Shown here: piece after piece, positions 1 through 64,000 of the stretch
How positions within the stretch are numbered: position 1 is the stretch's first letter
Layout: each line of letters begins with the position of its first letter
Assembly (NCBI RefSeq): GCF_902506655.1
Contig: NZ_LR734808.1
Span: 248,001 to 312,000, forward strand
Direction: 5' to 3'
Source: Marinoscillum sp. 108
GTDB lineage: Bacteria; Bacteroidota; Bacteroidia; Cytophagales; Cyclobacteriaceae
Length of the DNA: 64,000 bases
The notes under the pieces: generated by a model
Databases searched by the model: none
The model's input: only the letters and a program-made list of their open reading frames with translations
Told to the model about the DNA's origin: nothing
Translations under genes and position numbers: made by a program

Positions 1-1
1 T

Positions 2-136
2 AAGGGTTACGGTCAGGAGAAGTACCGAGAGCACTATGCCTGCTACAATGAGATACTCCACTCGATAGTTAGGGTTTTGTCACGGCATGCAAGTTATGAC
101 AAAAGTGACCATAAAGCCAATGCGAAAATGTCCTGA
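2..136 (+). CDS. C-terminal end of an unidentified protein (cut by window edge)
   Basis: An open frame enters from the left edge and ends at a TGA at 134-136, leaving 44 codons rich in Lys, His, Tyr and Arg. No start codon is visible. The fragment is basic and could be the tail of a transposase or another DNA-binding protein, but I recognise no motif and make no assignment. An inverted repeat, TCCTGAG (131-137) and CTCAGGA (175-181), overlaps and follows the stop and might be a weak hairpin or an element end. Confidence 0.35.
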   Translation, partial: KGYGQEKYREHYACYNEILHSIVRVLSRHASYDKSDHKANAKMS

Positions 137-182
137 GCTTGAACTTCAGACCCGGAAGCTTACACGGATATGACCTCAGGAT

Positions 183-731
183 TTACAGTATTCTTATGCC
201 AAAAAACTGATCGGAAAGGATCAAAATCGAGCTGAAAGTCATCACGATTAAAGTAGTGGCAAGCTGGAATTTCCAACCCAGGTGATGTTTTTTTGAGATT
301 TTATAGACCAGAAAAAAGAGAATCCCGGTTATGATGATAGGTAGTGTGAACGTTCCTATTCCGAGGAAGGCACTGATTCGGCCCTCGTCGTTGGGGTTGA
401 TGAAATTCATGATCCCAGCCATCAGGCGCATATAAAAGGCAGTGAATAAAAATGGATACAGGTTTTTGTTCCAATTATCAGATTTGAGCACTACGAAGAT
501 GGTCAGTGCTTGTATCAAGGTGATGAGTGGACCGGAAGCTGAAATGAGTGTTTTTTGCCAATCTGTTACGCTTTTGCCATCTATAGGAGACGTTCCATTT
601 AGTCTCATGATGGTTTCGTGACCGAAGGACTCGCTGGTTAGCCAATGTGCAAATTCATGAAGTATCCAGGTGAAAATAACAGCGATCAGTGTAGCCATAA
701 CATAGGCAACTGAAACTTTTTTATTGGCCAT
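183..731 (-). CDS. Integral membrane protein with HEFAH zinc-protease-like motif
   Basis: About 182 residues with four or five hydrophobic segments. The first segment ends in HEFAHW, an HExxH motif inside a membrane helix, as in site-2-protease/M50-like membrane metallopeptidases; an Asn-Pro-Asn-Asp segment in the middle could supply a third ligand. The start is placed at the ATG at 731 (MANKK), because residues upstream of it in the same frame look non-coding and the membrane segment then lies at the N-terminus. It stands alone between the unknown fragment on the left and the ABC-F gene. The family is short for an S2P, so it may be a non-proteolytic relative. Substrate and role are unknown. 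Confidence 0.6.
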   Translation of the reverse strand: MANKKVSVAYVMATLIAVIFTWILHEFAHWLTSESFGHETIMRLNGTSPIDGKSVTDWQKTLISASGPLITLIQALTIFVVLKSDNWNKNLYPFLFTAFYMRLMAGIMNFINPNDEGRISAFLGIGTFTLPIIITGILFFLVYKISKKHHLGWKFQLATTLIVMTFSSILILSDQFFGIRIL

Positions 732-815
732 TTTTTTTACTCTAAGTCTAAGGGTTGAAGATATAGATAGTATCTCGCAATCCAAACACCTACTGATGCC
801 AAACCTCGATTGTTA

Positions 816-2402
816 TCACAGATGTATTGTTCTCTCCACATTGATTTGGGTTAAGAAACTTTCATCATGAGACACTACGATCAGTGTCCCCTGATACACA
901 TTGATGGCAGCCGTTAATATTTCTATGTTTTGAATGTCCAGGTTGTTGGTGGGCTCATCCAGGATGATGAGATCTGGTGACTGACTGTTGATGGTCATGC
1001 AGCAAAGCATCAGTCGCATGCGTTCTCCCCCGCTCAGCGCCATGCACGGGTTGTCCCAGTCTTCACGGGTGAACAGAAACCTGTTGAGTCTGATCTTAAT
1101 TTCGTGCTCCAGTAGGGCCGAGGTGTTTGATTGCTGAGCCTGCTCGTACACACTCAGCGCATTGTCTATCAGCGAGTAGTCCTGATCAATGTAGACAGAA
1201 TGATTTCTAGCTATTCGGATTGTTCCCTGCTGCGGGGCCAGCCATCCCAAAATGAGTTTGATTAAAGTGGTTTTCCCTGAGCCATTGGCACCTTTCAGTG
1301 CTATTCGTTCACCGCTGGTGATCTGAATGCTCAGACTTTCATTCCAAAGCCATTGAGTTTGGTAACTGAAATTGATGTTTTCAGCCGTGAGTAAGACTTT
1401 TCCAATGTGAAGGGCCGAATCATTCAACCCGAATTTCATCTGACCAATGTCAAACTGCTGCGAGCGCAATTCATGGAGTTGCTCAGCTATTCCACCAATT
1501 TTTTCTGCGTGGATACTCTTTGCCTTGGAAGTACTTTTCTCCGCATTATTTTTCATGGTATTCATCATGATGCGGGCAACTCCTGCTTTTTCCTGTTTCT
1601 TTTTTCCTCTGGCATCAGATTTCTCCTTGCGTTCCAGGGTTTCGCGCTCTTTCTCTTTGGCTTTGCGCAATGCCTTTTCTTTCCCGTGAATGTCCTGATC
1701 GAGGGCATCACGTTCTATCTGTTTTTGCTTGGCATAGAAGTCATAATTTCCACCATAGACCATTATTCCACGTGCGTTGAGCTCGTAGGTAGCATCCAAA
1801 AGGTTCAATAACGTCCGGTCGTGACTCACCACCACCAGCGTGCAGTTAGTGGATTCAATGAATTCATAGAGCAATTTCCGCCCGGACATGTCCAGGTGAT
1901 TGCTGGGCTCATCCAGGAGCACGAGTTCTGGTTGATGAATGAAGATTCCGGCCAGCAGGACTTTGGTTTTTTGTCCACCACTTAAAGTCTCCATCTTTTG
2001 TGTCAAATCCAGGTGTGGAAGTTGCCAATGACTGAGGGCTTCCATACATCGTTCTTCCAGGGTCCAGTCGTCGGCAAGTTTTTCAAAATTGGAATCTGCG
2101 GTGTTGCCATTCAGAATTTCATGTAGGGCCTTGAGCTTTTCATCTACCCGCAAGGCTTCGGCAATGGTTAGATGATTGTACTGGCCAAAAATCTGTGGAA
2201 CATAGTAAGGAGGTGCTTCTGTTTTGAGCTGCCCTTCCGATGGCTCCAGTTCATGTGCGATGAGTTTCAGAAGGGTTGATTTTCCGGCGCCATTGTTACC
2301 GATTAAAGCTACTTTTTCCTGTCGGTTAACAGCAAGATGGATGCCATCAAATAGCAGATCATTGTTGGGGTGTAAATAGGAGATGTTTTGTAAGACAAGC
2401 AT
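816..2402 (-). CDS. ABC-F family ATPase (ribosome-associated)
   Basis: A 528-residue protein with two ABC ATPase domains on one chain and no membrane segment, the ABC-F layout. Walker A motifs are GNNGAGKST (near residue 36) and GANGSGKTT (near 373); signature motifs are LSGGQ and LSGGE; both Walker B motifs read LLDEPSNHLD or ILDEPTNNLD. Between them is a long, highly charged Lys/Glu/Arg linker (about residues 235-300), the P-site tRNA interaction motif region. ABC-F proteins bind the ribosomal E site and act in translation regulation or antibiotic protection. Which subtype this is cannot be told by eye. The 5' leader carries a hairpin plus T-run that could attenuate transcription. Confidence 0.88.
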   Translation of the reverse strand: MLVLQNISYLHPNNDLLFDGIHLAVNRQEKVALIGNNGAGKSTLLKLIAHELEPSEGQLKTEAPPYYVPQIFGQYNHLTIAEALRVDEKLKALHEILNGNTADSNFEKLADDWTLEERCMEALSHWQLPHLDLTQKMETLSGGQKTKVLLAGIFIHQPELVLLDEPSNHLDMSGRKLLYEFIESTNCTLVVVSHDRTLLNLLDATYELNARGIMVYGGNYDFYAKQKQIERDALDQDIHGKEKALRKAKEKERETLERKEKSDARGKKKQEKAGVARIMMNTMKNNAEKSTSKAKSIHAEKIGGIAEQLHELRSQQFDIGQMKFGLNDSALHIGKVLLTAENINFSYQTQWLWNESLSIQITSGERIALKGANGSGKTTLIKLILGWLAPQQGTIRIARNHSVYIDQDYSLIDNALSVYEQAQQSNTSALLEHEIKIRLNRFLFTREDWDNPCMALSGGERMRLMLCCMTINSQSPDLIILDEPTNNLDIQNIEILTAAINVYQGTLIVVSHDESFLTQINVERTIHL

Positions 2403-2423
2403 GATTTCTTTCGATAAAAAATG

Positions 2424-2458
2424 GAAAAATCAGCCCGGTGCCACTTGGTGACAGGCTG
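2424..2458 (-). terminator. Leader hairpin with T-run upstream of ABC-F gene (possible attenuator)
   Basis: On the minus strand CAGCCTG pairs with CGGGCTG (seven pairs including one G-U), with a further short inner stem, directly followed by ATTTTT and, after three bases, a second T-run. It lies about 22-56 nt upstream of the ABC-F start codon and downstream of the promoter at 2521-2528, so it would sit in the 5' untranslated leader. Confidence 0.5.
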
Positions 2459-2520
2459 TTTTACAGTTGAAAGAAATTAGTTAATCACACTATTAAGGTC
2501 CAGATTTAGGATTATGTGGG

Positions 2521-2528
2521 CAAAGATA
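2521..2528 (-). promoter_or_regulatory. Bacteroidota -7 element for the ABC-F gene
   Basis: TATCTTTG on the minus strand is an exact match to TAnnTTTG. Transcription would start near 2514, giving a leader of roughly 110 nt before the ABC-F start. No convincing -33 TTTG is seen. Confidence 0.5.
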
Positions 2529-2571
2529 AGAATGTTCTCTTGAATATTGATTTACAGAAATGAAATTAAGA

Positions 2572-3624
2572 TTATTCTACCGCAATTTGGTTTAGCTCAT
2601 TTCTTATTGATTCGATAAGGGTGACCGGATGTGAAGTGTAAAACGGTGCCCAATCAGGCTGTTTACTTAACTGCTGGTAGAGCAGAGAAAGTGCCAGGCC
2701 TTCATCTTGTGACCACCAGGTTTTCTGCCTTCTGGTGGCTTTGATGGCCATTTTCAGATCCACACTCCCTCCTTTACAGCGGGGATGTGTGAGCCAGCTC
2801 ACAATCATGTATTGTCCAGTGCCTTCCATGGTGAGAAAAATATCATCCAGCTCCACCAATGTGGAATCTAACGAACTCATGAACTTCTGGCGTTGGTCGT
2901 ACATGTCCAATGCCTGTCTTGATAATTTCAGTCTATCTGTGGTATTTCTGGCATTTGCCGCTTGATAAAAAAGCTCCACTTCCTTTTTGAAGGCACTCAC
3001 ATAGCTGGAGTCACCAGAAAAATACTCCTGAATGAGATCATCGCTGACCTCATATCGGAAGTTGCCATTTTGCTCCAGAAAGGAGACCCGTTCACCTAAT
3101 CCATTCATTTGCCTGGCGTGAGAAAATTCATGAAGAAATACACCTGTCAGCATTTTTTCTAACCCAACCTCCTCACTGTCTATACCAGCAGTTTTCCAGA
3201 AATCGGGTGCGGCCATCACGAAAAAGGGTGCCGAGCCGGGGGAAGAAGATGGGGCGGCAAAAGTCATAAGCTGGACAGGTACGCGCTGGCCATCGGGAAT
3301 GGTCAGGGTGTCATGGTGTTCCTGCATCCACCAATCCAACTTCGTCCCAAAAAAAGAGGGTCCATTAAATGATACTCCATCTGGAGCGCTTACCTGAGAG
3401 GTGGTGTAAACATACTTTTGATCGTAGAAAAGCATGGTGGGGGCGGCAGCCACTGGTAATTGGAGTACCTCTGTGGAGATGAGCTCCCAAGCAGATAGCC
3501 AGTCTTCAAGCCAGCTAATCGCCGGAGCGGCGGTGTCTGTTTCAGTGGTTTGAGGTCCTGCTTTCTTAGGGTTGCTGCAGGCCACCAGTGTGTGGATGGC
3601 TAGGAAAAGGATAATTACTCTCAT
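2572..3624 (-). CDS. Lipoprotein with HExxH zinc-binding motif, function unknown
   Basis: A 350-residue protein starting with a lipoprotein signal (hydrophobic stretch then LVAC-S, Cys at residue 16), so probably anchored in the outer membrane or periplasm. It contains HEFSHARQ near residue 165, an HExxH metallopeptidase-type motif, with further acidic residues downstream (EYFSGDSS) that could complete a metal site. The rest shows no domain I recognise. The gene is single, flanked by the ABC-F leader and the aguA gene, with the same orientation as both but well separated. Call it a putative exported metalloprotein; proteolytic activity is inference from the motif only. Confidence 0.6.
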   Translation of the reverse strand: MRVIILFLAIHTLVACSNPKKAGPQTTETDTAAPAISWLEDWLSAWELISTEVLQLPVAAAPTMLFYDQKYVYTTSQVSAPDGVSFNGPSFFGTKLDWWMQEHHDTLTIPDGQRVPVQLMTFAAPSSSPGSAPFFVMAAPDFWKTAGIDSEEVGLEKMLTGVFLHEFSHARQMNGLGERVSFLEQNGNFRYEVSDDLIQEYFSGDSSYVSAFKKEVELFYQAANARNTTDRLKLSRQALDMYDQRQKFMSSLDSTLVELDDIFLTMEGTGQYMIVSWLTHPRCKGGSVDLKMAIKATRRQKTWWSQDEGLALSLLYQQLSKQPDWAPFYTSHPVTLIESIRNELNQIAVE

Positions 3625-3762
3625 GGTCTTCTCGTTGGTAAAAGCAATTCACCTCCTGGTTTGGATGATGAATTTTCTGTTATACGCCCATGAAGGGTTG
3701 AAGGTCAAAAAAGGTGAAATACCCACCTGAAAAACTGACAAGCGGGTATTTACAGTGATTAG

Positions 3763-4803
3763 TTAAACCAAAGGCTCCTGCTGACTGAGGCAATGGAAGC
3801 TTCCTAGGCCCCAAACGATATCAGTGGAGTCTATGCCGATCACCTCCCGATCGGTAAAGACGGTCTTCAGAATTTCAAGCGCCAAAGGATCATTCTTCTG
3901 ATCGCGATAGGTGGGCACCACTACACAACTATTGGCAATGTAGAAGTTGGCGTAAGAGGCCGGCAAACGCTGATCTTCATAAACCACAGGTTTAGGCATG
4001 GGCAGTTCCACCACGTTGAGAGGGGAGCCATCCGGCATTTTGAAAGTTTTGAGTAGCTCCAGGTTTTCCTGAAGTGGTGCATGGTTCTCATCTGCCGTGT
4101 TGGGCTCTACCACAGTTACCACAGTGTTGTCATTGACAAACCGTGTGATATCGTCCACATGGCCATCGGTATCATCACCTACTATGCCGTCACCAATCCA
4201 CCAGATTTCGCGAGCCCCGTAGTAATCCTTCAGATAAGTCTCTATTTGGCTTTGATTCAGGTGGGGGTTTCTGTTTTTGTTGAGGAGACAAGCCGTAGTG
4301 GTGAGGATGATGCCCTGATTGTTAAAATCTACAGAGCCACCTTCCATGACAATGCCCGGGTTAAAAGTTTCGAGTCCCAGCTTTCCGGCTACCAATCCGG
4401 GAATTTGATTGTCCAGATCATAAGGAGGATATTTTTCACCCCAGGCATTGTACCCCCAGTTGATCACCGCTTTTTCACCTTCTTTGATGACGAAAGCCGG
4501 CCCATGATCACGACACCAGGCGTCATTGGTCGGATGGTGGTAGAAAGCGATGTTGCTCAGGTCAGCGCCCACCTCAGTGAGGTATGTACGCGCTTGTTTT
4601 TCCATTTTATCATTTGCCACATTGATGCACACCTGTTCGCCAGTGGCTACTGCTTTAATAAACTCACAGTAAGGCTGGTAGATCGTTTTGATCTTGCCGG
4701 GCCATGAGTTTTCGTTGTGCGGCCAGCTCAGCCAGGTAGCTCGGTGTGGGTACCACTCTGCAGGAAAGCGGAATCCCTGTTCGCGGGGAGTTGATGCCAT
4801 CAT
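3763..4803 (-). CDS. aguA: Agmatine deiminase
   Basis: Converts agmatine to N-carbamoylputrescine and ammonia in the cytoplasm, the first step of the agmatine route to putrescine. At 346 residues it has family-typical length and motifs: WPHNENSWPG near the N-terminus, CRDHGPAF, GGSVDFNN, DDTDGHVDD (substrate-binding acids and His), and the C-terminal GSFHCLSQQEP whose Cys (about residue 338) is the nucleophile of this guanidino-modifying fold. The start codon overlaps the stop of aguB (ATGATGA), so the two are translationally coupled, with aguB first. Arginine decarboxylase is not in the window. Confidence 0.95.
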   Translation of the reverse strand: MMASTPREQGFRFPAEWYPHRATWLSWPHNENSWPGKIKTIYQPYCEFIKAVATGEQVCINVANDKMEKQARTYLTEVGADLSNIAFYHHPTNDAWCRDHGPAFVIKEGEKAVINWGYNAWGEKYPPYDLDNQIPGLVAGKLGLETFNPGIVMEGGSVDFNNQGIILTTTACLLNKNRNPHLNQSQIETYLKDYYGAREIWWIGDGIVGDDTDGHVDDITRFVNDNTVVTVVEPNTADENHAPLQENLELLKTFKMPDGSPLNVVELPMPKPVVYEDQRLPASYANFYIANSCVVVPTYRDQKNDPLALEILKTVFTDREVIGIDSTDIVWGLGSFHCLSQQEPLV

Positions 4804-5675
4804 TCGTCTATAAATCGCTTTTCAATAGGAGAGTAAGCATCGATCCGGCGATCCCTCAGGAATGGCCAATGAATGCGATAGCTATCGGAGCGATTCATGT
4901 CTATGGGAACCACTTCTGTGACTTCTTCCAGATGTGGGGCTTTGTATTCGAGCCAGCCAAAGGCGTTGGTAACATAAGATCCACCCCAAAACTGCATGTC
5001 GCCCTCCACACCGGTGCGGTTTACCCCGATCACCGGGATGCCATTGGCCACCGCATGCGACTGCTGGATGGTCTGCCAGGCATTGTGCTGCTCCTGATTG
5101 GTGCGCTCATCCTGGCTGTTATGCCAGCCGATAGCCGTAGGGTAGAAGAGCATCTCGGCACCCATGAGCGCCGTGATTCGGGCGGCTTCCGGGTACCACT
5201 GGTCCCAGCAGATCAGTACGCCTATTTTAGCAAATTTGGTTTCAAACACCTTGAACCCCAGGTCGCCGGGGGTGAAATAGAATTTTTCAAAATAACCCGG
5301 ATCATCGGGAATGTGCATTTTCCTGTATTTGCCCAGATAAGTGCCATCTGCGTCTATGACGGCAGCTGTGTTGTGATAAAGGCCTTGTGCTCTTTTCTCA
5401 AAAAGAGAGGCTACAATGACCACCCCCAGGCGCTTGGCGAGGGCACAAAAGATATCCGTGGTGGGGCCAGGTATGGCTTCTGCCAGGTTGAAGTTGTCAT
5501 AGTCTTCCACATCGCAGAAATAGAGTGACCCGAACAGCTCCTGCAGGCACACGATCTGTGCTCCTTTGGCAGCCGCATCTTCTATTCCCTTGATGGCTTT
5601 TTGGAGATTTTGATCCCGATCTCCGCTACAGGCGTTTTGTACGAGCCCAATATTGACGATTCTTTCTTTTGGCAT
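4800..5675 (-). CDS. aguB: N-carbamoylputrescine amidase
   Basis: A 291-residue nitrilase-superfamily enzyme hydrolysing N-carbamoylputrescine to putrescine, CO2 and ammonia. The Glu-Lys-Cys triad is visible: Glu in CLQELFG, Lys in YRKMHIP, and the nucleophile Cys in LICWDQWYPEAAR. Conserved family segments such as GTYLGKYRK and TPGDLGF flank them. It is the first gene of a two-gene unit with aguA, which begins within its stop codon, and so the pair carries out the complete agmatine-to-putrescine conversion. Two-gene coupling makes the substrate assignment more secure than for a lone nitrilase. Confidence 0.94.
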   Translation of the reverse strand: MPKERIVNIGLVQNACSGDRDQNLQKAIKGIEDAAAKGAQIVCLQELFGSLYFCDVEDYDNFNLAEAIPGPTTDIFCALAKRLGVVIVASLFEKRAQGLYHNTAAVIDADGTYLGKYRKMHIPDDPGYFEKFYFTPGDLGFKVFETKFAKIGVLICWDQWYPEAARITALMGAEMLFYPTAIGWHNSQDERTNQEQHNAWQTIQQSHAVANGIPVIGVNRTGVEGDMQFWGGSYVTNAFGWLEYKAPHLEEVTEVVPIDMNRSDSYRIHWPFLRDRRIDAYSPIEKRFIDE

Positions 5676-5747
5676 ATTGAATGAACTGGTTAACCCGGGA
5701 CGAAGTTCGGAAAATTTGCTCGTGACAAAAAACGATCGCTTCCCTTT

Positions 5748-6293
5748 TCATTCATTGATAACCTCCAGTGTCCATTTTTTTTGCAAAGAAAATTTTCTTT
5801 TGAGACCACCCACCAGGTATCCTGTCACACCCATGCCCATGCCCACAGCCATCATGGCGTAGGCTGAGGATGGGGAAAGGTATTCTTGATAAGTGACGGC
5901 AAAAGGAAGGTAGATTAATCCGGCGGTAGCAGGTAGGGCTCCAGCGCCTGATATGAGTATACCCGCGGCTTTCACAGGCCAGGGCCTTTTCACCGAGGCG
6001 GTAATGAAAAGTATTTCATGAATTAATATCGTATCCTTTTCTATGATCAGAGTGCTGTCGCTGAGAATAACTGGGGAAACCTCCCGATACTTTTTTCCGG
6101 AAGAGAGGCCTATTTTCATTGACTTTGGGATCAATACCAGTCGTTGCTGCTTTCCATCGGTTCTGACCACAGCAAGTGATCTTGGTGTAGGTTCTTTTTT
6201 CTGGGCCGTTACCCACCAGGGAAAACAAAGTGCAGTAAAAAAGAGCAGTACGGGCAATTGATGCCTTTGAAAAATCGACGATACACGAGTCAT
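5748..6293 (-). CDS. Exported protein of unknown function
   Basis: 181 residues beginning with a signal peptide (hydrophobic core, cleavage likely after WVTA-Q). The mature part has a short beta-rich region (residues 35-95) and two hydrophobic segments with many Gly and Met residues (about 105-130 and 140-160), followed by a basic tail. It could be a periplasmic or envelope protein with C-terminal membrane insertion. It lies upstream of aguB in the same direction with a 70-base gap and may be independent. I do not recognise a family. Confidence 0.6.
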   Translation of the reverse strand: MTRVSSIFQRHQLPVLLFFTALCFPWWVTAQKKEPTPRSLAVVRTDGKQQRLVLIPKSMKIGLSSGKKYREVSPVILSDSTLIIEKDTILIHEILFITASVKRPWPVKAAGILISGAGALPATAGLIYLPFAVTYQEYLSPSSAYAMMAVGMGMGVTGYLVGGLKRKFSLQKKWTLEVINE

Positions 6294-6440
6294 AATGCAG
6301 TCGCTTAAAATTGCTCTAAGATAACGTTTAATTCATCTACAACCATGCTGAAGGGGTACGTTTTGTTCAGGATAGGGGCCCTTTTGGCTATGAATGACGG
6401 GCGATGATAACAGGTATCGGGTTGATTACCTAAACTTACC

Positions 6441-6452
6441 GTCAACGTTAAC
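6441..6452 (+). promoter_or_regulatory. Palindrome GTCAACGTTAAC before the GH43 gene
   Basis: A near-perfect palindrome centred on AACGTT, ending 16 bases before the GH43 start. A second AACGTT-centred site is at 6323-6328. A central CG in such a palindrome is typical of LacI/GalR-type operators, which often control glycosidase genes, but no such regulator is nearby. Confidence 0.3.
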
Positions 6453-6468
6453 GAGTAATTAAAAAATC

Positions 6469-7569
6469 ATGTTGAACAGTACTTTGAATTCTGCCATTTA
6501 TATCCTCGGAGGAACCCTTTTGGTGATGGGCTGTCAGCCGGTAAAGGAAAAGAATACCACCAGTGATGCTGCGCTTTCCGACACAACTGCTTTGCCAGTA
6601 GGTATTTCTGAGCCATTGGTTACCGACCTTTATACCGCTGACCCTTCGGCGCATGTATTTGATGGCAAAATCTACATTTACCCATCGCACGATATCGAAT
6701 CCGGAATTCCGGAAGACGACTTGGGAAGCCATTTTGATATGAAAGATTATCATGTGTACTCCATGGAGTCTGTGGATGGCCCTGTAATAGATAATGGTGT
6801 AGCGCTGGATATCAAGGATGTGCCCTGGGCTGGCAGGCAAATGTGGGCGCCGGATGCTGCCTCTAAGGATGGTAAGTATTATCTGTACTTTCCCGTGAAA
6901 GATAAGAATGATGTATTCGCGATTGGTGTTGCTGTGAGCGATACTCCTACAGGGCCATTTCAGGCAGAGCCTGCTCCAATTGAGGGTAGCTTTAGCATAG
7001 ATCCTGCGGTATTTCAGGATGAAGATGGGACCTTTTACATGTACTTTGGAGGAATCTGGGGTGGTCAGCTTCAAAAATGGCGCACAGGCACTTACGATCC
7101 TGAGGGGGAACTTCCCGGCAAGGATGAGCCTGCGCTATTGCCAAAGATTGCCAGGCTGGCTGATGATATGAAGAGCTTTGCGGAAGCCCCACGGGATGTG
7201 CAAATTCTGGATGCAGAGGGAAATCTGTTTTTAGAAGGCAATAATGAGCAAAGGTTTTTTGAAGCTGCCTGGGTACACAAGTATAACGGTAAGTATTACT
7301 TTTCCTACTCCACCGGAGATACCCACAATATTGCATATGCCATTGGAGATAATCCCTATGGGCCGTTCACCTATCAGGGTTTGGTGCTCAAGCCTGTGCT
7401 GGGCTGGACTAACCACCATTCTATCGTGGAGTTTCAGGGTAAGTGGTACCTTTTTTATCATGACAGTAGCCTTTCAGGGGGCCGTACTTTCCTGAGAAGC
7501 ATCAAAATGACCGAGCTTACTTACAATGAAGATGGTACCATCCAGACCATCGATGCCTACGTGCAGTGA
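6469..7569 (+). CDS. Glycoside hydrolase family 43 lipoprotein
   Basis: A 366-residue protein with a lipoprotein signal (LVMGC, Cys near residue 23) and a five-bladed propeller pattern typical of GH43 (beta-xylosidase, alpha-L-arabinofuranosidase and relatives). The three catalytic acids can be placed: Asp in TADPSAHVF (general base), Asp in SIDPAVFQDEDG (pKa modulator) and Glu in FFEAAWVHKYNG (general acid). YYLYFP, FYMYFGG and YYFSYS repeats are blade strands. It is alone on the plus strand among minus-strand genes and not in a polysaccharide-utilisation locus. Substrate cannot be decided between xylan- and arabinan-derived sugars. Confidence 0.88.
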   Translation: MLNSTLNSAIYILGGTLLVMGCQPVKEKNTTSDAALSDTTALPVGISEPLVTDLYTADPSAHVFDGKIYIYPSHDIESGIPEDDLGSHFDMKDYHVYSMESVDGPVIDNGVALDIKDVPWAGRQMWAPDAASKDGKYYLYFPVKDKNDVFAIGVAVSDTPTGPFQAEPAPIEGSFSIDPAVFQDEDGTFYMYFGGIWGGQLQKWRTGTYDPEGELPGKDEPALLPKIARLADDMKSFAEAPRDVQILDAEGNLFLEGNNEQRFFEAAWVHKYNGKYYFSYSTGDTHNIAYAIGDNPYGPFTYQGLVLKPVLGWTNHHSIVEFQGKWYLFYHDSSLSGGRTFLRSIKMTELTYNEDGTIQTIDAYVQ

Positions 7570-7627
7570 TGACATCAAGTGCTTTCCCTGAAGGATGGAT
7601 CTCTTCGGGGAAGCGCTTTATTGAGGG

Positions 7628-8362
7628 TCAAATCATCTTCCGACCCAACCGCAGGAATATAGGGAAGGTGATCTTTTGCTCTGTTCCCCAGAGAGGCTCA
7701 ATGGCCTTGTCCAGATCATCTACCGGATCAGATCCATTTTGATCAATGAATTTTTTCACTGCAGACCAGGTTCTGAGGTAGCCCAGAAAATGGGCTCTTG
7801 ACCAGGTGAATACACACTCGAAGGCTGGTGTGGCTATTTCTTTGAATGGAAATGGAATGGTCTGGTACTTTTCGTCGAGGTATTTCCGCTCCGGATCCCA
7901 GTAAGGTCCAATCACTTCATAGTAGAACTGGCGAATGATCGGGTCAATATCCGGAGAAACGGAGTGTAAGCCATACCCAATTACGGCAATGATACCGTTG
8001 GTTTTTAAAGTCCTGTTCGCCTCCAGATAGAAACGATCAAAGTCAAACCAGTGAATGGCCTGGCCTATGGTGATCAGGTCAAAATGCTGATCGGGAAAGG
8101 TCGTTTGCTCTGCAGGCTGGACGGAGTAGTGAATATTTGGGTGCGGGTATGCTTCGGACAGCTGAGCAGCGCTGATGTCGGTAGCTTGTACTTCCTTAAA
8201 GTGCCCCGTCAGGTGTCGGGCCACCTGACCATTGCCGGTTGCACAATCCCATGCACAGTTATGATGTGTCGCCTGAGTGCTGATGAATTCATACAGACTA
8301 TCAGGATAAGTCGGACGAAACATCGCATAGCGATCTGAACCGGATGAAAAAAGGTCTTTCAT
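7628..8362 (-). CDS. Class I SAM-dependent methyltransferase
   Basis: About 244 residues. Motif I is AWDCATGNGQVARHL, the SAM-binding glycine loop, followed by ATDISAAQL (motif II acidic end) and FDLITIGQAIHWFDFD (post-motif typical of the Methyltransf_11 group, often seen in trans-aconitate or ubiquinone/menaquinone-type relatives). The start is set at the ATG at 8362 because it overlaps the stop of the upstream DUF3703 gene as TGATG, a coupling arrangement; an ATG eight codons earlier would overlap that gene more deeply. Substrate unknown. Confidence 0.82.
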   Translation of the reverse strand: MKDLFSSGSDRYAMFRPTYPDSLYEFISTQATHHNCAWDCATGNGQVARHLTGHFKEVQATDISAAQLSEAYPHPNIHYSVQPAEQTTFPDQHFDLITIGQAIHWFDFDRFYLEANRTLKTNGIIAVIGYGLHSVSPDIDPIIRQFYYEVIGPYWDPERKYLDEKYQTIPFPFKEIATPAFECVFTWSRAHFLGYLRTWSAVKKFIDQNGSDPVDDLDKAIEPLWGTEQKITFPIFLRLGRKMI

Positions 8363-8742
8363 CAGGAGGGGGTAGGAAGGCCACACTGAGCGAAGATATC
8401 CTGAATTTCCGGCTCAATAGGAAGGGAGCGAAGCGGAGGGATATTTGATCCACCCGTGTTGCCTACGGGGATTTTACCAACAAAAGATTTGACTCCACCT
8501 ATCAGCAGGCGTGGAATCTGCCCGATGACCTCTTTGGTGCTTTTGATCTGGATACCAAATAACAGCATTTTCCAGTGAACCAGACTATGTGCATAGGGAT
8601 AGGCCTGCCCAATGACATGAGCCCTTTCGAGGTGTCTCCAGGCACTCTGAAGGTTATTCATCTGGTGTTGCTGGCGATAAGCCTCGAGTTCCGCGGCAAA
8701 ATAGGGCCTCAACGGCGTGGGCATGGACGTATTAAAGATCAT
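8362..8742 (-). CDS. DUF3703 family protein
   Basis: A 126-residue soluble protein with the hallmark block of DUF3703: AWRHLERAHVIGQ, then HSLVHWKML, and a C-terminal GNTGGSN followed by PIEPEIQDIF. The family has no established biochemical role. It is the first gene of a two-gene unit with the methyltransferase, joined by a one-base stop/start overlap (TGATG), which suggests a shared role. An alternative start at the second Met (8724) is possible. Confidence 0.75.
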   Translation of the reverse strand: MIFNTSMPTPLRPYFAAELEAYRQQHQMNNLQSAWRHLERAHVIGQAYPYAHSLVHWKMLLFGIQIKSTKEVIGQIPRLLIGGVKSFVGKIPVGNTGGSNIPPLRSLPIEPEIQDIFAQCGLPTPS

Positions 8743-8825
8743 TTCGGAGCGCTGTTAAGTTCAATGGAATTTCCAATTAAAAATAACAAAGCTCCGTTAG
8801 AATCCTCCATAAAGTGAAGTTGGAA

Positions 8826-10043
8826 TTATCTCTTTTTCCCGCCCCCTTTTCGGCCGCCGCCTCCACGTCCACCACCGCCCCGGTAAGGTTTTGGGCTATA
8901 GGATGGTCCTTCGCCAATGTGCGGCGGGATTTTGGCCTTAGGCACAGGTTTGCCCAATAGCTGTTCGATGGATTGGAATTTGGACTGCTCTTTTTCATTC
9001 ACAAAAGTGAATGCTGCACCCGTGGATGCAGCCCTGGCTGTCCGTCCTATGCGGTGGATGTAGTCCTCACCGTCGTTGGGCACGTCATAGTTGATCACTA
9101 TGTCTATGTCCTCTACATCGATACCCCTTGAAAGGATGTCCGTGGCGACCAGTATTTTGAGTTTTCGGCTTTTGAACTGGTTGAGTACCTGCTCACGGGA
9201 TTTCTGCTCCAGGTCCGAGTGGATTTCCTCCACTGAAAGGTTGGCTTTTTTGAGTTCTTTGGTGAGTCTCTTGGTGTTGTCTTTGGTAGAGCAAAATACG
9301 ATTACACTTCTGAGCCAGTCTGGTTTTAAGATATGCTTGACCAATTCTATTTTCTGACCATCGTACACGATGAATGCCGCCTGCACAATCTTCTCATTGG
9401 GCTTCGAGATGGCAATGCTTATTTCTTCAGGGTCTTTGAGGATATTTTTGGCCAGCTGTCTGATCTTCGTAGGCATGGTAGCAGAAAACAGCAGGGTCTG
9501 CCTTTCTTTAGGCAGGTAACCAATGATCTTGGTGATGTCCTCGTTGAACCCCATATCCAGCATCCGGTCGGCCTCATCCAGGATGAGGTAGTCCAGCTGT
9601 GATACCTTCACATAGTTCATGTTCAGGTGCGCAATCAGCCTTCCCGGTGTACCAATGATGATATCGGCACCCTCCGAAAGTGCTTTCTTTTCCCGATCAA
9701 AAGACTGACCGTCACCACCACCATACACAGCGAGTGAACTCACAGAAGTGTAGTAGGAGAGTCCTTCCAGTTGCTGATCTATCTGCACGGCAAGCTCACG
9801 CGTAGGAACGATCACGAGTGCTTTGATGTGCCCATCGTCTTTGGCCTCTGTAAGGATCTTGTGAATGATGGGCAGGAGGAAGGCAGCGGTTTTTCCGGTC
9901 CCGGTCTGCGCCGCGGCAATGAGGTCTTTTCCTTCTAATATTTTGGGGATGGTAGCCTCCTGAACAGGAGTGGTGTTTTCAAATCCAATGGCCTCAATTC
10001 CTTCGAGGAGTTTTGGATCCAGATTTAATTCTGAAAATTTCAA
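8826..10043 (-). CDS. DEAD-box ATP-dependent RNA helicase (RhlE-like)
   Basis: 405 residues with all helicase motifs in order: Q motif TPVQEATIP, motif I AAQTGTGKTAAF, PTRELA, TPGR, DEAD, SAT, and HRIGRTAR. The C-terminal 30 residues are a Gly/Arg/Lys-rich tail (RGGGGRGGGG) typical of RhlE-type enzymes that remodel ribosomal or messenger RNA. The start appears to be a TTG at 10041-10043: the family's N-terminal sequence begins exactly there, no in-frame ATG exists upstream, and a TAA stop lies four codons before it. It is monocistronic. Confidence 0.93.
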   Translation of the reverse strand: MKFSELNLDPKLLEGIEAIGFENTTPVQEATIPKILEGKDLIAAAQTGTGKTAAFLLPIIHKILTEAKDDGHIKALVIVPTRELAVQIDQQLEGLSYYTSVSSLAVYGGGDGQSFDREKKALSEGADIIIGTPGRLIAHLNMNYVKVSQLDYLILDEADRMLDMGFNEDITKIIGYLPKERQTLLFSATMPTKIRQLAKNILKDPEEISIAISKPNEKIVQAAFIVYDGQKIELVKHILKPDWLRSVIVFCSTKDNTKRLTKELKKANLSVEEIHSDLEQKSREQVLNQFKSRKLKILVATDILSRGIDVEDIDIVINYDVPNDGEDYIHRIGRTARAASTGAAFTFVNEKEQSKFQSIEQLLGKPVPKAKIPPHIGEGPSYSPKPYRGGGGRGGGGRKGGGKKR

Positions 10044-10250
10044 AATGATGTATTATTTAATTATTCGACGAAGATAAAGCAATTAAATGGTATTAACAGA
10101 CTCCTGTTTGGCTGCATTTCCATTGGTTGTTTCACAGTGGGTGACTGATGTATATGAAATGGCATCTAAGCGACCCTGACCCAGATTGTGATGATGAATG
10201 TGAAGTTTATTTCCTACCCGATTGATGTGGTGATGTAGTATTGATGTGGT

Positions 10251-10445
10251 GATAAAATTTTAATAAACAAGCTCACATTTTTCGAGGGGTTGGTGTCGGC
10301 TACCATCACCGATATGGCCGGGCGCCAATTGATTCATCAGGCTTCTTTTGAGCATTCGATAGATATAAGTCAGCTATCGGGGGGCATATATCTTTTGGAG
10401 CTGAAGTCGAATGGCTTTTGGATGAAACAAAAATTTATGAAGTAG
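10251..10445 (+). pseudogene. Orphan T9SS C-terminal sorting-domain fragment
   Basis: The frame from about 10251 to the TAG at 10443-10445 reads as a type IX secretion sorting domain: a strand ending ITDMAGRQL, then IDISQLSGGIYLLEL and a basic end KQKFMK. The pattern 'sxG-x-x-xDIS-L-xxGxYxLxL' is diagnostic of the T9SS type A tail. There is no protein body: an in-frame stop lies at 10242 and no start codon precedes the domain. The region just upstream has a duplicated ATTGATGTGGTGAT (10206-10250 area). It is best read as the remnant of a deleted secreted-protein gene. A strong terminator follows at once, as expected for a gene end. Confidence 0.7.
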
Positions 10446-10471
10446 CAATCTTTACTATTACCAAATAAAAA

Positions 10472-10520
10472 GGGGTTGAAAAATGGAGGATTACCTCATT
10501 TTTCAACCCCTCTTTTTTTT
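10472..10520. terminator. Bidirectional intrinsic terminator
   Basis: A long stem (GGGGTTGAAAAATG pairing with CATTTTTCAACCCC, loop of about 10) followed by a run of T on the plus strand (10512-10520) and AAAAA before it, so also a T-run on the minus strand. It serves the minus-strand M49-like gene ending at 10531 and the lost plus-strand gene whose tail ends at 10445. Confidence 0.85.
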
Positions 10521-10530
10521 TACTGAATTT

Positions 10531-12174
10531 TTAGAGTCCTAATACCTCTACACCCTGTTCAAAAACAATGTCCACGGGAATGTCCTGAGCTTCCAGTTTG
10601 GAAAGGTCGGCCTGCAACGCAGCACCGATGGTTCCTTTTTCTTTCACAAGGGCATCTACTCCTGCATAGTCTCCATTACCCTGCAGGGTAAGAATAAGCT
10701 CAGAGAGTGCGTCCATGGCTTCTTTCATTTTGGCGAAATCCACACGATAGGTGCCGTCTTCATTTTGAGCGAATGCACCATATTCATTGAAAAAATTGAA
10801 ACGGATCATGTTGGCTTTGCCATGAGCACTGGCCGCTCCAAATCTCACCGAACGGAAAATCCCGGCCATGAAAGTGGTGTAGTAATCTTCTATCTGTCCT
10901 TCCAACTCGCCTTTCTCGTGAAGTTGGGTGATCATGTAAAGGCCGAGTATATCTGCTTTACCCTCTTCCAGTGCTGATCCGTGCTCCTGCAAGGCAGCGC
11001 GCACTGTACCTTTTCCATTGATGGTGTTTTTGATGCCCAGCCCGTGTGCCACTTCATGAAACATGGTGTTGGCAAAGAAGGCATCGAACGTGATGTATTG
11101 CTGCTGGTCTGGTGTGATCAACACTTTAGAAATGGGTAGCAGGATCTCGTCGAATTTGGCACGCATGGCGTTTTTGAGTTGGAGTCTTCTGGAGCCTTTG
11201 GCTAGTTGTACCTGCTCATCGTTGGGGAGGTTGATAGCGATGGTCTTAGAGCCGGAGTTACAGTCACCGGCGTAGTAGACCACATCATAGGCGTTGAGGT
11301 CGGCATCACTACCTGGTTCTTCAGCTTTGTATGCATCCGGTACCGGAAGTCCGCGCTGAAGCTCCGGCAGAAAAGCCGCATATTTTGAGAGTCGGTCGCT
11401 CCATGTCCTGTCTTTGATGAGTACGTAAGCCTCGTGTGCAGCTTTATAATTGTACAGGGCATCCTCATAGTTTTCGATGGGGCCAATCACTATGTCAATG
11501 CCGTTTGTTTTCATGTCCATCCAGGCCATATCAGACGGCTGATAGTCATCAGTAAGCAACGCTTCTGCCCGGTGTTTGAGGTAGGCCTTAAGGCCGGAAT
11601 CCTCTGCCAGGTCAGCACATTCCAGCAGCAGAGCAGACACTCGCTGTACTTCCTCGCTAAACATTTCGTAGTACGGAATGGCAATGAGTTGCCCGTTTTC
11701 ATCTCTTCTGATAAAGGTGTAAAGGCTGGCTTTGCCTTCCAGGTCTGCGGCTTCAAACTCCTCTTTGGTCATGTCAGTAGGGTAGAAGTTGGCTCCCGGA
11801 GGTTTGGTGCCCACCCCGTCGATGAATGGCTTGTTGTTGTCCAGTCGATCCCAGGGGCCGTAGTTGATCTTTACATAAGCTCTAGTGGCTTCATCCTCAA
11901 TGGTGCTGAGGAGAGAATCCTTCTGACCATAGGCTTCATACCAAAAGAGGCCATCCATGATCTGGGCCGCTTCTATCAGCTTGGGGATCATCTTTTTTTC
12001 CTTTTCGCTCAGCGCTGTGAGGTCAGCCGTGAGCCGGACTTTCTTATAGTCCTCTAGTTTAGCTTTCATGATTTCATTGGGTGCTTCGTCGGTGCTTTGC
12101 GCTTGTTTTTGGGGTCCACAGCCGAATAGGCTGATCACCAAGGCAACGACTAAAAATCGGGATACTTGTTTCAT
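10531..12174 (-). CDS. M49-like (dipeptidyl peptidase 3 family) zinc lipoprotein
   Basis: 547 residues with a lipoprotein signal (LFGC, Cys near 19). The zinc site reads FHEVAHGLG near residue 375 with a second motif EEGKADILGLY about 35 residues later, the spacing and sequence expected of the M49 / dipeptidyl-peptidase III group in Bacteroidota. Classical DPP III has HExxGH; here it is a plain HExxH. DPP III enzymes release dipeptides from peptide N-termini; this one would act on the periplasmic side or the cell surface. Monocistronic, with the terminator at 10472-10520 downstream. Activity is inferred from family resemblance. Confidence 0.75.
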   Translation of the reverse strand: MKQVSRFLVVALVISLFGCGPQKQAQSTDEAPNEIMKAKLEDYKKVRLTADLTALSEKEKKMIPKLIEAAQIMDGLFWYEAYGQKDSLLSTIEDEATRAYVKINYGPWDRLDNNKPFIDGVGTKPPGANFYPTDMTKEEFEAADLEGKASLYTFIRRDENGQLIAIPYYEMFSEEVQRVSALLLECADLAEDSGLKAYLKHRAEALLTDDYQPSDMAWMDMKTNGIDIVIGPIENYEDALYNYKAAHEAYVLIKDRTWSDRLSKYAAFLPELQRGLPVPDAYKAEEPGSDADLNAYDVVYYAGDCNSGSKTIAINLPNDEQVQLAKGSRRLQLKNAMRAKFDEILLPISKVLITPDQQQYITFDAFFANTMFHEVAHGLGIKNTINGKGTVRAALQEHGSALEEGKADILGLYMITQLHEKGELEGQIEDYYTTFMAGIFRSVRFGAASAHGKANMIRFNFFNEYGAFAQNEDGTYRVDFAKMKEAMDALSELILTLQGNGDYAGVDALVKEKGTIGAALQADLSKLEAQDIPVDIVFEQGVEVLGL

Positions 12175-12318
12175 ATTTCTTCCAGGTTGTTTATCTGAAA
12201 TGGAAAGTTATAAAACCTTGATCAAATGAAGAGTGATAAAGGTCTGGCAGGTGTTTCGAAGATGGTACGACAGGAGAGCTATTCCAGCATCATTACTAAG
12301 TGTTAGCATCGATCAAAC

Positions 12319-13161
12319 CTAATCGGCATACAACCTGAAGAAGTGTTCTGTATCCCTGATGTCTTGCAGCCCCAAAATCCAACAGACCTCAGAGAGGTCA
12401 GAGAAGTCCAATCCACCAGCAGCAACTGCCTCATTATTGTATCTCCCATCCTTTCCGTTGTATTGATTTGACAAGTCTGTGGAAAGCTGCCATATTTTAA
12501 ACAGGTTAGGATCTTTGATTTCTTCCTTCCAGCTGGTAAACTCAGGATCACGAAATCCGGGTGTGCCATTACCTACAGCATTACCATCTGGTATTTTCTG
12601 ATAATGAGCGTTTTCCTTGACAAATTGAAGACGCTCTGGACTGGTGGAGTTTTCATTCCAATCGCTATGCTGAACCACATGGATACGCTGTGCTGTCTTT
12701 ATTTGAGGTAAATCCTTTTGAATGGCTTTGATAAGTAGCGCGGTGAAATCCGATTGACCTGCCTCTGCAATCCATATATCGCCCTGCCGATTGAGTGTTG
12801 CTTGCACGATGAGCTTCACTTTTTCTACTGCAGCTTCACTTTTATTGTGCGCGTCTGTCCAATTGTTTCCAAAAGCCAGCTGAAATAAGTCATTTGGTGG
12901 GACATACAACCCCTCCTGAATACCATATGTGCCAGCAATGGCATGATAATTTAAGGTGGAGTAATTGCTGTCTGTCAGTAAAGTGGCAAGGGCCGCCACC
13001 GTGTGGAGGTCATCTACATCCGTTTTACAATCAAATTGAACTAAAAGCAGGTCATTTTTTGGATTGAATTCTCCCGACTGTGAGTTCTTTTGACCAAAGC
13101 TGGTTGTGAAGGACAAAAATGTGGCCGCTAATGTCAGGAATATGGGTGTTTTTGAATTCAT
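12319..13161 (-). CDS. Exported nucleoside hydrolase-like protein
   Basis: 280 residues with a signal peptide (MNSKTP start at 13161, cleavage likely near TSFGQ). An acidic cluster FDCKTDVDDLHTVAAL near the mature N-terminus resembles the DxDxxxDD calcium site of inosine-uridine nucleoside hydrolases, and GFRDPEFTSWKEE plus RYNNEAVAAGG follow later. The family (nucleoside hydrolase superfamily, DUF1593-like) binds or cleaves ribosides, but the exact substrate is unclear. I placed the start at 13161 rather than an in-frame codon 39 residues upstream because the signal peptide then begins normally. It is monocistronic. Confidence 0.6.
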   Translation of the reverse strand: MNSKTPIFLTLAATFLSFTTSFGQKNSQSGEFNPKNDLLLVQFDCKTDVDDLHTVAALATLLTDSNYSTLNYHAIAGTYGIQEGLYVPPNDLFQLAFGNNWTDAHNKSEAAVEKVKLIVQATLNRQGDIWIAEAGQSDFTALLIKAIQKDLPQIKTAQRIHVVQHSDWNENSTSPERLQFVKENAHYQKIPDGNAVGNGTPGFRDPEFTSWKEEIKDPNLFKIWQLSTDLSNQYNGKDGRYNNEAVAAGGLDFSDLSEVCWILGLQDIRDTEHFFRLYAD

Positions 13162-13391
13162 TTTTTCGTGCAAGTTTTGAGATAACCTCTCTAGGTTTTT
13201 CTGGATTTGGCTCCTGATACAAGTAGGCGCCAAGATAATCCCCAAAATAGGGGAATAAACATAGAAGTCAAACTTCATTGAAATTTCCTGTGAAGATATT
13301 TGTAGGTAGGGTTATCAGTTCTTTTGATGGCGTCATCCAGCCAGAGGTTTGGGTTTATGAACTTTTCTCTTCTGCACCCACAACAGCCCAA

Positions 13392-13784
13392 CTACTCCCG
13401 CTTGGGCCACCCAAAATAGAGGCTCAGTAAGCCAAGCGGTAAAAAAAGGACCACCAGGTAACGAGCATGATTGACGAGCGCAAAGTTAGCCGGATCGGCA
13501 GGGTCGTAGTAGAGGCGGGCATGGTCTGCATCGCGGCCTTCGGTGATCGTGTTTTCCACATCCACTTCTACATGGTAGACAGTGCCTAGCGAGTCGGTAT
13601 AGTCCATGAGGTAATAATTAATGGGCGTGGCGGTGGTATCCAGCCGGTATCCAGTGATGACCGCTTCTGTCTCCACCCAATAAAGCTGTTGATAAATATA
13701 GCTGGCGGGTAGGTAGTAGCCCAACCAGACTAGTCCCAGACCCGGCACCAGAAACCAAAGCTGATACAGATGAAATTGCCTCAT
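13392..13784 (-). CDS. DUF3592 membrane protein
   Basis: 130 residues with an N-terminal membrane helix (residues 8-30), a beta-rich extracytoplasmic domain containing VEVDVENTITEGRDADHARLYYDP cut here into VEVDVEN and ARLYYDPADP, and a C-terminal helix (about 108-125). The 'xVxYDPxxPxxA' block is the hallmark of DUF3592. Function unknown. It stands alone. Confidence 0.7.
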   Translation of the reverse strand: MRQFHLYQLWFLVPGLGLVWLGYYLPASYIYQQLYWVETEAVITGYRLDTTATPINYYLMDYTDSLGTVYHVEVDVENTITEGRDADHARLYYDPADPANFALVNHARYLVVLFLPLGLLSLYFGWPKRE

Positions 13785-13933
13785 GTGATGAATTTAGATT
13801 AACCTGAGTGAATTAGCAATAGGTTCATTTCTGAGATGGGTCTTTTCTCAGAAATCGGTCAGTCTTATGAATCTCATTTCGAAAATGATTACCGGGATCT
13901 TGAGCCGCCATTCCTGGGTAGTGTGATCTCATC

Positions 13934-13975
13934 TGCTTTGTCTTACCCTTCGACGGAGCTCAGGCTGACAAAGCA
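13934..13975. repeat. Imperfect palindromic repeat element
   Basis: TGCTTTGTC (13934-13942) and GACAAAGCA (13967-13975) form a 9-bp inverted repeat around a CCTTCGACGGAGCTCAGGCT core. That core resembles a short palindromic repeat seen dispersed between genes in many genomes. It is the main content of the 348-base gap 13785-14132, apart from the operator at 14059. Only one copy is seen in this window. Confidence 0.45.
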
Positions 13976-14058
13976 ACAGTTCCTCCGAAACAACTGATTT
14001 TATCATCAGCCATTCCGGATTTGCGAAAAATACCCCAAAGAGGGTAGACCTTTCTTTT

Positions 14059-14103
14059 GTAACTTTTGTTACCATCCTCGGGTGGTGGGTTTGCGTATCT
14101 TTA
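14059..14103 (+). promoter_or_regulatory. Crp/Fnr-type operator and -7 element, sterol desaturase promoter
   Basis: GTAACTTTTGTTAC at 14059-14072 is a perfect GTAAC-N4-GTTAC palindrome. After 23 bases comes TATCTTTA (14096-14103), one base off TAnnTTTG. The operator would be centred near -42, the position of a class II activator. The gene starts 60 bases downstream of the operator. Confidence 0.7.
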
Positions 14104-14132
14104 TCGATCAGTCAAAGAAGTCATAAGCATCA

Positions 14133-15035
14133 ATGGAATCAATTATTACAGAAATACGAAACGGCTATGCGGGTTATGCCGGCTACCTTTGGCAAGAAAT
14201 CACACACCCCACCTGGCACAATTACTTCTACTGGTTGCTGGGAGTGTCTGCATTTTTCTTTGCACTGGAACTCTTGAAGCCCTGGCGTGTAGATCAGGCA
14301 AAGTTTCGGAAGGATTTCTGGTTGGACTTCTTCTACATGTTTTTCAATTTCTTTCTGTTTTCCCTCATCATCTACAATGCCGCCTCCAATGTGGTGGTAC
14401 ACCTCTTCAATGACCTGCTGGGACTGCTGGGTATTACCAATCTGGTGGCTTTTGAAGTGATGAGTTGGCCGATATGGGCCCATCTGTTGCTCGGCTTTGT
14501 GGTACGCGATTTTGTGCAGTGGTGGATCCACCGTTTGCTGCATGCGAGCCCAAGGCTGTGGGAGTTTCACAAGGTGCACCATAGTGTGGCTGAGATGGGT
14601 TTTGCTGCCCACCTGCGATATCACTGGATGGAAAACGTGGTGTATCGCACCATTGAGTACATCCCGTTGGCACTTATCGGGATTGGTTTACGCGATTTTT
14701 TTATCATCCACATTTTCACCCTGGCCGTAGGTCATTTCAACCATTCCAATTTCAAACTGAACCTCGGACCTTTGAAGTATATTTTCAATAATCCACAGAT
14801 GCACATCTGGCACCATGCTTACCACCTGCCTGCAGAACGTCGATTAGGCGTTAATTTTGGATTGACGCTGAGTGTTTGGGATTATCTCTTTGGTACCGAC
14901 TACATTCCCCACGATGGGCGCGATATCCAGCTGGGCTTTCCTGGTGTGGAGGAGTTTCCTGCCGACTTTATAGGGCAAAATACCCATGGGTTTTCTGGTA
15001 AAGTGACCAGTCCGGGCGATAAAAAGCCTGACTGA
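14133..15035 (+). CDS. Sterol desaturase / fatty acid hydroxylase family membrane protein
   Basis: 300 residues, four to five membrane helices and the eight-histidine di-iron pattern of the family: HRLLH near residue 133, HKVHH near 147, and HIWHHAYH near 228. Such enzymes hydroxylate or desaturate lipids using O2 and sit in the cytoplasmic membrane. The promoter carries the same Crp/Fnr-type operator as three sulfur genes downstream, so it may be part of one oxygen- or sulfur-responsive regulon. Substrate unknown. Confidence 0.85.
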   Translation: MESIITEIRNGYAGYAGYLWQEITHPTWHNYFYWLLGVSAFFFALELLKPWRVDQAKFRKDFWLDFFYMFFNFFLFSLIIYNAASNVVVHLFNDLLGLLGITNLVAFEVMSWPIWAHLLLGFVVRDFVQWWIHRLLHASPRLWEFHKVHHSVAEMGFAAHLRYHWMENVVYRTIEYIPLALIGIGLRDFFIIHIFTLAVGHFNHSNFKLNLGPLKYIFNNPQMHIWHHAYHLPAERRLGVNFGLTLSVWDYLFGTDYIPHDGRDIQLGFPGVEEFPADFIGQNTHGFSGKVTSPGDKKPD

Positions 15036-15051
15036 TCCCCGGCAGATTTTT

Positions 15052-15059
15052 TACCTTTA
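15052..15059 (+). promoter_or_regulatory. Possible -7 element for the 53-aa gene and Crp/Fnr gene
   Basis: TACCTTTA, one base off TAnnTTTG, 18 bases before the small gene's start. No Crp/Fnr palindrome precedes it, so the regulator gene may not be under its own control here. Confidence 0.35.
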
Positions 15060-15076
15060 GGGAAACACTAAAGACA

Positions 15077-15238
15077 ATGGAAAACGAACTGATTCCGAAG
15101 GAGGCCTACGCCGAAATAGAGCAAATGATCACCAGTGCTGAGAGCGTGGTGGGTATAGATGCTAAAAAGACCCATATCATCATCATACACAAGCTGATGG
15201 AAATAGAAAAGCGGTTGAAAGCCCTCGAGAATAAATAA
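15077..15238 (+). CDS. Small 53-residue protein ahead of Crp/Fnr regulator
   Basis: ATG at 15077, TAA at 15236-15238. The product starts MENELIPKEAY and ends in a charged amphipathic helix (LMEIEKRLKALENK). No membrane segment. It ends 11 bases before the regulator's start, so the two are probably cotranscribed. Codon use looks like neighbouring genes. I do not recognise a family; a helical partner of the regulator is one guess. Confidence 0.6.
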   Translation: MENELIPKEAYAEIEQMITSAESVVGIDAKKTHIIIIHKLMEIEKRLKALENK

Positions 15239-15249
15239 GTGAAATCACA

Positions 15250-15891
15250 ATGAGCAACGAGACAGAAGATCTGGTACATCAGATTCTTGGCAGATCAGAG
15301 ATAGAGCCTCAATTGGCCGAAGAGATTTTATCGATAGGACGATTGAAGAAAGTGAAGGCAGGTGGGGTGGTCATAGGCCCTGATAGTACAGGCAATGAAA
15401 TGCCCATCGTACTGGAAGGTTTGCTGAAGGTAATGCGTCAGGACCAGACGGGAGGCGAAGTTTTTCTCTACTTCCTGGAGGGTGGGGAGACCTGCGCCAT
15501 GTCCATTACCTGCTGTATAGAAGGCAAAAAGAAGGCCTTTCATGTGGTGGCAGAGGAGGATTCTGTGCTTTGGATGATCCCTATGACGTACATAGACAGC
15601 TGGGTGGTGAAGTACAAGTCATTCAGGAAGTTTGTCTTCGATGCATATCAAACCCGTTTCGATGAGATGCTGAACACCATCGACAGTGTGGTCTTTCTGA
15701 AAATGGATCAAAGACTTTATAAATACCTACTTGACAAGAAACAGGCTTCAGGAACCTTTGTGATCAACAAGACCCATGAGCAAATCGCCAATGAACTGAA
15801 TACTTCCCGGGTGGTGGTCTCGCGGCTCCTGAAGCAGCTGGAGCGTGAAGGGAAGATAGAGCAATACCGGAACCGTATAGAAATCATGTAA
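15250..15891 (+). CDS. Crp/Fnr family transcriptional regulator
   Basis: 213 residues: cyclic-nucleotide-binding-like beta domain (about 20-125), dimer helix (about 130-150), and a winged helix-turn-helix (about 155-210) with THEQIANELNTSRVVVSRLLKQ as its recognition segment, split here as THEQIANELN and SRVVVSRLLKQ. In the effector domain the sequence ETCAMSITCC places Cys at 82, 88 and 89, suggesting redox or thiol sensing rather than cAMP binding; the N-terminal FeS cysteines of Fnr are absent. Four promoters around it share a GTnAC-N4-GTnAC palindrome, the best candidate targets. Confidence 0.9.
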   Translation: MSNETEDLVHQILGRSEIEPQLAEEILSIGRLKKVKAGGVVIGPDSTGNEMPIVLEGLLKVMRQDQTGGEVFLYFLEGGETCAMSITCCIEGKKKAFHVVAEEDSVLWMIPMTYIDSWVVKYKSFRKFVFDAYQTRFDEMLNTIDSVVFLKMDQRLYKYLLDKKQASGTFVINKTHEQIANELNTSRVVVSRLLKQLEREGKIEQYRNRIEIM

Positions 15892-15899
15892 CTTGGAGT

Positions 15900-15943
15900 G
15901 TGACAATTGTTACACCGGAGGGTTAGGGAGTTTGATACTTTTG
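15900..15943 (+). promoter_or_regulatory. Crp/Fnr-type operator and -7 element, sulP promoter
   Basis: GTGACAATTGTTAC at 15900-15913 (one mismatch pair from perfect symmetry), 22 bases, then TACTTTTG at 15936-15943, an exact TAnnTTTG. Gene start at 15964. Confidence 0.72.
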
Positions 15944-15963
15944 GGGCTTCAAAAAGGTAAGCA

Positions 15964-17691
15964 ATGAAATTGATACACCAGATACTGCCCATCACGAGCT
16001 GGCTGCCTCAGTATAAAAAGACTCAGCTGAATGGCGACTTGTTTGCCGGTCTCACGGTTGGGATTATGCTGATTCCTCAGGGGATGGCTTATGCGCTGAT
16101 TGCGGGACTGCCCCCTGTTTATGGCTTGTATGCCTCCATCGTTCCTCAGCTCATCTATGCTCTATTTGGTACTTCGCGGCAGCTTTCCGTGGCTCCTGTG
16201 GCCATGGACTCACTGCTGGTAGCGGCCGGGGTATCAGTGCTGGCCACGGAGGGTACTGATGCCTACATTGGGTTTGCCATTCTTTTGGCGTTTTTTATGG
16301 GGGCCTTCCAGTTATTGCTGGGTGTACTGCGCCTGGGATTCATCACCAACCTTCTTTCAAAGCCAGTGATCAGTGGGTTTACCTCCGCTGCGGCGCTCAT
16401 CATCGGCCTCAATCAGTTGAAATACCTCATGGGGGTAGATCTGGTGAAAAGTAATAAGGTACATGAAATCCTCTGGGATGCTGTGCAAAGTATCAACCAG
16501 ACACATTTGATGACGCTGGCCATAGGGATTGTGGGGATTGTCATCATCAAAGGAGTGAAGCGGATTCATTCCAGTATTCCCGGAGCCTTGATTGCGGTGA
16601 TATTCGGTACGGCCTTGGTCTATTTTATGCAGCTGGAGTCTGCCGGTGTGAGCATAGTAAAAACCATACCCGATGGTTTGCCCTCCTTCAAACTACCAGA
16701 CCTCTCTTTGGGTCAGCTGGGTGAACTCATTCCGCTGGCACTCACCATCTCCGTGGTAGCCTTTATGGAGGCCTTTTCTGTGGCCAAAGCCATAGAAGCC
16801 AAAAAACGAAATTACAAAGTACAGCCCAATCAGGAACTGGTGGCGCTGGGGGCGGCTAACTTAATAGGGTCGCTGTTTCAGTCTTTTCCGGTGACTGGTG
16901 GTTTTTCCCGATCGGCAGTCAACTACCAGTCCGGGGCACATACACCACTTTCGTCTGTGATCAGTGCAGTAGTGGTTTCGCTCACCCTCATCTTTCTCAC
17001 GCCACTGTTTTATTTCCTGCCCAAAGCCATTCTTGCTTCGGTGATTATGGTGGCGGTAGCCGGATTGATCGATTGGACCTATGCCCGGCGACTGTGGAAA
17101 GACAGTCGGGTAGAATTTGCCCTCCTGATTGCTACCTTTTTGATCACCCTCAATTTTAGTATGGTGCCTGGCATCGTCAGCGGTATCGTATTGTCTATCC
17201 TGGTGCTTTTGTACAGGTCGGCATATCCGCATATCGCCAGACTGGGCAGGGTGCGGGGACATCACGAGTTTAGAAATATCAAACGATTCAAGGACCTGGA
17301 GCAGTGGGAGCACGTCCTCATTTTGCGCCTGGATGCGCCGCTTACTTTCATCAATATTCAGTATTTTAAGGAGTATATTGAGAATGCCGTAGACGATGCC
17401 CAGGGTCGGATAGAAACGCTTATATTAGATGCTGGCCCGCTCAGCTATCTGGACGCCACGGCCACCAGCGGGCTGAAGGATTTGTTGGACTTTTTGCATG
17501 AAAAAAAGATAGAGTTTCTGATTTGTGACCTGATTGGCCCAGTGAGGGATACTATGAAAAGGACAGGCTTGAATGAGGTTCTACATAAGGAAAATGTGTT
17601 TTTTGATCTGAACGAGGCAGTGAAATTTGCCACTACCCACAAGCAGGGGGACTACAAAGATTATGCGCTGCAGTCGGACTTAAAAGACTAA
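15964..17691 (+). CDS. SulP family anion (sulfate) transporter with STAS domain
   Basis: 575 residues. The N-terminal part opens with the SulP signature region (GDLFAGLTVGIMLIPQGMAY, given in part as GDLFAGLTVGIML), followed by 10-14 membrane helices and GGFSRSAVN of the substrate-binding core. A cytoplasmic STAS domain occupies about residues 440-550 (LDAGPLSYLDATATSGL). SulP proteins move sulfate, bicarbonate or other anions. Context next to persulfide dioxygenase and thiosulfate-type transporters favours a sulfur oxyanion. The next gene starts three bases after its stop. Confidence 0.88.
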   Translation: MKLIHQILPITSWLPQYKKTQLNGDLFAGLTVGIMLIPQGMAYALIAGLPPVYGLYASIVPQLIYALFGTSRQLSVAPVAMDSLLVAAGVSVLATEGTDAYIGFAILLAFFMGAFQLLLGVLRLGFITNLLSKPVISGFTSAAALIIGLNQLKYLMGVDLVKSNKVHEILWDAVQSINQTHLMTLAIGIVGIVIIKGVKRIHSSIPGALIAVIFGTALVYFMQLESAGVSIVKTIPDGLPSFKLPDLSLGQLGELIPLALTISVVAFMEAFSVAKAIEAKKRNYKVQPNQELVALGAANLIGSLFQSFPVTGGFSRSAVNYQSGAHTPLSSVISAVVVSLTLIFLTPLFYFLPKAILASVIMVAVAGLIDWTYARRLWKDSRVEFALLIATFLITLNFSMVPGIVSGIVLSILVLLYRSAYPHIARLGRVRGHHEFRNIKRFKDLEQWEHVLILRLDAPLTFINIQYFKEYIENAVDDAQGRIETLILDAGPLSYLDATATSGLKDLLDFLHEKKIEFLICDLIGPVRDTMKRTGLNEVLHKENVFFDLNEAVKFATTHKQGDYKDYALQSDLKD

Positions 17692-17694
17692 GAC

Positions 17695-17958
17695 ATGAAG
17701 GAACGGGAAATGATACTCAGAGATCACCTGGTCCTGGATCGAACCAAGCTGGCCAATCAACGGACGTTATTGGCTTTCGTTAGGACCAGTCTTTATCTGG
17801 TGGTATCGGGGATTGCCGTGATCAAGGTTGATTTTTTGGACAAAATCCGCTTTTTGGGCTTTATCCTTGTAGGGATTAGCCTGATTGTCTTGATTCTGGG
17901 AGTTTGGAACTATTTCTATTTCAGGAAAAAGATGATGAATCAATATCATCAGGATTGA
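17695..17958 (+). CDS. DUF202 small membrane protein
   Basis: 87 residues with an N-terminal block LANQRTLLAFVRTSLYL, the hallmark of DUF202 (YidH-like), and two membrane helices (about 35-55 and 60-80). Function unknown. It begins three bases after the SulP gene and is surely cotranscribed with it; it may assist the transporter. Confidence 0.8.
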   Translation: MKEREMILRDHLVLDRTKLANQRTLLAFVRTSLYLVVSGIAVIKVDFLDKIRFLGFILVGISLIVLILGVWNYFYFRKKMMNQYHQD

Positions 17959-17984
17959 GTTGTATACAGAGCTACTTTGGGTGT

Positions 17985-18028
17985 GTAACCATTGTTACAT
18001 CAGGATCGTGGGGTAGTTCGTAAGTTTG
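17985..18028 (+). promoter_or_regulatory. Crp/Fnr-type operator and -7 element, persulfide dioxygenase promoter
   Basis: GTAACCATTGTTAC at 17985-17998, a perfect palindrome, 22 bases, then TAAGTTTG at 18021-18028, an exact TAnnTTTG. Gene start at 18062. Confidence 0.75.
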
Positions 18029-18061
18029 TAAAAGAATTCGCATTAAAACCTAAAAATAACA

Positions 18062-19471
18062 ATGAAGGTAGAACAGATTTATACAGGATGCCTTGCTCAG
18101 GGAGCTTATTATATTGAAAGTAATGGAGAAGCGGCGATCATCGATCCGTTGAGAGAGTCAGAGCCTTATATCCTGAAAGCCGAGAAGGAAGGAGCTAAGA
18201 TCAAATATATTTTTGAGACCCACTTTCATGCTGACTTTGTGTCGGGACATGTGGATCTGGCTGCTAAGACCGGTGCCACTATTGTATATGGTCCCAATGC
18301 CAAAACGGAGTATGACATTCACGAAGCAACTGACGGTGAGCTGTTTCGGATTGGAAAAATCAAGATAAAAGTATTGCACACTCCAGGACATACCATGGAG
18401 AGCACCACCTATCTACTGATAGATGAGGCCGGGAAGGAACATGCTATTTTCAGTGGAGATACACTTTTCATTGGCGATGTGGGACGGCCCGATCTGGCTC
18501 AGAAAGGCACACTCACTCAAGATGACCTGGCTGGTTATTTATATGATAGCCTACGAACCAAGATCATGACCTTACCCGATGAGGTGATTGTGTACCCGGC
18601 ACATGGAGCAGGCTCGGCCTGTGGCAAAAACATGAGCAAGGAAACCACCGACCTGCTGGGCAACCAGAAGAAAACCAATTATGCACTCAGGGCGGATATG
18701 ACCAAAGAGGAATTTATCAAAGAAGTGACAGATGGTTTGCTGCCGCCACCACAGTACTTTGCGCAAAACGTGGCCATGAATAAATCTGGTGCCAAAGGAA
18801 TGGATGAGATCCTTGAAAAAGGAAATGTGCCATTGGATGTAGAGACGTTTGAGGCAGTAGCTAATCACGAAGGAGCTTTGGTTTTGGATACCCGCTCTCC
18901 CGGAGAGTTTGCTGCTGACCATGTACCCAACTCCATCTTTATTGGTATTGATGGCAGTTTTGCGCCGTGGGTAGGAGCGTTGATCCCTGATTTGGAACAA
19001 CCCATTGTATTCATAGCGCCTGAAGGCCGTGAGGAGGAGATCGTAACACGACTTTCCAGAGTTGGGTATGATAATACCCTGGGCTATCTGAGCGGAGGAA
19101 TGGCAGCATGGAAAGCTGCTGGAAAAGATACCGAGCAGGTCACTACTATCCCTGCACATCAATTCGCAAGTGCTTATAAGGAAGGTGGCCTGAATGTCAT
19201 GGATGTGCGAAAGCCATCAGAATTTGAAGCTGAGCATGTGGAAGATGCGATGAACTTGCCACTGGATTTTATCAGTGAAAACATGGATCAGGTGGACAAG
19301 AAGAAGCAATACCACATTCATTGTGCGGGAGGTTATCGATCTATGATTGCAGCTTCGATATTGAAATCCCGGGGATTTGACAATATTGTGGATGTGGCCG
19401 GAGGCTTCAAGGCCATCTCCGAAACGGATATACCTACTACCAATTATGTATGTCCTTCTACTTTGAAGTGA
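18062..19471 (+). CDS. CstB-like persulfide dioxygenase / rhodanese fusion
   Basis: 469 residues in three parts. Residues 1-250 are a metallo-beta-lactamase fold of the ETHE1 type: THFHADFVSGH, HTPGHTMES, FSGDTLFIGDVGRPDL and PAHGAGSACGK supply the mononuclear iron site. Residues about 260-355 are a rhodanese-like domain without catalytic Cys (IAPEGREEE at the active loop). Residues about 365-465 are an active rhodanese with CAGGYRS. This PDO / pseudo-rhodanese / rhodanese order is that of CstB, which oxidises persulfides to thiosulfate. It would remove sulfane sulfur arising from sulfide. Own promoter with a Crp/Fnr-type site. Confidence 0.9.
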   Translation: MKVEQIYTGCLAQGAYYIESNGEAAIIDPLRESEPYILKAEKEGAKIKYIFETHFHADFVSGHVDLAAKTGATIVYGPNAKTEYDIHEATDGELFRIGKIKIKVLHTPGHTMESTTYLLIDEAGKEHAIFSGDTLFIGDVGRPDLAQKGTLTQDDLAGYLYDSLRTKIMTLPDEVIVYPAHGAGSACGKNMSKETTDLLGNQKKTNYALRADMTKEEFIKEVTDGLLPPPQYFAQNVAMNKSGAKGMDEILEKGNVPLDVETFEAVANHEGALVLDTRSPGEFAADHVPNSIFIGIDGSFAPWVGALIPDLEQPIVFIAPEGREEEIVTRLSRVGYDNTLGYLSGGMAAWKAAGKDTEQVTTIPAHQFASAYKEGGLNVMDVRKPSEFEAEHVEDAMNLPLDFISENMDQVDKKKQYHIHCAGGYRSMIAASILKSRGFDNIVDVAGGFKAISETDIPTTNYVCPSTLK

Positions 19472-19502
19472 TTGATTGTTCTAATAGATAGTTTGATTGA
19501 AG

Positions 19503-19540
19503 AGGTGCTGATTGTTAAAGTCAGCACCTTTTTGTTTTTC
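19503..19540. terminator. Intrinsic terminator between persulfide dioxygenase and cydB
   Basis: AGGTGCTGA (19503-19511) pairs with TCAGCACCT (19521-19529), loop of nine, then TTTTG and TTTTT. It ends the plus-strand gene and may also serve cydB coming from the other side. Confidence 0.85.
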
Positions 19541-19610
19541 TATGAAGAAGGGTTTAAGAGAAAGCCAACAGTTCATCAGAGGAGACAACTCCCGAACTTA
19601 AAATAATAGA

Positions 19611-20645
19611 CTAATAACTCAGCTCATCCATTTTTACTTTTCCCCGGAAGGTCCAAAAAACGAAGGTCGTGTAGGCCACCACCAAAGGTGTGCCTATGGC
19701 CGCTATGATCAGAAGGGTTCCCAGTGATTTTTCGGAAGCACTGGCATTATGAATGGTCAGACTGTTGGCAGGATTCTCATTGGAAAGAATAATCACAGGA
19801 AATAGCTCAATGGCTACCACAATGAGCAGTGTAGCAATGGAGATGCAGGAAAAGGCGAATGCATTGCCGTAGCGTTTTTTGCTAATCAGTCTCGGAATAT
19901 TGGCAATACTCAGGAAGGCAATCAAGGGCACGATGAATAGTACTGGTTCGCCTTTGAACCGATCGGAAAGATGGGGAAAGTAGATGAGGGTATAGAGAGT
20001 AGTGATACCGAAGCTCACCAGAAAGAAAATAATAGCCTGCTTTACATGCAGGGTCATTTTGATAAATTGTTTGCCTTCCGTCTTCATGATGAGGTAGATC
20101 GCTCCATGCATCATGAAGAGGGCCAGGGTGCAGATGCCCACCATTACTGCGTAAGGGTTAAAAAAAGCAATCCAGTCGCCATCAAATTCCAGATCGGGAC
20201 CTATTGGCATTCCCTGAAGCACATTGCCCAATACCACACCCAGGAGCACGGCCAGCATGATGCTGGAAAAACTGTAAGCACCGTCCCACATATTTTGCCA
20301 CCATTTCATGGGCTCTTTGCTTCGAAACTCTATGGAAATGGCCCTGAAAATAATCAGTACCAAAAAGAGCATAAATGGAATGTACATGGCAGAAAGCAGG
20401 GTGGCATAAACGATCGGGAATCCGGCAAACAAGGCACCTCCACCAATCACCAGCCACACTTCGTTGCCATCCCATACCGGGCCGATGGCATTGAGCGCTG
20501 TTCTTCGGCTCTTGTCATCCTTAAAAAAGAGATGCCAGGCACCGGCGCCCAGGTCAAAGCCATCCAGAATGGCATATCCTGAGAAAACAGCTCCTACTAC
20601 CAGAAACCACCACGTTGTATATTCTATGCCTATGAAAGTTGCCAT
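19611..20645 (-). CDS. cydB: Cytochrome bd ubiquinol/menaquinol oxidase subunit II
   Basis: 344 residues, nine or so membrane helices, with the CydB signature near the N-terminus (AILDGFDLGAGAWHL) and GPVWDGNEVWLV, both typical of subunit II. With CydA it forms the bd oxidase that reduces O2 to water using menaquinol, with high O2 affinity and low sensitivity to sulfide. Starts 11 bases after the cydA stop. No CydX-like small gene follows. Confidence 0.95.
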   Translation of the reverse strand: MATFIGIEYTTWWFLVVGAVFSGYAILDGFDLGAGAWHLFFKDDKSRRTALNAIGPVWDGNEVWLVIGGGALFAGFPIVYATLLSAMYIPFMLFLVLIIFRAISIEFRSKEPMKWWQNMWDGAYSFSSIMLAVLLGVVLGNVLQGMPIGPDLEFDGDWIAFFNPYAVMVGICTLALFMMHGAIYLIMKTEGKQFIKMTLHVKQAIIFFLVSFGITTLYTLIYFPHLSDRFKGEPVLFIVPLIAFLSIANIPRLISKKRYGNAFAFSCISIATLLIVVAIELFPVIILSNENPANSLTIHNASASEKSLGTLLIIAAIGTPLVVAYTTFVFWTFRGKVKMDELSY

Positions 20646-20656
20646 AATGTGTGATT

Positions 20657-22033
20657 TTAAGATTGAATCGCATCTACAATTTCGCGCTGATGCGGCCGCT
20701 GATCGATCATTTCTCCATCCTGAGGGCCATGTTGAATCTTTTTATTGAGCAGGTAGATGAAAAGCGCAAAGAGCAGTGAATAGACCAATGAGAACAGCAC
20801 CAGTGAAAAGATCACCTGGTTAGCCGTGACCACCTTCGAGAGCGCATCGGATGTACGAAGCAGACCATAGACTACCCACGGTTGACGTCCCATCTCAGCA
20901 GCAAACCAGCCCGCCTGATTGGCTATTTGAGGCAGGAGCACGGCCACCACAAAGGCTTTGAGCACCCATCGGTGATCGAATAATTTTCCACGCCACCAAA
21001 GAAAGCAACCCAGCAGGGAAAGCCCGATGAGCGCCATTCCGATCCCCACCATCAGGTGATAAAACTGAAACACGGCATTGATTTGTCCAGGTCTTTCATC
21101 TTCAGGAAAAGCATTTATCCCCTTTACTTTGGCATTGAAATCCTGGTGAATCAAAAATGAAAGGCCATTGGGGATTTTGATTCCCGAAACCTCCTGTTTC
21201 TCCTTATCCACCCACCCGAGGAGGTACATATCCGCGGCAGCCAGACTATCAAAGTGGCCCTCCATGGCGGCCAATTTCACAGGTTGATTCACGGCCACTC
21301 CATCTGCAGACCTGTGCCCGGTGAAAAGCTGTGACAAGGAGGCGACAACCCCCACTACAAGTGCAATTTTGAACGCTTTTTTGGACACTTCTATGTGTCT
21401 GTTTTTTAGAAGATAGTAGGCATGTACGCTCATGACCAGAAATGCCCCAGCCAAAAATGAACCGATCCATACGTGAGATAGCCGGTCTACACTGGATGGA
21501 TTGAAGACCATGGCCCAAAAATCGGTGATCTCAGCTCTGGCTTCCATGCCTTCGCCTACGATGTGGTACCCTCCCGGCGTCTGCTGCCACGAGTTGGCCA
21601 CCACGATCCATACTGCCGAAAACATTGACCCAAGCCATACGCCAAGTGTGGCTGTGAAGTGAACGACTGGACTTACCCTGTTCCATCCGAACAAGAGAAT
21701 ACCGAGAAATCCGCTTTCGAGCGCAAAAGCAAAGATGCCTTCAGCGGCCAGTGCGCTGCCAAAAATATCGCCCACATAGCGTGAGTAGGTAGCCCAGTTA
21801 GTGCCAAACTCAAACTCCATGACGATACCTGTGGCTACTCCAATGCCAAAGGTAAGTGCGAAGATCTTGGTCCAAAACCTGGCCAGTTGTTCATAAGCGG
21901 GATCCTTAGTGCGGAGGTAGAGGCCTTCCATGATGACCATGATCAGCCCGAGCCCGATGCTCACCGGGGGGTAGATGTAGTGAAAGGAAATGGTAAGCGC
22001 AAACTGAATGCGGGAGAGAATTTCTACATCCAT
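20657..22033 (-). CDS. cydA: Cytochrome bd oxidase subunit I (short Q-loop)
   Basis: 458 residues. Heme ligand region [13 protein letters not shown] (His near residue 18), the GRQPW motif in [19 protein letters not shown], and a quinol loop with [16 protein letters not shown]. The loop lacks the long C-terminal insertion of E. coli CydA, so it is of the short-Q-loop class. It is the first gene of cydAB and is divergent from the YeeE/YedE pair. A -7-like TACCTTTG lies at 22044-22051 on the minus strand, which would give a very short leader. Confidence 0.95.
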
Positions 22034-22109
22034 TTTTTTGATTCAAAGGTAGCGACCAGCGAGATAAACCTCTATGGAAAGACCTTGAAATATTGAGGAG
22101 GTCAATGTG

Positions 22110-22126
22110 TTTACCATGAGGGTAAA
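22110..22126. promoter_or_regulatory. Second palindrome in the cydA / YeeE intergenic region
   Basis: TTTACC (22110-22115) and GGTAAA (22121-22126) form a perfect 6-bp inverted repeat with a 5-base spacer, 77 bases upstream of cydA and 14 bases from the Crp/Fnr-type site. A candidate operator for cydAB. Confidence 0.4.
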
Positions 22127-22139
22127 TCTCGGTGCCTAT

Positions 22140-22183
22140 GTAACAAATGTTACCCTTGGGGGCAGCTGGTTAAGATAGTTTTG
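22140..22183 (+). promoter_or_regulatory. Crp/Fnr-type operator and -7 element, YeeE/YedE promoter
   Basis: GTAACAAATGTTAC at 22140-22153, a perfect palindrome, 22 bases, then TAGTTTTG at 22176-22183, an exact TAnnTTTG. Gene start at 22215. The site is also 107 bases upstream of cydA on the other strand. Confidence 0.75.
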
Positions 22184-22214
22184 TGGGAATTTGAGTGATT
22201 GAAAATAGAATTTT

Positions 22215-22790
22215 ATGAAAGAAATATTGGATTTCGTTAGTCAACCCTGGCCCTGGTATGTGGCCGGTCCTCTGATAGCGCTGGTTATGTTTACGTTGAT
22301 CATTTTCGGAAACAACTTTGGGATTTCAGCCAACCTGAGAACAGTTTGCTCCATTGTGGGTGCAGGGAAGAACTGCGAATTTTTCGACTTTAACTGGAAA
22401 AGTCAGTTGTGGAATTTGGTTTTTGCTTTTGGGTTGGTGCTTGGCGGGCTGATCACACATCAGTATCTCACTACTCCGGATGAGGTTACCCTCTCCGCTG
22501 CCACACTTGCTGACCTGGCTGAGCTGGGTATAGAGGCACCCCGCGATCAACTGGTGCCCTTGAGTATTTTTAGCTGGGAGTCGCTGGCTACAGTGAGGGG
22601 TTTTATTATTCTGGTGGTTGGTGGATTCCTGATCGGCTTTGGTACCAGGTATGCAGGTGGCTGTACTTCGGGGCATGCCATTAGCGGCCTCAGCGATCTG
22701 CAACTTCCGTCTTTGATCGCTGTGGTAGGGTTTTTCATCGGAGGGCTTTTTATGACCTACCTGGTTCTCCCTTATCTATTCACTTTATAA
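22215..22790 (+). CDS. YeeE/YedE family transporter half, with GGCTSGH motif
   Basis: 191 residues with five membrane helices. [15 protein letters not shown] carries the conserved Cys of the YeeE/YedE (PF04143) family, in which Cys residues relay thiosulfate through the membrane in TsuA. This is the first of two half-length proteins; the second begins nine bases after its stop. Together they would make one full pseudo-twofold transporter. Located beside the persulfide dioxygenase and bd oxidase and headed by a Crp/Fnr-type promoter. Confidence 0.88.
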
Positions 22791-22799
22791 TCGTAGAAA

Positions 22800-23213
22800 A
22801 TGAAAATATTCAGATACATCATAGTAGGCATCGTCTTTGGGATCACCCTGGCCAAATCAGAGGTAATCTCCTGGTACAGGATTTATGAGATGTTTAAATT
22901 CCAGTCATTTCACATGTATGGAGTGATTGGCTCAGCGGTTATTTTAGGAATTATCTCTGTCCAGATGATGAAGCGGTTCAACATCAAAACCATTGATGGA
23001 TTGCCCATAGTAATCAACCCCAAGCAGATGAGTGTTTCCCGATATCTTTTTGGGGGCATCATATTTGGGTTGGGTTGGGCCATGACAGGAGCCTGCCCCG
23101 GGCCTATGTTTATTCTGTTGGGCAATGGAGTAGGCGTCATTCTGGTGGTCATCGCTTCTGCGCTTCTGGGCACTTACACGTATGGTTTGGTGAGAAATAA
23201 GTTGCCTCACTAA
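22800..23213 (+). CDS. YeeE/YedE (DUF6691-type) transporter half, with GACPGP motif
   Basis: 137 residues, four membrane helices, and GWAMTGACPGPMFILLGNG, the second conserved Cys motif of the YeeE/YedE family (given here as TGACPGPMF). It pairs with the preceding 191-residue half and is cotranscribed with it. Probable role: import of thiosulfate or another sulfur species. Confidence 0.87.
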   Translation: MKIFRYIIVGIVFGITLAKSEVISWYRIYEMFKFQSFHMYGVIGSAVILGIISVQMMKRFNIKTIDGLPIVINPKQMSVSRYLFGGIIFGLGWAMTGACPGPMFILLGNGVGVILVVIASALLGTYTYGLVRNKLPH

Positions 23214-23224
23214 TGAAATAAAGA

Positions 23225-23250
23225 GCCGAAAGAAATACTTTCGGCCCTTA
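23225..23250 (+). terminator. Hairpin after the YeeE/YedE pair
   Basis: GCCGAAAG (23225-23232) pairs with CTTTCGGC (23238-23245), five-base loop, followed by CCTTATT. The T-run is short, so termination may be partial. The rest of the gap to 23481 shows nothing I can assign. Confidence 0.55.
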
Positions 23251-23481
23251 TTGAGGAGGAAAACTTGATTGATAACCATCCTTCACTTGGCAGAACACCG
23301 CTTAAAATGTTCGTGCCAGATGATTCAAGATTCGAGATCCAAACTTGGGGACAGAATCTGTATTTATTCTGGAGGAATGAGTGACGGTGAGATGATTTCT
23401 CCTTTTTTAAAGAAAAATGATCGATGGGCTGCGTTTAATCCTTATTAACACATTACCTTTTTTTAAAATAACCATACAACA

Positions 23482-23919
23482 ATGAAAAATTTAACGATAA
23501 CCCTAACAGCCCCGGGAAACATCAAATTGGCGTTTTATTTGGGCACCACCCTGTTATTGATCGCCTTACTAAGCTCCTGTCAGAGCTCTGCTCAAAGCCC
23601 TGAGTATCGGACAGTAACCAATGAAGAACTTGTGACACTGCTAAAAGATGAGAGTGTACAGCTTTTGGATGTGCGTACGCCAGAGGAGGTTGCTCAGGGA
23701 GTGATTGCTGGTGCAGGCCATATTGATATCTACGATCCTGAGTTTGACAACAAACTAAGCCAACTGGATAGGACCAGGCCCGTAGCGGTCTATTGTGCGG
23801 CAGGTGGCAGAAGCGCCAAAGCCAGTATGAAACTCAAGGAATCGGGGTTTCAAAAAATATATGACCTAAAAGGTGGCTACAGGGGCTGGCAGCAAGCAGG
23901 TTTTCCTGTTTCCCAATAG
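23482..23919 (+). CDS. Rhodanese-domain lipoprotein
   Basis: 145 residues: a lipoprotein signal (LLSSC, Cys near 33), then one rhodanese domain (about 45-143) with the active Cys in VYCAAGGRSAKAS and the supporting LLDVRTPEEV segment. It would act in the periplasm as a thiosulfate or persulfide sulfurtransferase. It follows the sulfur island but has its own 268-base upstream gap, in which I found no Crp/Fnr-type palindrome, so it may be controlled differently. Confidence 0.88.
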   Translation: MKNLTITLTAPGNIKLAFYLGTTLLLIALLSSCQSSAQSPEYRTVTNEELVTLLKDESVQLLDVRTPEEVAQGVIAGAGHIDIYDPEFDNKLSQLDRTRPVAVYCAAGGRSAKASMKLKESGFQKIYDLKGGYRGWQQAGFPVSQ

Positions 23920-24088
23920 CTTGGGACAGGCAGCCTGTATCAGTCATGCGGAAATTTCTTTTCGATCACCCTAAAAAAGGGTATTGGGTTAACTTATTGA
24001 TTGCTAGAAGTTTAACTTTTATAAGATTTTATAGAATTAAACTTATTTAATTAACTTCAAGGCTGATTTCCAGACAAACAGATACAAT

Positions 24089-24898
24089 ATGATGAAGTTT
24101 CGGCTTTGCCTGATAACTATAGGTCTTTTCTTCTCTGTAAGCTCCATGGCCCAGCGGTTTGGTCAGTCTCAGGATGTAATAGAAGTAGGCGAGTCTATGG
24201 AGGAATACATCAAGGAAAACCATGTAGATGACATTGAAGATATTGTCCATAAGTTCACTGAATCAAGGGTCTTTTTGAAGTATTTGCTCGAGCAAGGGCA
24301 TCACATCAATTCTGATTCGGTAAAGCTTCGGCGTAAGGATATCAGTATCGGGCATGACATTGATGTCTTTGTGAAGCACTTTTCTGATCATCAGAATTTC
24401 ACTATGCTCATGGTGCCTGTGGATATTTATCCATTGATGATTTATGATACCTTGCTATTTTCTGTATTGGAAGTGAGCGATACCTGGCTCAAAGAGAAGT
24501 ACTATTACCACGATATATCCGATGATTCCGTAAAAGCCAGTTTGTTAGCTACAGAAAATCATGACCTGCTAACCAAACATATGTATGAGCAGGTGATGGC
24601 AGAGCGAAAGCAGTCCAGTGCAGAGGTGGAAGTGAAACTTCATGAAAGCTATATCTCTACCAATAGCATTCTGCTCAATACGCACGAACTAGACAAAGAG
24701 GAACGGGAAAAAATTATGAAATCATGGGGTCTTTTCAAAAGACTGCTCACCCATAACCTGGAACTCAGCGTGGAGATGAATATTTATATTTTTGGTCATG
24801 ATGACATGAGCATCATCCATTATACAGATCGCGGTTCCACAGAGTACAGGATTACCCCAAGCAACGTTTTCACACGCCATCATTTTGAAGAAGAATAA
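24089..24898 (+). CDS. Exported protein of unknown function
   Basis: 269 residues with a clear signal peptide (cleavage near SMAQ-R). The mature part is acidic and rich in His, Asp, Glu and Tyr, mainly mixed alpha/beta, with no motif I recognise. The next small gene starts 11 bases after its stop, so they may share a transcript. An alternative start is the second Met (24092). Confidence 0.6.
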   Translation: MMKFRLCLITIGLFFSVSSMAQRFGQSQDVIEVGESMEEYIKENHVDDIEDIVHKFTESRVFLKYLLEQGHHINSDSVKLRRKDISIGHDIDVFVKHFSDHQNFTMLMVPVDIYPLMIYDTLLFSVLEVSDTWLKEKYYYHDISDDSVKASLLATENHDLLTKHMYEQVMAERKQSSAEVEVKLHESYISTNSILLNTHELDKEEREKIMKSWGLFKRLLTHNLELSVEMNIYIFGHDDMSIIHYTDRGSTEYRITPSNVFTRHHFEEE

Positions 24899-24909
24899 AT
24901 CATAGAGCC

Positions 24910-25164
24910 ATGGGGTGTGTCACAGGAAAAAGACAATACGACACCCAAAGTCAGGCTGAAGAAGCACTGATAGAAACGCGCGGCAGATTCGTTTTTAGAG
25001 AAGGGAGCGGGCCAATAGACGTATATCAATGCGATGATTGTGGATATTGGCACTTTACCTCCAAAGGAACAGTGAGCGACTTGCTGAAAAAAGCAGATAC
25101 CAAAAAGCAGATCAGCGATCAGCAAGAAGCTCAGTTTTGGGAAAGAAAATTCAGATCACGTTAG
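24910..25164 (+). CDS. Small zinc-ribbon-like protein
   Basis: 84 residues. YQCDDCGYWHFTSKG gives CxxC followed by an aromatic-His stretch, a half zinc-ribbon like those in short C2-type domains that recognise nucleic acids; a further Cys sits at residue 3. The N-terminus (TQSQAEEAL) and C-terminal basic helix suggest an RNA- or DNA-associated protein. Its stop overlaps the stop of the convergent DUF4494 gene by four bases. Confidence 0.6.
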   Translation: MGCVTGKRQYDTQSQAEEALIETRGRFVFREGSGPIDVYQCDDCGYWHFTSKGTVSDLLKKADTKKQISDQQEAQFWERKFRSR

Positions 25165-25649
25165 TCTTCGTCAGACTCCACCTCAGACAATGGCTTCAGG
25201 TTGGAAGGGATCTTCTCTTCGTCCGGATCGTATGGGTATACTTCCAATATGTTTGTTAAGGTGATAGAAGGAATGTCATAGGGGACCAGCATTGAGTTTA
25301 GGTGATCTTCAATACGCTCATACGCTTGCTTCACATGATCTGCGCTCACCAGCAGGTAGGTGTTGATTTTCACCTCTTTGTCGCTATCTCCATCTACAGT
25401 GGCATAGACTACTTTGCTTTTGAACCATTTTTCAGAGTCCTCATGATGAATCACTTCGGCTATGTTGGTTTTCGTGATTTGTGTCACTGTGAATTCTCCT
25501 GAAATATCCCGTTCGCATATTTCGTACATACGACTTTCGGCATCAGTATAGGAAACTGCATCCATCAGATAAGCATCAGTTACCTGCTTGAGCATTCCAT
25601 CATCCAATTCCTTATTGTGTTTCACTTTACACGAATACCAGATCTTCAT
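25161..25649 (-). CDS. DUF4494 family protein
   Basis: 162 residues, soluble, acidic. The N-terminal WYSCKVKHNKELDDG and the VTDAYLMDAVSYTDAE segment are typical of DUF4494, a Bacteroidota family of unknown role. A TATATTTG -7 element precedes it at 25681-25688. Tail-to-tail overlap with the zinc-ribbon gene. Confidence 0.8.
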   Translation of the reverse strand: MKIWYSCKVKHNKELDDGMLKQVTDAYLMDAVSYTDAESRMYEICERDISGEFTVTQITKTNIAEVIHHEDSEKWFKSKVVYATVDGDSDKEVKINTYLLVSADHVKQAYERIEDHLNSMLVPYDIPSITLTNILEVYPYDPDEEKIPSNLKPLSEVESDED

Positions 25650-25680
25650 TTCTTTTGAGGTTATTTTTTAAATAGGGCTG

Positions 25681-25688
25681 CAAATATA
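25681..25688 (-). promoter_or_regulatory. -7 element of the DUF4494 gene
   Basis: TATATTTG on the minus strand, an exact TAnnTTTG, 31 bases before the start codon. Confidence 0.5.
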
Positions 25689-25801
25689 TGCCGATGATCA
25701 GGATCAGAAAACCTAATCCGCGATCAATTGGAATTCTTTTTTCACAGACTAAATCCAATAGGAAAATTTCATAAAGCAACCATAGGTTAACCCTATATAA
25801 A

Positions 25802-25833
25802 TTGGGCAAGACCTTTTTTAAAAGGTAAATTTG
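25802..25833 (+). promoter_or_regulatory. Promoter of acetoacetyl-CoA synthetase gene
   Basis: TTGG at 25802, then 20-21 bases, then TAAATTTG at 25826-25833, an exact TAnnTTTG at the spacing usual in Bacteroidota. The start codon is 31 bases downstream. Confidence 0.5.
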
Positions 25834-25864
25834 AGACTTCAGAAAACCCCAAATAACCCCAATT

Positions 25865-27832
25865 ATGACCCCAAAACACCCCAAAATCCTCTGGAGTCCA
25901 TCCGATAGCTTAAAAGCTGATAGTAATCTGGCTGCTTATATGAGCTGGCTACATGATGAGCGTGGATTAACCTTTTCAAACTACGATGCACTTTGGGAGT
26001 GGTCAGTGTCGGATACACGCGCGTTTTGGCAATCGATCTATGAGTATTTTAAGGTGATCAGTCACCATCCTTACACAGCGGTACACTCGGATGACCTCAT
26101 GCCAGATACCCGATGGTTTGATGGAGCCACCTTGAACTATGCCGAGCATATTTTTAGAAATCAAAATGAGCAGCATCCGGCCATCATTTTCAGAGCCGAG
26201 GGTCGGAATACGGTGGAGATTTCATGGAGAGAACTGCGTGATCAGGTGGCAGCAATGGCTTCATTCCTTAAGGCAAGGGGCGTGGAGAAAGGTGATCGGG
26301 TAGTGGCTTTTTTGCCTAATTGCCCGGAGGCAACAGTTGGCTTTTTAGCGGCTTGTTCCCTGGGGGTAATTTGGTCCAGCTGTTCACCGGACTTTGGTCC
26401 TAGCAGCGTGGTGGATCGGTTTCAGCAGATTACTCCGAAAGTACTGATTACCGTGGACGGCTACCGGTATGGCGGGAAGGAGTTTGATAAGAGCGCCGTG
26501 GTCCGCGAAATTGTAGACAGGTTACCCACCCTCGAAACCATTGTTGAGATTCCGTACCTGCAAAATGAAAAATTATTAACAAAGTCTGTCTCCTGGGCTG
26601 AGGTGGTGCGCACGCCGTTTGAAGGACTTGATTTCACTCCTGTGGACTTTTCTGATCCTATTTGGGTGCTTTATTCCTCGGGAACCACTGGCCAGCCCAA
26701 GGCGATTACTCATTCTCATGGGGGCACCTTGCTGGAGCACCTGAAGTATGTGAGTTTTCACAATGATGTGAAGCCTGGTGAGCGTTATTTCTGGTTTACC
26801 ACCACAGGTTGGATGATGTGGAATTTTGTGCAGGCTACGCTGCTTGTAGGGGCCACCATCGTAATTTACGATGGAAGTCCGGGATTCCCTGATCTTGGTG
26901 TGTTGTGGCAGATGGCGCAAGATCATCAGATTCAGCATTTTGGTACCAGCGCACCCTATATTGTGGCCTGTATGAAAGCTGGTCTTGCTCCGGGGAGGGA
27001 TTTTGACCTGAAAACCCTTCGCTCAATTAGCAGCACGGGATCTCCACTGCCTCCCGAGGGTTTCGATTGGGTCTACGAAGCGGTAAAGAAGGATTTGTGG
27101 CTCTGTTCGATGAGCGGAGGCACGGATGTTTGCTCTGCTTTTGTGGGAGGGTGTCCGCTTGAGCCTGTGTACGAAGGTGAGATACAGCGTCGGGCATTGG
27201 GATGCGCGATGTATGCTTTTGATGACGAAGGCAAGCCCTTGGTGGGAGAGGTTGGCGAAATGGTAGTTACCAGCCCCATGCCTTCTATGCCTATTTACTT
27301 CTGGAATGATCCAGACAAGGTGCGCTATCGCGAAAGCTACTTCGAAATGTTTCCTGGTATTTGGCGACATGGGGATTGGCTGTCTATCACAGAGCGCAAT
27401 ACCCTGGTAATTCACGGAAGATCCGATGCCACACTCAACAGGCACGGCGTACGTATTGGTACCGCAGAGATTTATCAGTCAGTGAGCAAGATTGAAACAA
27501 TCGTGGATAGCCTGGTTGTCAATCTGGAGTTGGATGGAGGCAGGCATTTCATGCCCTTGTTTGTGGTGCTGAAAGAGGGACAAGCGCTGGATGATCAATT
27601 GATCAAACAGATCGGCCATCAACTAAAAACGGATTTCTCACCCAGACACATTCCTGACACAGTGGTTTTGGTGCGAGACCTGCCGTATACCATCAGTGGT
27701 AAAAAAATGGAGGCACCAGTCAAGAAGATACTTATGGGTAAACCGGTGGAGAAGGCGGCCAACCTTGGGGCCATGCGCAACCCGGAATCATTGGATTTCT
27801 TTGTGACTTACGCAAAGCAAGTTCCGGTCTGA
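25865..27832 (+). CDS. Acetoacetyl-CoA synthetase (acetoacetate-CoA ligase)
   Basis: 655 residues, an acyl-adenylate ligase of the acetoacetyl-CoA synthetase type. Activates acetoacetate to acetoacetyl-CoA with ATP. AMP-binding motif LYSSGTTGQPKAITHS near residue 275, TTGWMMWN, SGGTDVCSAFVGG and the C-terminal catalytic Lys region YTISGKKMEAPVKK near 620. The N-terminal WSPSDSLKADSNLAAYM region is also typical of the family. It is a single gene with its own promoter; ketone-body or leucine-degradation genes are not adjacent. Confidence 0.93.
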   Translation: MTPKHPKILWSPSDSLKADSNLAAYMSWLHDERGLTFSNYDALWEWSVSDTRAFWQSIYEYFKVISHHPYTAVHSDDLMPDTRWFDGATLNYAEHIFRNQNEQHPAIIFRAEGRNTVEISWRELRDQVAAMASFLKARGVEKGDRVVAFLPNCPEATVGFLAACSLGVIWSSCSPDFGPSSVVDRFQQITPKVLITVDGYRYGGKEFDKSAVVREIVDRLPTLETIVEIPYLQNEKLLTKSVSWAEVVRTPFEGLDFTPVDFSDPIWVLYSSGTTGQPKAITHSHGGTLLEHLKYVSFHNDVKPGERYFWFTTTGWMMWNFVQATLLVGATIVIYDGSPGFPDLGVLWQMAQDHQIQHFGTSAPYIVACMKAGLAPGRDFDLKTLRSISSTGSPLPPEGFDWVYEAVKKDLWLCSMSGGTDVCSAFVGGCPLEPVYEGEIQRRALGCAMYAFDDEGKPLVGEVGEMVVTSPMPSMPIYFWNDPDKVRYRESYFEMFPGIWRHGDWLSITERNTLVIHGRSDATLNRHGVRIGTAEIYQSVSKIETIVDSLVVNLELDGGRHFMPLFVVLKEGQALDDQLIKQIGHQLKTDFSPRHIPDTVVLVRDLPYTISGKKMEAPVKKILMGKPVEKAANLGAMRNPESLDFFVTYAKQVPV

Positions 27833-27938
27833 TTCAGCACGCACCTATTGGGGTCGCAAGGGTCCTTACATCGAAAATGTCCTGGAGATAAGGAAGCTGT
27901 CACCTAGTTTACTTATTTTGGTGTAAATCTCCAGCCAG

Positions 27939-30761
27939 ATGATGAAATACCGTTATTATTTATGCTTTTTGCTGCTGTCTTTTTTGACACTTACAAGCAC
28001 CTTTTCTCAGGAAAGAGAGCAGGATAGTCTGAGGCACCTGCTCCATCAACTAGACGAAACCGAACCAGAGAAACTAATAGAAGCTCATAATGCCCTGGCC
28101 TGGAGTTACAGAGATATCAGGCCGGATTCAGCACTCTATCATGCCAACAGTGCACTGAAGCTGGCTCGAAGAAATGGGTATGTGGATCAGGAGATACAGT
28201 CCATCAACTACGTGGGCGTGGCGTACCGAAACTTAAGTAACTTTTCAAAGGCCTTTGAGAAATACCTGGAGGCGCTCAAACTGTCGGAAGAGGCCGGGAA
28301 TGGCGAGCAGCGGGGCTATTCACTGATTAATTTGGGTAATCTTTACCTGTATCAAACCAACTTTCATGGAGCCATTAAGTACTTCATTCAGGCACTTGAC
28401 CAGGCTCAGAGTCTGGCAGATAAGCGTATGGTGGCTTATTGTTTTCTGAATCTCGGCAGGTCTTATAAAGGGATAGCGGAGTATGGACAGGCTGAGCTCT
28501 ATTTTAAGCAGGCCATTGAAATCAGAAAGGAGCAGGGAGACCTTTATGGACAACTGGCGTCAGAGATAGACTTGGCTGAGGTTTATTTGCTGCAAGGCGA
28601 CCTGCGCAAGTCTGAGCAGTATCATCTGAGCCTCATCCAGCGACTGGAGGAAATGGACAATCCACGGATGCTAGCAGTGGTCTATAATAACATTGCCAAG
28701 ATTTATCTCTCGAGAAATGAATTAAAAAAAGCAGAAGGGTATGCTTACAAAGCTATTGAGAGTACACGAGATATCAACTCCAGGTTTGAAGAGAAGAATG
28801 TTTGGGAGAACCTCAGTAAGATTTATGCCAATGGGGATAATTTTGAAAGAGCCTTTGAAAGTCATGTGAAATATGCTGAGCTCAATCAGCAGCTGTTCAG
28901 TGAAGAGAATATTCGAAAGATCGAACAACTCAAGGGACAGTATGAAATGGAGCAGCAGGAGGTAGAAAATGAGTTTTTACGAAAACAAAGCGAACTCAAC
29001 GAACAGGTGATCCGTACCCAGCGCATCATGATCACTGTTTCGGTGATCGGTATACTCTTATTTCTCACCATGACCATCATTTCCGTAAGGGGATACCTGG
29101 TGAAAAAGAAACTATCCAACGAAATCAGTAAGCAGCGGGACGAGATTAGCCGTGACAAGGAGCTCATACAGCAGCAATCAGATAAACTAATGGAACTGGA
29201 CAAGGCTAAGTCACGATTTTTCGCGAACGTATCCCATGACTTACGCTCACCATTGAGTTTGATCATTGGCAACCTGGAGATGCTGCGTGAAGACGAGGAT
29301 GTCGTACTCAGCTCCAGAGCCATCAAAAATCTTGAAACAGGCTATAAAAACTGTAAGAGACTTCTCTACCTCACCGATGAGATCAATGACCTGACCAAGC
29401 TGGAGGAGGGTAAAATCAACCTGAAAAAAGAAGTGGTTCGGTTTGGCTCCTACCTGGAGATGTTGGCGGAAATGTTTGTGGGGACAGCCGAGTACAAAGG
29501 CGTAAAGCTCACCTGTAAGAACAATATTCGAAAGGAAGAAACAGTCTTCATTGACCCACGACAGTTCGAGAAAATATTTTATAACCTGGTCTCCAATGCA
29601 GTGAGACATACTTCACGTGGAGATAAGATTACCATTGAGACCTTTATGGAGCAGGACAACATCCTGCTTCACATCACCGATACCGGTGAGGGGATCGCTC
29701 AGGAGAGTTTGCCTTATGTTTTTGATCGGTTTTATCAGTCAAAAAATAACGAATACAGGAGTAGGGAAGGGCTGGGGATAGGTCTCGCACTTGTGAAAGA
29801 GCTGGTAGAGTTACATAATGGTAAAATCACTGTGGAGAGCACCCTTGGGCTGGGTACGTCCTTCAAGTTGAGTTTCCCCAAAGTGGTATCAGAGTCTGAG
29901 CACCTTACGGTTCCACATACATTTACTTACGTGTCTGAGCGCAAGCACCTCTATGACGATCTGGATAGAGAAGAACGAGCCGGAGCCAGTGTGCCCAAGA
30001 CCGAGGAAATGGAAACCATACTTATTGTGGATGACCACCCGGAAATCAGGTACCACATCAGGCAAATTCTTGAAGACGATTACCACATCATAGAGGCAGC
30101 CCATGGTATAGAGGCACTTGAACTGCTCAAACATAATGAAGTGGATCTGATGATCTCAGACCTGATGATGCCCTGGATGGATGGCTTTGAGTTGATAGAG
30201 TCCATTAAATCCAACCCTGAGCTAAGCAAAATACCCATTCTGGTAGTCTCTGCGCGTATTTCGGACTCCGATCAGGAGAAGGTGCTCTATCAGGGCATTA
30301 ATGATTACCTGCAGAAACCTTTTCAAAAGAAGGAGTTAATGCTCAGAATTGGTAATCTGTTGCAACAGAAGAAGAATTATGAGGACTCAGAAGGGGATGT
30401 TTTTGGCAGACTGGCCGACAAGCAAAACCTGGACACTGTAGAAAAAGATATCCTGTCTCGGCTGGAGCAGATCGTAATGGAGAAAATTGATGACGAGAAC
30501 CTATCGGTCTACGACCTGGCAGATGCCATGGCTGCAAGTGAGCGTCAGGTGTACCGACTGGTGAAGAAGATTACAGGTCTTACGCCTTTCGAATATGTCT
30601 CAGAGGTAAGGCTTAAATACGCTGAATATTTGATCAGGAAGGGAAAAGTGAAGAATGCCTCCGAAGCAGCGAGAAGCATTGGACTGAAGAACGTAACCGC
30701 CTTTGGCAAGCAGTATGAGAAAAAATTTGGAGTAAAGCCTTCAGAAGCTATTAAAGGCTAG
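27939..30761 (+). CDS. Hybrid two-component regulator: TPR sensor, kinase, receiver, AraC output
   Basis: 940 residues on one chain. Signal peptide (1-24), periplasmic TPR repeats (about 30-340), coiled coil, one membrane helix (about 361-387), second coiled coil, HisKA domain with phosphoacceptor His433 (FANVSHDLRSPLS), HATPase with NAVRHTS, DTGEGI and GLGIGLAL, receiver domain with IVDDHPE, phosphoacceptor Asp near 740 (MISDLMMPW) and the K of LQKPF, and a C-terminal AraC helix-turn-helix (about 840-940). It senses a periplasmic signal and binds DNA directly. Unlike sugar-sensing HTCS it has TPRs in place of the propeller/Y_Y_Y sensor, so the signal is unknown. Confidence 0.93.
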   Translation: MMKYRYYLCFLLLSFLTLTSTFSQEREQDSLRHLLHQLDETEPEKLIEAHNALAWSYRDIRPDSALYHANSALKLARRNGYVDQEIQSINYVGVAYRNLSNFSKAFEKYLEALKLSEEAGNGEQRGYSLINLGNLYLYQTNFHGAIKYFIQALDQAQSLADKRMVAYCFLNLGRSYKGIAEYGQAELYFKQAIEIRKEQGDLYGQLASEIDLAEVYLLQGDLRKSEQYHLSLIQRLEEMDNPRMLAVVYNNIAKIYLSRNELKKAEGYAYKAIESTRDINSRFEEKNVWENLSKIYANGDNFERAFESHVKYAELNQQLFSEENIRKIEQLKGQYEMEQQEVENEFLRKQSELNEQVIRTQRIMITVSVIGILLFLTMTIISVRGYLVKKKLSNEISKQRDEISRDKELIQQQSDKLMELDKAKSRFFANVSHDLRSPLSLIIGNLEMLREDEDVVLSSRAIKNLETGYKNCKRLLYLTDEINDLTKLEEGKINLKKEVVRFGSYLEMLAEMFVGTAEYKGVKLTCKNNIRKEETVFIDPRQFEKIFYNLVSNAVRHTSRGDKITIETFMEQDNILLHITDTGEGIAQESLPYVFDRFYQSKNNEYRSREGLGIGLALVKELVELHNGKITVESTLGLGTSFKLSFPKVVSESEHLTVPHTFTYVSERKHLYDDLDREERAGASVPKTEEMETILIVDDHPEIRYHIRQILEDDYHIIEAAHGIEALELLKHNEVDLMISDLMMPWMDGFELIESIKSNPELSKIPILVVSARISDSDQEKVLYQGINDYLQKPFQKKELMLRIGNLLQQKKNYEDSEGDVFGRLADKQNLDTVEKDILSRLEQIVMEKIDDENLSVYDLADAMAASERQVYRLVKKITGLTPFEYVSEVRLKYAEYLIRKGKVKNASEAARSIGLKNVTAFGKQYEKKFGVKPSEAIKG

Positions 30762-30764
30762 TCT

Positions 30765-30950
30765 TCAGTTTGAAGACTGGCCTGAATAAGCGATTTCGGT
30801 AAGTTGTGCCTGATAAAATGAGTCAAAATAACTGTTTCGCATGCTTGGATTCCCTACGAATACATCATCATTTTGAAAAAACTCATTGGTTTTTTTGCTA
30901 TTAAGAAGCTTGTTTAATCCTCTGGAAATTTTATTTTTTCTATCACCCAT
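30765..30950 (-). CDS. Small 61-residue protein, second of a tandem pair
   Basis: Starts MGDRKNKISRGLNKLL and is polar, rich in Asn, Ser and Phe/Tyr, no membrane segment. It begins six bases after the stop of a 36-residue membrane peptide gene and both follow the DUF4249 gene on the same strand, so they could be the end of that operon. Its last codons lie within a perfect hairpin (GTCTTCA-gtt-TGAAGAC, 30761-30777) shared with the end of the hybrid regulator gene. I recognise no family. Real gene status is uncertain. Confidence 0.4.
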   Translation of the reverse strand: MGDRKNKISRGLNKLLNSKKTNEFFQNDDVFVGNPSMRNSYFDSFYQAQLTEIAYSGQSSN

Positions 30951-30956
30951 GGTTTC

Positions 30957-31067
30957 TCAGTAATAAATAAATTGGTCATTGGAGGCTTCTTTGGCCTTGT
31001 TGACAAGCGTAATGCCCATTATCATGAGTATTAGCGTAGCACAGAAAATGATCAATTTGTTGAACAT
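30957..31067 (-). CDS. 36-residue single-helix membrane peptide
   Basis: ATG at 31067, TGA at 30957-30959. MFNKLIIFCATLILMIM and the following residues form one hydrophobic helix, then a polar tail ending FIYY. It is 55 bases after the DUF4249 gene stop and six bases before the 61-residue ORF. Such peptides can be secreted signals, toxin-like peptides or partners of membrane complexes. Too short for confident calling from sequence alone. Confidence 0.4.
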   Translation of the reverse strand: MFNKLIIFCATLILMIMGITLVNKAKEASNDQFIYY

Positions 31068-31121
31068 ATTACAGGAAAGGCAATGATTTGATAGACCACC
31101 CCTAAAGAATGTGTAAAAAAA

Positions 31122-31949
31122 TTAATTAATTCTTAAGGAGTCCTGTCTCACCGAGGCTACACCATAGTAGCCAAGTACCTGAGTGGTGCTACTCAGATAG
31201 TGCAGATTGCCCTTCACGGGAGCTGGAGACACTGAGGATACTGTGCCCAACGTGGTGGTCTGTGACTTGAGAAGACTCAGGTATTCGTAAGCTTTTTGTG
31301 ATATTTCCAGTTTTTCCACCGTGATTTTATCACCCAGCTGATATTCAAAATTAGTGAAGTCATTTTGGTAAGCATTACCATCAAAAAATCGGTCACTGAG
31401 GAGGACTAAATATTCGGGATCGGAGAAAAGCGTGTCATTTTTGTACAATTTCCATCGGTAATAATTTCTCGCGCTTCCTTCATCCTTCGCAAACGCAATA
31501 GGATAGTACACTTTTTCATCTATTTGAGGGTCTTCTTCAGACGGCCGCAGGTAAAAGTCGAAAGCGAGACTGTCGATCTCTGAGGCAGGCTGAATCATCT
31601 CCATATTTGACTCAACGATGCTGCCATTGGGCATACTGATCCGTATCCAATAGGAGTTATAGGGCTGCCCTGCAAACGGGATATCAGAGAGGTATAGCCC
31701 ATTCGATTGATGGGAAAAGGTAAACTGTTCGTTTCGGCTGCTTCTGACCTGTATTTCTGCATCCGAAACAAAACGATTGGCTTCACTGCTGAGGAATTCC
31801 TGGGACCTGGAAAGCCTGACATATTGTTGAGTATCCTGGTCTGTCAGCCAGCCCTCCACCACCAGAAAAGAAGACGAGGCGGTAGGGAGGTCATCTGTGC
31901 CACATGCCAGTAGAATAATTGCGAGCGATATGGTGAGAATGTGTTTCAA
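31122..31949 (-). CDS. DUF4249 lipoprotein
   Basis: 275 residues with a lipoprotein signal (LLAC at residues 13-16). FLVVEGWLTDQ near the start, VRLSRSQEF and the later YYRWKLYKNDTLF are typical of DUF4249, which pairs with STN-type TonB receptors as a surface lipoprotein, much as SusD pairs with SusC. The start seems to be TTG at 31947-31949, overlapping the receptor's stop as TTGA; the signal peptide begins exactly there and no ATG follows until far downstream. Confidence 0.85.
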   Translation of the reverse strand: MKHILTISLAIILLACGTDDLPTASSSFLVVEGWLTDQDTQQYVRLSRSQEFLSSEANRFVSDAEIQVRSSRNEQFTFSHQSNGLYLSDIPFAGQPYNSYWIRISMPNGSIVESNMEMIQPASEIDSLAFDFYLRPSEEDPQIDEKVYYPIAFAKDEGSARNYYRWKLYKNDTLFSDPEYLVLLSDRFFDGNAYQNDFTNFEYQLGDKITVEKLEISQKAYEYLSLLKSQTTTLGTVSSVSPAPVKGNLHYLSSTTQVLGYYGVASVRQDSLRIN

Positions 31950-34555
31950 AACTTAAAGTTGTAAGTGATGGCCGGGATTACCGAATCGAAAATGGTGTAA
32001 GGCTCAATGGTGGTCACCCCCGACTGTTTATCTTCCTTGAAGAAATAGGAGTACACATTGTTCCTGCCATAAGCATTGTAAACCACCAGGGTCCAGTAAT
32101 CTTCGAAACGTTTTGGGGTACCGTCTGCTTTGAATTGTTTTCCCTGCCATTTTACAGATAAGTCCAGTCGGTGATAGTCTGGTAGACGACTCTGGTTTCG
32201 ATTACCGAAATGAGGAATCAGGTTGCCTTCATAAATGTATTTGCCTAATGGCAGGGTAAAAGGTCTACCAGAATTGTATTTGAAGCTGAAAGATCCGCTG
32301 AGCCTGGGGAGAAACTTATAGATACCTACCAGCGAGATATCGTGTTTTTTATCATAGTTGGATGGAAAGTATCGACCGTTGTTGATGGTTTCCTCATCAA
32401 ATTGCCCAGCCACTTTGATTTCACTTCGGGAGAGGGTGTAGCTCAGCCATCCGGTAAATTTGCCCTCATTCTTTTTAAGGAAAAATTCCATACCATATGC
32501 TCTACCCATTCCGGTAAGCAGCTCGGTTTCAGGATTGGGATTGAAGAGGAGGTCTGCTCCATCCTTGTATTGCACCATATTGACCAGCCGCTTGAAATAG
32601 CCATCCACATAGGTTTCCCACTTATTGTCTTTAAAGTTCTGATAGATACCTAGAGAATAGTGATGGGAAGTGGTAGGTGCGATGTGAGAGTCGCTTAGTT
32701 TCCAGATATCCGTTGGGGCGGGAGTGATGGTGCTGGAGATCAGGTGGAGGTATTGCAGAGATTTGGTGTAGCTGGCCTTGATGCTGGCTTGCTCACTGAG
32801 GCGATAAGATACTGACGCCCGCGGCTCCCATCCGTAGTAGGACTTCATGATTTCCAGAGCGCCGAAGGTCAGTGTATCCGTAATGCTCTCATTGCTTCTG
32901 GGAAGCTCCGGGTCGTATTGGTAGATGGTGCCAGCACCTAAATAATGGAGGGAGGAAATCCTGAAACCATAGAGTGCAGAAAACTTTTTCCCCAATGTGG
33001 CTTCATGACTCAGGTAGATAGCACTTTCCACGCCATGTTCTGAATCCAGATAAAGGGGATTGGATGAAGAGGTTTGCTCATCAAAGGGAATTCGGTCCCC
33101 GGGTTTGAGTCTGTGAAATATGGTGCTGCCACCAAATTTGAGTTCATGCTTTGGGGTAATCACATACCCCCAATCGGACTTAGCCGTGTAGTCAATGATC
33201 CTGGACTTTCCTATAAAACTGGCAGCTTCTCTTGGCTGGGTGATTTTGTAATTGTATTCACTCAGAATGGCCGAAAAATTCGCAAATACCCTACGGCCAA
33301 AGAGATGATTCCACCTGAGAGAGAAATTGCGGTTGCCCCAGTTTCTCACCGTCTCAAAAGTGTTGGTATTCCGGTCATTGCCGAAATACCCCGAAAAGTA
33401 GAAGGTATTCTTTTTGTTGTACTTGAGATTGATCTTGGCATTCAGATCCTGAAAGCTGGTGCTTGTATTATTATCCAGGGATAAATCGAAAATGGATTGC
33501 CTGCCCGAAAGGATAAATGAGCTTTGCTTTTTCTTGATGGGCCCCTCAGCGATGAAGCGGGCAGATACTAAGCCGATACCTCCAGTGAAGTGATAATTTT
33601 GATCGTCTCCTTCTTTTTGATGAACTGAGATCACCGATGACGCCCGGCCTCCATAGCTTGGCGGGATGAACCCTTTCATGATCTCCACATTATTCACAGC
33701 TTCCGGATTGAAGACCGAGATCAACCCATAAAGGTGGTTTGGGTTGTATACAGTGGCTTCATCCAGAAGGATGAGGTTTTGATCCGTACTGCCCCCACGT
33801 ATGTTCAGGCCGTTGGCATCTTCCCCCAGCGTTTTGATGCCGGGGAGCAGTGTGGCGCCCTGCAGCACGTCTACTTCGCCCAGGAAGTAGGGGATTTGCC
33901 CTTCTGTACTCAGGTTGAGGGTATTGATACCCGGGATCAGGCTGGATACGTTAAAATCCGGCTCAATTGCAGAAATGGTTATTTCATTGAGCTCATTCAC
34001 CTTTTGAGCCAGCATGAAATTTCGGATGTGCCCTTTACTCAGATCAATGGTGTCCAGAATGTCTTCGTATCCAATAAAGCTGACTCTCACCACATGCTCA
34101 CCTGCGGAAAGTGAAAGTGAGAAGTAGCCGTAGCTATTGGTAATCACACCGTTCAGGCTGCCGGGTTCGTATACAGCAGCGCCTATTAGTGCCTCGCCGC
34201 TTTCCAGGTCACGTACGGTTCCTCGTATGGTTTGAAGTTCCACTGTTGGCTTTTCGTAGCTAATAGCCACAATATTGCCATTGACGGTATAATTAATTCC
34301 TGTTTGAGTTTTCAGTGCTTTCAGGAAGTCTTCATAAAGAAGTTGGCTGCTTTTGAAATTGCATCGAGCATTTGGGAGCTTGCTACTACTATAGGCAATG
34401 GGAAAACCCTGGGCTTTGGCGGTTTGCAGTGCAGAATCCAGGGTGTAGCTGTAGGTCGCCAATGTAATGGGCCTCTTCAGGATTTCCTGAGCCGTGCCCG
34501 TCGTGCAAAACAGGGAAAAAATCAAAACGAAAAAGGCTAGGAGAAATTTTGGCAT
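31946..34555 (-). CDS. TonB-dependent receptor with N-terminal STN signalling domain
   Basis: 869 residues. Signal peptide (cleavage near GTAQ), STN/secretin-like domain (about 35-100) that passes a signal to FecR, carboxypeptidase-regulatory-like beta domain (about 110-195), plug domain (about 215-330, GEDANGLNIRGGSTDQNL in parts as LNIRGGSTDQ) and a 22-strand barrel ending in a C-terminal aromatic residue (YNFKF). It imports a ligand across the outer membrane and reports occupancy to FecR and the ECF sigma factor encoded upstream. The DUF4249 lipoprotein gene overlaps its stop. Ligand unknown; siderophore or glycan are both possible. Confidence 0.92.
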   Translation of the reverse strand: MPKFLLAFFVLIFSLFCTTGTAQEILKRPITLATYSYTLDSALQTAKAQGFPIAYSSSKLPNARCNFKSSQLLYEDFLKALKTQTGINYTVNGNIVAISYEKPTVELQTIRGTVRDLESGEALIGAAVYEPGSLNGVITNSYGYFSLSLSAGEHVVRVSFIGYEDILDTIDLSKGHIRNFMLAQKVNELNEITISAIEPDFNVSSLIPGINTLNLSTEGQIPYFLGEVDVLQGATLLPGIKTLGEDANGLNIRGGSTDQNLILLDEATVYNPNHLYGLISVFNPEAVNNVEIMKGFIPPSYGGRASSVISVHQKEGDDQNYHFTGGIGLVSARFIAEGPIKKKQSSFILSGRQSIFDLSLDNNTSTSFQDLNAKINLKYNKKNTFYFSGYFGNDRNTNTFETVRNWGNRNFSLRWNHLFGRRVFANFSAILSEYNYKITQPREAASFIGKSRIIDYTAKSDWGYVITPKHELKFGGSTIFHRLKPGDRIPFDEQTSSSNPLYLDSEHGVESAIYLSHEATLGKKFSALYGFRISSLHYLGAGTIYQYDPELPRSNESITDTLTFGALEIMKSYYGWEPRASVSYRLSEQASIKASYTKSLQYLHLISSTITPAPTDIWKLSDSHIAPTTSHHYSLGIYQNFKDNKWETYVDGYFKRLVNMVQYKDGADLLFNPNPETELLTGMGRAYGMEFFLKKNEGKFTGWLSYTLSRSEIKVAGQFDEETINNGRYFPSNYDKKHDISLVGIYKFLPRLSGSFSFKYNSGRPFTLPLGKYIYEGNLIPHFGNRNQSRLPDYHRLDLSVKWQGKQFKADGTPKRFEDYWTLVVYNAYGRNNVYSYFFKEDKQSGVTTIEPYTIFDSVIPAITYNFKF

Positions 34556-34614
34556 TAATTTCTGAAACGAATCTTTACGAAGATCGATTGACTTTAATGC
34601 CGCAAAAATAAAGC

Positions 34615-35505
34615 TTAATTACAACCCTTACCGGAAAATTTGATGTTATCTCCGGAGATGTGACTTTTAGCGTTGAGGATGGTGGAAATGATGTCCACCA
34701 CATTTTCAAGGGGAGTTTCATCAAACTCGGCAGTTATTCTGCATTGTCTGATGGATTTGTTGGTACTTATTTTCACCTGATAGTAGCGTTCGAGTAGCGG
34801 GAGCACCTGGTCAAGCGGCTCGTTTTCAAACTTGAACTGCCCGGTTTTCCAGCCTAAGAGGTTCATGTTGGGGGCAGTAGCCACTCGTATACTTCCCTGA
34901 TTGGTAGCGCTGGCCTGCTGACCTTTGTACACCATTCTCTTGTCTTGCTCGGTTTCTACTCTCACGGTGCCGGAGGTCACCAGTAGTTGCAGACCTTTTC
35001 GAGTGTTCAGGTTAAATGAAGTGCCCAGTACGGTCACTTTGCCGGATGCAGAGGTGATGATAAAAGGAACGCTTCCTTTGGTGACTTCAAAATAGGCTTC
35101 ACCTTTAAGGTTTACAGCTCTTTTTTCAGGAAAGCTGGTCTCGTCATATTGAATTTGACTGTTTTTGGCCAATGTGATAACCGATCCGTCAGGGAGCACT
35201 ACTTCTTGTAGTTGGTCCGAGGAAATTACCTCCGAGAGAGTTGCCGGGGCCTTGGTGTCAATATTTTGAGTAACTGCATAGCCCAATCCGAACAGCACCA
35301 CAAGAACCGCGGCGATTCTCAACAGCAATGGGGTAACGGACCTTTTGGGTACGAGTTGGGTATGAAGCTTGTTCCATGCCGCATCCACATCCACAGGTTG
35401 ATCAAACTCACTCATTTCCATGAACAAATCGAAATCATCCTGCTCTTCCAAATTCTGAGCTTTGGAAGGGGTTCCCTGATTATATTTTTGGATCCAGTTG
35501 GACAT
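34615..35505 (-). CDS. FecR-type anti-sigma factor
   Basis: About 296 residues: a cytoplasmic N-terminal part, a single membrane helix (about 88-105, RIAAVLVVLFGLGYAV), a periplasmic FecR domain (about 120-215; VVLPDGSVITLAKNSQI in part as LPDGSVITLAKNS) and a C-terminal DUF4974 domain (FENEPLDQVLPLLERYY). It holds the ECF sigma factor until the receptor's STN domain signals. Start set at the ATG at 35505; an in-frame TTG five codons upstream is less likely. Sits 59 bases upstream of the receptor start and 52 bases after the sigma gene. Confidence 0.92.
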   Translation of the reverse strand: MSNWIQKYNQGTPSKAQNLEEQDDFDLFMEMSEFDQPVDVDAAWNKLHTQLVPKRSVTPLLLRIAAVLVVLFGLGYAVTQNIDTKAPATLSEVISSDQLQEVVLPDGSVITLAKNSQIQYDETSFPEKRAVNLKGEAYFEVTKGSVPFIITSASGKVTVLGTSFNLNTRKGLQLLVTSGTVRVETEQDKRMVYKGQQASATNQGSIRVATAPNMNLLGWKTGQFKFENEPLDQVLPLLERYYQVKISTNKSIRQCRITAEFDETPLENVVDIISTILNAKSHISGDNIKFSGKGCN

Positions 35506-35557
35506 TTGGTTGTAAGGCAATGAATAGGGGGTACACCCCTAAGGTTGCGAAATATAT

Positions 35558-36121
35558 TTATTTTATTCGGTGATTTTTCAATTCGTCACTCAGTGTTTCC
35601 TTTAATTTTTTTAGTGCTATGCTCATTTGATTTTCCACGGTCTTTACTGAAATCTCCAGGTCTTCGGCTATTTCAGGATAGGTGAGTCCGCCATACCGAC
35701 TCAGCACAAATATGTTTCTGCATTTCTCAGGAAGTTGATCTATCGCATACTGGATTTTCTTTTTCAGAAGTCGGGTGTCGTCCACAAACATTACTGACTC
35801 ACTCGCTGCGGAAATTCCCGACAGATCTGTCATCGATTGTTGTCTTGGGAGCTCCAGTTTGATGTAATTCAAACACTTGTTCTTGACCGATGAGAACAGG
35901 TAAGATTTTAACTCCCCTCTGAGCTCTATTTGTTGGCGCTTTTCCCAGATGTACATAAAGACCTCCTGAGCCATTTCTTCACCAATGTCAGCGTTTCTGA
36001 CCATGCTGGTTGCAAATCTCGCCAATGGGGCATAATACCTCCTGAAGATTACCTCGTATGATTTGAGGTTACCGCCCTTTATTTCCAGAAACAGCTGATG
36101 ATCGTTTGGTTCAGTGCTCAT
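35558..36121 (-). CDS. RNA polymerase ECF sigma factor
   Basis: 187 residues with sigma region 2 (RRYYAPLARFATSMVRN, EEMAQEVFMYIWEKR) and region 4 helix-turn-helix (GLTYPEIAEDLEISVKTVENQM). Directs RNA polymerase to a small set of promoters on release by the FecR protein encoded next. Its start codon is immediately after the stop of the serine hydrolase-like gene, with no spacing, so both are on one transcript. Confidence 0.93.
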   Translation of the reverse strand: MSTEPNDHQLFLEIKGGNLKSYEVIFRRYYAPLARFATSMVRNADIGEEMAQEVFMYIWEKRQQIELRGELKSYLFSSVKNKCLNYIKLELPRQQSMTDLSGISAASESVMFVDDTRLLKKKIQYAIDQLPEKCRNIFVLSRYGGLTYPEIAEDLEISVKTVENQMSIALKKLKETLSDELKNHRIK

Positions 36122-37231
36122 TTAGTTGATAGAGGAGTGTTGGGCAGCCTCCAGGGACTTGAGTAAAACAATAAGGGATGGATTAAATATCGACCCGTAA
36201 TAATAATTTTCGGCCATCACGCAGACCACCATTTGCTGGTCGGGTATGATGTACAGGTTTTGGCCTGCTTCGCCAGAGAGAAAGTAGGTATTTCGCACCT
36301 GAGACAGGTATCTGTTAAGGAAGTCTTCTGTAAATATCCACCAGCCATATCCCACACTGTAGTCCAATGAGGTTTGGACTTTGGTGGTGGTGACCTCTAG
36401 TATCCAATCACGATCTATCAGCCGCTGCTTATTCACCCAGCGCCCCTCCTGTAGGACCAGGTAACCGATCTTCGCAAAATCCAGAGTGGTCATTTTGAGT
36501 CCGTTGGCGCAGTTGAGGGTGCCGTCAGGGGAGGTTTCCCACTGGTAGCCGGTGATATTAAGTGGCTCTAACAGATGGGTATTAATGTACTCTTCCAGTT
36601 GGCCGGTGGGCAGTACATTTTGAATAATTCTAGCAATGACCAGTCCCATGCCCGTGTTGATAACAAATCTCAGACCAGGGTCTGCCTCCAGTGATTTACC
36701 AAGAATGTATGCGGGCCAGTCACTTGTACTACGCATTTTTTGAAAATCACTATCGCCTCTTTGGATGTTGACATGAGGCTCATTCCAGCTGATGCCTGAC
36801 TTATGTGTCAGGAGGTGTCTGATGGTGATTTCGCGCTTCTTGGGACTGTTAGAGAAGATCGTTTCATATTCTGGCAGGTATGAGTAGATCGGATCATCCA
36901 GACTTTGAATATATCCGTCTTTAAGGATTTGATCCAAAAGCAATACGATGATTGAGAACGCAGACTTACCTATTGGCTTGAGTTGATTACGGGCAGAGAA
37001 GTTGTAGTAATTTTCAAAAACCAGTTGATCATTTTTGAGGATGATTAGCCCGGTGACCAGGTTATGGTCTCCTGCTATCAATGCTTCATTGAGGGCATAC
37101 AAGGCATCAGCATCAAGGCCTACCTCAGCCGGCTGGCTATACTTCCAGATGTTTTGATCCTTAGGTAGGTCATCTCCCAGATAGCATCCAGAAAGTGCAA
37201 GAAAAATACCTAAGACGTAGAATTTATTCAT
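36122..37231 (-). CDS. Beta-lactamase-class-C-like lipoprotein, catalytic residues apparently lost
   Basis: 369 residues with a lipoprotein signal (LSGC at about residue 16). The fold is that of serine hydrolases / penicillin-binding-like esterases: TIRHLLTHKSGISW, GMGLVIARII and the C-terminal GEAGQNLYIIPDQQMVV. Where SxxK is expected the sequence reads PIGKSAFS, with Pro at the nucleophile position, and where YxN is expected it reads VIN. By eye both catalytic residues are replaced, suggesting a binding protein rather than an enzyme. It is cotranscribed with the ECF sigma gene (zero spacing) and the preceding gene (ATGA overlap). Confidence 0.8.
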   Translation of the reverse strand: MNKFYVLGIFLALSGCYLGDDLPKDQNIWKYSQPAEVGLDADALYALNEALIAGDHNLVTGLIILKNDQLVFENYYNFSARNQLKPIGKSAFSIIVLLLDQILKDGYIQSLDDPIYSYLPEYETIFSNSPKKREITIRHLLTHKSGISWNEPHVNIQRGDSDFQKMRSTSDWPAYILGKSLEADPGLRFVINTGMGLVIARIIQNVLPTGQLEEYINTHLLEPLNITGYQWETSPDGTLNCANGLKMTTLDFAKIGYLVLQEGRWVNKQRLIDRDWILEVTTTKVQTSLDYSVGYGWWIFTEDFLNRYLSQVRNTYFLSGEAGQNLYIIPDQQMVVCVMAENYYYGSIFNPSLIVLLKSLEAAQHSSIN

Positions 37232-37839
37232 TTGAAGTATCCTGCCTTTAAACCGAAACCAGCGGTGAACCCCGAAAATTCCCCTGAGTCTGTGCCAGTC
37301 AGAGAAAGATTGTAGATTTTCCGATAGCCAGAAGTTATAAAAAGTTTGAGATACCTGAAAGGTACCCCACTTATCTGGATTTCGGGTTTGATCAAATCAA
37401 ACTCATCTCTGGAAAAATCTGCCCGGGAGTCTGTACGTTCCCAGATCATGTCTCCATGTCCATAGTTGAGTCTTATATCAAGTTCGAACTGATTTATACG
37501 TAAAACCTGCATGCCTAGATAGCCTCCGCCAAACATATATTCAAGTTTAAAGCTGTTGGGAAAAACCAGAGTCTTTTCATAGTGCCCTTTGAAAGTACTG
37601 AGGAATACACCTCCAGAAACCCTGCGATAGGAGAGCCCAAATCCGATTTGATCACAGGCGTACGGGCCTTCGGGCCCCGGGGTAACTTCTATCAGCGGTT
37701 CCAAATAAAGGCCATATTGATAAAGTGCCTGATCATGGTATACGGCAGTGTCCGCAGTATTCAGGGTGTCCAGACTTCTTTCCTGGGCAAATAGCCTGGC
37801 CATGGTACATGTAAGGAGGATGATAAAGACTATTCGCAT
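37228..37839 (-). CDS. Putative outer-membrane beta-barrel protein
   Basis: 203 residues with a signal peptide (cleavage near LFAQ-E), alternating aromatic/hydrophobic strands (FGLSYRRVSGGVF, LEYMFGGGYLG, LDIRLNYGHGD) and a C-terminal aromatic residue (GYFK), the look of a small outer-membrane barrel. Ends in an ATGA overlap with the serine hydrolase-like gene, so it is first in the minus-strand ECF/TonB receptor operon. No family recognised. Confidence 0.65.
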   Translation of the reverse strand: MRIVFIILLTCTMARLFAQERSLDTLNTADTAVYHDQALYQYGLYLEPLIEVTPGPEGPYACDQIGFGLSYRRVSGGVFLSTFKGHYEKTLVFPNSFKLEYMFGGGYLGMQVLRINQFELDIRLNYGHGDMIWERTDSRADFSRDEFDLIKPEIQISGVPFRYLKLFITSGYRKIYNLSLTGTDSGEFSGFTAGFGLKAGYFK

Positions 37840-37949
37840 ATACTATGAAGCTGGCGGCTTAGCGTACCGTAAACTTACCTTTTTGAATATTTTTTTGTAG
37901 CGATGCAACCTTATTAATTTACTCAAGTCCTTTGTACGAAAATTGTTTA

Positions 37950-38513
37950 ATGGGATTGGAAGCTTCAACCGTCAACCTACATTTTGAGATCATAGAGAGA
38001 TGCCGTCATGGAGATGAGGCTGCGCAGTATGAACTGTACAGGCTCTACTCAAAGGCGATGTTTAATACTGCATTTAGAATATGTGGGGCCAGAGAGGAAG
38101 CGGAGGATGTGCTGCAGGAGTCCTTTTTGAGTGCATTTAAACACATTGCTTCTTACAGAGCCGAAGCTTCATTCGGAGCCTGGCTGAAGAGAATAGTGGT
38201 GAACAAGGCCCTCTCGGCCCTGAAGAAAAACGCCAGAGAGGCCCTGATGATGGAGGAGGTAGTGGATGAGCACCAGTATGAAGTTCAGAACAACGATACA
38301 CCCGCGACCATCGACGTGGATCGGGTAAGAATGGCAGTGATGGAGCTGCCCACAGGATTCAGAAGTGTGTTGTCGCTCTATTTATTCGAAGGGTACGACC
38401 ACAAGGAGATTAGTGAGATATTGGGGATTTCCGAGTCTACATCCAAAACCCAATATAAAAGAGCGAAAGATAAATTGAGATCACTATTAGAAAAGGAGGT
38501 AAGCCATGGATGA
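37950..38513 (+). CDS. RNA polymerase ECF sigma factor
   Basis: 187 residues with region 2 (AMFNTAFRICGAREEAEDVLQESF in part as EEAEDVLQESFLSAF) and region 4 (LYLFEGYDHKEISEILGISESTSKTQYKRAK in part as HKEISEILGISESTSK). Start set at the ATG at 37950 (MGLEAS) rather than an in-frame TTG 18 bases upstream. Its stop overlaps the next gene by eight bases, and it diverges from the other sigma cassette across a 110-base gap. Confidence 0.92.
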   Translation: MGLEASTVNLHFEIIERCRHGDEAAQYELYRLYSKAMFNTAFRICGAREEAEDVLQESFLSAFKHIASYRAEASFGAWLKRIVVNKALSALKKNAREALMMEEVVDEHQYEVQNNDTPATIDVDRVRMAVMELPTGFRSVLSLYLFEGYDHKEISEILGISESTSKTQYKRAKDKLRSLLEKEVSHG

Positions 38514-39030
38514 TCAGTTAGAAAGATTCATTTCAGAAAATAGGGCCGCTTTTGATCAGGAGGAACCCTCACCCCAGGTGTGGAGCGAAATTTCCAGAAA
38601 ACAACGGCGCCCTGGTATCTGGGTGGGATGGTGGAAGGTGGCAGCGATCTGCTTTCTTATTTCCACAGTTTACCTGATTGTAGACCGGCATCAGTCTGAT
38701 GGAGGTGCTATACTTGAGCCTGGGGATGAGCTTGCGGAATTTGCCTTGGTGGAGGACTATTATACCTCCATGATTGCCCAGCGAAAATCCCAGCTCGCTG
38801 AATTATCCGATTCCGAACTGCGTAGAAATTTCCTTCTGGAAATACAGCGGTTGGATGATCGGTATGCTGAGCTAAAAGAAACCTATACCGCTCAGAATGC
38901 CAGTGTGATGCTGTCAGATGCCATGATTAACAACCTGAAGCTGAGAATAGATATTCTGGATCAGCAACTAAGAATTTTGAAAGAACTAAAAGACCAAGAA
39001 AATGAGAATGTATCCCAAATTGAAATTTGA
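38506..39030 (+). CDS. Anti-sigma-like single-span membrane protein
   Basis: 174 residues: short cytoplasmic N-terminus with PSPQVWSEI, one membrane helix (about 46-60, VAAICFLISTVYLIV) and a helical C-terminal part with coiled-coil character (about 85-170). No FecR domain. Overlap with the sigma gene and the position make it the likely anti-sigma factor. A strong Shine-Dalgarno, AAGGAGGT, lies just before its start, inside the sigma gene, which is rare in this phylum and may set its translation level. Confidence 0.75.
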   Translation: MDDQLERFISENRAAFDQEEPSPQVWSEISRKQRRPGIWVGWWKVAAICFLISTVYLIVDRHQSDGGAILEPGDELAEFALVEDYYTSMIAQRKSQLAELSDSELRRNFLLEIQRLDDRYAELKETYTAQNASVMLSDAMINNLKLRIDILDQQLRILKELKDQENENVSQIEI

Positions 39031-40057
39031 GCTAATGGCGTTGTTGTTACTGTGCACCTATTACGGGTATTCAGGTGTGCTGGAGGAGAAGAAGCAAGTG
39101 ATAGAGAAGTCATATGACGTCACCGAAAAGACCGCTTTTGAAGCGACCAATCAATTCGGAGATGTGCATGTAAACACCTGGGACCAGAAGAAACTCAAAG
39201 TGGTGGTGGAGATCACTGCCAATGGGAAAAGTGAGGAACGTGCACAGAAGATGCTGGACAGGATCAGTATTCAGATTGTGACCAAGGGAAGTCTCATCTC
39301 ATTTGTCACAGCCATGGATGGCAATATGAATGCAAAAGGAGATGAGTCATTCAGGATAGACTACACTGTAAACCTCCCGGCTGGCAATAAAGTGGCTGTG
39401 ACCAACAAATTTGGAGATATCTATCTGGGTAACCGGACTGGTGATGTCGACCTGGACCTGAGCTATGGAAACCTGAAGGCGGAAGACATTCAGGGGTATC
39501 TGGAACTTGAGCTCTCGTTTGGGAAGGGATTTCTTGGTAACACGGGCAAGTCTCACATCGAGGTGAAATATTCTGAGCTGGATATGGGGAACGCCACTAG
39601 CATAGAGATGGAACAACAGTTTTCGGATGTGGAGATCGGTGATGTAGATGAATTGGAGATTGAGAGTAAGTATGGCGCTGTGACCCTGGGCACTGTAGGG
39701 GTAGTGGACTCTGATGTGCAGTTCTCCGGATTCAAAATAGAACGATTGCTCAAGAGTCTGTATATGGAAGCCAACTACGTGTCGGAGTTCGAAATCAAGA
39801 GTCTGAGTAAGGATTTCACAAAAGTGTCTTTTTTTGGAAAGTTTAGTACGATCAACATCCGTCTGGAAGAAGGATTGAAAGCTGACCTGGAGGCTGAGTT
39901 TAGCTTTTCCAATATGAATTCCAGTATTTCAAACATGGAAACCTATTACAGGGTAAAAGAAGATCACAGAAGTGAATACAAAGCGAGAATAGGTGGGGGT
40001 GATCCTAATAAAAAGATCATTGTGAAGTCGAGCTATGGGGACCTGCGGCTCAGGTGA
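39002..40057 (+). CDS. Exported DUF4097-like beta-solenoid protein
   Basis: 351 residues with a signal peptide, then repeated short beta strands with the pattern NxFGDVHV, NKFGDIYLGN, LSYGNLKAED, SKYGAVTLG and SSYGDLRLR, the regular turns of a right-handed beta structure as in DUF4097/putative adhesins. Overlaps the preceding gene by 29 bases, so the ECF sigma, membrane protein and this protein form one operon. Its role is unknown; it may be an envelope target or part of stress sensing. Confidence 0.75.
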   Translation: MRMYPKLKFELMALLLLCTYYGYSGVLEEKKQVIEKSYDVTEKTAFEATNQFGDVHVNTWDQKKLKVVVEITANGKSEERAQKMLDRISIQIVTKGSLISFVTAMDGNMNAKGDESFRIDYTVNLPAGNKVAVTNKFGDIYLGNRTGDVDLDLSYGNLKAEDIQGYLELELSFGKGFLGNTGKSHIEVKYSELDMGNATSIEMEQQFSDVEIGDVDELEIESKYGAVTLGTVGVVDSDVQFSGFKIERLLKSLYMEANYVSEFEIKSLSKDFTKVSFFGKFSTINIRLEEGLKADLEAEFSFSNMNSSISNMETYYRVKEDHRSEYKARIGGGDPNKKIIVKSSYGDLRLR

Positions 40058-40061
40058 TTCC

Positions 40062-40772
40062 TCAGAACAGGCCTGTGAGCTCGAAGTTCTCTTTGGTAGA
40101 GTCTTTGATTTTGCCACCCTCACATTTAATCACACGCGCAGGAAATTTTTGAAGAAGGTGATGGTTGTGCGTGGCCATCACCACTGAGGTGCCGCTTTTG
40201 TTGATCTCGAGGAAGAGCTTCATGATGCCGTCAGAGACCTCTGGGTCGAGATTTCCTGTGGGCTCATCAGCAAATAGGATCTGGGGCTCATTGATCAGCG
40301 CACGGGCGATTACCACACGCTGCTGTTCACCACCACTCAGCTGATGGGGCATTTTGGAAGATACAGAGCCCAGTCCTACGCGCATGAGCACCTCGGCCAG
40401 CCGGCTCTTCATTTTCGACTTTTCTTTCCACCCTGTAGCTTTCATGACAAAGTACAGATTCTCTGCCACGCTCCGGTCATAAAAGAGCTCAAAGTCCTGA
40501 AAAATAATGCCTATTTTCCTTCGTAGATAGGGGACATCAGAGGATTTGATTCCTCTGATGTCATATCCCACTACTTTAATATCTCCCAATCTGAGTGGAA
40601 GATCGCCGTACAGCGTTTTCAGGAGTGAAGATTTACCACTGCCTGTTCTTCCTACCAGATATAAAAACTCACCCTTGCCAATATCAAACGTGATCTCACT
40701 CAGTACCGTGGCATGATCCTGAAAGATGTTGGCATTCCTGATGGAAACAATGGGTTCGTCTGAGAAGGACAT
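40062..40772 (-). CDS. ftsE: FtsE-type ABC ATPase
   Basis: 236 residues: Walker A GRTGSGKSSLL, signature LSGGEQQRVVIARAL, Walker B ILFADEPTGNLD, and the GTSVVMATHNHHLL end of FtsE/LolD-type ATPases. FtsE with FtsX controls peptidoglycan hydrolysis at division; no ftsX lies beside it. The start at 40772 avoids overlap with the small upstream gene (a longer in-frame start exists at 40817). Runs tail-to-tail with the DUF4097-like gene, separated by four bases. The symbol is by similarity only. Confidence 0.75.
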   Translation of the reverse strand: MSFSDEPIVSIRNANIFQDHATVLSEITFDIGKGEFLYLVGRTGSGKSSLLKTLYGDLPLRLGDIKVVGYDIRGIKSSDVPYLRRKIGIIFQDFELFYDRSVAENLYFVMKATGWKEKSKMKSRLAEVLMRVGLGSVSSKMPHQLSGGEQQRVVIARALINEPQILFADEPTGNLDPEVSDGIMKLFLEINKSGTSVVMATHNHHLLQKFPARVIKCEGGKIKDSTKENFELTGLF

Positions 40773-40776
40773 AATG

Positions 40777-40980
40777 TTAGATTTCCAATTTTTGAAGCTT
40801 TCCGAAAGGGAGCTCATCGATTACCGCTTTGAGCTCCGCTTCTTTCCCCTCCAGTCCAAATTTCTCCAGTTTCTGAAGGGGTCTGTCAGCCCTGAAATAG
40901 GCAATAAGTACAAATTTGTCATCTCGTAGTTGGATGTAGTCCGGAATCTTGGCCTTCCCCTTTACTTTAATGATATACAT
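40777..40980 (-). CDS. Small conserved-looking protein upstream of ftsE
   Basis: 67 residues from the ATG at 40980 (MYIIKVKGKAK). Alternating beta strands and one helix: a short ferredoxin- or ubiquitin-like fold is possible. Its stop is four bases before the FtsE start, so the two are cotranscribed. Function unknown. Confidence 0.65.
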   Translation of the reverse strand: MYIIKVKGKAKIPDYIQLRDDKFVLIAYFRADRPLQKLEKFGLEGKEAELKAVIDELPFGKLQKLEI

Positions 40981-41022
40981 GGTAGCAGCACAAACGTTCA
41001 TCATCCAAACTATCAGATGTGC

Positions 41023-41679
41023 TTACTTGTTGCCTTTTTTGTAATCTGCGAGGAATTTTTCCAGGCCACTGTCAGTCAAAGGATGCTTTAGCAAGCCGGT
41101 GATGACAGATAGGGGACAAGTCACTACATCCGCACCGATTTCGGCACATTGGATCAGGTGCATGTTATGTCTTACAGATGCAGCAAGCACCTCAGTTTCA
41201 AATTCGTAATTGTCAAAGATCTGAACGATCTGCTCAATCAATGTGAGGCCATCAAACCCAATATCGTCCAACCTGCCGATGAAAGGAGAGATATAGCTGG
41301 CACCGGCTTTGGCTGCTAATATGGCCTGACCTGCACTGAAAATCAAGGTGCAATTGGTTCGGATTCCTTCATCTGTAAGGGCCTTGATCGCTTTTACTCC
41401 GTCTTTGATCATCGGGATTTTCACCACGATCTTATCATCAATTTTGGCCAGCTCTTTACCTTCTTTGAGCATGGCTTCATACTCAGTAGAGATCACCTCA
41501 GCGCTTACATTGTCATCTACTATGTTGCAGATGTCTTTGTAGTGTTTCAATATATTGTCCTTACCTGTGATTCCTTCCTTGGCCATCAAAGATGGATTGG
41601 TGGTCACACCATCCAATACGCCCAGGTCATAGGCTTCCTGAATCTCATCAAGGTTTGCTGTGTCTATGAAAAATTTCAT
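41023..41679 (-). CDS. Transaldolase / fructose-6-phosphate aldolase family
   Basis: 218 residues, the short form of transaldolase. [16 protein letters not shown] and [13 protein letters not shown] open the barrel; the Schiff-base Lys is in VKIPMIKDG (about residue 86). [14 protein letters not shown] and ADVVTCPL are also typical. It takes part in the non-oxidative pentose phosphate pathway (dihydroxyacetone transfer between sugar phosphates); fructose-6-phosphate aldolase activity is the alternative. Single gene. Confidence 0.92.
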
Positions 41680-41741
41680 GTGTTCTTTTCTGTTTGTATG
41701 ATTAAAAAATATGACTTAAAATTAGGACAATGTGGGGAAAC

Positions 41742-41840
41742 AAAAAAGGCAAACGAAATGTCGCACCGCTACAACCGCCTACCCTTGCTACCTTCCGGTC
41801 CTGGGGGATTCAGCAGGAGCTGGTCGCATCCGTTTGCCAG
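41742..41840 (-). ncRNA. ffs: Signal recognition particle RNA (4.5S type)
   Basis: On the minus strand the conserved SRP domain IV is present: CCAGGACCGGAAGGTAGCAA (GGAAG tetraloop side plus the AGCA asymmetric loop). Outer arms GGCAAACG (41838-41831) and CGTTTGCC (41755-41748) pair at the ends, and the inner arm ATGCGACC pairs with GGTTGTAGCGGT. TTTTTTG follows at once (41747-41741) as a terminator. Size is about 91-99 nt, the Alu-less bacterial type. Binds Ffh for targeting membrane proteins. Confidence 0.92.
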
Positions 41841-41844
41841 GTTG

Positions 41845-41852
41845 CAAAGGTA
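41845..41852 (-). promoter_or_regulatory. -7 element of the SRP RNA gene
   Basis: TACCTTTG on the minus strand, an exact TAnnTTTG, with the first paired base of the RNA seven bases downstream. Confidence 0.65.
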
Positions 41853-41877
41853 ACAAAGAAATGCCCTTAAGATGAAA

Positions 41878-42060
41878 TTATAATTCAGAAATAGATCGAT
41901 ATTCTTCGCTATGATAGTCGCCACCTGCTCTATCTGGCTCAGCATCATTATCCAGGCTTTCATTATCCTCCTCCAAATCAGAGAAATAGCTATCCGGCAC
42001 GTCATCGTACTCCATATAGTCCTGAGCATCTATGTCATTTTCTCTCATGTTAAATCTCAT
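41878..42060 (-). CDS. Small acidic protein, function unknown
   Basis: 60 residues from the ATG at 42060 (MRFNMREND), about one third Asp or Glu, no membrane segment and predicted to be disordered. An in-frame GTG three codons upstream is an alternative. It ends 26 bases before the SRP RNA promoter. Such acidic small proteins are common and unassigned; codon use looks normal, but the composition makes a spurious ORF possible. Confidence 0.45.
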   Translation of the reverse strand: MRFNMRENDIDAQDYMEYDDVPDSYFSDLEEDNESLDNDAEPDRAGGDYHSEEYRSISEL

Positions 42061-42196
42061 TTGATTCACTGGCTAAATTATCCTGAAGCACGCTTAAAGA
42101 AATCACTGGGTAGGTTATCTCTTGTTTAGAAGATTGTTATGTTAAAACTTTCCGAATAGGATTTCAGATGTAACCTTCTCAAATGCGTGGATAATG

Positions 42197-42229
42197 TTTG
42201 TATTACTACGCGTAAGGGGTGTATTTTTG
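42197..42229 (+). promoter_or_regulatory. Promoter of the bTHX gene
   Basis: TTTG (42197-42200), 21 bases, TATTTTTG (42222-42229): a full match to the Bacteroidota -33/-7 consensus. A small hairpin, GAAGT-tttat-ACTTC, follows at about 42231-42245 in the leader. Confidence 0.7.
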
Positions 42230-42260
42230 TGAAGTTTTATACTTCAAACTCAATAAGAAT

Positions 42261-42380
42261 ATGGGAAAAGGAGATAGAAAAACACGCAGAGGTAAAATAG
42301 CCAAAGGAACCTATGGTGTCAGAAGACCCAAGAACACAACCGGGAAAGCTGAAGCACCAAAAAAAGGCAAGAAAAAGTAA
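42261..42380 (+). CDS. 30S ribosomal protein bTHX
   Basis: 39 residues, starting MGKGDRKTRRGKIAKGTYG and ending in a Lys-rich tail (KKGKKK). This is the typical sequence of ribosomal protein THX, which binds the top of the 30S head and stabilises 16S rRNA. The gene is short and easily missed. Confidence 0.93.
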   Translation: MGKGDRKTRRGKIAKGTYGVRRPKNTTGKAEAPKKGKKK

Positions 42381-42472
42381 CACAGGCCGTTTAAGTGTGA
42401 TTGGGCATTAACCCCGGCATTTCCACGGATTATTCCAGAAACATTGTTGGGGCCTGCGAGGTGGTATATTTT

Positions 42473-43168
42473 ATGAGAAAAATTCTGATCATTCTGTTAA
42501 TAGTAACTGCCGGACAGGGAGCGTATGCCCAGGTGAAGGGGTTTGTGGGGCTGAAAGGTGGAGGACATCTGAGTACCGCGTATATCGAACATACGATCTA
42601 TAACACCTTTATGAATACCGGGTTCATTCCCGGTTATCAGGGTGGATTGATGCTTAAATTATTCACGAATAGGTCCAGTACCTCATTTCTCAATGCCGGA
42701 CTGCAATCTGGCCTGGCTTATGAGCAGAAGGGGTGGAAGCAAACTTTTGCTACAGATGAACCCACTTACCATATCAAGATGTCTTACCTCAATTTTCCGG
42801 TGGAGGCCATGGCCTATGCGGGAAAAGGCAACACAAAGTTTTTCTTTACATTAGGGATGTTTACCGAGTGGCTCGTCAATGTGGAGAAAGATCCTGATCC
42901 CAATCCTGACAACATGGGGACTGGTGTGGAGTTTTATACCTATGAGGAAAACCGCGACCGAACCTTTGGGTATGGAGTGCGATTATCTCTGGGTGTGCAG
43001 CATGAATTTCCTTTTGGGGCCATTCACCTAGATGGGTTTATCTCCTATAGTGTGAGCAGTCTTATGAAAACGGAGGATTTAGATAACCGCCTTCCGGATC
43101 TCAGTAATCATTATCTGGCAGGATTTACCGTTGCCTACATGATTCCTTTCGGGAAGATGGATTTTTAG
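42473..43168 (+). CDS. Outer-membrane beta-barrel (porin-like) protein
   Basis: 231 residues from the ATG at 42473, with a signal peptide ending AYAQ. Alternating strands such as GFVGLKGGGHLST, QSGLAYEQKGWKQ and FGYGVRLSLGVQHEF and a C-terminal strand ending MDF match the small PorT-like/OmpW-like barrels of Bacteroidota (outer membrane protein beta-barrel domain). Function unknown. A longer TTG-started frame from 42401 lacks a signal peptide and was not used. Confidence 0.78.
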   Translation: MRKILIILLIVTAGQGAYAQVKGFVGLKGGGHLSTAYIEHTIYNTFMNTGFIPGYQGGLMLKLFTNRSSTSFLNAGLQSGLAYEQKGWKQTFATDEPTYHIKMSYLNFPVEAMAYAGKGNTKFFFTLGMFTEWLVNVEKDPDPNPDNMGTGVEFYTYEENRDRTFGYGVRLSLGVQHEFPFGAIHLDGFISYSVSSLMKTEDLDNRLPDLSNHYLAGFTVAYMIPFGKMDF

Positions 43169-43200
43169 GGTAACTTTCTGTACCCAAACCCATCATTCTC

Positions 43201-44241
43201 ATGAACCTCGGAGCCCTCAAGTACCTCAGTGTACTTTCCTTGCCTGTTCTGGCTTATTTCTCATTTCATAGTACGGGGTGGCTGACCTTTTTGCCCTTGC
43301 TGGAGGCTTTTATGATCATTCCGATCCTTGAGCTTTTTTTTAAGCCAGACCCTGATAATTTCTCGGAGGTAGAGGAACAGAAGCGATTGGAAAATCCTAT
43401 TTATGATCTTTTAGTTTATCTGGTGGTGCCAATACAACTAGTCTGCGTGTGGTGGTTTCTTGAGTCCATGACTCAACCGGTAGAGCTATTGACCAGGATA
43501 GGAAGAATCACCGCCATGGGGATGCTCTGTGGGGTGATGGGGATCAATGTGGCCCATGAATTGGGACACAGGAAGCGAAAGTATGAGCAACAAATGTCTA
43601 AACTGTTGCTGCTGACCTCACTGTACATGCATTTTTTCATCGAACACAACAGAGGTCATCACAAGCATGTGTCTACTGCTGAAGACCCATCGTCTGCGCG
43701 ATTGGGAGAGTCTTTATACGCTTTTTGGATCCGATCGGTGGTGCTATCCTACCTCTCCGCATGGAAGTTGGAAGCTGGCAGGCTGAGAAAGAAAGGTCAG
43801 CATACCTTTTCGATACATAACGAAATGCTCCAATTTCAGGTGATCCAATTAACATTCTTACTTGTGGTTGGTTATGTATATGGGTGGGCAGTAATGCTGT
43901 ATTATGTTCTGGCAGCGATCATGGGCTTTCTATTGCTGGAGACCGTCAATTACATTGAGCATTACGGACTGTCCAGGAATAAAACCGAGCGAGGCTATGA
44001 ACGTGTGATGCCGGCTCATTCATGGAATTCTGATCATCTGGTAGGTCGAATTATGCTTTTTGAGCTTTCACGACACTCTGATCATCATTACATAGCTAGC
44101 AGAAAATACCAGGTGCTGAGACATATGGATGAAAGCCCCCAAATGCCAACGGGGTATCCGGGTATGATGTTGATGGCCACAGTGCCTCCATTGTGGTTTT
44201 ACGTGATGGATAGTCGAATAGGGGAGTATCGCAATGATTGA
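43201..44241 (+). CDS. Alkane 1-monooxygenase (AlkB-like)
   Basis: 346 residues with six membrane helices and the histidine boxes of the AlkB di-iron family: HELGHRK (box 1), EHNRGHHKH (box 2), NYIEHYGL and LSRHSDHHY (box 3). AlkB hydroxylates the terminal carbon of medium-chain alkanes or fatty acids with O2 and rubredoxin. No rubredoxin or rubredoxin reductase gene is adjacent. Xylene monooxygenase or omega-hydroxylase are alternatives in this family; the NYIEHYGL motif favours AlkB. Confidence 0.88.
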   Translation: MNLGALKYLSVLSLPVLAYFSFHSTGWLTFLPLLEAFMIIPILELFFKPDPDNFSEVEEQKRLENPIYDLLVYLVVPIQLVCVWWFLESMTQPVELLTRIGRITAMGMLCGVMGINVAHELGHRKRKYEQQMSKLLLLTSLYMHFFIEHNRGHHKHVSTAEDPSSARLGESLYAFWIRSVVLSYLSAWKLEAGRLRKKGQHTFSIHNEMLQFQVIQLTFLLVVGYVYGWAVMLYYVLAAIMGFLLLETVNYIEHYGLSRNKTERGYERVMPAHSWNSDHLVGRIMLFELSRHSDHHYIASRKYQVLRHMDESPQMPTGYPGMMLMATVPPLWFYVMDSRIGEYRND

Positions 44242-44348
44242 TTGATAATATTATTAAATCATTAAAAATAGTGAATATTATTTGAATTTAGTTCAATAAT
44301 ATTTCTAATTTTGTATGAAATCATTAAAACCGTTTAAAAGTAATCAAA

Positions 44349-44600
44349 ATGGCAGCAGAAAAAATTGAAAAAGCACTGGTAGAAGCTAAGGACAAGCTTT
44401 CTCAACTTGGTATTGAGGAGCAGCTGGTTTCAGAAATCGAATGGTGTTTGGGGAGCTACGCTCATGACCAAAATGCCGAAGGTCTTTATGTTAAAGGGGC
44501 AGAGGCATACACAGCTCTTGAAAAGTTTAAGAAAACGAACGCCCGGAAGGTATCGAAGAAGTTATTGGATGATCTGGAGAAGGCGATCAAATCCAAGTAA
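44349..44600 (+). CDS. Small helical protein, function unknown
   Basis: 83 residues, almost entirely helical by sequence (KIEKALVEAKDKLSQLG, then a second and third helix rich in Lys/Ala). Includes a Cys-containing IEWCLGSY segment. No known motif. A strong terminator follows, so it is monocistronic and probably well expressed. Confidence 0.65.
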   Translation: MAAEKIEKALVEAKDKLSQLGIEEQLVSEIEWCLGSYAHDQNAEGLYVKGAEAYTALEKFKKTNARKVSKKLLDDLEKAIKSK

Positions 44601-44621
44601 GAGAAATTTAAGTGATATTAA

Positions 44622-44668
44622 AAAAGGCTATCTCTGTCTCGAGAAGAGGAAGAGAAAGCCTTTTTTTA
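44622..44668 (+). terminator. Intrinsic terminator after the 83-residue gene
   Basis: AAAAGGCTaTCTCT pairs with AGAGAaAGCCTTTT, ending in a run of seven T. It may also serve the convergent TerB-like gene. Confidence 0.8.
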
Positions 44669-44685
44669 TGCTCTAAACAGAAGTT

Positions 44686-45093
44686 TTATTTTTTGGGGAT
44701 CAGGTGTTGATCAGCTATTGACCTCAGGTAGCTTCTCTTGGTGCTAATACTGGGGTCTGAATAAATATATGCCGAAAGATCCGCAACCACACCGGGCTTG
44801 TAGCCCAGGGCCAAAGCAAGACGTTCACAAAACTGTATTTCACTCTGATAGATTTTTCCATCTACTTTCATGAGTTGAATGACATCAAACAGGTAAGTGA
44901 ATTTTTCATCGGGCGGTAAATTCTTAAGGTTAGGAATGGGTCTGGGGTTGTCTATGATCAACTCCACCTCTTCCCTGGAAAGTCCACAACGCTCTCCTAT
45001 TTTATGAATCAGTTTACTCTCTTCTTCGGCTAGAAATTTATCAGCCATCGAAAGGTGAACCAGAATGCTCAGTTGTTCTTCATTGGATAACAT
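44686..45093 (-). CDS. TerB-like tellurite-resistance-family protein
   Basis: 135 residues from the ATG at 45093 (MLSNEEQ). Helical, with LVHLSMADKFLAEEESKLIHKIGERCGL and LMKVDGKIYQSEIQFCERLA blocks, quoted in part as MADKFLAEEE and KVDGKIYQSE, which match the TerB fold with its conserved acidic residues. Role: TerB-fold proteins are linked to membrane-associated stress responses, but the link is general. Lies 30 bases after the T9SS protein gene on the same strand. Confidence 0.7.
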   Translation of the reverse strand: MLSNEEQLSILVHLSMADKFLAEEESKLIHKIGERCGLSREEVELIIDNPRPIPNLKNLPPDEKFTYLFDVIQLMKVDGKIYQSEIQFCERLALALGYKPGVVADLSAYIYSDPSISTKRSYLRSIADQHLIPKK

Positions 45094-45122
45094 AGTGTGA
45101 AGATAATTCAAAAAATGAAAAC

Positions 45123-47003
45123 CTATCTCAAAACTATTCTTGATTTATGCAGGATGCCTGTAGGTGAACTGATACTGATAATGTGAGTGCCATTGATAAT
45201 GTATTCCGGAATCATCAGATCGGCACCCGTGCTTTCGGGAATCAGGTGTGTCTGAAAGGCTAATTTACCTTCCGGGGTGTACATGATAATGTCTACAGAA
45301 ACACCAGGAAGCAGGTTTTTAATGTTCAGCGTCCGGTTTCCATTTTCCAGTAGTGTGGGGTAAATTTCTGTTTCACCAGTGTGACTAGGCACTATGTAGC
45401 GAACCTCAGAATGCTCCCATTTACCATCATAGTCTATTTGGCGAATGCGATAATAGCAACTTCTGATGAGCGGTAAATCTTCGTAAGTATACACGGATAC
45501 TCCCTTGTAATTACCCTTTCCTTTCAGTTGCCCGATTACGCTCCAGTTTTCACCATTGTATGATTTTTCCACATGAAACCACTCGTTGTTAATTTCCTGA
45601 GCTGTTGACCAGGTGATTTTTGGTCGTTGATTATTGACCAGTGACACATCTACGGAAAGCCAGGTTACGGGTAGTGCACCTTCTCCGGCATATGGAGATC
45701 CCACATCGCTGCCAGAGCCGCCGCCCTGTGCCGGGATGGTATGGGCATATCCTGTAGGCGTACTAGTGGCGTCATTGCTTTGGGCCCAGCTGGAGCCGGT
45801 GTTGTTGTCAGATGCCAGTGATTGGAGATAGATGCTTTTACCGTCTGATGATCCCACGGCAGGCCAGCTGCCACTTCCGTTCTGATAGGTCACTTCATCC
45901 AGGGCATTGGTAAGGTTGCCATTATCATAATAGGCACTATTGCCCCACAAACCCAGTGACATTCCTATATTGGAGAGGTCTGGTAGGTTAACGGTGAGTG
46001 TCGGTATGGTATTCCCCGTTGCCCACGCCGCTTGAAAATCGGCATCTGTAATGTTCTGATCTATGAGTATGACACCTTCATTTGGAGCCAGGGTGTAGCT
46101 TTCTGTTATCGGGGTCTCGCCAGCACTTCCTGAGTTATCGTACAATATAAAACCTTCCAGATCTATTGGAACAATTGAGTTATTATAGACTTCCACCCAC
46201 TCATAGTCAGGTTCAGCGCTGTTAGGGTCATACATGATCTCTGTGATCAAAATATCAGGATGACTATTGCCAACGTTTACCACGATATTGTCGATGGAAA
46301 ATTCATCTCGGGCACCACTGCCAGACGCATCGTCAAATTGCCAGGAAAGATAAAAATTAGTTCCGCTATCCCAAGACAGACCATAGATCGTCTTACTGAC
46401 GGAGTACTTTACCCATTCTGGGCTACCATCCGCAGTTGTTGGAGTTGTGACCTCTTTGGAGTCCACCGTTTCGTAGATGGTATTGTCCGAGCTGAAAGCC
46501 AGATCAATCGCACTAGAAGCATTTTGATCATTATATACATATACATCATAAGAGACAGTGACTGTTCGGATGGTCGTAGCGACAATGTCGTTTTGGAGCT
46601 TCAGTCGCAAACTGCCAGGTGTCATATCTGTGTCATTGGCTTGGAATCCGAGCGCATAGTCAGGCGATAGAATGGTGGCAGTATTGAAGGCATAGAGCGC
46701 ACTTAAGGCAACACCACCCTGCGAAATACCTCCGGTGAAGTCTCCCAGGAGCCCTGTTCCGTCGAAAGGGACATCACCATCACTCATACCATATATGGCC
46801 CATGCCCGAGAATCAAGCTGACCCAGAGTGACCGGAAGATTCACTAACCCAAGTCCTTGCAGGGGTCCCAGATTCACCCCGAGGAGGGTATTGTCAAAGT
46901 CGATGGTGTGGTCTGTATCAAGTGAATTGATGCTTAATTGAGCACTGCTGGAATAGAATGCCAGCAGCATCAGTAGAATTGTTTTGGTTTTAAGTAGAGT
47001 CAT
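45123..47003 (-). CDS. Secreted lamin-tail-domain protein with T9SS sorting signal
   Basis: 626 residues: signal peptide (cleavage near SSSAQ), a beta-rich N-terminal region, a lamin tail domain (about 250-390; ILITEIMYDPNS and EWVEVYNNS are its marks), a linker domain with TWSTAQEINNEWFHVEKS and a C-terminal T9SS type A sorting domain (about 545-626; YPTLLENG, then a basic end). It is exported through the type IX system to the cell surface or medium. Lamin tail domains occur in exported nucleases and surface proteins; no nuclease active site is seen. Confidence 0.87.
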   Translation of the reverse strand: MTLLKTKTILLMLLAFYSSSAQLSINSLDTDHTIDFDNTLLGVNLGPLQGLGLVNLPVTLGQLDSRAWAIYGMSDGDVPFDGTGLLGDFTGGISQGGVALSALYAFNTATILSPDYALGFQANDTDMTPGSLRLKLQNDIVATTIRTVTVSYDVYVYNDQNASSAIDLAFSSDNTIYETVDSKEVTTPTTADGSPEWVKYSVSKTIYGLSWDSGTNFYLSWQFDDASGSGARDEFSIDNIVVNVGNSHPDILITEIMYDPNSAEPDYEWVEVYNNSIVPIDLEGFILYDNSGSAGETPITESYTLAPNEGVILIDQNITDADFQAAWATGNTIPTLTVNLPDLSNIGMSLGLWGNSAYYDNGNLTNALDEVTYQNGSGSWPAVGSSDGKSIYLQSLASDNNTGSSWAQSNDATSTPTGYAHTIPAQGGGSGSDVGSPYAGEGALPVTWLSVDVSLVNNQRPKITWSTAQEINNEWFHVEKSYNGENWSVIGQLKGKGNYKGVSVYTYEDLPLIRSCYYRIRQIDYDGKWEHSEVRYIVPSHTGETEIYPTLLENGNRTLNIKNLLPGVSVDIIMYTPEGKLAFQTHLIPESTGADLMIPEYIINGTHIISISSPTGILHKSRIVLR

Positions 47004-47059
47004 TTTATGCGGTAATTTGATCTCAACACAATGATACCTAGGTGGATAGGACCTGATGG

Positions 47060-47088
47060 AGTAAAAACGTTCAGTGATACGTTTTACT
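47060..47088. promoter_or_regulatory. Inverted repeat upstream of the trp operon
   Basis: AGTAAAAACGT (47060-47070) and ACGTTTTACT (47079-47088) are complementary apart from one bulged base, separated by eight bases. It is upstream of the presumed trp promoter; an operator is possible but the repressor is unknown. TrpR-type boxes look different. The rest of 47004-47150 shows no other feature. Confidence 0.35.
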
Positions 47089-47150
47089 CGTTGGAATTTT
47101 TTTAAACGAAGTACTTGGAATTGATTTTATGCCTGTTGTACATTAGCGGC

Positions 47151-47204
47151 ATGATTAGAACAAACACATACTACTGGTGGCACATACTCCTTTTAGGTTT
47201 ATGA
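47151..47204 (+). CDS. trpL: trp operon leader peptide
   Basis: 17 residues, MIRTNTYYWWHILLLGL, with two adjacent Trp codons at residues 9-10 (47175-47180) and two Tyr codons before them. Ends at TGA 47202-47204. The peptide lies directly before a terminator and the trpE gene, the arrangement of ribosome-stalling transcription attenuation. No Shine-Dalgarno is evident, as usual in the phylum. Confidence 0.85.
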   Translation: MIRTNTYYWWHILLLGL

Positions 47205-47267
47205 ACAGAAGTGGTATGTAGAAGAATATATCTTGTAAAACCCGCTGTTCACAGCGGGTTTTTTTTT
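47202..47267 (+). promoter_or_regulatory. trp attenuator: antiterminator and intrinsic terminator
   Basis: Terminator: AACCCGCTG (47239-47247) pairs with CAGCGGGTT (47252-47260), then T7. Antiterminator: TGAACAG (47202-47208, overlapping the leader stop) is complementary to CTGTTCA (47245-47251), so the two are mutually exclusive. A further pairing, CACATACTAC in the leader with GTGGTATGTAG (47211-47221), can form the early hairpin. A ribosome stalled at Trp codons frees TGAACAG; one at the stop codon covers it. Confidence 0.8.
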
Positions 47268-47283
47268 GGACAATAAAAATCAG

Positions 47284-48702
47284 ATGGAAAAAAAGTACCA
47301 ACTCAAGATCAGACAAAAAAACCTCCTGGCAGACATGGTCACGCCGGTGGGATTGTATTTAAAAATTCGTGATAAGTACGCCAAGTCCTTCTTATTGGAA
47401 AGTTCGGATTATCATGGTTCTGAAAATAGTTTTAGCTATATCTGCTGTGATCCCATTGCCTCATTCAAAGTAGAGAACGATCAGGTGGAAATGTCTTTTC
47501 CGGATGGGATCGTGGAGCATGGGTCGGCCTCTGAGAAGCGTGAAGTGCTTCCATTTTTGCGAGATTTTCTCGGACGGTTTGATATCCCCAACCAGGATGA
47601 TAAATTCATTCGTACCGGACTATTTGGCTATATGTCTTATGATGCGGTGCAGTACTTTGAGGACATTTCATTATCAAATCCCAAGACTCCATCTTCAGAA
47701 ATACCACAAATCCATTACAGTGTATTTCGATATATTATTGCCCTTGATCACTTCAAAAATGAGTGTTATCTAATGGAGTGCCATCTGGATGAGCCTCAGG
47801 ATTCAGGTTTTGAGGATTTGCTCAATGTGATTTCTCAAAAGAATATCCCGTCTTATTCGTTTGAAAAGTCATCTGAAACCAATTCAAATTTTGATGACAA
47901 CACCTTCTTGGAGCGTGTGAATAAGGGGATCAAACATTGTGATCTGGGTGATGTTTTTCAGGTGGTATTCTCCAGACAGTTTAGCACACGTTTCAAAGGA
48001 GATGAATTCCAGGTATACAGAGCTTTAAGATCCATCAATCCTTCTCCCTACCTCTTTTACTTTGATTACGGTGGGTACAAGATATTTGGCTCCTCACCAG
48101 AAGCCCAGATTGTGGTCAACAAAGAGGAGGCCGTTATTTATCCGATTGCAGGAACATTCAAGCGTACCGGAGATGATGCAGCGGATGCTGAATTGGCCAA
48201 AAAGCTCCTCGAAGATCCAAAAGAGAATTCGGAACACATCATGCTGGTGGATCTGGCCAGAAACGACCTGAGTAAAAGCTCCGATGAGGTGAAAGTGGAG
48301 ACTTATAAAGAAGTACAATACTATTCGCATGTGATTCATTTGGTATCTAAGGTGACCGGAAAACTGCGAAAGGATGCTGATCCCCTCGATATTGTGGCCA
48401 GTACTTTCCCGGCAGGGACCCTGTCAGGAGCGCCCAAATACCGGGCGATGGAGTTGATCGATGAAAATGAGAATATTGCTCGTGGGTTTTATGGCGGGGC
48501 AATTGGCTTTATGGACTTCAACGGAAACTTCAACCACGCCATTATGATCCGAACATTTTTGAGCAGAGGAAACCAACTCTACTTCCAGGCAGGAGCGGGT
48601 ATTGTTTCCAAGTCTGATCCTCAAAGTGAGGTGCAGGAGGTATATAACAAACTGGCGGCGTTGGAGTCGGCAATGAAAATGGCTGAAACGATCAATAACT
48701 GA
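47284..48702 (+). CDS. trpE: Anthranilate synthase component I
   Basis: 472 residues from the ATG at 47284; an upstream in-frame TTG at 47266 lies within the terminator T-run and is not used. Converts chorismate to anthranilate with TrpG supplying ammonia. LLESS near residue 37-41 is the tryptophan-feedback site; catalytic blocks include PIAGTFKRTG, LVDLARNDL, SAPKYRAMELID. First structural gene of the operon, ending in TGATG overlap with trpG. Confidence 0.96.
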   Translation: MEKKYQLKIRQKNLLADMVTPVGLYLKIRDKYAKSFLLESSDYHGSENSFSYICCDPIASFKVENDQVEMSFPDGIVEHGSASEKREVLPFLRDFLGRFDIPNQDDKFIRTGLFGYMSYDAVQYFEDISLSNPKTPSSEIPQIHYSVFRYIIALDHFKNECYLMECHLDEPQDSGFEDLLNVISQKNIPSYSFEKSSETNSNFDDNTFLERVNKGIKHCDLGDVFQVVFSRQFSTRFKGDEFQVYRALRSINPSPYLFYFDYGGYKIFGSSPEAQIVVNKEEAVIYPIAGTFKRTGDDAADAELAKKLLEDPKENSEHIMLVDLARNDLSKSSDEVKVETYKEVQYYSHVIHLVSKVTGKLRKDADPLDIVASTFPAGTLSGAPKYRAMELIDENENIARGFYGGAIGFMDFNGNFNHAIMIRTFLSRGNQLYFQAGAGIVSKSDPQSEVQEVYNKLAALESAMKMAETINN

Positions 48703-49283
48703 TGAAGAAGATATTAGTAATCGATAATTACGACTCATTTACCTACAACCTGGTACACATTTTACGTGAGCTGGGAGCAGAGAACCGGATGGAGGTACAT
48801 AGAAATGATAAGATCGCTGTAGACTATGCAGCCGGTTTTGATCACATCTTGCTTTCGCCGGGTCCTGGTCTACCCAAAGATGCAGGCGTGATGCCTGAAG
48901 TAATCAGCAAATATGGTTCCTCCAAAAATATACTCGGGGTTTGTCTCGGTCATCAGGGAATAGGAGAGGCCTTTGGTGCAGAGCTGTTTAATTTGCCTAC
49001 CGTTTTTCATGGCGTGGCTACAGATGTGGAGCTCACGGACAAAAAGGACGTCCTTTTTAGCGACTTACCGAATGTATTTAAAGTGTGCCGGTATCACAGC
49101 TGGGCCATAAAGCCTGATTCTATACCGGATACACTGGAGGTGACTGCTGTGGATGAGTCTGGCAATGTCATGGCAATCAAACATAAGGAATTCAACGTGC
49201 GGGGTGTTCAGTTTCACCCTGAATCTATCATGACCGAGCACGGAAAGAAAATGATGCAAAACTGGTTATCTGTAGAACTATGA
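48702..49283 (+). CDS. trpG: Anthranilate synthase component II (glutamine amidotransferase)
   Basis: 193 residues; class I glutamine amidotransferase with nucleophile Cys81 in GVCLGHQ and the His/Glu pair in FHPESIMTE. SPGPGLPKDAG is the oxyanion-region signature. Provides ammonia to TrpE. Overlaps trpE by one base and trpD by four (ATGA). Confidence 0.96.
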   Translation: MKKILVIDNYDSFTYNLVHILRELGAENRMEVHRNDKIAVDYAAGFDHILLSPGPGLPKDAGVMPEVISKYGSSKNILGVCLGHQGIGEAFGAELFNLPTVFHGVATDVELTDKKDVLFSDLPNVFKVCRYHSWAIKPDSIPDTLEVTAVDESGNVMAIKHKEFNVRGVQFHPESIMTEHGKKMMQNWLSVEL

Positions 49284-50275
49284 AGCAAGTACTGGACAAA
49301 CTGTTTAAATATCAATCGCTTTCACGGGAGGAAGCATTTCAAATCCTCTCTAACCTGACCACAGGAAAGTATAACAATAGCCAGATGGCAGCCTTTATGA
49401 CTGTCTACCTGATGCGCAGCATCACCGTGGAGGAGCTGGAGGGCTTCAGGGATGCCATGCTGGAGCTCTGTGTGAAAGTACCCGTGGATGAGTACAATGG
49501 AATCGATCTGTGTGGAACAGGGGGAGATGGCAAAAACACCTTCAATATCTCTACCATCTCGTCTTTTGTAGTGGCCGGTGCGGGGCAGAATGTGGTGAAG
49601 CACGGCAACTATGGCGTGTCTTCCGTGAGTGGGTCATCCAATGTGTTGGAAAGCATGGGGGCCAAATTCACCAACGACATTGGCACCATCAAAAAGAGTC
49701 TGGATGAGGCAGGTATTTGCTTTTTGCATGCGCCGCTGTTTCATCCGGCCATGAAAAATGTGGGCCCAGTTCGCCGGGAGTTAGGGATCAAAACATTCTT
49801 TAATATGCTTGGCCCCATGGTGAACCCTGCCATGCCTAAAAACCAACTGGTGGGTGTATTCAGCCTGGAACTGGCCCGACTCTATGGCTATCTCTATCAG
49901 AAGACAGACAAACACTTTGTGATCCTTCATGCTTTAGATGGTTATGATGAGGTGTCTCTCACCGGTGGATTCAAGGCGATAATGAATGACCATGAAGAGG
50001 TTTTTCAGCCAGAAGATATCGGCCTCAAAAAATTAAGCGCAGAAGACCTTTATGGTGGAGAGACCGTGGAGGAAGCAGTGGCTATTTTCAAGAGCATCCT
50101 CAATAATGAGGGTACAGAGCCACAGGTAGAGGCTATACTGGCCAATGCCGGCCTGGCGATCTCCGTAGGAAAACAAATAAGTATAAGCGAAGGCATAGAG
50201 GCCGCTCGTGAATCAATTAAATCAGGGAAGGCTTTACAGTCCTTCAGGAAGTTTTTAGCAGTGAACAACTCATGA
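49280..50275 (+). CDS. trpD: Anthranilate phosphoribosyltransferase
   Basis: 331 residues. Transfers phosphoribose to anthranilate. GTGGDGKNTFNIST is the PRPP-binding loop, KHGNYGVSSVSGSSNVLE and PVRRELGIKTFFNMLGPM (in parts) are other conserved blocks. Separate from TrpG, unlike the fused forms. ATGA overlaps at both ends. Confidence 0.96.
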   Translation: MKQVLDKLFKYQSLSREEAFQILSNLTTGKYNNSQMAAFMTVYLMRSITVEELEGFRDAMLELCVKVPVDEYNGIDLCGTGGDGKNTFNISTISSFVVAGAGQNVVKHGNYGVSSVSGSSNVLESMGAKFTNDIGTIKKSLDEAGICFLHAPLFHPAMKNVGPVRRELGIKTFFNMLGPMVNPAMPKNQLVGVFSLELARLYGYLYQKTDKHFVILHALDGYDEVSLTGGFKAIMNDHEEVFQPEDIGLKKLSAEDLYGGETVEEAVAIFKSILNNEGTEPQVEAILANAGLAISVGKQISISEGIEAARESIKSGKALQSFRKFLAVNNS

Positions 50276-51069
50276 ATATACTCGATCAGATCGTAGCAGA
50301 TAAAAAGGAAGAAGTAGCACAGAAGAAAAGCCTTTATCCGGTGAAGCTCCTTGAGCAGAGCACTTACTTCGGCGCTCAGCCTGTTTCTTTGAGAAAATAC
50401 ATTCGGAGACCGGATAAGGTAGGAATTATCGCAGAGTTTAAGCGTAAATCACCGTCTAAAGGGGTCATCAATGACGGAGCTAAAGTGGAGCGAACATCCA
50501 TTGGCTATATGCAGGCTGGTGCCTCGGGGTTATCTATTCTCACGGATACTAAGTATTTCGGAGGTAAAAATGAAGACCTCACCATCGCCAGGAGTTTCAA
50601 TTTTTGTCCTATTCTGAGAAAGGACTTCATCATCGATGAGTACCAGATCATTGAGGCTAAGTCAATAGGTGCCGATGTGATCCTGCTTATCGCTGCATGT
50701 CTGAAACCGGAGGAAGTAAAGTCATTGGGGGCATTTGCCAAATCACTGGGACTGGAGGTACTATTGGAAGTACACAACGAAAAAGAGCTCAATGATTCCA
50801 TCAATGAACACGTAGATCTCCTGGGTGTCAACAACCGGAATCTGGGAACTTTTGTGACTGATGTGGATACCTCACGTGCCCTTGCAGCCAAGATCCCCAA
50901 TGACTTTGTGAAGGTGTCAGAGAGCGGAATCAATGACCCGACTGTTGTAGTGGACCTCATGAGTCACGGATATGAAGGATTTCTGATCGGGGAGTATTTT
51001 ATGCAAAAAGGCAGCCCTGAGAAAGCGTGTAGTGATTTTGTGAAACGCATTAAAGAACTCAAACACTAG
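50272..51069 (+). CDS. trpC: Indole-3-glycerol phosphate synthase
   Basis: 265 residues, TIM barrel. Catalytic Lys in IAEFKRKSPSKG; VLRKDFIIDEYQIIEAKSIGADVILLI has the second conserved Lys (short: LRKDFIIDEYQ); SESGIND closes the barrel. Closes the indole ring of CdRP. Not fused to TrpF, which follows after three bases. Confidence 0.96.
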   Translation: MNILDQIVADKKEEVAQKKSLYPVKLLEQSTYFGAQPVSLRKYIRRPDKVGIIAEFKRKSPSKGVINDGAKVERTSIGYMQAGASGLSILTDTKYFGGKNEDLTIARSFNFCPILRKDFIIDEYQIIEAKSIGADVILLIAACLKPEEVKSLGAFAKSLGLEVLLEVHNEKELNDSINEHVDLLGVNNRNLGTFVTDVDTSRALAAKIPNDFVKVSESGINDPTVVVDLMSHGYEGFLIGEYFMQKGSPEKACSDFVKRIKELKH

Positions 51070-51072
51070 CCG

Positions 51073-51675
51073 ATGAAGCTGAAAGTCTGTGGCATGCGCG
51101 AGGCGGACAATATCCGGGATTTGCTGGAGCTGGAGCCGGATTATATGGGCATGATCTTTTATGAGAAAAGCCCCAGGTGCGTCCTGGAAATGCCAAAGGC
51201 CGACCTTTCAGGAGTTGAAAAAGTTGGGGTGTTTGTGAATGCTTCTGATGAAGAGATAAAAGAAAAGGCTCAAACTTACGGGCTTGACTTGCTGCAGTTG
51301 CATGGTGAAGAGCCCGTGGATCAGGTGAAGCGTCTTAAGGAGCACGGGTTCAAATTGATCAAGGTTTTTAGTGTAGCGGATGAGTTGCCGATTGCGTCGA
51401 TGCAGGCCTATTCACCCTATGTGGATTATTTTCTTTTCGATACTAAGACTCCTGCTTATGGTGGTAGCGGTCAAAAGTTTGACTGGGGTATTTTGAAGGA
51501 TTATGATCTGGAGAAGCCTTTCTTCCTGAGTGGTGGGATTGAGCTGGATGACCTGGATGCGATCAGGCAACTGGGCATGAGACAATTGTATGCTATAGAT
51601 GTGAACAGCAGGTTTGAGTTGGCACCTGCGGTAAAGGATATCAAAAAGATTAAAGCGTTAAAAGACAAGTTATGA
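51073..51675 (+). CDS. trpF: Phosphoribosylanthranilate isomerase
   Basis: 200 residues. [11 protein letters not shown] holds the catalytic Cys; [17 protein letters not shown] has the catalytic Asp and phosphate loop. Slightly shorter than many TrpF. ATGA overlap with trpB. Confidence 0.95.
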
Positions 51676-52868
51676 GCGAAGTGAAATCTAAATATTTAGT
51701 AGATGAGCGCGGGTATTTTGGCAAGTTTGGAGGAGCATATATTCCTGAAATGCTGTATCCAAACGTAGAGGAGCTCCGCATCAACTATCTGGAAATCATG
51801 AATTCCCCTTCTTTTCAGAAGGAATTTCAACAGTTGCTAAGGGATTTTGTAGGGAGGCCTACTCCGCTTTATTATGCCTCACGATTGTCCGAACTGCTGA
51901 AGGCAAAGATTTATCTGAAACGGGAAGACCTTTGCCATACAGGTGCGCACAAGGTGAACAATACCGTGGGGCAGATCCTGCTGGCTAAAGCCCTGGGCAA
52001 AAAGCGAATCATCGCCGAGACAGGAGCTGGCCAACATGGCGTGGCTACGGCCACTGTGTGTGCATTGATGGGCATTGGTTGCATCGTGTACATGGGGGAG
52101 GTCGATATGGCTCGTCAGCGGCCCAATGTGGAGCGCATGAAGATCCTGGGTGCCGAAGTGAGACCTGCTAAAAGTGGTAGTAAGACCCTGAAGGATGCGA
52201 CCAATGAGGCGATGCGTCATTGGATCAACAATCCACAGGATACTCACTACATCATTGGTTCTGTGGTGGGGCCACACCCATACCCTGACCTGGTGGCTCG
52301 CTTCCAGAGTGTGATCAGTGAAGAAATCAAATGGCAACTATCCGAAAAAGAAGGCCGTGACCATCCCGACTATGTGGTGGCATGCGTAGGGGGTGGGAGC
52401 AATGCCGCCGGAGCATTTTATCACTACCTGGATACTCCAGAGGTGAAACTGGTAGCGGCTGAGGCTTCCGGACTGGGTGACCACACTGGTAAATCGGCGG
52501 CCACTACAGCACTGGGCAGAGAAGGCGTATTACATGGTAGCAAGACCATCCTCATGCAGACAGATGATGGTCAGGTGATAGAACCTTACAGCATTTCCGC
52601 TGGTCTGGATTATCCGGGGATTGGGCCATTCCACGCCCACTTATTTGATTCAGGGAGAGCTACGTTCTATGGTATTACCGATGAGGAAGCCATGACTGCA
52701 GGCGTACTCCTGAGCCGAATGGAAGGGATTATCCCAGCCGTAGAGAGTGCTCATGCACTGGGTGCACTACATAAAATGACCTTGGATCCACAAGATATAG
52801 TGGTGGTGAACCTCTCGGGTAGAGGCGACAAGGATTTAGAGACTTATATCAAATGGGGAAAGTATTGA
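51672..52868 (+). CDS. trpB: Tryptophan synthase beta subunit
   Basis: 398 residues. PLP-binding Lys94 in [19 protein letters not shown] phosphate-binding loop, and conserved [10 protein letters not shown]. Condenses indole with serine. Followed by a 51-base gap before trpA, the largest gap in the operon. Confidence 0.97.
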
Positions 52869-52919
52869 GTCAGTTCAGGCTTCTTGTGCAATCACTAACC
52901 ATTTACAAACACTAGTTCA

Positions 52920-53702
52920 ATGATGAATCGAATAGATCAGGCATTTATAGATAAAAAGGATCACCTGCTGAATGTGTATTTCACTGCCGGGTATCCCGAA
53001 CTTAATGATACACTTGAGATTGCCAGGCACCTCAATGATGGTGGGGCGGATCTCATAGAAATAGGTTTGCCCTTTTCTGATCCCATAGCGGACGGCCCGA
53101 CCATACAGGAGAGTTCGCACGTGGCATTGGAGAATGGAATGACACTCGCTTTACTCTTTGAGCAGCTTAAAGACCTTCGGAAAACTGTACAGGTGCCGGT
53201 GTTACTCATGGGCTATATCAACCCAATTCTTCAGTTTGGTTTTGAGGCGTTTTGCAAAAAATGCCAGGAAGTGGGTGTGGATGGTTTGATCCTGCCGGAT
53301 CTGCCTATGTATGAGTATGAAGAGACCTACAAAGAGGTGCTGGATCAATATGGCCTTTACAACGTTTTTCTGATTACCCCTCAAACTTTGGGCGACAGGA
53401 TCACCAAAATAGATGAGCTAAGCAAAGGGTTTATTTACATGGTTTCATCTTCCAGTACCACAGGAGCCAAATCCGGTATTAGCGAAGAGCAGATCGCCTA
53501 TTTTGAGCGAATCAAAGCCCTAAATTTGAAGAACAGGAAACTCATTGGTTTTGGGATTTCCGATTATGCTTCTTTCAGTAAGGCCTGTGCATATGCCGAT
53601 GGGGCCATCGTAGGCAGTGCATTTATTAAATTGTTGGCAGAGGATAAATCTGCTGCATCTATTAGCAACTACATTCATCAACTCAAAAATCCCCAGTCAT
53701 GA
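52920..53702 (+). CDS. trpA: Tryptophan synthase alpha subunit
   Basis: 260 residues. Catalytic Glu in LIEIGLPFSDP and Asp in ADGPTIQ; GVDGLILPDLP and SSSSTTGAKSG phosphate loop. Releases indole from indole-3-glycerol phosphate into the TrpB tunnel. Overlaps the DAHP synthase start by four bases. Confidence 0.96.
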   Translation: MMNRIDQAFIDKKDHLLNVYFTAGYPELNDTLEIARHLNDGGADLIEIGLPFSDPIADGPTIQESSHVALENGMTLALLFEQLKDLRKTVQVPVLLMGYINPILQFGFEAFCKKCQEVGVDGLILPDLPMYEYEETYKEVLDQYGLYNVFLITPQTLGDRITKIDELSKGFIYMVSSSSTTGAKSGISEEQIAYFERIKALNLKNRKLIGFGISDYASFSKACAYADGAIVGSAFIKLLAEDKSAASISNYIHQLKNPQS

Positions 53703-54700
53703 TCATACAGCTAGAACCAAATATTACTGCCGAACAGAAGGAAGGGCTGAAAGCCCAGATAGCTTCGTTGAAATACAAAACAAATGATGTGAAAACCCAA
53801 ATGGGGGAGTATATCATTGGTATTGGTAAGGAAAAGTTTGATGTGCGGAACATTGGACACCTGCCTGGCATCAAGGACATTCATATAGTATCTGATGACT
53901 ACAAACTGGTCTCGCGCAAATGGAAGGTGAACCGAACGGCCATAGACCTGGGCGATGGCGTGCTGATAGGGGATGGGCACTTTGCCATGATGGCCGGACC
54001 CTGCAGTATTGAGGGTGAGGAAAATATCGAAAAGACCATCCAACACCTGAAAGAAAATGACATCAAAATCATGCGTGGAGGGGTATATAAGCCAAGGAGC
54101 TCACCATACTCTTTTCGGGGTATGGGCATCGATGGCTTGAAACTTTGGTACAAAGCTGCCCGAGAGAATGGTATCAAAATCGTGACTGAGGTGATGCAGG
54201 TGTCGCAGATAGCTGAGATGTACGATTATGTAGATATCTATCAGGTGGGTGCCAGAAATACTCAAAACTTTAACCTGCTGGATGAGCTTGGCAAAGTGGA
54301 TAAACCTGTGATGATCAAGAGAGGAATCTCGGGCACTATTGATGAACTGCTGTACAGTGCGGAATATGTTTTTGCGGGAGGTAATGAGCGACTCCTCTTG
54401 TGCGAAAGAGGCATCAGGACCTATGAGAAAGCCTCACGAAACACCTTTGATATCAACGCCATTCCTATCCTGAAGGAGAAAACCCATTTGCCGGTGATTG
54501 CAGATCCATCTCACGGGGTTGGCATCAGAGATTATGTGGAGCCGGTGGCCCTTGCTGCTACGGTGGCTGGTGCCGATGGGGTGATTTTTGAGATCCATGA
54601 GAAACCCGAAAAGGCTTTTTCTGATGGTCAGCAAACCCTCGACTTTGAAGAGTCTGCCAAGTTGATCAGAAAGATGCGAGCTTTGAAAGAGCTGGATTGA
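53699..54700 (+). CDS. 3-deoxy-7-phosphoheptulonate (DAHP) synthase
   Basis: 333 residues of the KDPG-type barrel class (type I beta, AroF of Thermotoga type) with an N-terminal ferredoxin-like regulatory domain (about residues 1-70). Conserved: MAGPCSIE, RGGVYKPRSSPYSF, DIYQVGARNTQNF, ADPSHGVG. It commits erythrose-4-phosphate and PEP to the shikimate pathway. Placed last in the trp operon by ATGA overlap, so chorismate supply is tied to tryptophan demand. Confidence 0.93.
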   Translation: MIIQLEPNITAEQKEGLKAQIASLKYKTNDVKTQMGEYIIGIGKEKFDVRNIGHLPGIKDIHIVSDDYKLVSRKWKVNRTAIDLGDGVLIGDGHFAMMAGPCSIEGEENIEKTIQHLKENDIKIMRGGVYKPRSSPYSFRGMGIDGLKLWYKAARENGIKIVTEVMQVSQIAEMYDYVDIYQVGARNTQNFNLLDELGKVDKPVMIKRGISGTIDELLYSAEYVFAGGNERLLLCERGIRTYEKASRNTFDINAIPILKEKTHLPVIADPSHGVGIRDYVEPVALAATVAGADGVIFEIHEKPEKAFSDGQQTLDFEESAKLIRKMRALKELD

Positions 54701-54703
54701 AAC

Positions 54704-54736
54704 ATCAGGGGGTGTCTAATCAAAACATCCCCTGAT
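54704..54736. terminator. Hairpin between the trp operon and PAS kinase
   Basis: ATCAGGGG-(g)-TGT (54704-54715) pairs with ACATCCCCTGAT (54725-54736), nearly perfect, with an eight- to nine-base loop. T-run weak on either strand. Probable shared end for the convergent genes. Confidence 0.65.
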
Positions 54737-54746
54737 TACTTCATCA

Positions 54747-57700
54747 CTAGTCGTCTGTCATTGGAATTTCTATGATGATCTGACATCCTTCTTCCGGCGC
54801 TGTATGGATTTCCATGTTTCCATTAAACATCTCTACCCTTCTTCTTATATTATTAAGGCCGATCCCTTCACCGTCATGTTTAGGATTGAATCCCTTTCCA
54901 TCGTCCTGCAGGATCATTTGTAGTTTAAACTCGTTGACTTGAAACCAGAAGTCAAGTTTTGTGGCCTGTGAATGCTTAAGAATATTATTCAGTTGCTCTT
55001 GTAGAATTCTGTAAATATTCAGCTTGATTACAGCACTTAACTCCACCTCAGGGCAGATTTGAGTGTCAAAATTAATCTCATACTGATCATTCGTATTAAT
55101 GCTTTGTAGGAGCTTATGCATGGCATCTTCCAGTGGAGTCTCTTCCATGTTGGAGGGAGCCAGACGGTGAGAGAGCTTTCGGATGTCATTGATCGCACTG
55201 TCCGTATAGGAGTGGGCTTTGGCTATACTCTGGTGATCATATCCAGGAATCGACTGAAGATGGTTAAGGTTCATGACGGATGCCACCAATAGCTGAATGA
55301 TGTTGTCATGAAGTTCCCGTCCGAGTTCATAACGTTCTTCCTCTTGGGTATTGATAATGGCCTTGGCGATCTTCTGTTCAGCAGTGACTCTTTCAGTAAT
55401 GTCTCTACACACCCCAATCATTGATAGGGGTTCCCCATCTTCATTCTTAGTTACTATCGCGTGAGCTTCGATGTGACGAATGTCATTGTTGGTCCATACC
55501 ACTCTGAATTTCTCATTGAAGTGGCCCGTTTTCATGGCTTCTTTCACCTTGGTTTCAAAGCTGGCCACATCCCGTGGATGTATGCACTTAGTCCAGTCTT
55601 CATATTTGTGATCAAAATCATCAAAGCCAACCTCATACATGCCAAACATGTATTCGTTCCAGACCATTTTGTTATCTGGGATGTCCCAATCGAAAATGCC
55701 CATGTGAGCAGAGGTAGTGGCTAAAATGAGTCGATTGGAAAGTTCTTGGAGCTCTTTTTCAGCCTTTTTCTGGTCCGTGACATCCTGCATGGCTCCCAGC
55801 ATCCTCACTGGGATTCCATTGTCATCGAACATGACATATGATCTGTCCAGGATAGAGCGGTATGAACCATCGGGGTCTTTGAAGCGGTACTCTTCAATAA
55901 TAGAAGTCTTTCCATGGCGCAACGCATCACTCATCGATTTTTTCAGTTTGTCTATATCATCTGGATGCACTCTGGAGAAGAATGATTCATCACTTAGGAA
56001 GTCCGTGGTTCTGTTCTTTCCATAGAAAGAATAGAGCTGATCATTCCCAATTAATGTGTTGTTTACAATGTCCCAATCCCAGACAGCATCATTTGTGGCT
56101 TTGGCTATCAGTTCATAGCGTTCGTTAGATTTCCGAATAGCTTCTTCGGCTTTTTTGCTCTCTGTGAGATCCAGGAATGAGCCCAGAATTTTGAGTTGCT
56201 CGTCGGGTGCAGCCATAAAGGCGAAACATCTGATCAGAAGCGTTCCGTACTTGTTTGAAGCAATTTCATAGCGAATTTCATCTGTCCAGCCTGTGGCTTT
56301 TCTGTTTTGAATTTGTTCTAATTTTTCCAGGATTTTCCCTTGATCTTCAGGGTGGATTTTCTCCAGCCATTCGTCAAAAGAGGGGAGGCCATTGGCACGA
56401 TCGAAACCGAAAAGGAGATAGTGACTATCGCTCCACCAGGCTTTGTTGCTGGACGGACACCATTCAAACAGTGCATCGTTGGTGGCTTTGGCTATGAGGT
56501 CGAAGCGCTCATAGGATTGCTGCAACTTCAAATCTCTTTTTTTGGATTCTGTAATATCCTGTAGCGTTCCTTCTACACGAATCAATTTTCCGTTTTTATC
56601 AAAACTAATACTACTTACGGCTTGTATGTAGCACACGTCTCCATTACTTGTAATGAATCGGAATTCAGTTTCTCGCCCCATTCCGTCTTTGGCCATGGCT
56701 TGTCGGTCTGCCGATACTTTTTGTCGGTCATCAGGGTGGATCATCATTTTGAAGGTTTCCTCAGGTATTGGGCCATCCGATTTATTCGATCCGCAGATTT
56801 TGTACATTTCATCTGACCAGTAGGTCTCGTTGGTGTCCCAGTTCCATTCCCAGTATCCCAACTTGGCTATTTCCTGAGCAGTAGTGAGTTGTTTGTGAGA
56901 CTTCTGGAGAGATTTCTCGGCATTCACTTTCTCACTAATGTCAATCCCAACACCCATCAGGCATGTTTCATCGTTATACTGTATGGCAATTCCTGTAAAG
57001 TAGTAGGGCACTCGTTGACCATTTTTCAGCAAAAAGTCTGCTTCCACATTATCCTCACCGGATACGAATACATTCCCAATTTTTTCTGCAAGTAACTCTT
57101 GCTGATCCTCTGGGAAAAACTGGATAGGATGCATCTTGATGATTTCATTACCGGTGTAGCCCGTTACGGATTCGAAATTGCGGTTCCATCTGAGAAATTT
57201 TCCTTCTTGATCATACAAGTAAAACACACCGGGGAGACTATTTATAATGTTGTCAGAGAGCTCTTTTTCGTCGATAATTTTTTTCTCGGAGAGCTTTTGA
57301 GCAGTGATGTCCTGTGTAGCTCCTTTGAGTTTGACCACTTTTCCACCCTCAACCACCGGCTGTCCGATCACCCTTAGCCATTTGTCAGAGTCCAGAAGCT
57401 GAACTTCCAGATCATAGGGCTTCTTGGTTTTGATGGCATCATAAATGGCATTTTGAATCTTCTTTTGTGAGTCTGATGAGTAGAGGTTGATCCAGGACTC
57501 TTGATCTGAAGGTATATTCTCTTTTAGGTTATGTATTTCAAGAAACTCTGGGCTCCATATCCCCTTGGCCGCTGAATTAATTTCAAACTCCCAGGCGCCG
57601 ATCTTTGCAATGCGACCAACTTCCCGGAGGATTTGCTCCCCTTCCCTCAGCGCTTTTTCAGCTTCTTTTCTTTCAGTGATGTCTCTCACGATCGCCTGGA

Positions 57701-59534
57701 TGTTTCCATCTTCGGTGAGTTTGGAGCTAATCTCCACATTAAACTTCTCTCCATTCTTTCTCATCGCTACGCGCTCCACCATCCGATGGGTACCTGAGAG
57801 CAGGTCTTGCATCATCTCGGGTAAGTCATCTGCCTCTATCAAATCCAGGATACCGAGTTTCTTTACCTCCTCGGCAGTATATCCCGTCATCCTTAAGCCA
57901 CTTTGGTTCACGTCGATAATCCTTGCCTTGGTATCAGTAATGAAAATACCATCAGATGCGTGTTCAAATAGAGATCTAAACTTTTGTTCACTCTTTTCTA
58001 TATTTTTCCGGGCATCTCGCCTGGCGGTCACGTCATGCTGCACACCGAAATGTCCTATGATTCTTCCTGCCTCGTCGTAAAGTACAGTATAATCACCCTC
58101 TACCCAGAATTTAGAGCCATCCATTCTCCGCTCATCGGTATCCACTCTCAGTTTACCCTTGTCAAAAAAGTCAATCCAAATCTTTTTGCTGTTTTCCAGG
58201 TCGTGCTCGAAAAAATCTCGTGGAGTAAGGCCGATGAAATCCTCCTTTTGGGCACCATACTGATCCAGCATGGCCTGATTGATGTTGGTGATCCGCTGGT
58301 GGTCAAAGACATATTCCATGACGGTACCCTTGTCAGTTTGATCATTCCATTCTATTGGCTCCTCCAGCATCATAAAGAAAAATCCGGATAGGGAGTTGTT
58401 GAAGAAGAGGTCAAGTTCCTTCTTGCTTTCTAGCAAGTCATTTTGCACCCTCTTGTTCTCCGTGATGTCTTGGACCAATGACATCACGGAGGTTACTTCT
58501 CCTCGTTCGTTTTTTACAGTAGAGTTATACCAAACACAGTCTATGATCTTGCCGGATTTGGTGTAATTTCGGTTGATGGAGACGTTTCCACTTACTTTTC
58601 CAGACATCAAATCAACTGCTACTTTGCTGGTTTTTTCCAGGTCCTCTTCATAGATGAGATTGAAAGCAGTGATGTCGTTGCTGAGAATTTCCTCACTTGA
58701 CCATTCAAAGATCTCCTCACACCTGGAGGACCATTGGGTTACTGTTAGCGATTGATCATATTCTACTATACCCAGTGGGCTATTGCTGAGGTGGCCAGCC
58801 AGCTGTTCATAAGCGCCCTTGAGCTCTTTCTCAGCAGTTTTGGTCTTGGTGATGTCATTGGCGGTGACCAGGTGATGAGGTGTGCCATTGAGGTCAAAGA
58901 TTTCTATGGAAAGTAAAAAGGTAATATAAGATCCCGTTTTGCTTAGTACTCTTCTCTCCAAATCACGAATGCTGTTGCCTTTGGCCAGATGCCTGAGAAT
59001 CTCTTCTCGGTTTTCCGCATTTTCTTCTGTCACAAGTCCAATCTCGAGAGCGGTTTTCCCAATGAGCTCCAGCTTTTCGTAGCCTACGATCTGACAAAGG
59101 GATTCATTGATGTCAATGATTTTATGCTGATCGTCCAAAATAGCCATTCCTATCACGTTGGAGTGAAAGGTTTTATGAAATAAGGAATCTTCAGATAGTT
59201 GACCTATCAGATCAGGCATTTTTATAGTGATCAGGCATCCCACAAAAGTTTCTGTATAGGGCTCGCCTTCATGTGTGAAAGAATACTCGCAAGGAACCAT
59301 TTCTCCTTGTGCGGTAGATACAAAAGTTATTCCTTCACTTTCCCTGGAGATATCCAGCGATGAAGTTCGGAGTATGGTTTGAATTGGAGTGTCACATAAT
59401 GACTTAAAACCAGTTAACTGATGTGCCCTTTCATTGGCTTCAAGGATACTTCCATTGGAGTCAATCAGGAATACGGATAGAATCCCATTTTTTATCAATG
59501 GGTGGTTTCCTTTGGATTTGACAATATCATGCAT
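54747..59534 (-). CDS. Multi-PAS sensor histidine kinase
   Basis: 1595 residues from the ATG at 59534, with no signal peptide or membrane helix. About eleven PAS domains follow one another (for example VFLIDSNGSILEANE, GMAILDDQHKIIDINE, GIFITDTKARIIDVNQ, and three near-identical RYELIAKATNDA-type starts), most with PAC motifs. The C-terminus has an HisKA_3 dimerisation region with phosphoacceptor His in RELHDNIIQLL (about residue 1410) and an HATPase (DDGKGFNP, GIGLNNIRRRV), the NarX/DesK type. Soluble sensor of many cytoplasmic signals or redundant ones; its response regulator is not in the window. Confidence 0.92.
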   Translation of the reverse strand: MHDIVKSKGNHPLIKNGILSVFLIDSNGSILEANERAHQLTGFKSLCDTPIQTILRTSSLDISRESEGITFVSTAQGEMVPCEYSFTHEGEPYTETFVGCLITIKMPDLIGQLSEDSLFHKTFHSNVIGMAILDDQHKIIDINESLCQIVGYEKLELIGKTALEIGLVTEENAENREEILRHLAKGNSIRDLERRVLSKTGSYITFLLSIEIFDLNGTPHHLVTANDITKTKTAEKELKGAYEQLAGHLSNSPLGIVEYDQSLTVTQWSSRCEEIFEWSSEEILSNDITAFNLIYEEDLEKTSKVAVDLMSGKVSGNVSINRNYTKSGKIIDCVWYNSTVKNERGEVTSVMSLVQDITENKRVQNDLLESKKELDLFFNNSLSGFFFMMLEEPIEWNDQTDKGTVMEYVFDHQRITNINQAMLDQYGAQKEDFIGLTPRDFFEHDLENSKKIWIDFFDKGKLRVDTDERRMDGSKFWVEGDYTVLYDEAGRIIGHFGVQHDVTARRDARKNIEKSEQKFRSLFEHASDGIFITDTKARIIDVNQSGLRMTGYTAEEVKKLGILDLIEADDLPEMMQDLLSGTHRMVERVAMRKNGEKFNVEISSKLTEDGNIQAIVRDITERKEAEKALREGEQILREVGRIAKIGAWEFEINSAAKGIWSPEFLEIHNLKENIPSDQESWINLYSSDSQKKIQNAIYDAIKTKKPYDLEVQLLDSDKWLRVIGQPVVEGGKVVKLKGATQDITAQKLSEKKIIDEKELSDNIINSLPGVFYLYDQEGKFLRWNRNFESVTGYTGNEIIKMHPIQFFPEDQQELLAEKIGNVFVSGEDNVEADFLLKNGQRVPYYFTGIAIQYNDETCLMGVGIDISEKVNAEKSLQKSHKQLTTAQEIAKLGYWEWNWDTNETYWSDEMYKICGSNKSDGPIPEETFKMMIHPDDRQKVSADRQAMAKDGMGRETEFRFITSNGDVCYIQAVSSISFDKNGKLIRVEGTLQDITESKKRDLKLQQSYERFDLIAKATNDALFEWCPSSNKAWWSDSHYLLFGFDRANGLPSFDEWLEKIHPEDQGKILEKLEQIQNRKATGWTDEIRYEIASNKYGTLLIRCFAFMAAPDEQLKILGSFLDLTESKKAEEAIRKSNERYELIAKATNDAVWDWDIVNNTLIGNDQLYSFYGKNRTTDFLSDESFFSRVHPDDIDKLKKSMSDALRHGKTSIIEEYRFKDPDGSYRSILDRSYVMFDDNGIPVRMLGAMQDVTDQKKAEKELQELSNRLILATTSAHMGIFDWDIPDNKMVWNEYMFGMYEVGFDDFDHKYEDWTKCIHPRDVASFETKVKEAMKTGHFNEKFRVVWTNNDIRHIEAHAIVTKNEDGEPLSMIGVCRDITERVTAEQKIAKAIINTQEEERYELGRELHDNIIQLLVASVMNLNHLQSIPGYDHQSIAKAHSYTDSAINDIRKLSHRLAPSNMEETPLEDAMHKLLQSINTNDQYEINFDTQICPEVELSAVIKLNIYRILQEQLNNILKHSQATKLDFWFQVNEFKLQMILQDDGKGFNPKHDGEGIGLNNIRRRVEMFNGNMEIHTAPEEGCQIIIEIPMTDD

Positions 59535-59702
59535 AGGCGCTTGAATTAATCTCAAACAAATCAACCATTAAAAAAGGTCTTACTATTGAAAACTCGTTGA
59601 GTGAGGGGATTTGATCGTCAGAAATGGGTTATTCAAAGGGAGATCATTGCCATTAGTCGTAAGACAGTACTTTATCCAAACCCATCTTTCGACCGTCATT
59701 TG

Positions 59703-59778
59703 ATATGATATATTTTCATATAACGAATTGATGGCATGAAGGTTCTTTTATCCGATCCCTGGCTTATTGTTATCTTTG
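59703..59778 (+). promoter_or_regulatory. Promoter region of phenylalanine 4-monooxygenase gene
   Basis: TATCTTTG at 59771-59778 is an exact TAnnTTTG, 37 bases before the start codon. An upstream inverted repeat ATATGA (59703-59708) / TCATAT (59716-59721) could bind a regulator. No clear -33. The rest of the 281-base gap 59535-59815 shows nothing else. Confidence 0.55.
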
Positions 59779-59815
59779 TAGGGAACAATAACCCAAAACC
59801 CCAAGTTTGTATTGT

Positions 59816-60559
59816 ATGAAACAGATTTATGGACATTACACTGACGAGGATTTCCAGGTATGGAAGATTTTATACGAGCGTCAGATCAAAAACCTTCCGG
59901 AGGCGGCTTGTGACGCGCACATGGAAGGTTTGGAGAAAGTAATTTTCGTACCTTCAGAAATACCCCATTTTGACGGTACCAATGAAATTTTGGAAAAGCT
60001 CACTGGTTGGAGACTCGCTGTAGTACCGGGTATCGTCCCTGATTACACCTTCTTTGAACTGATGTCTAACCGACGGTTTCCGGCTACCACATGGCTCAGG
60101 AAGATGGAAGAGCTGGATTATTTGGAGGAGCCAGATATGTTTCATGACGTCTTTGCTCATGTCCCATTGCTTACCAATCAGGCCTTTGTGGACTTCTTGC
60201 AGGAGCTGAGTAAGATTGGTCTTGGCTATGTAGGAAATGACTATGCCATCGAAATCCTGTCCAGAATCTATTGGTTTACTGTAGAGTTTGGTTTGATTCA
60301 GGAGCAACAGGGATTGAGGATTTATGGTGCGGGCATATTGTCCTCAGCAGGGGAGACTAAATTTTGCCTGTCGGACAAGCCTCCGAAACATGATTTTGAT
60401 GTGCGAACCATCGCGCAGACAGATTACAGGAAGGATGTGTTTCAGGAACAATATTTTGTAATCAAATCCTTTGAGCAATTGTACCAGAGTCTACCGGAGA
60501 TCAAAGAAGTTTTGGCTGAAATGGTGGAGAAAAGAAAGGAAGAAAGTGTGCTTGCTTAG
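59816..60559 (+). CDS. Phenylalanine 4-monooxygenase
   Basis: 247 residues from the ATG at 59816. Hydroxylates phenylalanine to tyrosine using tetrahydropterin and O2. Iron ligands: two His in DMFHDVFAHVPLL and a Glu in WFTVEFGLIQEQ. The bacterial form has only the catalytic domain, as here. Neighbours are the trp operon and histidine genes, so it may supply tyrosine. Followed by a strong terminator. Confidence 0.94.
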   Translation: MKQIYGHYTDEDFQVWKILYERQIKNLPEAACDAHMEGLEKVIFVPSEIPHFDGTNEILEKLTGWRLAVVPGIVPDYTFFELMSNRRFPATTWLRKMEELDYLEEPDMFHDVFAHVPLLTNQAFVDFLQELSKIGLGYVGNDYAIEILSRIYWFTVEFGLIQEQQGLRIYGAGILSSAGETKFCLSDKPPKHDFDVRTIAQTDYRKDVFQEQYFVIKSFEQLYQSLPEIKEVLAEMVEKRKEESVLA

Positions 60560-60590
60560 CATTTAGGATATAAATTTGTTTTCATAAAAG

Positions 60591-60635
60591 ACCGTCTCAA
60601 TTGATCATGAAAATCTTTTGGGACGGTTTCTTTTT
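60591..60635 (+). terminator. Intrinsic terminator after phenylalanine 4-monooxygenase gene
   Basis: ACCGTCTCAA pairs with TTGGGACGGT, loop about 17, then TTTCTTTTTG. The hisH start lies only ten bases beyond, so the his genes need a promoter inside this region or readthrough. Confidence 0.75.
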
Positions 60636-60644
60636 GTTCATAGC

Positions 60645-61229
60645 ATGAAAGTAGCCATTGTAAAATACAACGCTGGAAACATCCAGTCCCTGACCTTTGC
60701 CCTGAACCGGCTGGGGATTACTCCGGTGCTGTCTGATGACCCGCAAATACTCCTCACTGCCGATAAGGTGATATTTCCTGGGCAGGGAGAGGCCAGTTCG
60801 GCCATGAGGAGCCTGAGGGCAGCCGGGTTGGATCAGGTACTCAGACAGCTCAAGCAACCCTTTTTGGGTGTATGTCTGGGGATGCAGCTCATGTGTACTT
60901 CCTCTGAAGAGAATGATACACAAGGATTAGGTATAATACCCGAGAAGGTTCTTCGTTTCGCGGATCCTTCGGTGAAGGTGCCTCATATGGGTTGGAATGA
61001 CATTACCGACTTGAAGTCACCTTTGACGCAGGGGATAGATGAGCATAGTTATCTCTATTTTGTGCACAGTTATTACGTGCCACTGAGTGAGTATACCATT
61101 GCTACCTGTGCTTATCCACAGCCTTTTAGCGCTGCACTTCATAAAGATAATTATTATGCCATTCAGCCACACCCCGAAAAGAGCGCTGATGCCGGTATGA
61201 AACTATTGGATAACTTTTTGAAACTATAA
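60645..61229 (+). CDS. hisH: Imidazole glycerol phosphate synthase, glutaminase subunit
   Basis: 194 residues from the ATG at 60645; an earlier in-frame start lies within the terminator. Nucleophile Cys77 in GVCLGMQ, His in QPHPEKSAD. Supplies ammonia to HisF. First of four contiguous his genes; next starts two bases after its stop. Confidence 0.95.
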   Translation: MKVAIVKYNAGNIQSLTFALNRLGITPVLSDDPQILLTADKVIFPGQGEASSAMRSLRAAGLDQVLRQLKQPFLGVCLGMQLMCTSSEENDTQGLGIIPEKVLRFADPSVKVPHMGWNDITDLKSPLTQGIDEHSYLYFVHSYYVPLSEYTIATCAYPQPFSAALHKDNYYAIQPHPEKSADAGMKLLDNFLKL

Positions 61230-61231
61230 GG

Positions 61232-61945
61232 ATGGAAATTATTCCGGCTATTGACATCATTGACGGGCAGTGTGTCCGCCTTACCAAAGGGGATTATGAT
61301 CAGGTCACCAGATATTCGGATGATCCGGCACAGGTAGCCCGCGATTTTGAACTGGCGGGAATTTCCAGACTTCATGTGGTGGACCTGGATGGAGCCAAAG
61401 CCCGGCATGTGGTGAATATTGATACCCTTAGAAACATCACTTCGGCCACTGGGCTTTCCGTCGATTTTGGCGGGGGAGTGAAGACCAGGGAAGATCTGGA
61501 ACTGGTGCTGGCGGCAGGTGCGAAGCAGGTGACTGCCGGAAGCATTGCGGTGAGTGATAAGGAGGAAGTCAAAAAGTGGATTGAAGAATTTGGCCCGGAT
61601 AAAATTATCCTCGGAGCGGATGTGCTGGATGGAAAGGTAATGGTTTCGGGCTGGCAGGAATCCTCCGGAGAGGAGCTGATGGACTTTCTGAACTATTATG
61701 TGCAGTTGGGTATTCAATATGTCATCTGTACCGATATCAGCAAAGATGGAGTATTGGCCGGGCCGTCTTTTGAGCTGTATGAAGCCATACAGCTGCGATT
61801 CCCAGCGCTTCACCTGATTGCCAGCGGGGGTGTTTCCGGAAAGGATGACCTCATAAGATTGAAAAGACAAGGCCTCTATGGCGCTATTGTAGGAAAGGCT
61901 TTTTATGAAGGAAGATTAACTTTGGAAGAACTGACAACCATCTGA
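61232..61945 (+). CDS. hisA: ProFAR isomerase
   Basis: 237 residues, TIM barrel. [12 protein letters not shown] (catalytic Asp near 8) and CTDISKDG (second Asp), with GGVSG phosphate loop. Isomerises N'-(5'-phosphoribosyl)formimino-AICAR-phosphate. TGATG coupling to hisF. Confidence 0.95.
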
Positions 61946-62700
61946 TGCTCACAAAAAGAATCATACCTTGCCTCGATATAAAGGACGGACGCACTGTCAA
62001 GGGCGTGAACTTTGTAGACCTGCGGGATGCGGGTGACCCTGTAGAACTGGCAGAAAGATATACACGTGAGGGTGCCGATGAGCTGGTATTTTTGGATATT
62101 TCTGCCACTTTGGAGAAGCGAAAGACGCTCTTGGAGCTGGTGCGAAAGGTGGCTGAAGCCATTCATATTCCTTTCACCGTAGGGGGTGGAATCAGTTCCG
62201 TTGCGGATGTGCGGGCGTTGCTCAATGAAGGTGCTGATAAGATATCCATCAACTCATCAGCGGTGAAGAACCCAGACCTCATAGATGAACTGGCCGCCGA
62301 GTTTGGTAGCCAGTGCATTGTAGTGGCCATAGACAGCCGCAATGTGGATGGAATTGATTGGGTACATACCCATGGAGGCACCCGGCCTACTGAGCTGGAG
62401 ACGATCGCCTGGGCAAAGGAAGTGGCCAGAAGGGGAGCCGGGGAGCTTCTACTGACTTCCATGGATCATGACGGTACCAAAGCCGGTTTTGCTGTGGATC
62501 TGACCCAGAGGGTGAGCCAGGCGGTTAACATCCCAGTGATTGCTTCCGGCGGAGGGGGGGACGAGTCCCATTTTGTGGAGATCTTTGGAGCAGGGGAGGC
62601 CGATGCTGCTTTGGCGGCCAGCATTTTTCACTATCAGGAAGTGGAAATCATGCATTTGAAGGATGAATTGATTAAAAATAACCTACCAATAAGAAAGTAA
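61945..62700 (+). CDS. hisF: Imidazole glycerol phosphate synthase, cyclase subunit
   Basis: 251 residues, TIM barrel. Catalytic Asp in [12 protein letters not shown] (about residue 11) and in AIDSRNVDG (about 130); GGGISS and SGGGGDE phosphate loops. With HisH makes imidazole glycerol phosphate and AICAR. TAATG overlap with hisI. Confidence 0.96.
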
Positions 62701-63299
62701 TGGCATTGGATTTTCAAAAAGGAGACGGACTCATTCCGGCAGTGATTCAGGATGATCAGACTGGCAAAGTACTGATGCTTGGGTACATGAATGAAGAGGC
62801 GCTCGCACAAACCAGACAAACCGGACAGGTAACTTTTTTCAGCAGATCCAAAGGACGGTTATGGGTGAAAGGAGAAACTTCCGGAAACTTTCTGGAGGTA
62901 AGGGAAATCCTTGAAGACTGTGACGGAGACACACTGCTGATTAAGGCACTCCCCAAAGGACCAGTCTGCCACACCGGGAGCGACACTTGCTTCGATGAAG
63001 TGAACAGCAATCCAATCACTTTTCTTAATCACTTACGTGACATCATAGAAGACCGGAAGAAAAACCCTTCGGATAAGTCATACACTGCCAGCCTGTTCAA
63101 AGAAGGGATCAATAAAGTAGCGCAGAAAGTTGGAGAAGAAGCAGTGGAAGTTGTGATTGAAGCCAAGGATGACAATGCGGAGCTTTTTCTGAATGAATCA
63201 GCAGATTTGCTCTTTCATCTGATGGCTTTGCTTTCGTATAAGGATTTTTCCTTAGACGATGTGGTGAAAATACTGAAAACAAGGCATCAGGCTTCGTGA
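62700..63299 (+). CDS. hisI: Bifunctional phosphoribosyl-AMP cyclohydrolase / phosphoribosyl-ATP pyrophosphatase
   Basis: 199 residues. HisI part (about 1-105) with zinc/catalytic residues in GRLWVKGETSGN, EDCDGD and KGPVCHTGSDTCF; HisE part (about 110-199) with the four-helix VAQKVGEEAVEV and ESADLLFHL acidic motifs. Carries out the second and third steps of histidine synthesis. The remaining his genes (hisG, D, C, B) are not in the window. Confidence 0.95.
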   Translation: MALDFQKGDGLIPAVIQDDQTGKVLMLGYMNEEALAQTRQTGQVTFFSRSKGRLWVKGETSGNFLEVREILEDCDGDTLLIKALPKGPVCHTGSDTCFDEVNSNPITFLNHLRDIIEDRKKNPSDKSYTASLFKEGINKVAQKVGEEAVEVVIEAKDDNAELFLNESADLLFHLMALLSYKDFSLDDVVKILKTRHQAS

Positions 63300-63344
63300 T
63301 TGCTTAATTTTTTCATAGATTAAGGTCAATCAAGCCGACCTGTA

Positions 63345-64000
63345 ATGAAAAAATACGATGTTGTGATCATTGGTGCTGGCCCTGCAGGCTATGCAGCCGC
63401 CATGCGCGCAGTAGATTTCAAGAAGAAAGTAGCCCTCATAGAAAAGAAACAATTAGGTGGTGCAGGTATACACCACGGAGCCCTCTGGAGTAAAACCTGG
63501 TGGGAGCTGAGCAGAGAAGCCTTTTCTCTGCGTAAACACGGCGAAGCCCTCAATACTGGTGGTGTACAGTTTAATTATAAAAAGCTGAAGTCTGAAGTGC
63601 AGAAAGCTGTGCAGGAGCGCATGGATCAGCTGGAGCACCACATGCACAATATCAATGTATCAATAGAGGAAGGACTCTTTGAGTACATCCAGGGCAATGC
63701 CAAAGTGAAAGATCCCAACACGATCGAAATTCAAAGATTTGAGGAAACCACTCAAATATCTGCAGACTATATCATAGTGGCCACGGGCAGCCGCCCGAGG
63801 TTGTTACCCGAAATTCCTATTGACGAGGAATGCATTTTCACCAGCGATGGACTGGATAAACTCGAAGATTTCCCCAAAAGCATGGTGATTGTGGGTGCCG
63901 GGGTGATTGGTTGCGAGTTTGCAACCATCTTCTCCAACTTTGGACATACCAAGGTGCACTTGATTGATAAAGGAGATCGCATACTTCCTTTTGAAGACGA
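63345..64000 (+). CDS. FAD-dependent oxidoreductase of the lipoamide dehydrogenase fold, cut by window edge
   Basis: At least 218 residues visible, no stop before the edge. N-terminal GXGXXG FAD-binding motif GAGPAGYAAAMRA, then a redox-loop region LGGAGIHHGALWSKTWWEL, written here in part as GGAGIHHGALWSK, in which the Cys-x4-Cys of lipoamide dehydrogenase is absent. A second nucleotide-binding GAGVIGCEFA motif for NAD(P) follows. SthA-type transhydrogenases also have a degenerate disulfide loop. It is 45 bases after hisI and probably separate. Confidence 0.8.
   Translation, partial: MKKYDVVIIGAGPAGYAAAMRAVDFKKKVALIEKKQLGGAGIHHGALWSKTWWELSREAFSLRKHGEALNTGGVQFNYKKLKSEVQKAVQERMDQLEHHMHNINVSIEEGLFEYIQGNAKVKDPNTIEIQRFEETTQISADYIIVATGSRPRLLPEIPIDEECIFTSDGLDKLEDFPKSMVIVGAGVIGCEFATIFSNFGHTKVHLIDKGDRILPFED

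Follow-up and report, generated by a model that had tools for sequence, protein, structure and literature searches.

Genes of the locus

The window is the whole 64,000-nucleotide stretch of Marinoscillum sp. 108 DNA that was analysed. It contains the following genes around a Crp/Fnr-type regulator gene:

14133..15035, + strand: FA_hydroxylase superfamily ("sterol desaturase") gene (PF04116, 8e-28)
15077..15238, + strand: 53-aa ORF between the hydroxylase and regulator genes (ORF reading)
15250..15891, + strand: regulator of the Crp/Fnr type, the candidate protein for binding the four sites described below (PF00027 and PF13545 over cut-off)
15493..15495, + strand: codon of Cys82, proposed sensor residue (alignment of relatives and structure model)
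15964..17691, + strand: SulP-family anion permease with STAS domain (PF00916, 5e-116; TIGR00815 over cut-off)
17695..17958, + strand: DUF202 membrane protein (PF02656)
18062..19471, + strand: persulfide dioxygenase (PDO)-rhodanese fusion, with a metallo-beta-lactamase and two rhodanese stretches (domain matches)
22215..22790, + strand: YeeE/YedE-type half transporter (PF04143; weak matches to YeeE/TsuA structures)
22800..23213, + strand: second YeeE half, DUF6691 (PF20398, PF04143)
23482..23919, + strand: single-domain rhodanese gene downstream of the YeeE halves (PF00581)

Judging from gene spacing, the hydroxylase gene is probably the first gene of an operon that ends with the regulator gene; a Pfam search of the intervening 53-aa ORF gave no match. 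The DUF202 gene is probably co-transcribed with SulP, and in one related locus (L067) it is preceded by a site of its own. Solved relatives of the PDO-rhodanese fusion include 3tp9, 3r2u, ETHE1 (4chl), and BpPRF (5ve4). The DUF6691 gene is probably co-transcribed with the first YeeE half, while the membership of the downstream rhodanese gene in this operon is uncertain; the window scan found no operator with box of its own before that gene. The cydAB genes (PF01654, PF02322) adjoin site 4 in divergent orientation. For cydA as a target of this site there is no support: the best box at a gap of 19 to 26 on its side has four mismatches.

Four operators at a fixed distance from a -7 box

The palindrome GTnAC-N4-GTnAC (GTNACNNNNGTNAC) has four matches in the window, against 0.48 expected, and none of 100 shuffles reached four. 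Each match is followed by a box like TAnnTTTG:

14059..14072, + strand: operator 1, GTAACTTTTGTTAC (sequence match; L064, L065, and L067 have it at the same position upstream of the ortholog)
14096..14103, + strand: -7-like box, TATCTTTA (gap 23; one mismatch to TAnnTTTG; L064, L065, and L067 share both box and gap)
15900..15913, + strand: operator 2, GTGACAATTGTTAC (sequence match; comparison of orthologous promoters)
15936..15943, + strand: -7 box, TACTTTTG (gap 22)
17985..17998, + strand: operator 3, GTAACCATTGTTAC (sequence match; comparison of orthologous promoters)
18021..18028, + strand: -7 box, TAAGTTTG (gap 22)
22140..22153, + strand: operator 4, GTAACAAATGTTAC (sequence match; comparison of orthologous promoters)
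22176..22183, + strand: -7 box, TAGTTTTG (gap 22)

The boxes are of the Bacteroidota type, and the distances from operators 1 to 4 to the ATG are 60, 50, 63, and 61 bases. An earlier note on this DNA had placed the four sites exactly to the base, and re-reading of the window confirmed the gaps of 23, 22, 22, and 22 and the start codons 50 to 63 bases after the site that it had given. Its identification of the ORF at 15250-15891 as a Crp/Fnr protein is borne out by PF00027 and PF13545. It had also read the arrangement as that of a class II activator, and this layout held in the genome-wide scan, in orthologous promoters, in a second genome, and in the comparison of genomes with and without the regulator, which are given below.

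Sites elsewhere in the genome

In the 5.21-Mb genome, the bare palindrome occurs at 50 places, near chance frequency, and was discarded as a genome-wide marker. Followed by the box at a fixed gap, as the earlier note had suggested searching for it, the palindrome is instead above chance. Of 100 oriented sites, 5 have an exact TAnnTTTG 19 to 26 bases downstream, and in each of these the gap is 22, whereas our own arithmetic predicts about 0.3 (the window's box frequency of 45 in 128,000 oriented positions, multiplied by 8 gaps and 100 sites). Three of the five lie in the window, and the two outside it both adjoin rhodanese genes. When one mismatch in the box was allowed at gaps of 21 to 23, seven of the 100 oriented sites qualified, including the window's four. 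The remaining three are C10:189795, which lies upstream of a rhodanese gene, and C1:61404 read in both directions, with a rhodanese gene on one side (box TTCCTTTG) and a gene for a 79-aa membrane protein on the other (box TAACTTTG). On the plus side of C1:61404, the ATG follows only 4 bases after the box, so the match there may be fortuitous. The regulon is thus shared, as had been proposed, but not purely local, since at least two further genes elsewhere in the genome, both coding for rhodaneses, have the same site.

Conservation and association with the regulator

Conservation upstream of orthologous genes, on which the proposal also depended, was found: in the loci of 66 relatives there are 46 exact palindromes with the layout, in 34 of the 66 loci, against 0 to 3 for seven control palindromes. 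The gap is 22 in 34 of the 46 sites, all of which lie at gap 21 to 23 by selection. Orthologous promoters keep the sites while their spacers have diverged. The genes that follow code for PDO, YeeE, SulP, YgaP-like, OsmC, TauE, and rhodanese proteins. In Marinoscillum pacificum, nine of the 100 oriented sites read have the layout, and seven of the nine stand before genes for two rhodaneses, SulP, PDO, YeeE, the hydroxylase, and a CoA-disulfide reductase-like protein that begins with rhodanese sequence. The hydroxylase, DUF202, OsmC, SulP, and DUF6132 genes are not specific sulfane-sulfur genes.

Relatives of the regulator (E <= 1e-30) were present in 75 of 198 sampled Bacteroidota genomes, and PDO promoters were compared between genomes with and without a regulator match using 80 upstream stretches picked by hand among the matches listed. 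The 40 stretches with the regulator were taken mostly in descending order of similarity, with some skipped; for G040, G054, G059, and G127, the PDO copy nearest the regulator was used and not the most similar copy. The 40 stretches without it come from 39 genomes (G024 twice) out of 42 in which a PDO was listed but no regulator match was seen (counted by eye), with G120, G148, and G173 omitted. Five rows of the latter set and one of the former do not start at an ATG. The site layout was found in 20 of 40 promoters with the regulator versus 1 of 40 without it, and the Fisher P value of 5.6e-7 is too good because the sample was partly hand-picked and related genomes are not independent. In the set with the regulator, one of the control palindromes scored as high as 4 of 40. 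Exact palindromes within 250 bases of the PDO gene numbered nine versus one (40 promoters each). With at most one mismatch in the box, the exact palindrome stood before PDO in 8/40 versus 1/40 promoters (P value, 0.014), and with an exact box in 3/40 versus 1/40 (P value, 0.31). Seven of the 20 with-regulator promoters that lack the layout belong to one genus. The sole positive without the regulator, G107, is a 190-contig assembly of 93% completeness, and six other sampled members of its genus (g27) have a regulator match. Reading by eye, we counted at least 29 regulator matches, from 24 genomes, that have a listed PDO no more than about 10 kb away. The shared sites, their geometry, their conservation, and their association with the regulator are established computationally, and the regulon is well supported.

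The regulator and its invariant cysteine

The regulator carries the PF00027 and PF13545 domains of the Crp/Fnr superfamily, and its AlphaFold2 model matches Crp/Fnr structures. Cys82 is invariant in 64/64 aligned relatives and is the only cysteine of the protein in 12 of them. In the model, it directly precedes helix 83-91, where CRP holds the cAMP phosphate. Cys82 may be a sulfur sensor, although its invariance does not prove this. The recognition helix, R187-V188-R192, has the R-V-R residues of NtcA. The genome has 15 cNMP-domain matches; among its ten Crp-type proteins shorter than 260 aa, aligned without five longer multi-domain matches, only the 15250-15891 product has both a cysteine at that column and the R, V, R triad.

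Identities with cAMP-CRP, FNR, and NtcA were rejected. Glu72 is a cAMP contact of CRP, but none of the 64 rows has E in the aligned column, the residues there being F, I, L, or T; the score against the CRP model was 25.9 bits versus a cut-off of 266. FNR uses four cysteines for its [4Fe-4S] cluster, whereas C82 is the only invariant cysteine here and, as noted, sometimes the single one. CooA binds heme through Cys and His ligands, the His standing two residues after the Cys. The regulator alignment has no His at Cys+2, where 61/64 proteins have Met or Ile, but the protein may still bind heme. An identity with NtcA fails on score (23.7 bits versus a cut-off of 244.95) and on targets, which are not nitrogen genes. 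The NtcA operator is GTAN8TAC, centred at about -41.5 and accompanied by a -10 box; the gap is 22 bases in the promoter described in the cited part of PMC3898017. GTAAC-N4-GTTAC is a case of this operator, and the promoters here appear to be of an NtcA-like class II kind, with a GTAN8TAC-type site at a fixed distance from a -7 box. NtcA, however, responds to 2-oxoglutarate and regulates nitrogen genes; its box is TAN3T, in contrast to the Bacteroidota -7 box here, and the invariant Cys82 also sets the present regulator apart.

Proposed mechanism and alternatives

We propose, with a probability of roughly 0.7, that the 15250-15891 protein is a class II activator acting at the four sites, which would control sulfane-sulfur genes in response most likely to persulfide or polysulfide acting through Cys82. 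We infer from the sequence comparisons that this protein binds and activates at the candidate sites. A regulator dimer would read GTRAC-N4-GTTAC with its R187-V188-R192 helix and, centred near -41, would recruit RNA polymerase to the TAnnTTTG -7 box. Genes that move or remove sulfane sulfur (PDO, the YeeE halves, SulP, and rhodaneses) would be activated, as, through site 1, would probably the regulator's own operon. The suggested signal and cysteine chemistry are drawn from gene content and the invariance of the cysteine: Cys82, located at the beginning of the helix with which CRP grips the cAMP phosphate, would sense persulfide or polysulfide, and its persulfidation would probably be the switch. 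The sulfur theme of the earlier note held in these same comparisons, and most of the genes sharing the site handle reactive sulfur; its other suggested signal, an oxygen shift, found no support beyond the divergent cydAB next to site 4.

Chance palindromes beside ordinary promoters would account for the near-chance frequency of the bare palindrome, but this reading has next to no probability: it is refuted as a general account by the control palindromes (0 to 3 versus 46), and the fixed 22-base spacing, the orthologous promoters with diverged spacers, and the recurrence in two genomes also contradict it. With 15 cNMP-domain matches in the genome, another Crp/Fnr protein might bind the sites while the gene at 15250 merely sits among them. 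We regard this as very improbable, given that site and regulator co-occur across genomes in the PDO promoter comparison and that the R, V, R triad is confined to the 15250 protein among the ten aligned paralogues. An HcpR2-type nitric-oxide regulator, also of the Crp/Fnr superfamily, was weighed for its operator consensus (Rodionov 2005), GTAACnnnnGTTAC, which is identical to the consensus here; the portion of PMC1274295 drawn on also gives hcp as its target and Pro at position 181. This identity, which is slightly less probable still, was rejected on the missing hcp gene (no PF03063 match in the genome) and on residue 181, which is Val in 63/64 proteins. The match to the P. gingivalis HcpR structure (9DAY, 6.5e-6) is moreover far weaker than those to 3dv8 (2e-38), NtcA, or CRP.

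It is unlikely, though a more serious alternative, that the regulon and regulator are as proposed and the signal is another, with C82 sensing peroxide or nitric oxide or serving as a heme ligand, and the sulfur genes answering a downstream need. The position of cydAB beside site 4 and the OsmC genes in the regulons of some relatives are in line with a non-sulfur signal, and excerpts from PMC12750200 and PMC6955866 describe heme-binding Crp/Fnr proteins, HcpR and PgRsp of Porphyromonas. Against this, most of the typed targets handle persulfide, thiosulfate, or a related form of sulfur, and the sensor domain has no invariant histidine, nor does Cys+2 offer the His of CooA.

In the cited part of PMC9774590, SqrR/BigR (ArsR family), CstR (CsoR family), and FisR exert cysteine-based control of genes that detoxify sulfide and persulfide. 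SqrR and CstR act as repressors, and all of these belong to non-Crp/Fnr families and use two or more cysteines each, whereas the regulator described here is a member of the Crp/Fnr superfamily in which a single cysteine is invariant. Tentatively, it may represent a Bacteroidota-wide sulfane-sulfur sensor of Crp/Fnr fold, a one-cysteine activator unlike the multi-cysteine sensors SqrR, CstR, and FisR. A persulfide formed on its cysteine, where the phosphate-binding-cassette helix begins, would act as a covalent effector replacing the cAMP phosphate. If so, the Crp/Fnr superfamily would join the sulfane-sulfur sensors, with a covalent stand-in for the cyclic-nucleotide ligand. The idea is readily testable, since the operator, the promoter layout, the targets, and the candidate sensor residue have all been spelled out. 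Among the papers listed by our literature queries, several of which catch the slash-written family name poorly, none dealt with sulfane-sulfur control by a Crp/Fnr protein in Bacteroidota. The best profile and fold match of the regulator is 3DV8, a putative Crp/Fnr regulator of Eubacterium rectale whose record title names no function; at 26% identity in the fold alignment, it has a cysteine aligned to C82.

Operator layout in the window and in the genome

The earlier note had claimed four GTnAC-N4-GTnAC palindromes in the window, grouped around a Crp/Fnr regulator gene and each followed at 22 or 23 bases by a TAnnTTTG-like box. The positions were exact, no fifth match was found in the window, and the spacing was confirmed at every site. 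Four matches compare with 0.48 expected, and none of 100 shuffles reached this number.

Palindromes in the window, with the -7-like box, the gap to it, and the start codon
Site 1, 14059-14072, before the hydroxylase gene: box TATCTTTA, gap 23, ATG 60 bases past the site
Site 2, 15900-15913, before the SulP gene: box TACTTTTG, gap 22, ATG 50 bases past the site
Site 3, 17985-17998, before the persulfide dioxygenase (PDO) gene: box TAAGTTTG, gap 22, ATG 63 bases past the site
Site 4, 22140-22153, before the YeeE gene: box TAGTTTTG, gap 22, ATG 61 bases past the site

Pfam assigned the window genes to the FA_hydroxylase superfamily, Crp/Fnr, SulP-STAS, DUF202, metallo-beta-lactamase with two rhodanese stretches, a YeeE half, a DUF6691/YeeE half, and rhodanese. 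The lactamase-rhodanese protein was named PDO because it matches solved persulfide dioxygenases, namely ETHE1 (4chl, 1e-17) and BpPRF (5ve4, 3e-17), the latter a persulfide dioxygenase-rhodanese fusion; both rank below the best two structures, 3tp9 and 3r2u.

The FA_hydroxylase-superfamily gene (14133-15035) is the first of the regulator's probable operon, and its operator is kept in three relatives' loci (L064, L065, and L067). As an oxygen-dependent lipid-type enzyme, its product is an odd member for a sulfur regulon. Between this gene and that of the regulator lies a 53-aa ORF (15077-15238) with no Pfam match. Divergent from site 4 are cydB and cydA (19611-22033, minus strand; PF02322 and PF01654), and a cydA-like ORF occupies the equivalent place in L065 and L067; a -7 box at class II distance was looked for on the cydA side of site 4, and none was found.

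Whether the motif exceeds chance genome-wide depended on its definition. The bare palindrome, at 50 places in 5.21 Mb, is not far from chance, but the palindrome with a box at fixed gap is above it: with each of the 50 read in both directions, giving 100 oriented sites, an exact TAnnTTTG lay 19 to 26 bases downstream of five, every one at 22, with about 0.3 expected from the box frequency. These five were window sites 2, 3, and 4 and two sites on other stretches, C1:61404 and C10:189795. Allowing one box mismatch and a gap of 21 to 23 left seven oriented sites, comprising the four window sites, two rhodanese promoters, and the promoter of a 79-aa membrane protein. C10:189795 precedes a single-domain rhodanese gene. 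C1:61404 (L001 1501-1514) lies between divergent genes for a rhodanese and the 79-aa protein; a -7-like box stands 22 bases away on either side, and the palindrome is possibly one site for two divergent promoters. The rhodanese side has a one-mismatch box (TTCCTTTG, gap 22); the other has an exact box, but its ATG follows just 4 bases past it, so that side may be fortuitous. Rhodanese domain matches in this genome number 12. The proposal of a local sulfur or oxygen regulon held for the sulfur theme but not for locality, since both rhodanese-gene sites lie outside the window.

Conservation in Marinoscillum pacificum and other relatives

In M. pacificum (L065), whose regulator is 85% identical, the palindrome occurs at 56 places. 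Fifty of these were read, and 9 of the 100 oriented sites had a box at a gap of 21 to 23 with no more than one mismatch. Seven of the nine precede genes for SulP, PDO, YeeE, the hydroxylase, a CoA-disulfide reductase-like protein (L210), and two proteins called rhodanese-like from their sequence (L213, with a site of the same type, TTTCTTTG, and L229); no convincing gene was found behind the other two (L221 and L255). The L210 frame runs on into a rhodanese-like stretch, and its score is below the equivalog cut-off. A site also precedes a second PDO gene (L228), its box lying at gap 23 with two mismatches.

Upstream regions in relatives, which the earlier note had proposed to compare, bore the layout out: it recurs before orthologous genes, both in promoter alignments and in 66 loci from a search for related loci, nearly all labelled Bacteroidota. 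Exact palindromes followed by a box (no more than one mismatch, gap 21 to 23) numbered 46 in 34 of these loci, 34 of them with a gap of exactly 22, while seven control palindromes of the same shape gave 1, 0, 1, 3, 3, 0, and 0. With one palindrome mismatch permitted there were 84 sites, against 10 to 36 for the controls. An ORF followed 77 of the 84: YeeE (17), PDO (13), SulP (6), hydroxylase (3), rhodanese (2), DUF202 (1), and other (35). By look, the last group comprised 22 YgaP-like membrane, 5 DUF6132-like, 2 OsmC, 2 TauE, and 1 zinc-ribbon-like proteins and 3 cases of probable noise; of these 35, Pfam backs seven (YgaP-like 2, OsmC 2, TauE 2, DUF6132 1), and of the two rhodaneses it backs one. 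In ungapped alignments of orthologous promoters, identity was 85% in the palindrome, 88% in the -7 box, 32% in the spacer, and 34% in the 30 upstream bases; the rows were picked for carrying the palindrome, so the box figure alone is independent, and site 1 rows were counted at gap 22 although their box sits at 23.

The DUF6132-like small membrane proteins stand behind the operator in L094 (Pfam-confirmed), L114, L117, L120, and L125, a possible hint to DUF6132 function. In L067, a gene similar to type III sulfide:quinone reductase (below cut-off) follows an exact palindrome (11843) at 57 bases, but the -7 box there is poor, with three mismatches.

PDO promoters with and without the regulator

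Among 194 genomes of the order, 94 matched the regulator and 160 matched PDO; counted by eye among the PDO matches listed, at least 29 regulator matches, from 24 genomes, lay within ~10 kb of PDO. We compared two sets of 40 PDO promoters, one drawn from genomes with a regulator match and the other from genomes lacking one, scoring sites and boxes with at most one mismatch each and a gap of 21 to 23. In this partly hand-picked sample, whose rows are not independent, the layout was present at 20/40 promoters with the regulator and 1/40 without, whereas the seven control palindromes gave 0 to 4 and 0 of 40, respectively. Counting exact palindromes with exact boxes, the difference (3/40 versus 1/40) was no longer significant. 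The layout is missing from half of the with-regulator promoters; seven of these belong to a single genus.

The regulator and its predicted mode of action

Alignment of 64 regulator sequences gave 13 invariant columns, including candidate sensor cysteine C82. Its equivalent is the sole cysteine in 12 of the 64, and C88 and C89, which the window protein also carries, therefore cannot be a general feature. In the AlphaFold2 model (mean pLDDT 87, ~76-82 near C82), C82 immediately precedes helix 83-91. In a profile alignment the CRP row is gapped at C82-A83, just ahead of the CRP cassette residues. The nearest solved structure by both profile and fold, 3DV8, also has an aligned Cys. Among ten Crp-type proteins shorter than 260 aa in this genome, the regulator alone combines Cys at this column with R, V, and R at the recognition positions.

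NtcA has the same R-V-R pattern. It is described as binding GTAN8TAC with the centre near -41.5 and, at one promoter, with 22 bases between site and -10 box (PMC3898017). Recognition helix, operator, and layout all agree with NtcA, GTAAC-N4-GTTAC being a case of GTA-N8-TAC. HcpR2 has the same operator as found here (PMC1274295); identity with HcpR2 was rejected, since neither its Pro at 181 nor its hcp target matches what is seen here. A 2022 review names CstR, SqrR/BigR, PigS, and FisR as sulfane-sulfur regulators, with FNR absent from that text and CRP in the references only (PMC9774590). MarR- and OxyR-type sensors are also named in the literature.

We consider the regulon, with its explicit operator and candidate thiol sensor, to be real. 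The sites are almost certainly functional, and the regulator very probably binds them. It would act as a class II activator at roughly the position of a -33 element: TTTG is absent from the first bases past the palindrome in five of six own-genome spacers (by eye; present in L041). Site 1 is the probable control point of the regulator's own operon, and the targets would move, relay, or oxidise sulfane sulfur, which is moderately favored as the signal. Persulfidation of C82 would be the natural, though unproven, switch. We put the overall reading at about 0.7, weighting regulon and regulator above signal; this was revised down slightly, given that C1:61404 may be fortuitous on one side and that the strict comparison of promoters with and without the regulator does not reach significance.

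A regulator match was present in 75 of 198 sampled genomes of the phylum. On a contig labelled Sulfurimonas (L129), a distant relative (9842-10459, 22% identical) has the C82 equivalent, reflecting either spread outside Bacteroidota or a binning error; a GTAAC-N4-GTTAC site lies 10 bases past its matched end.
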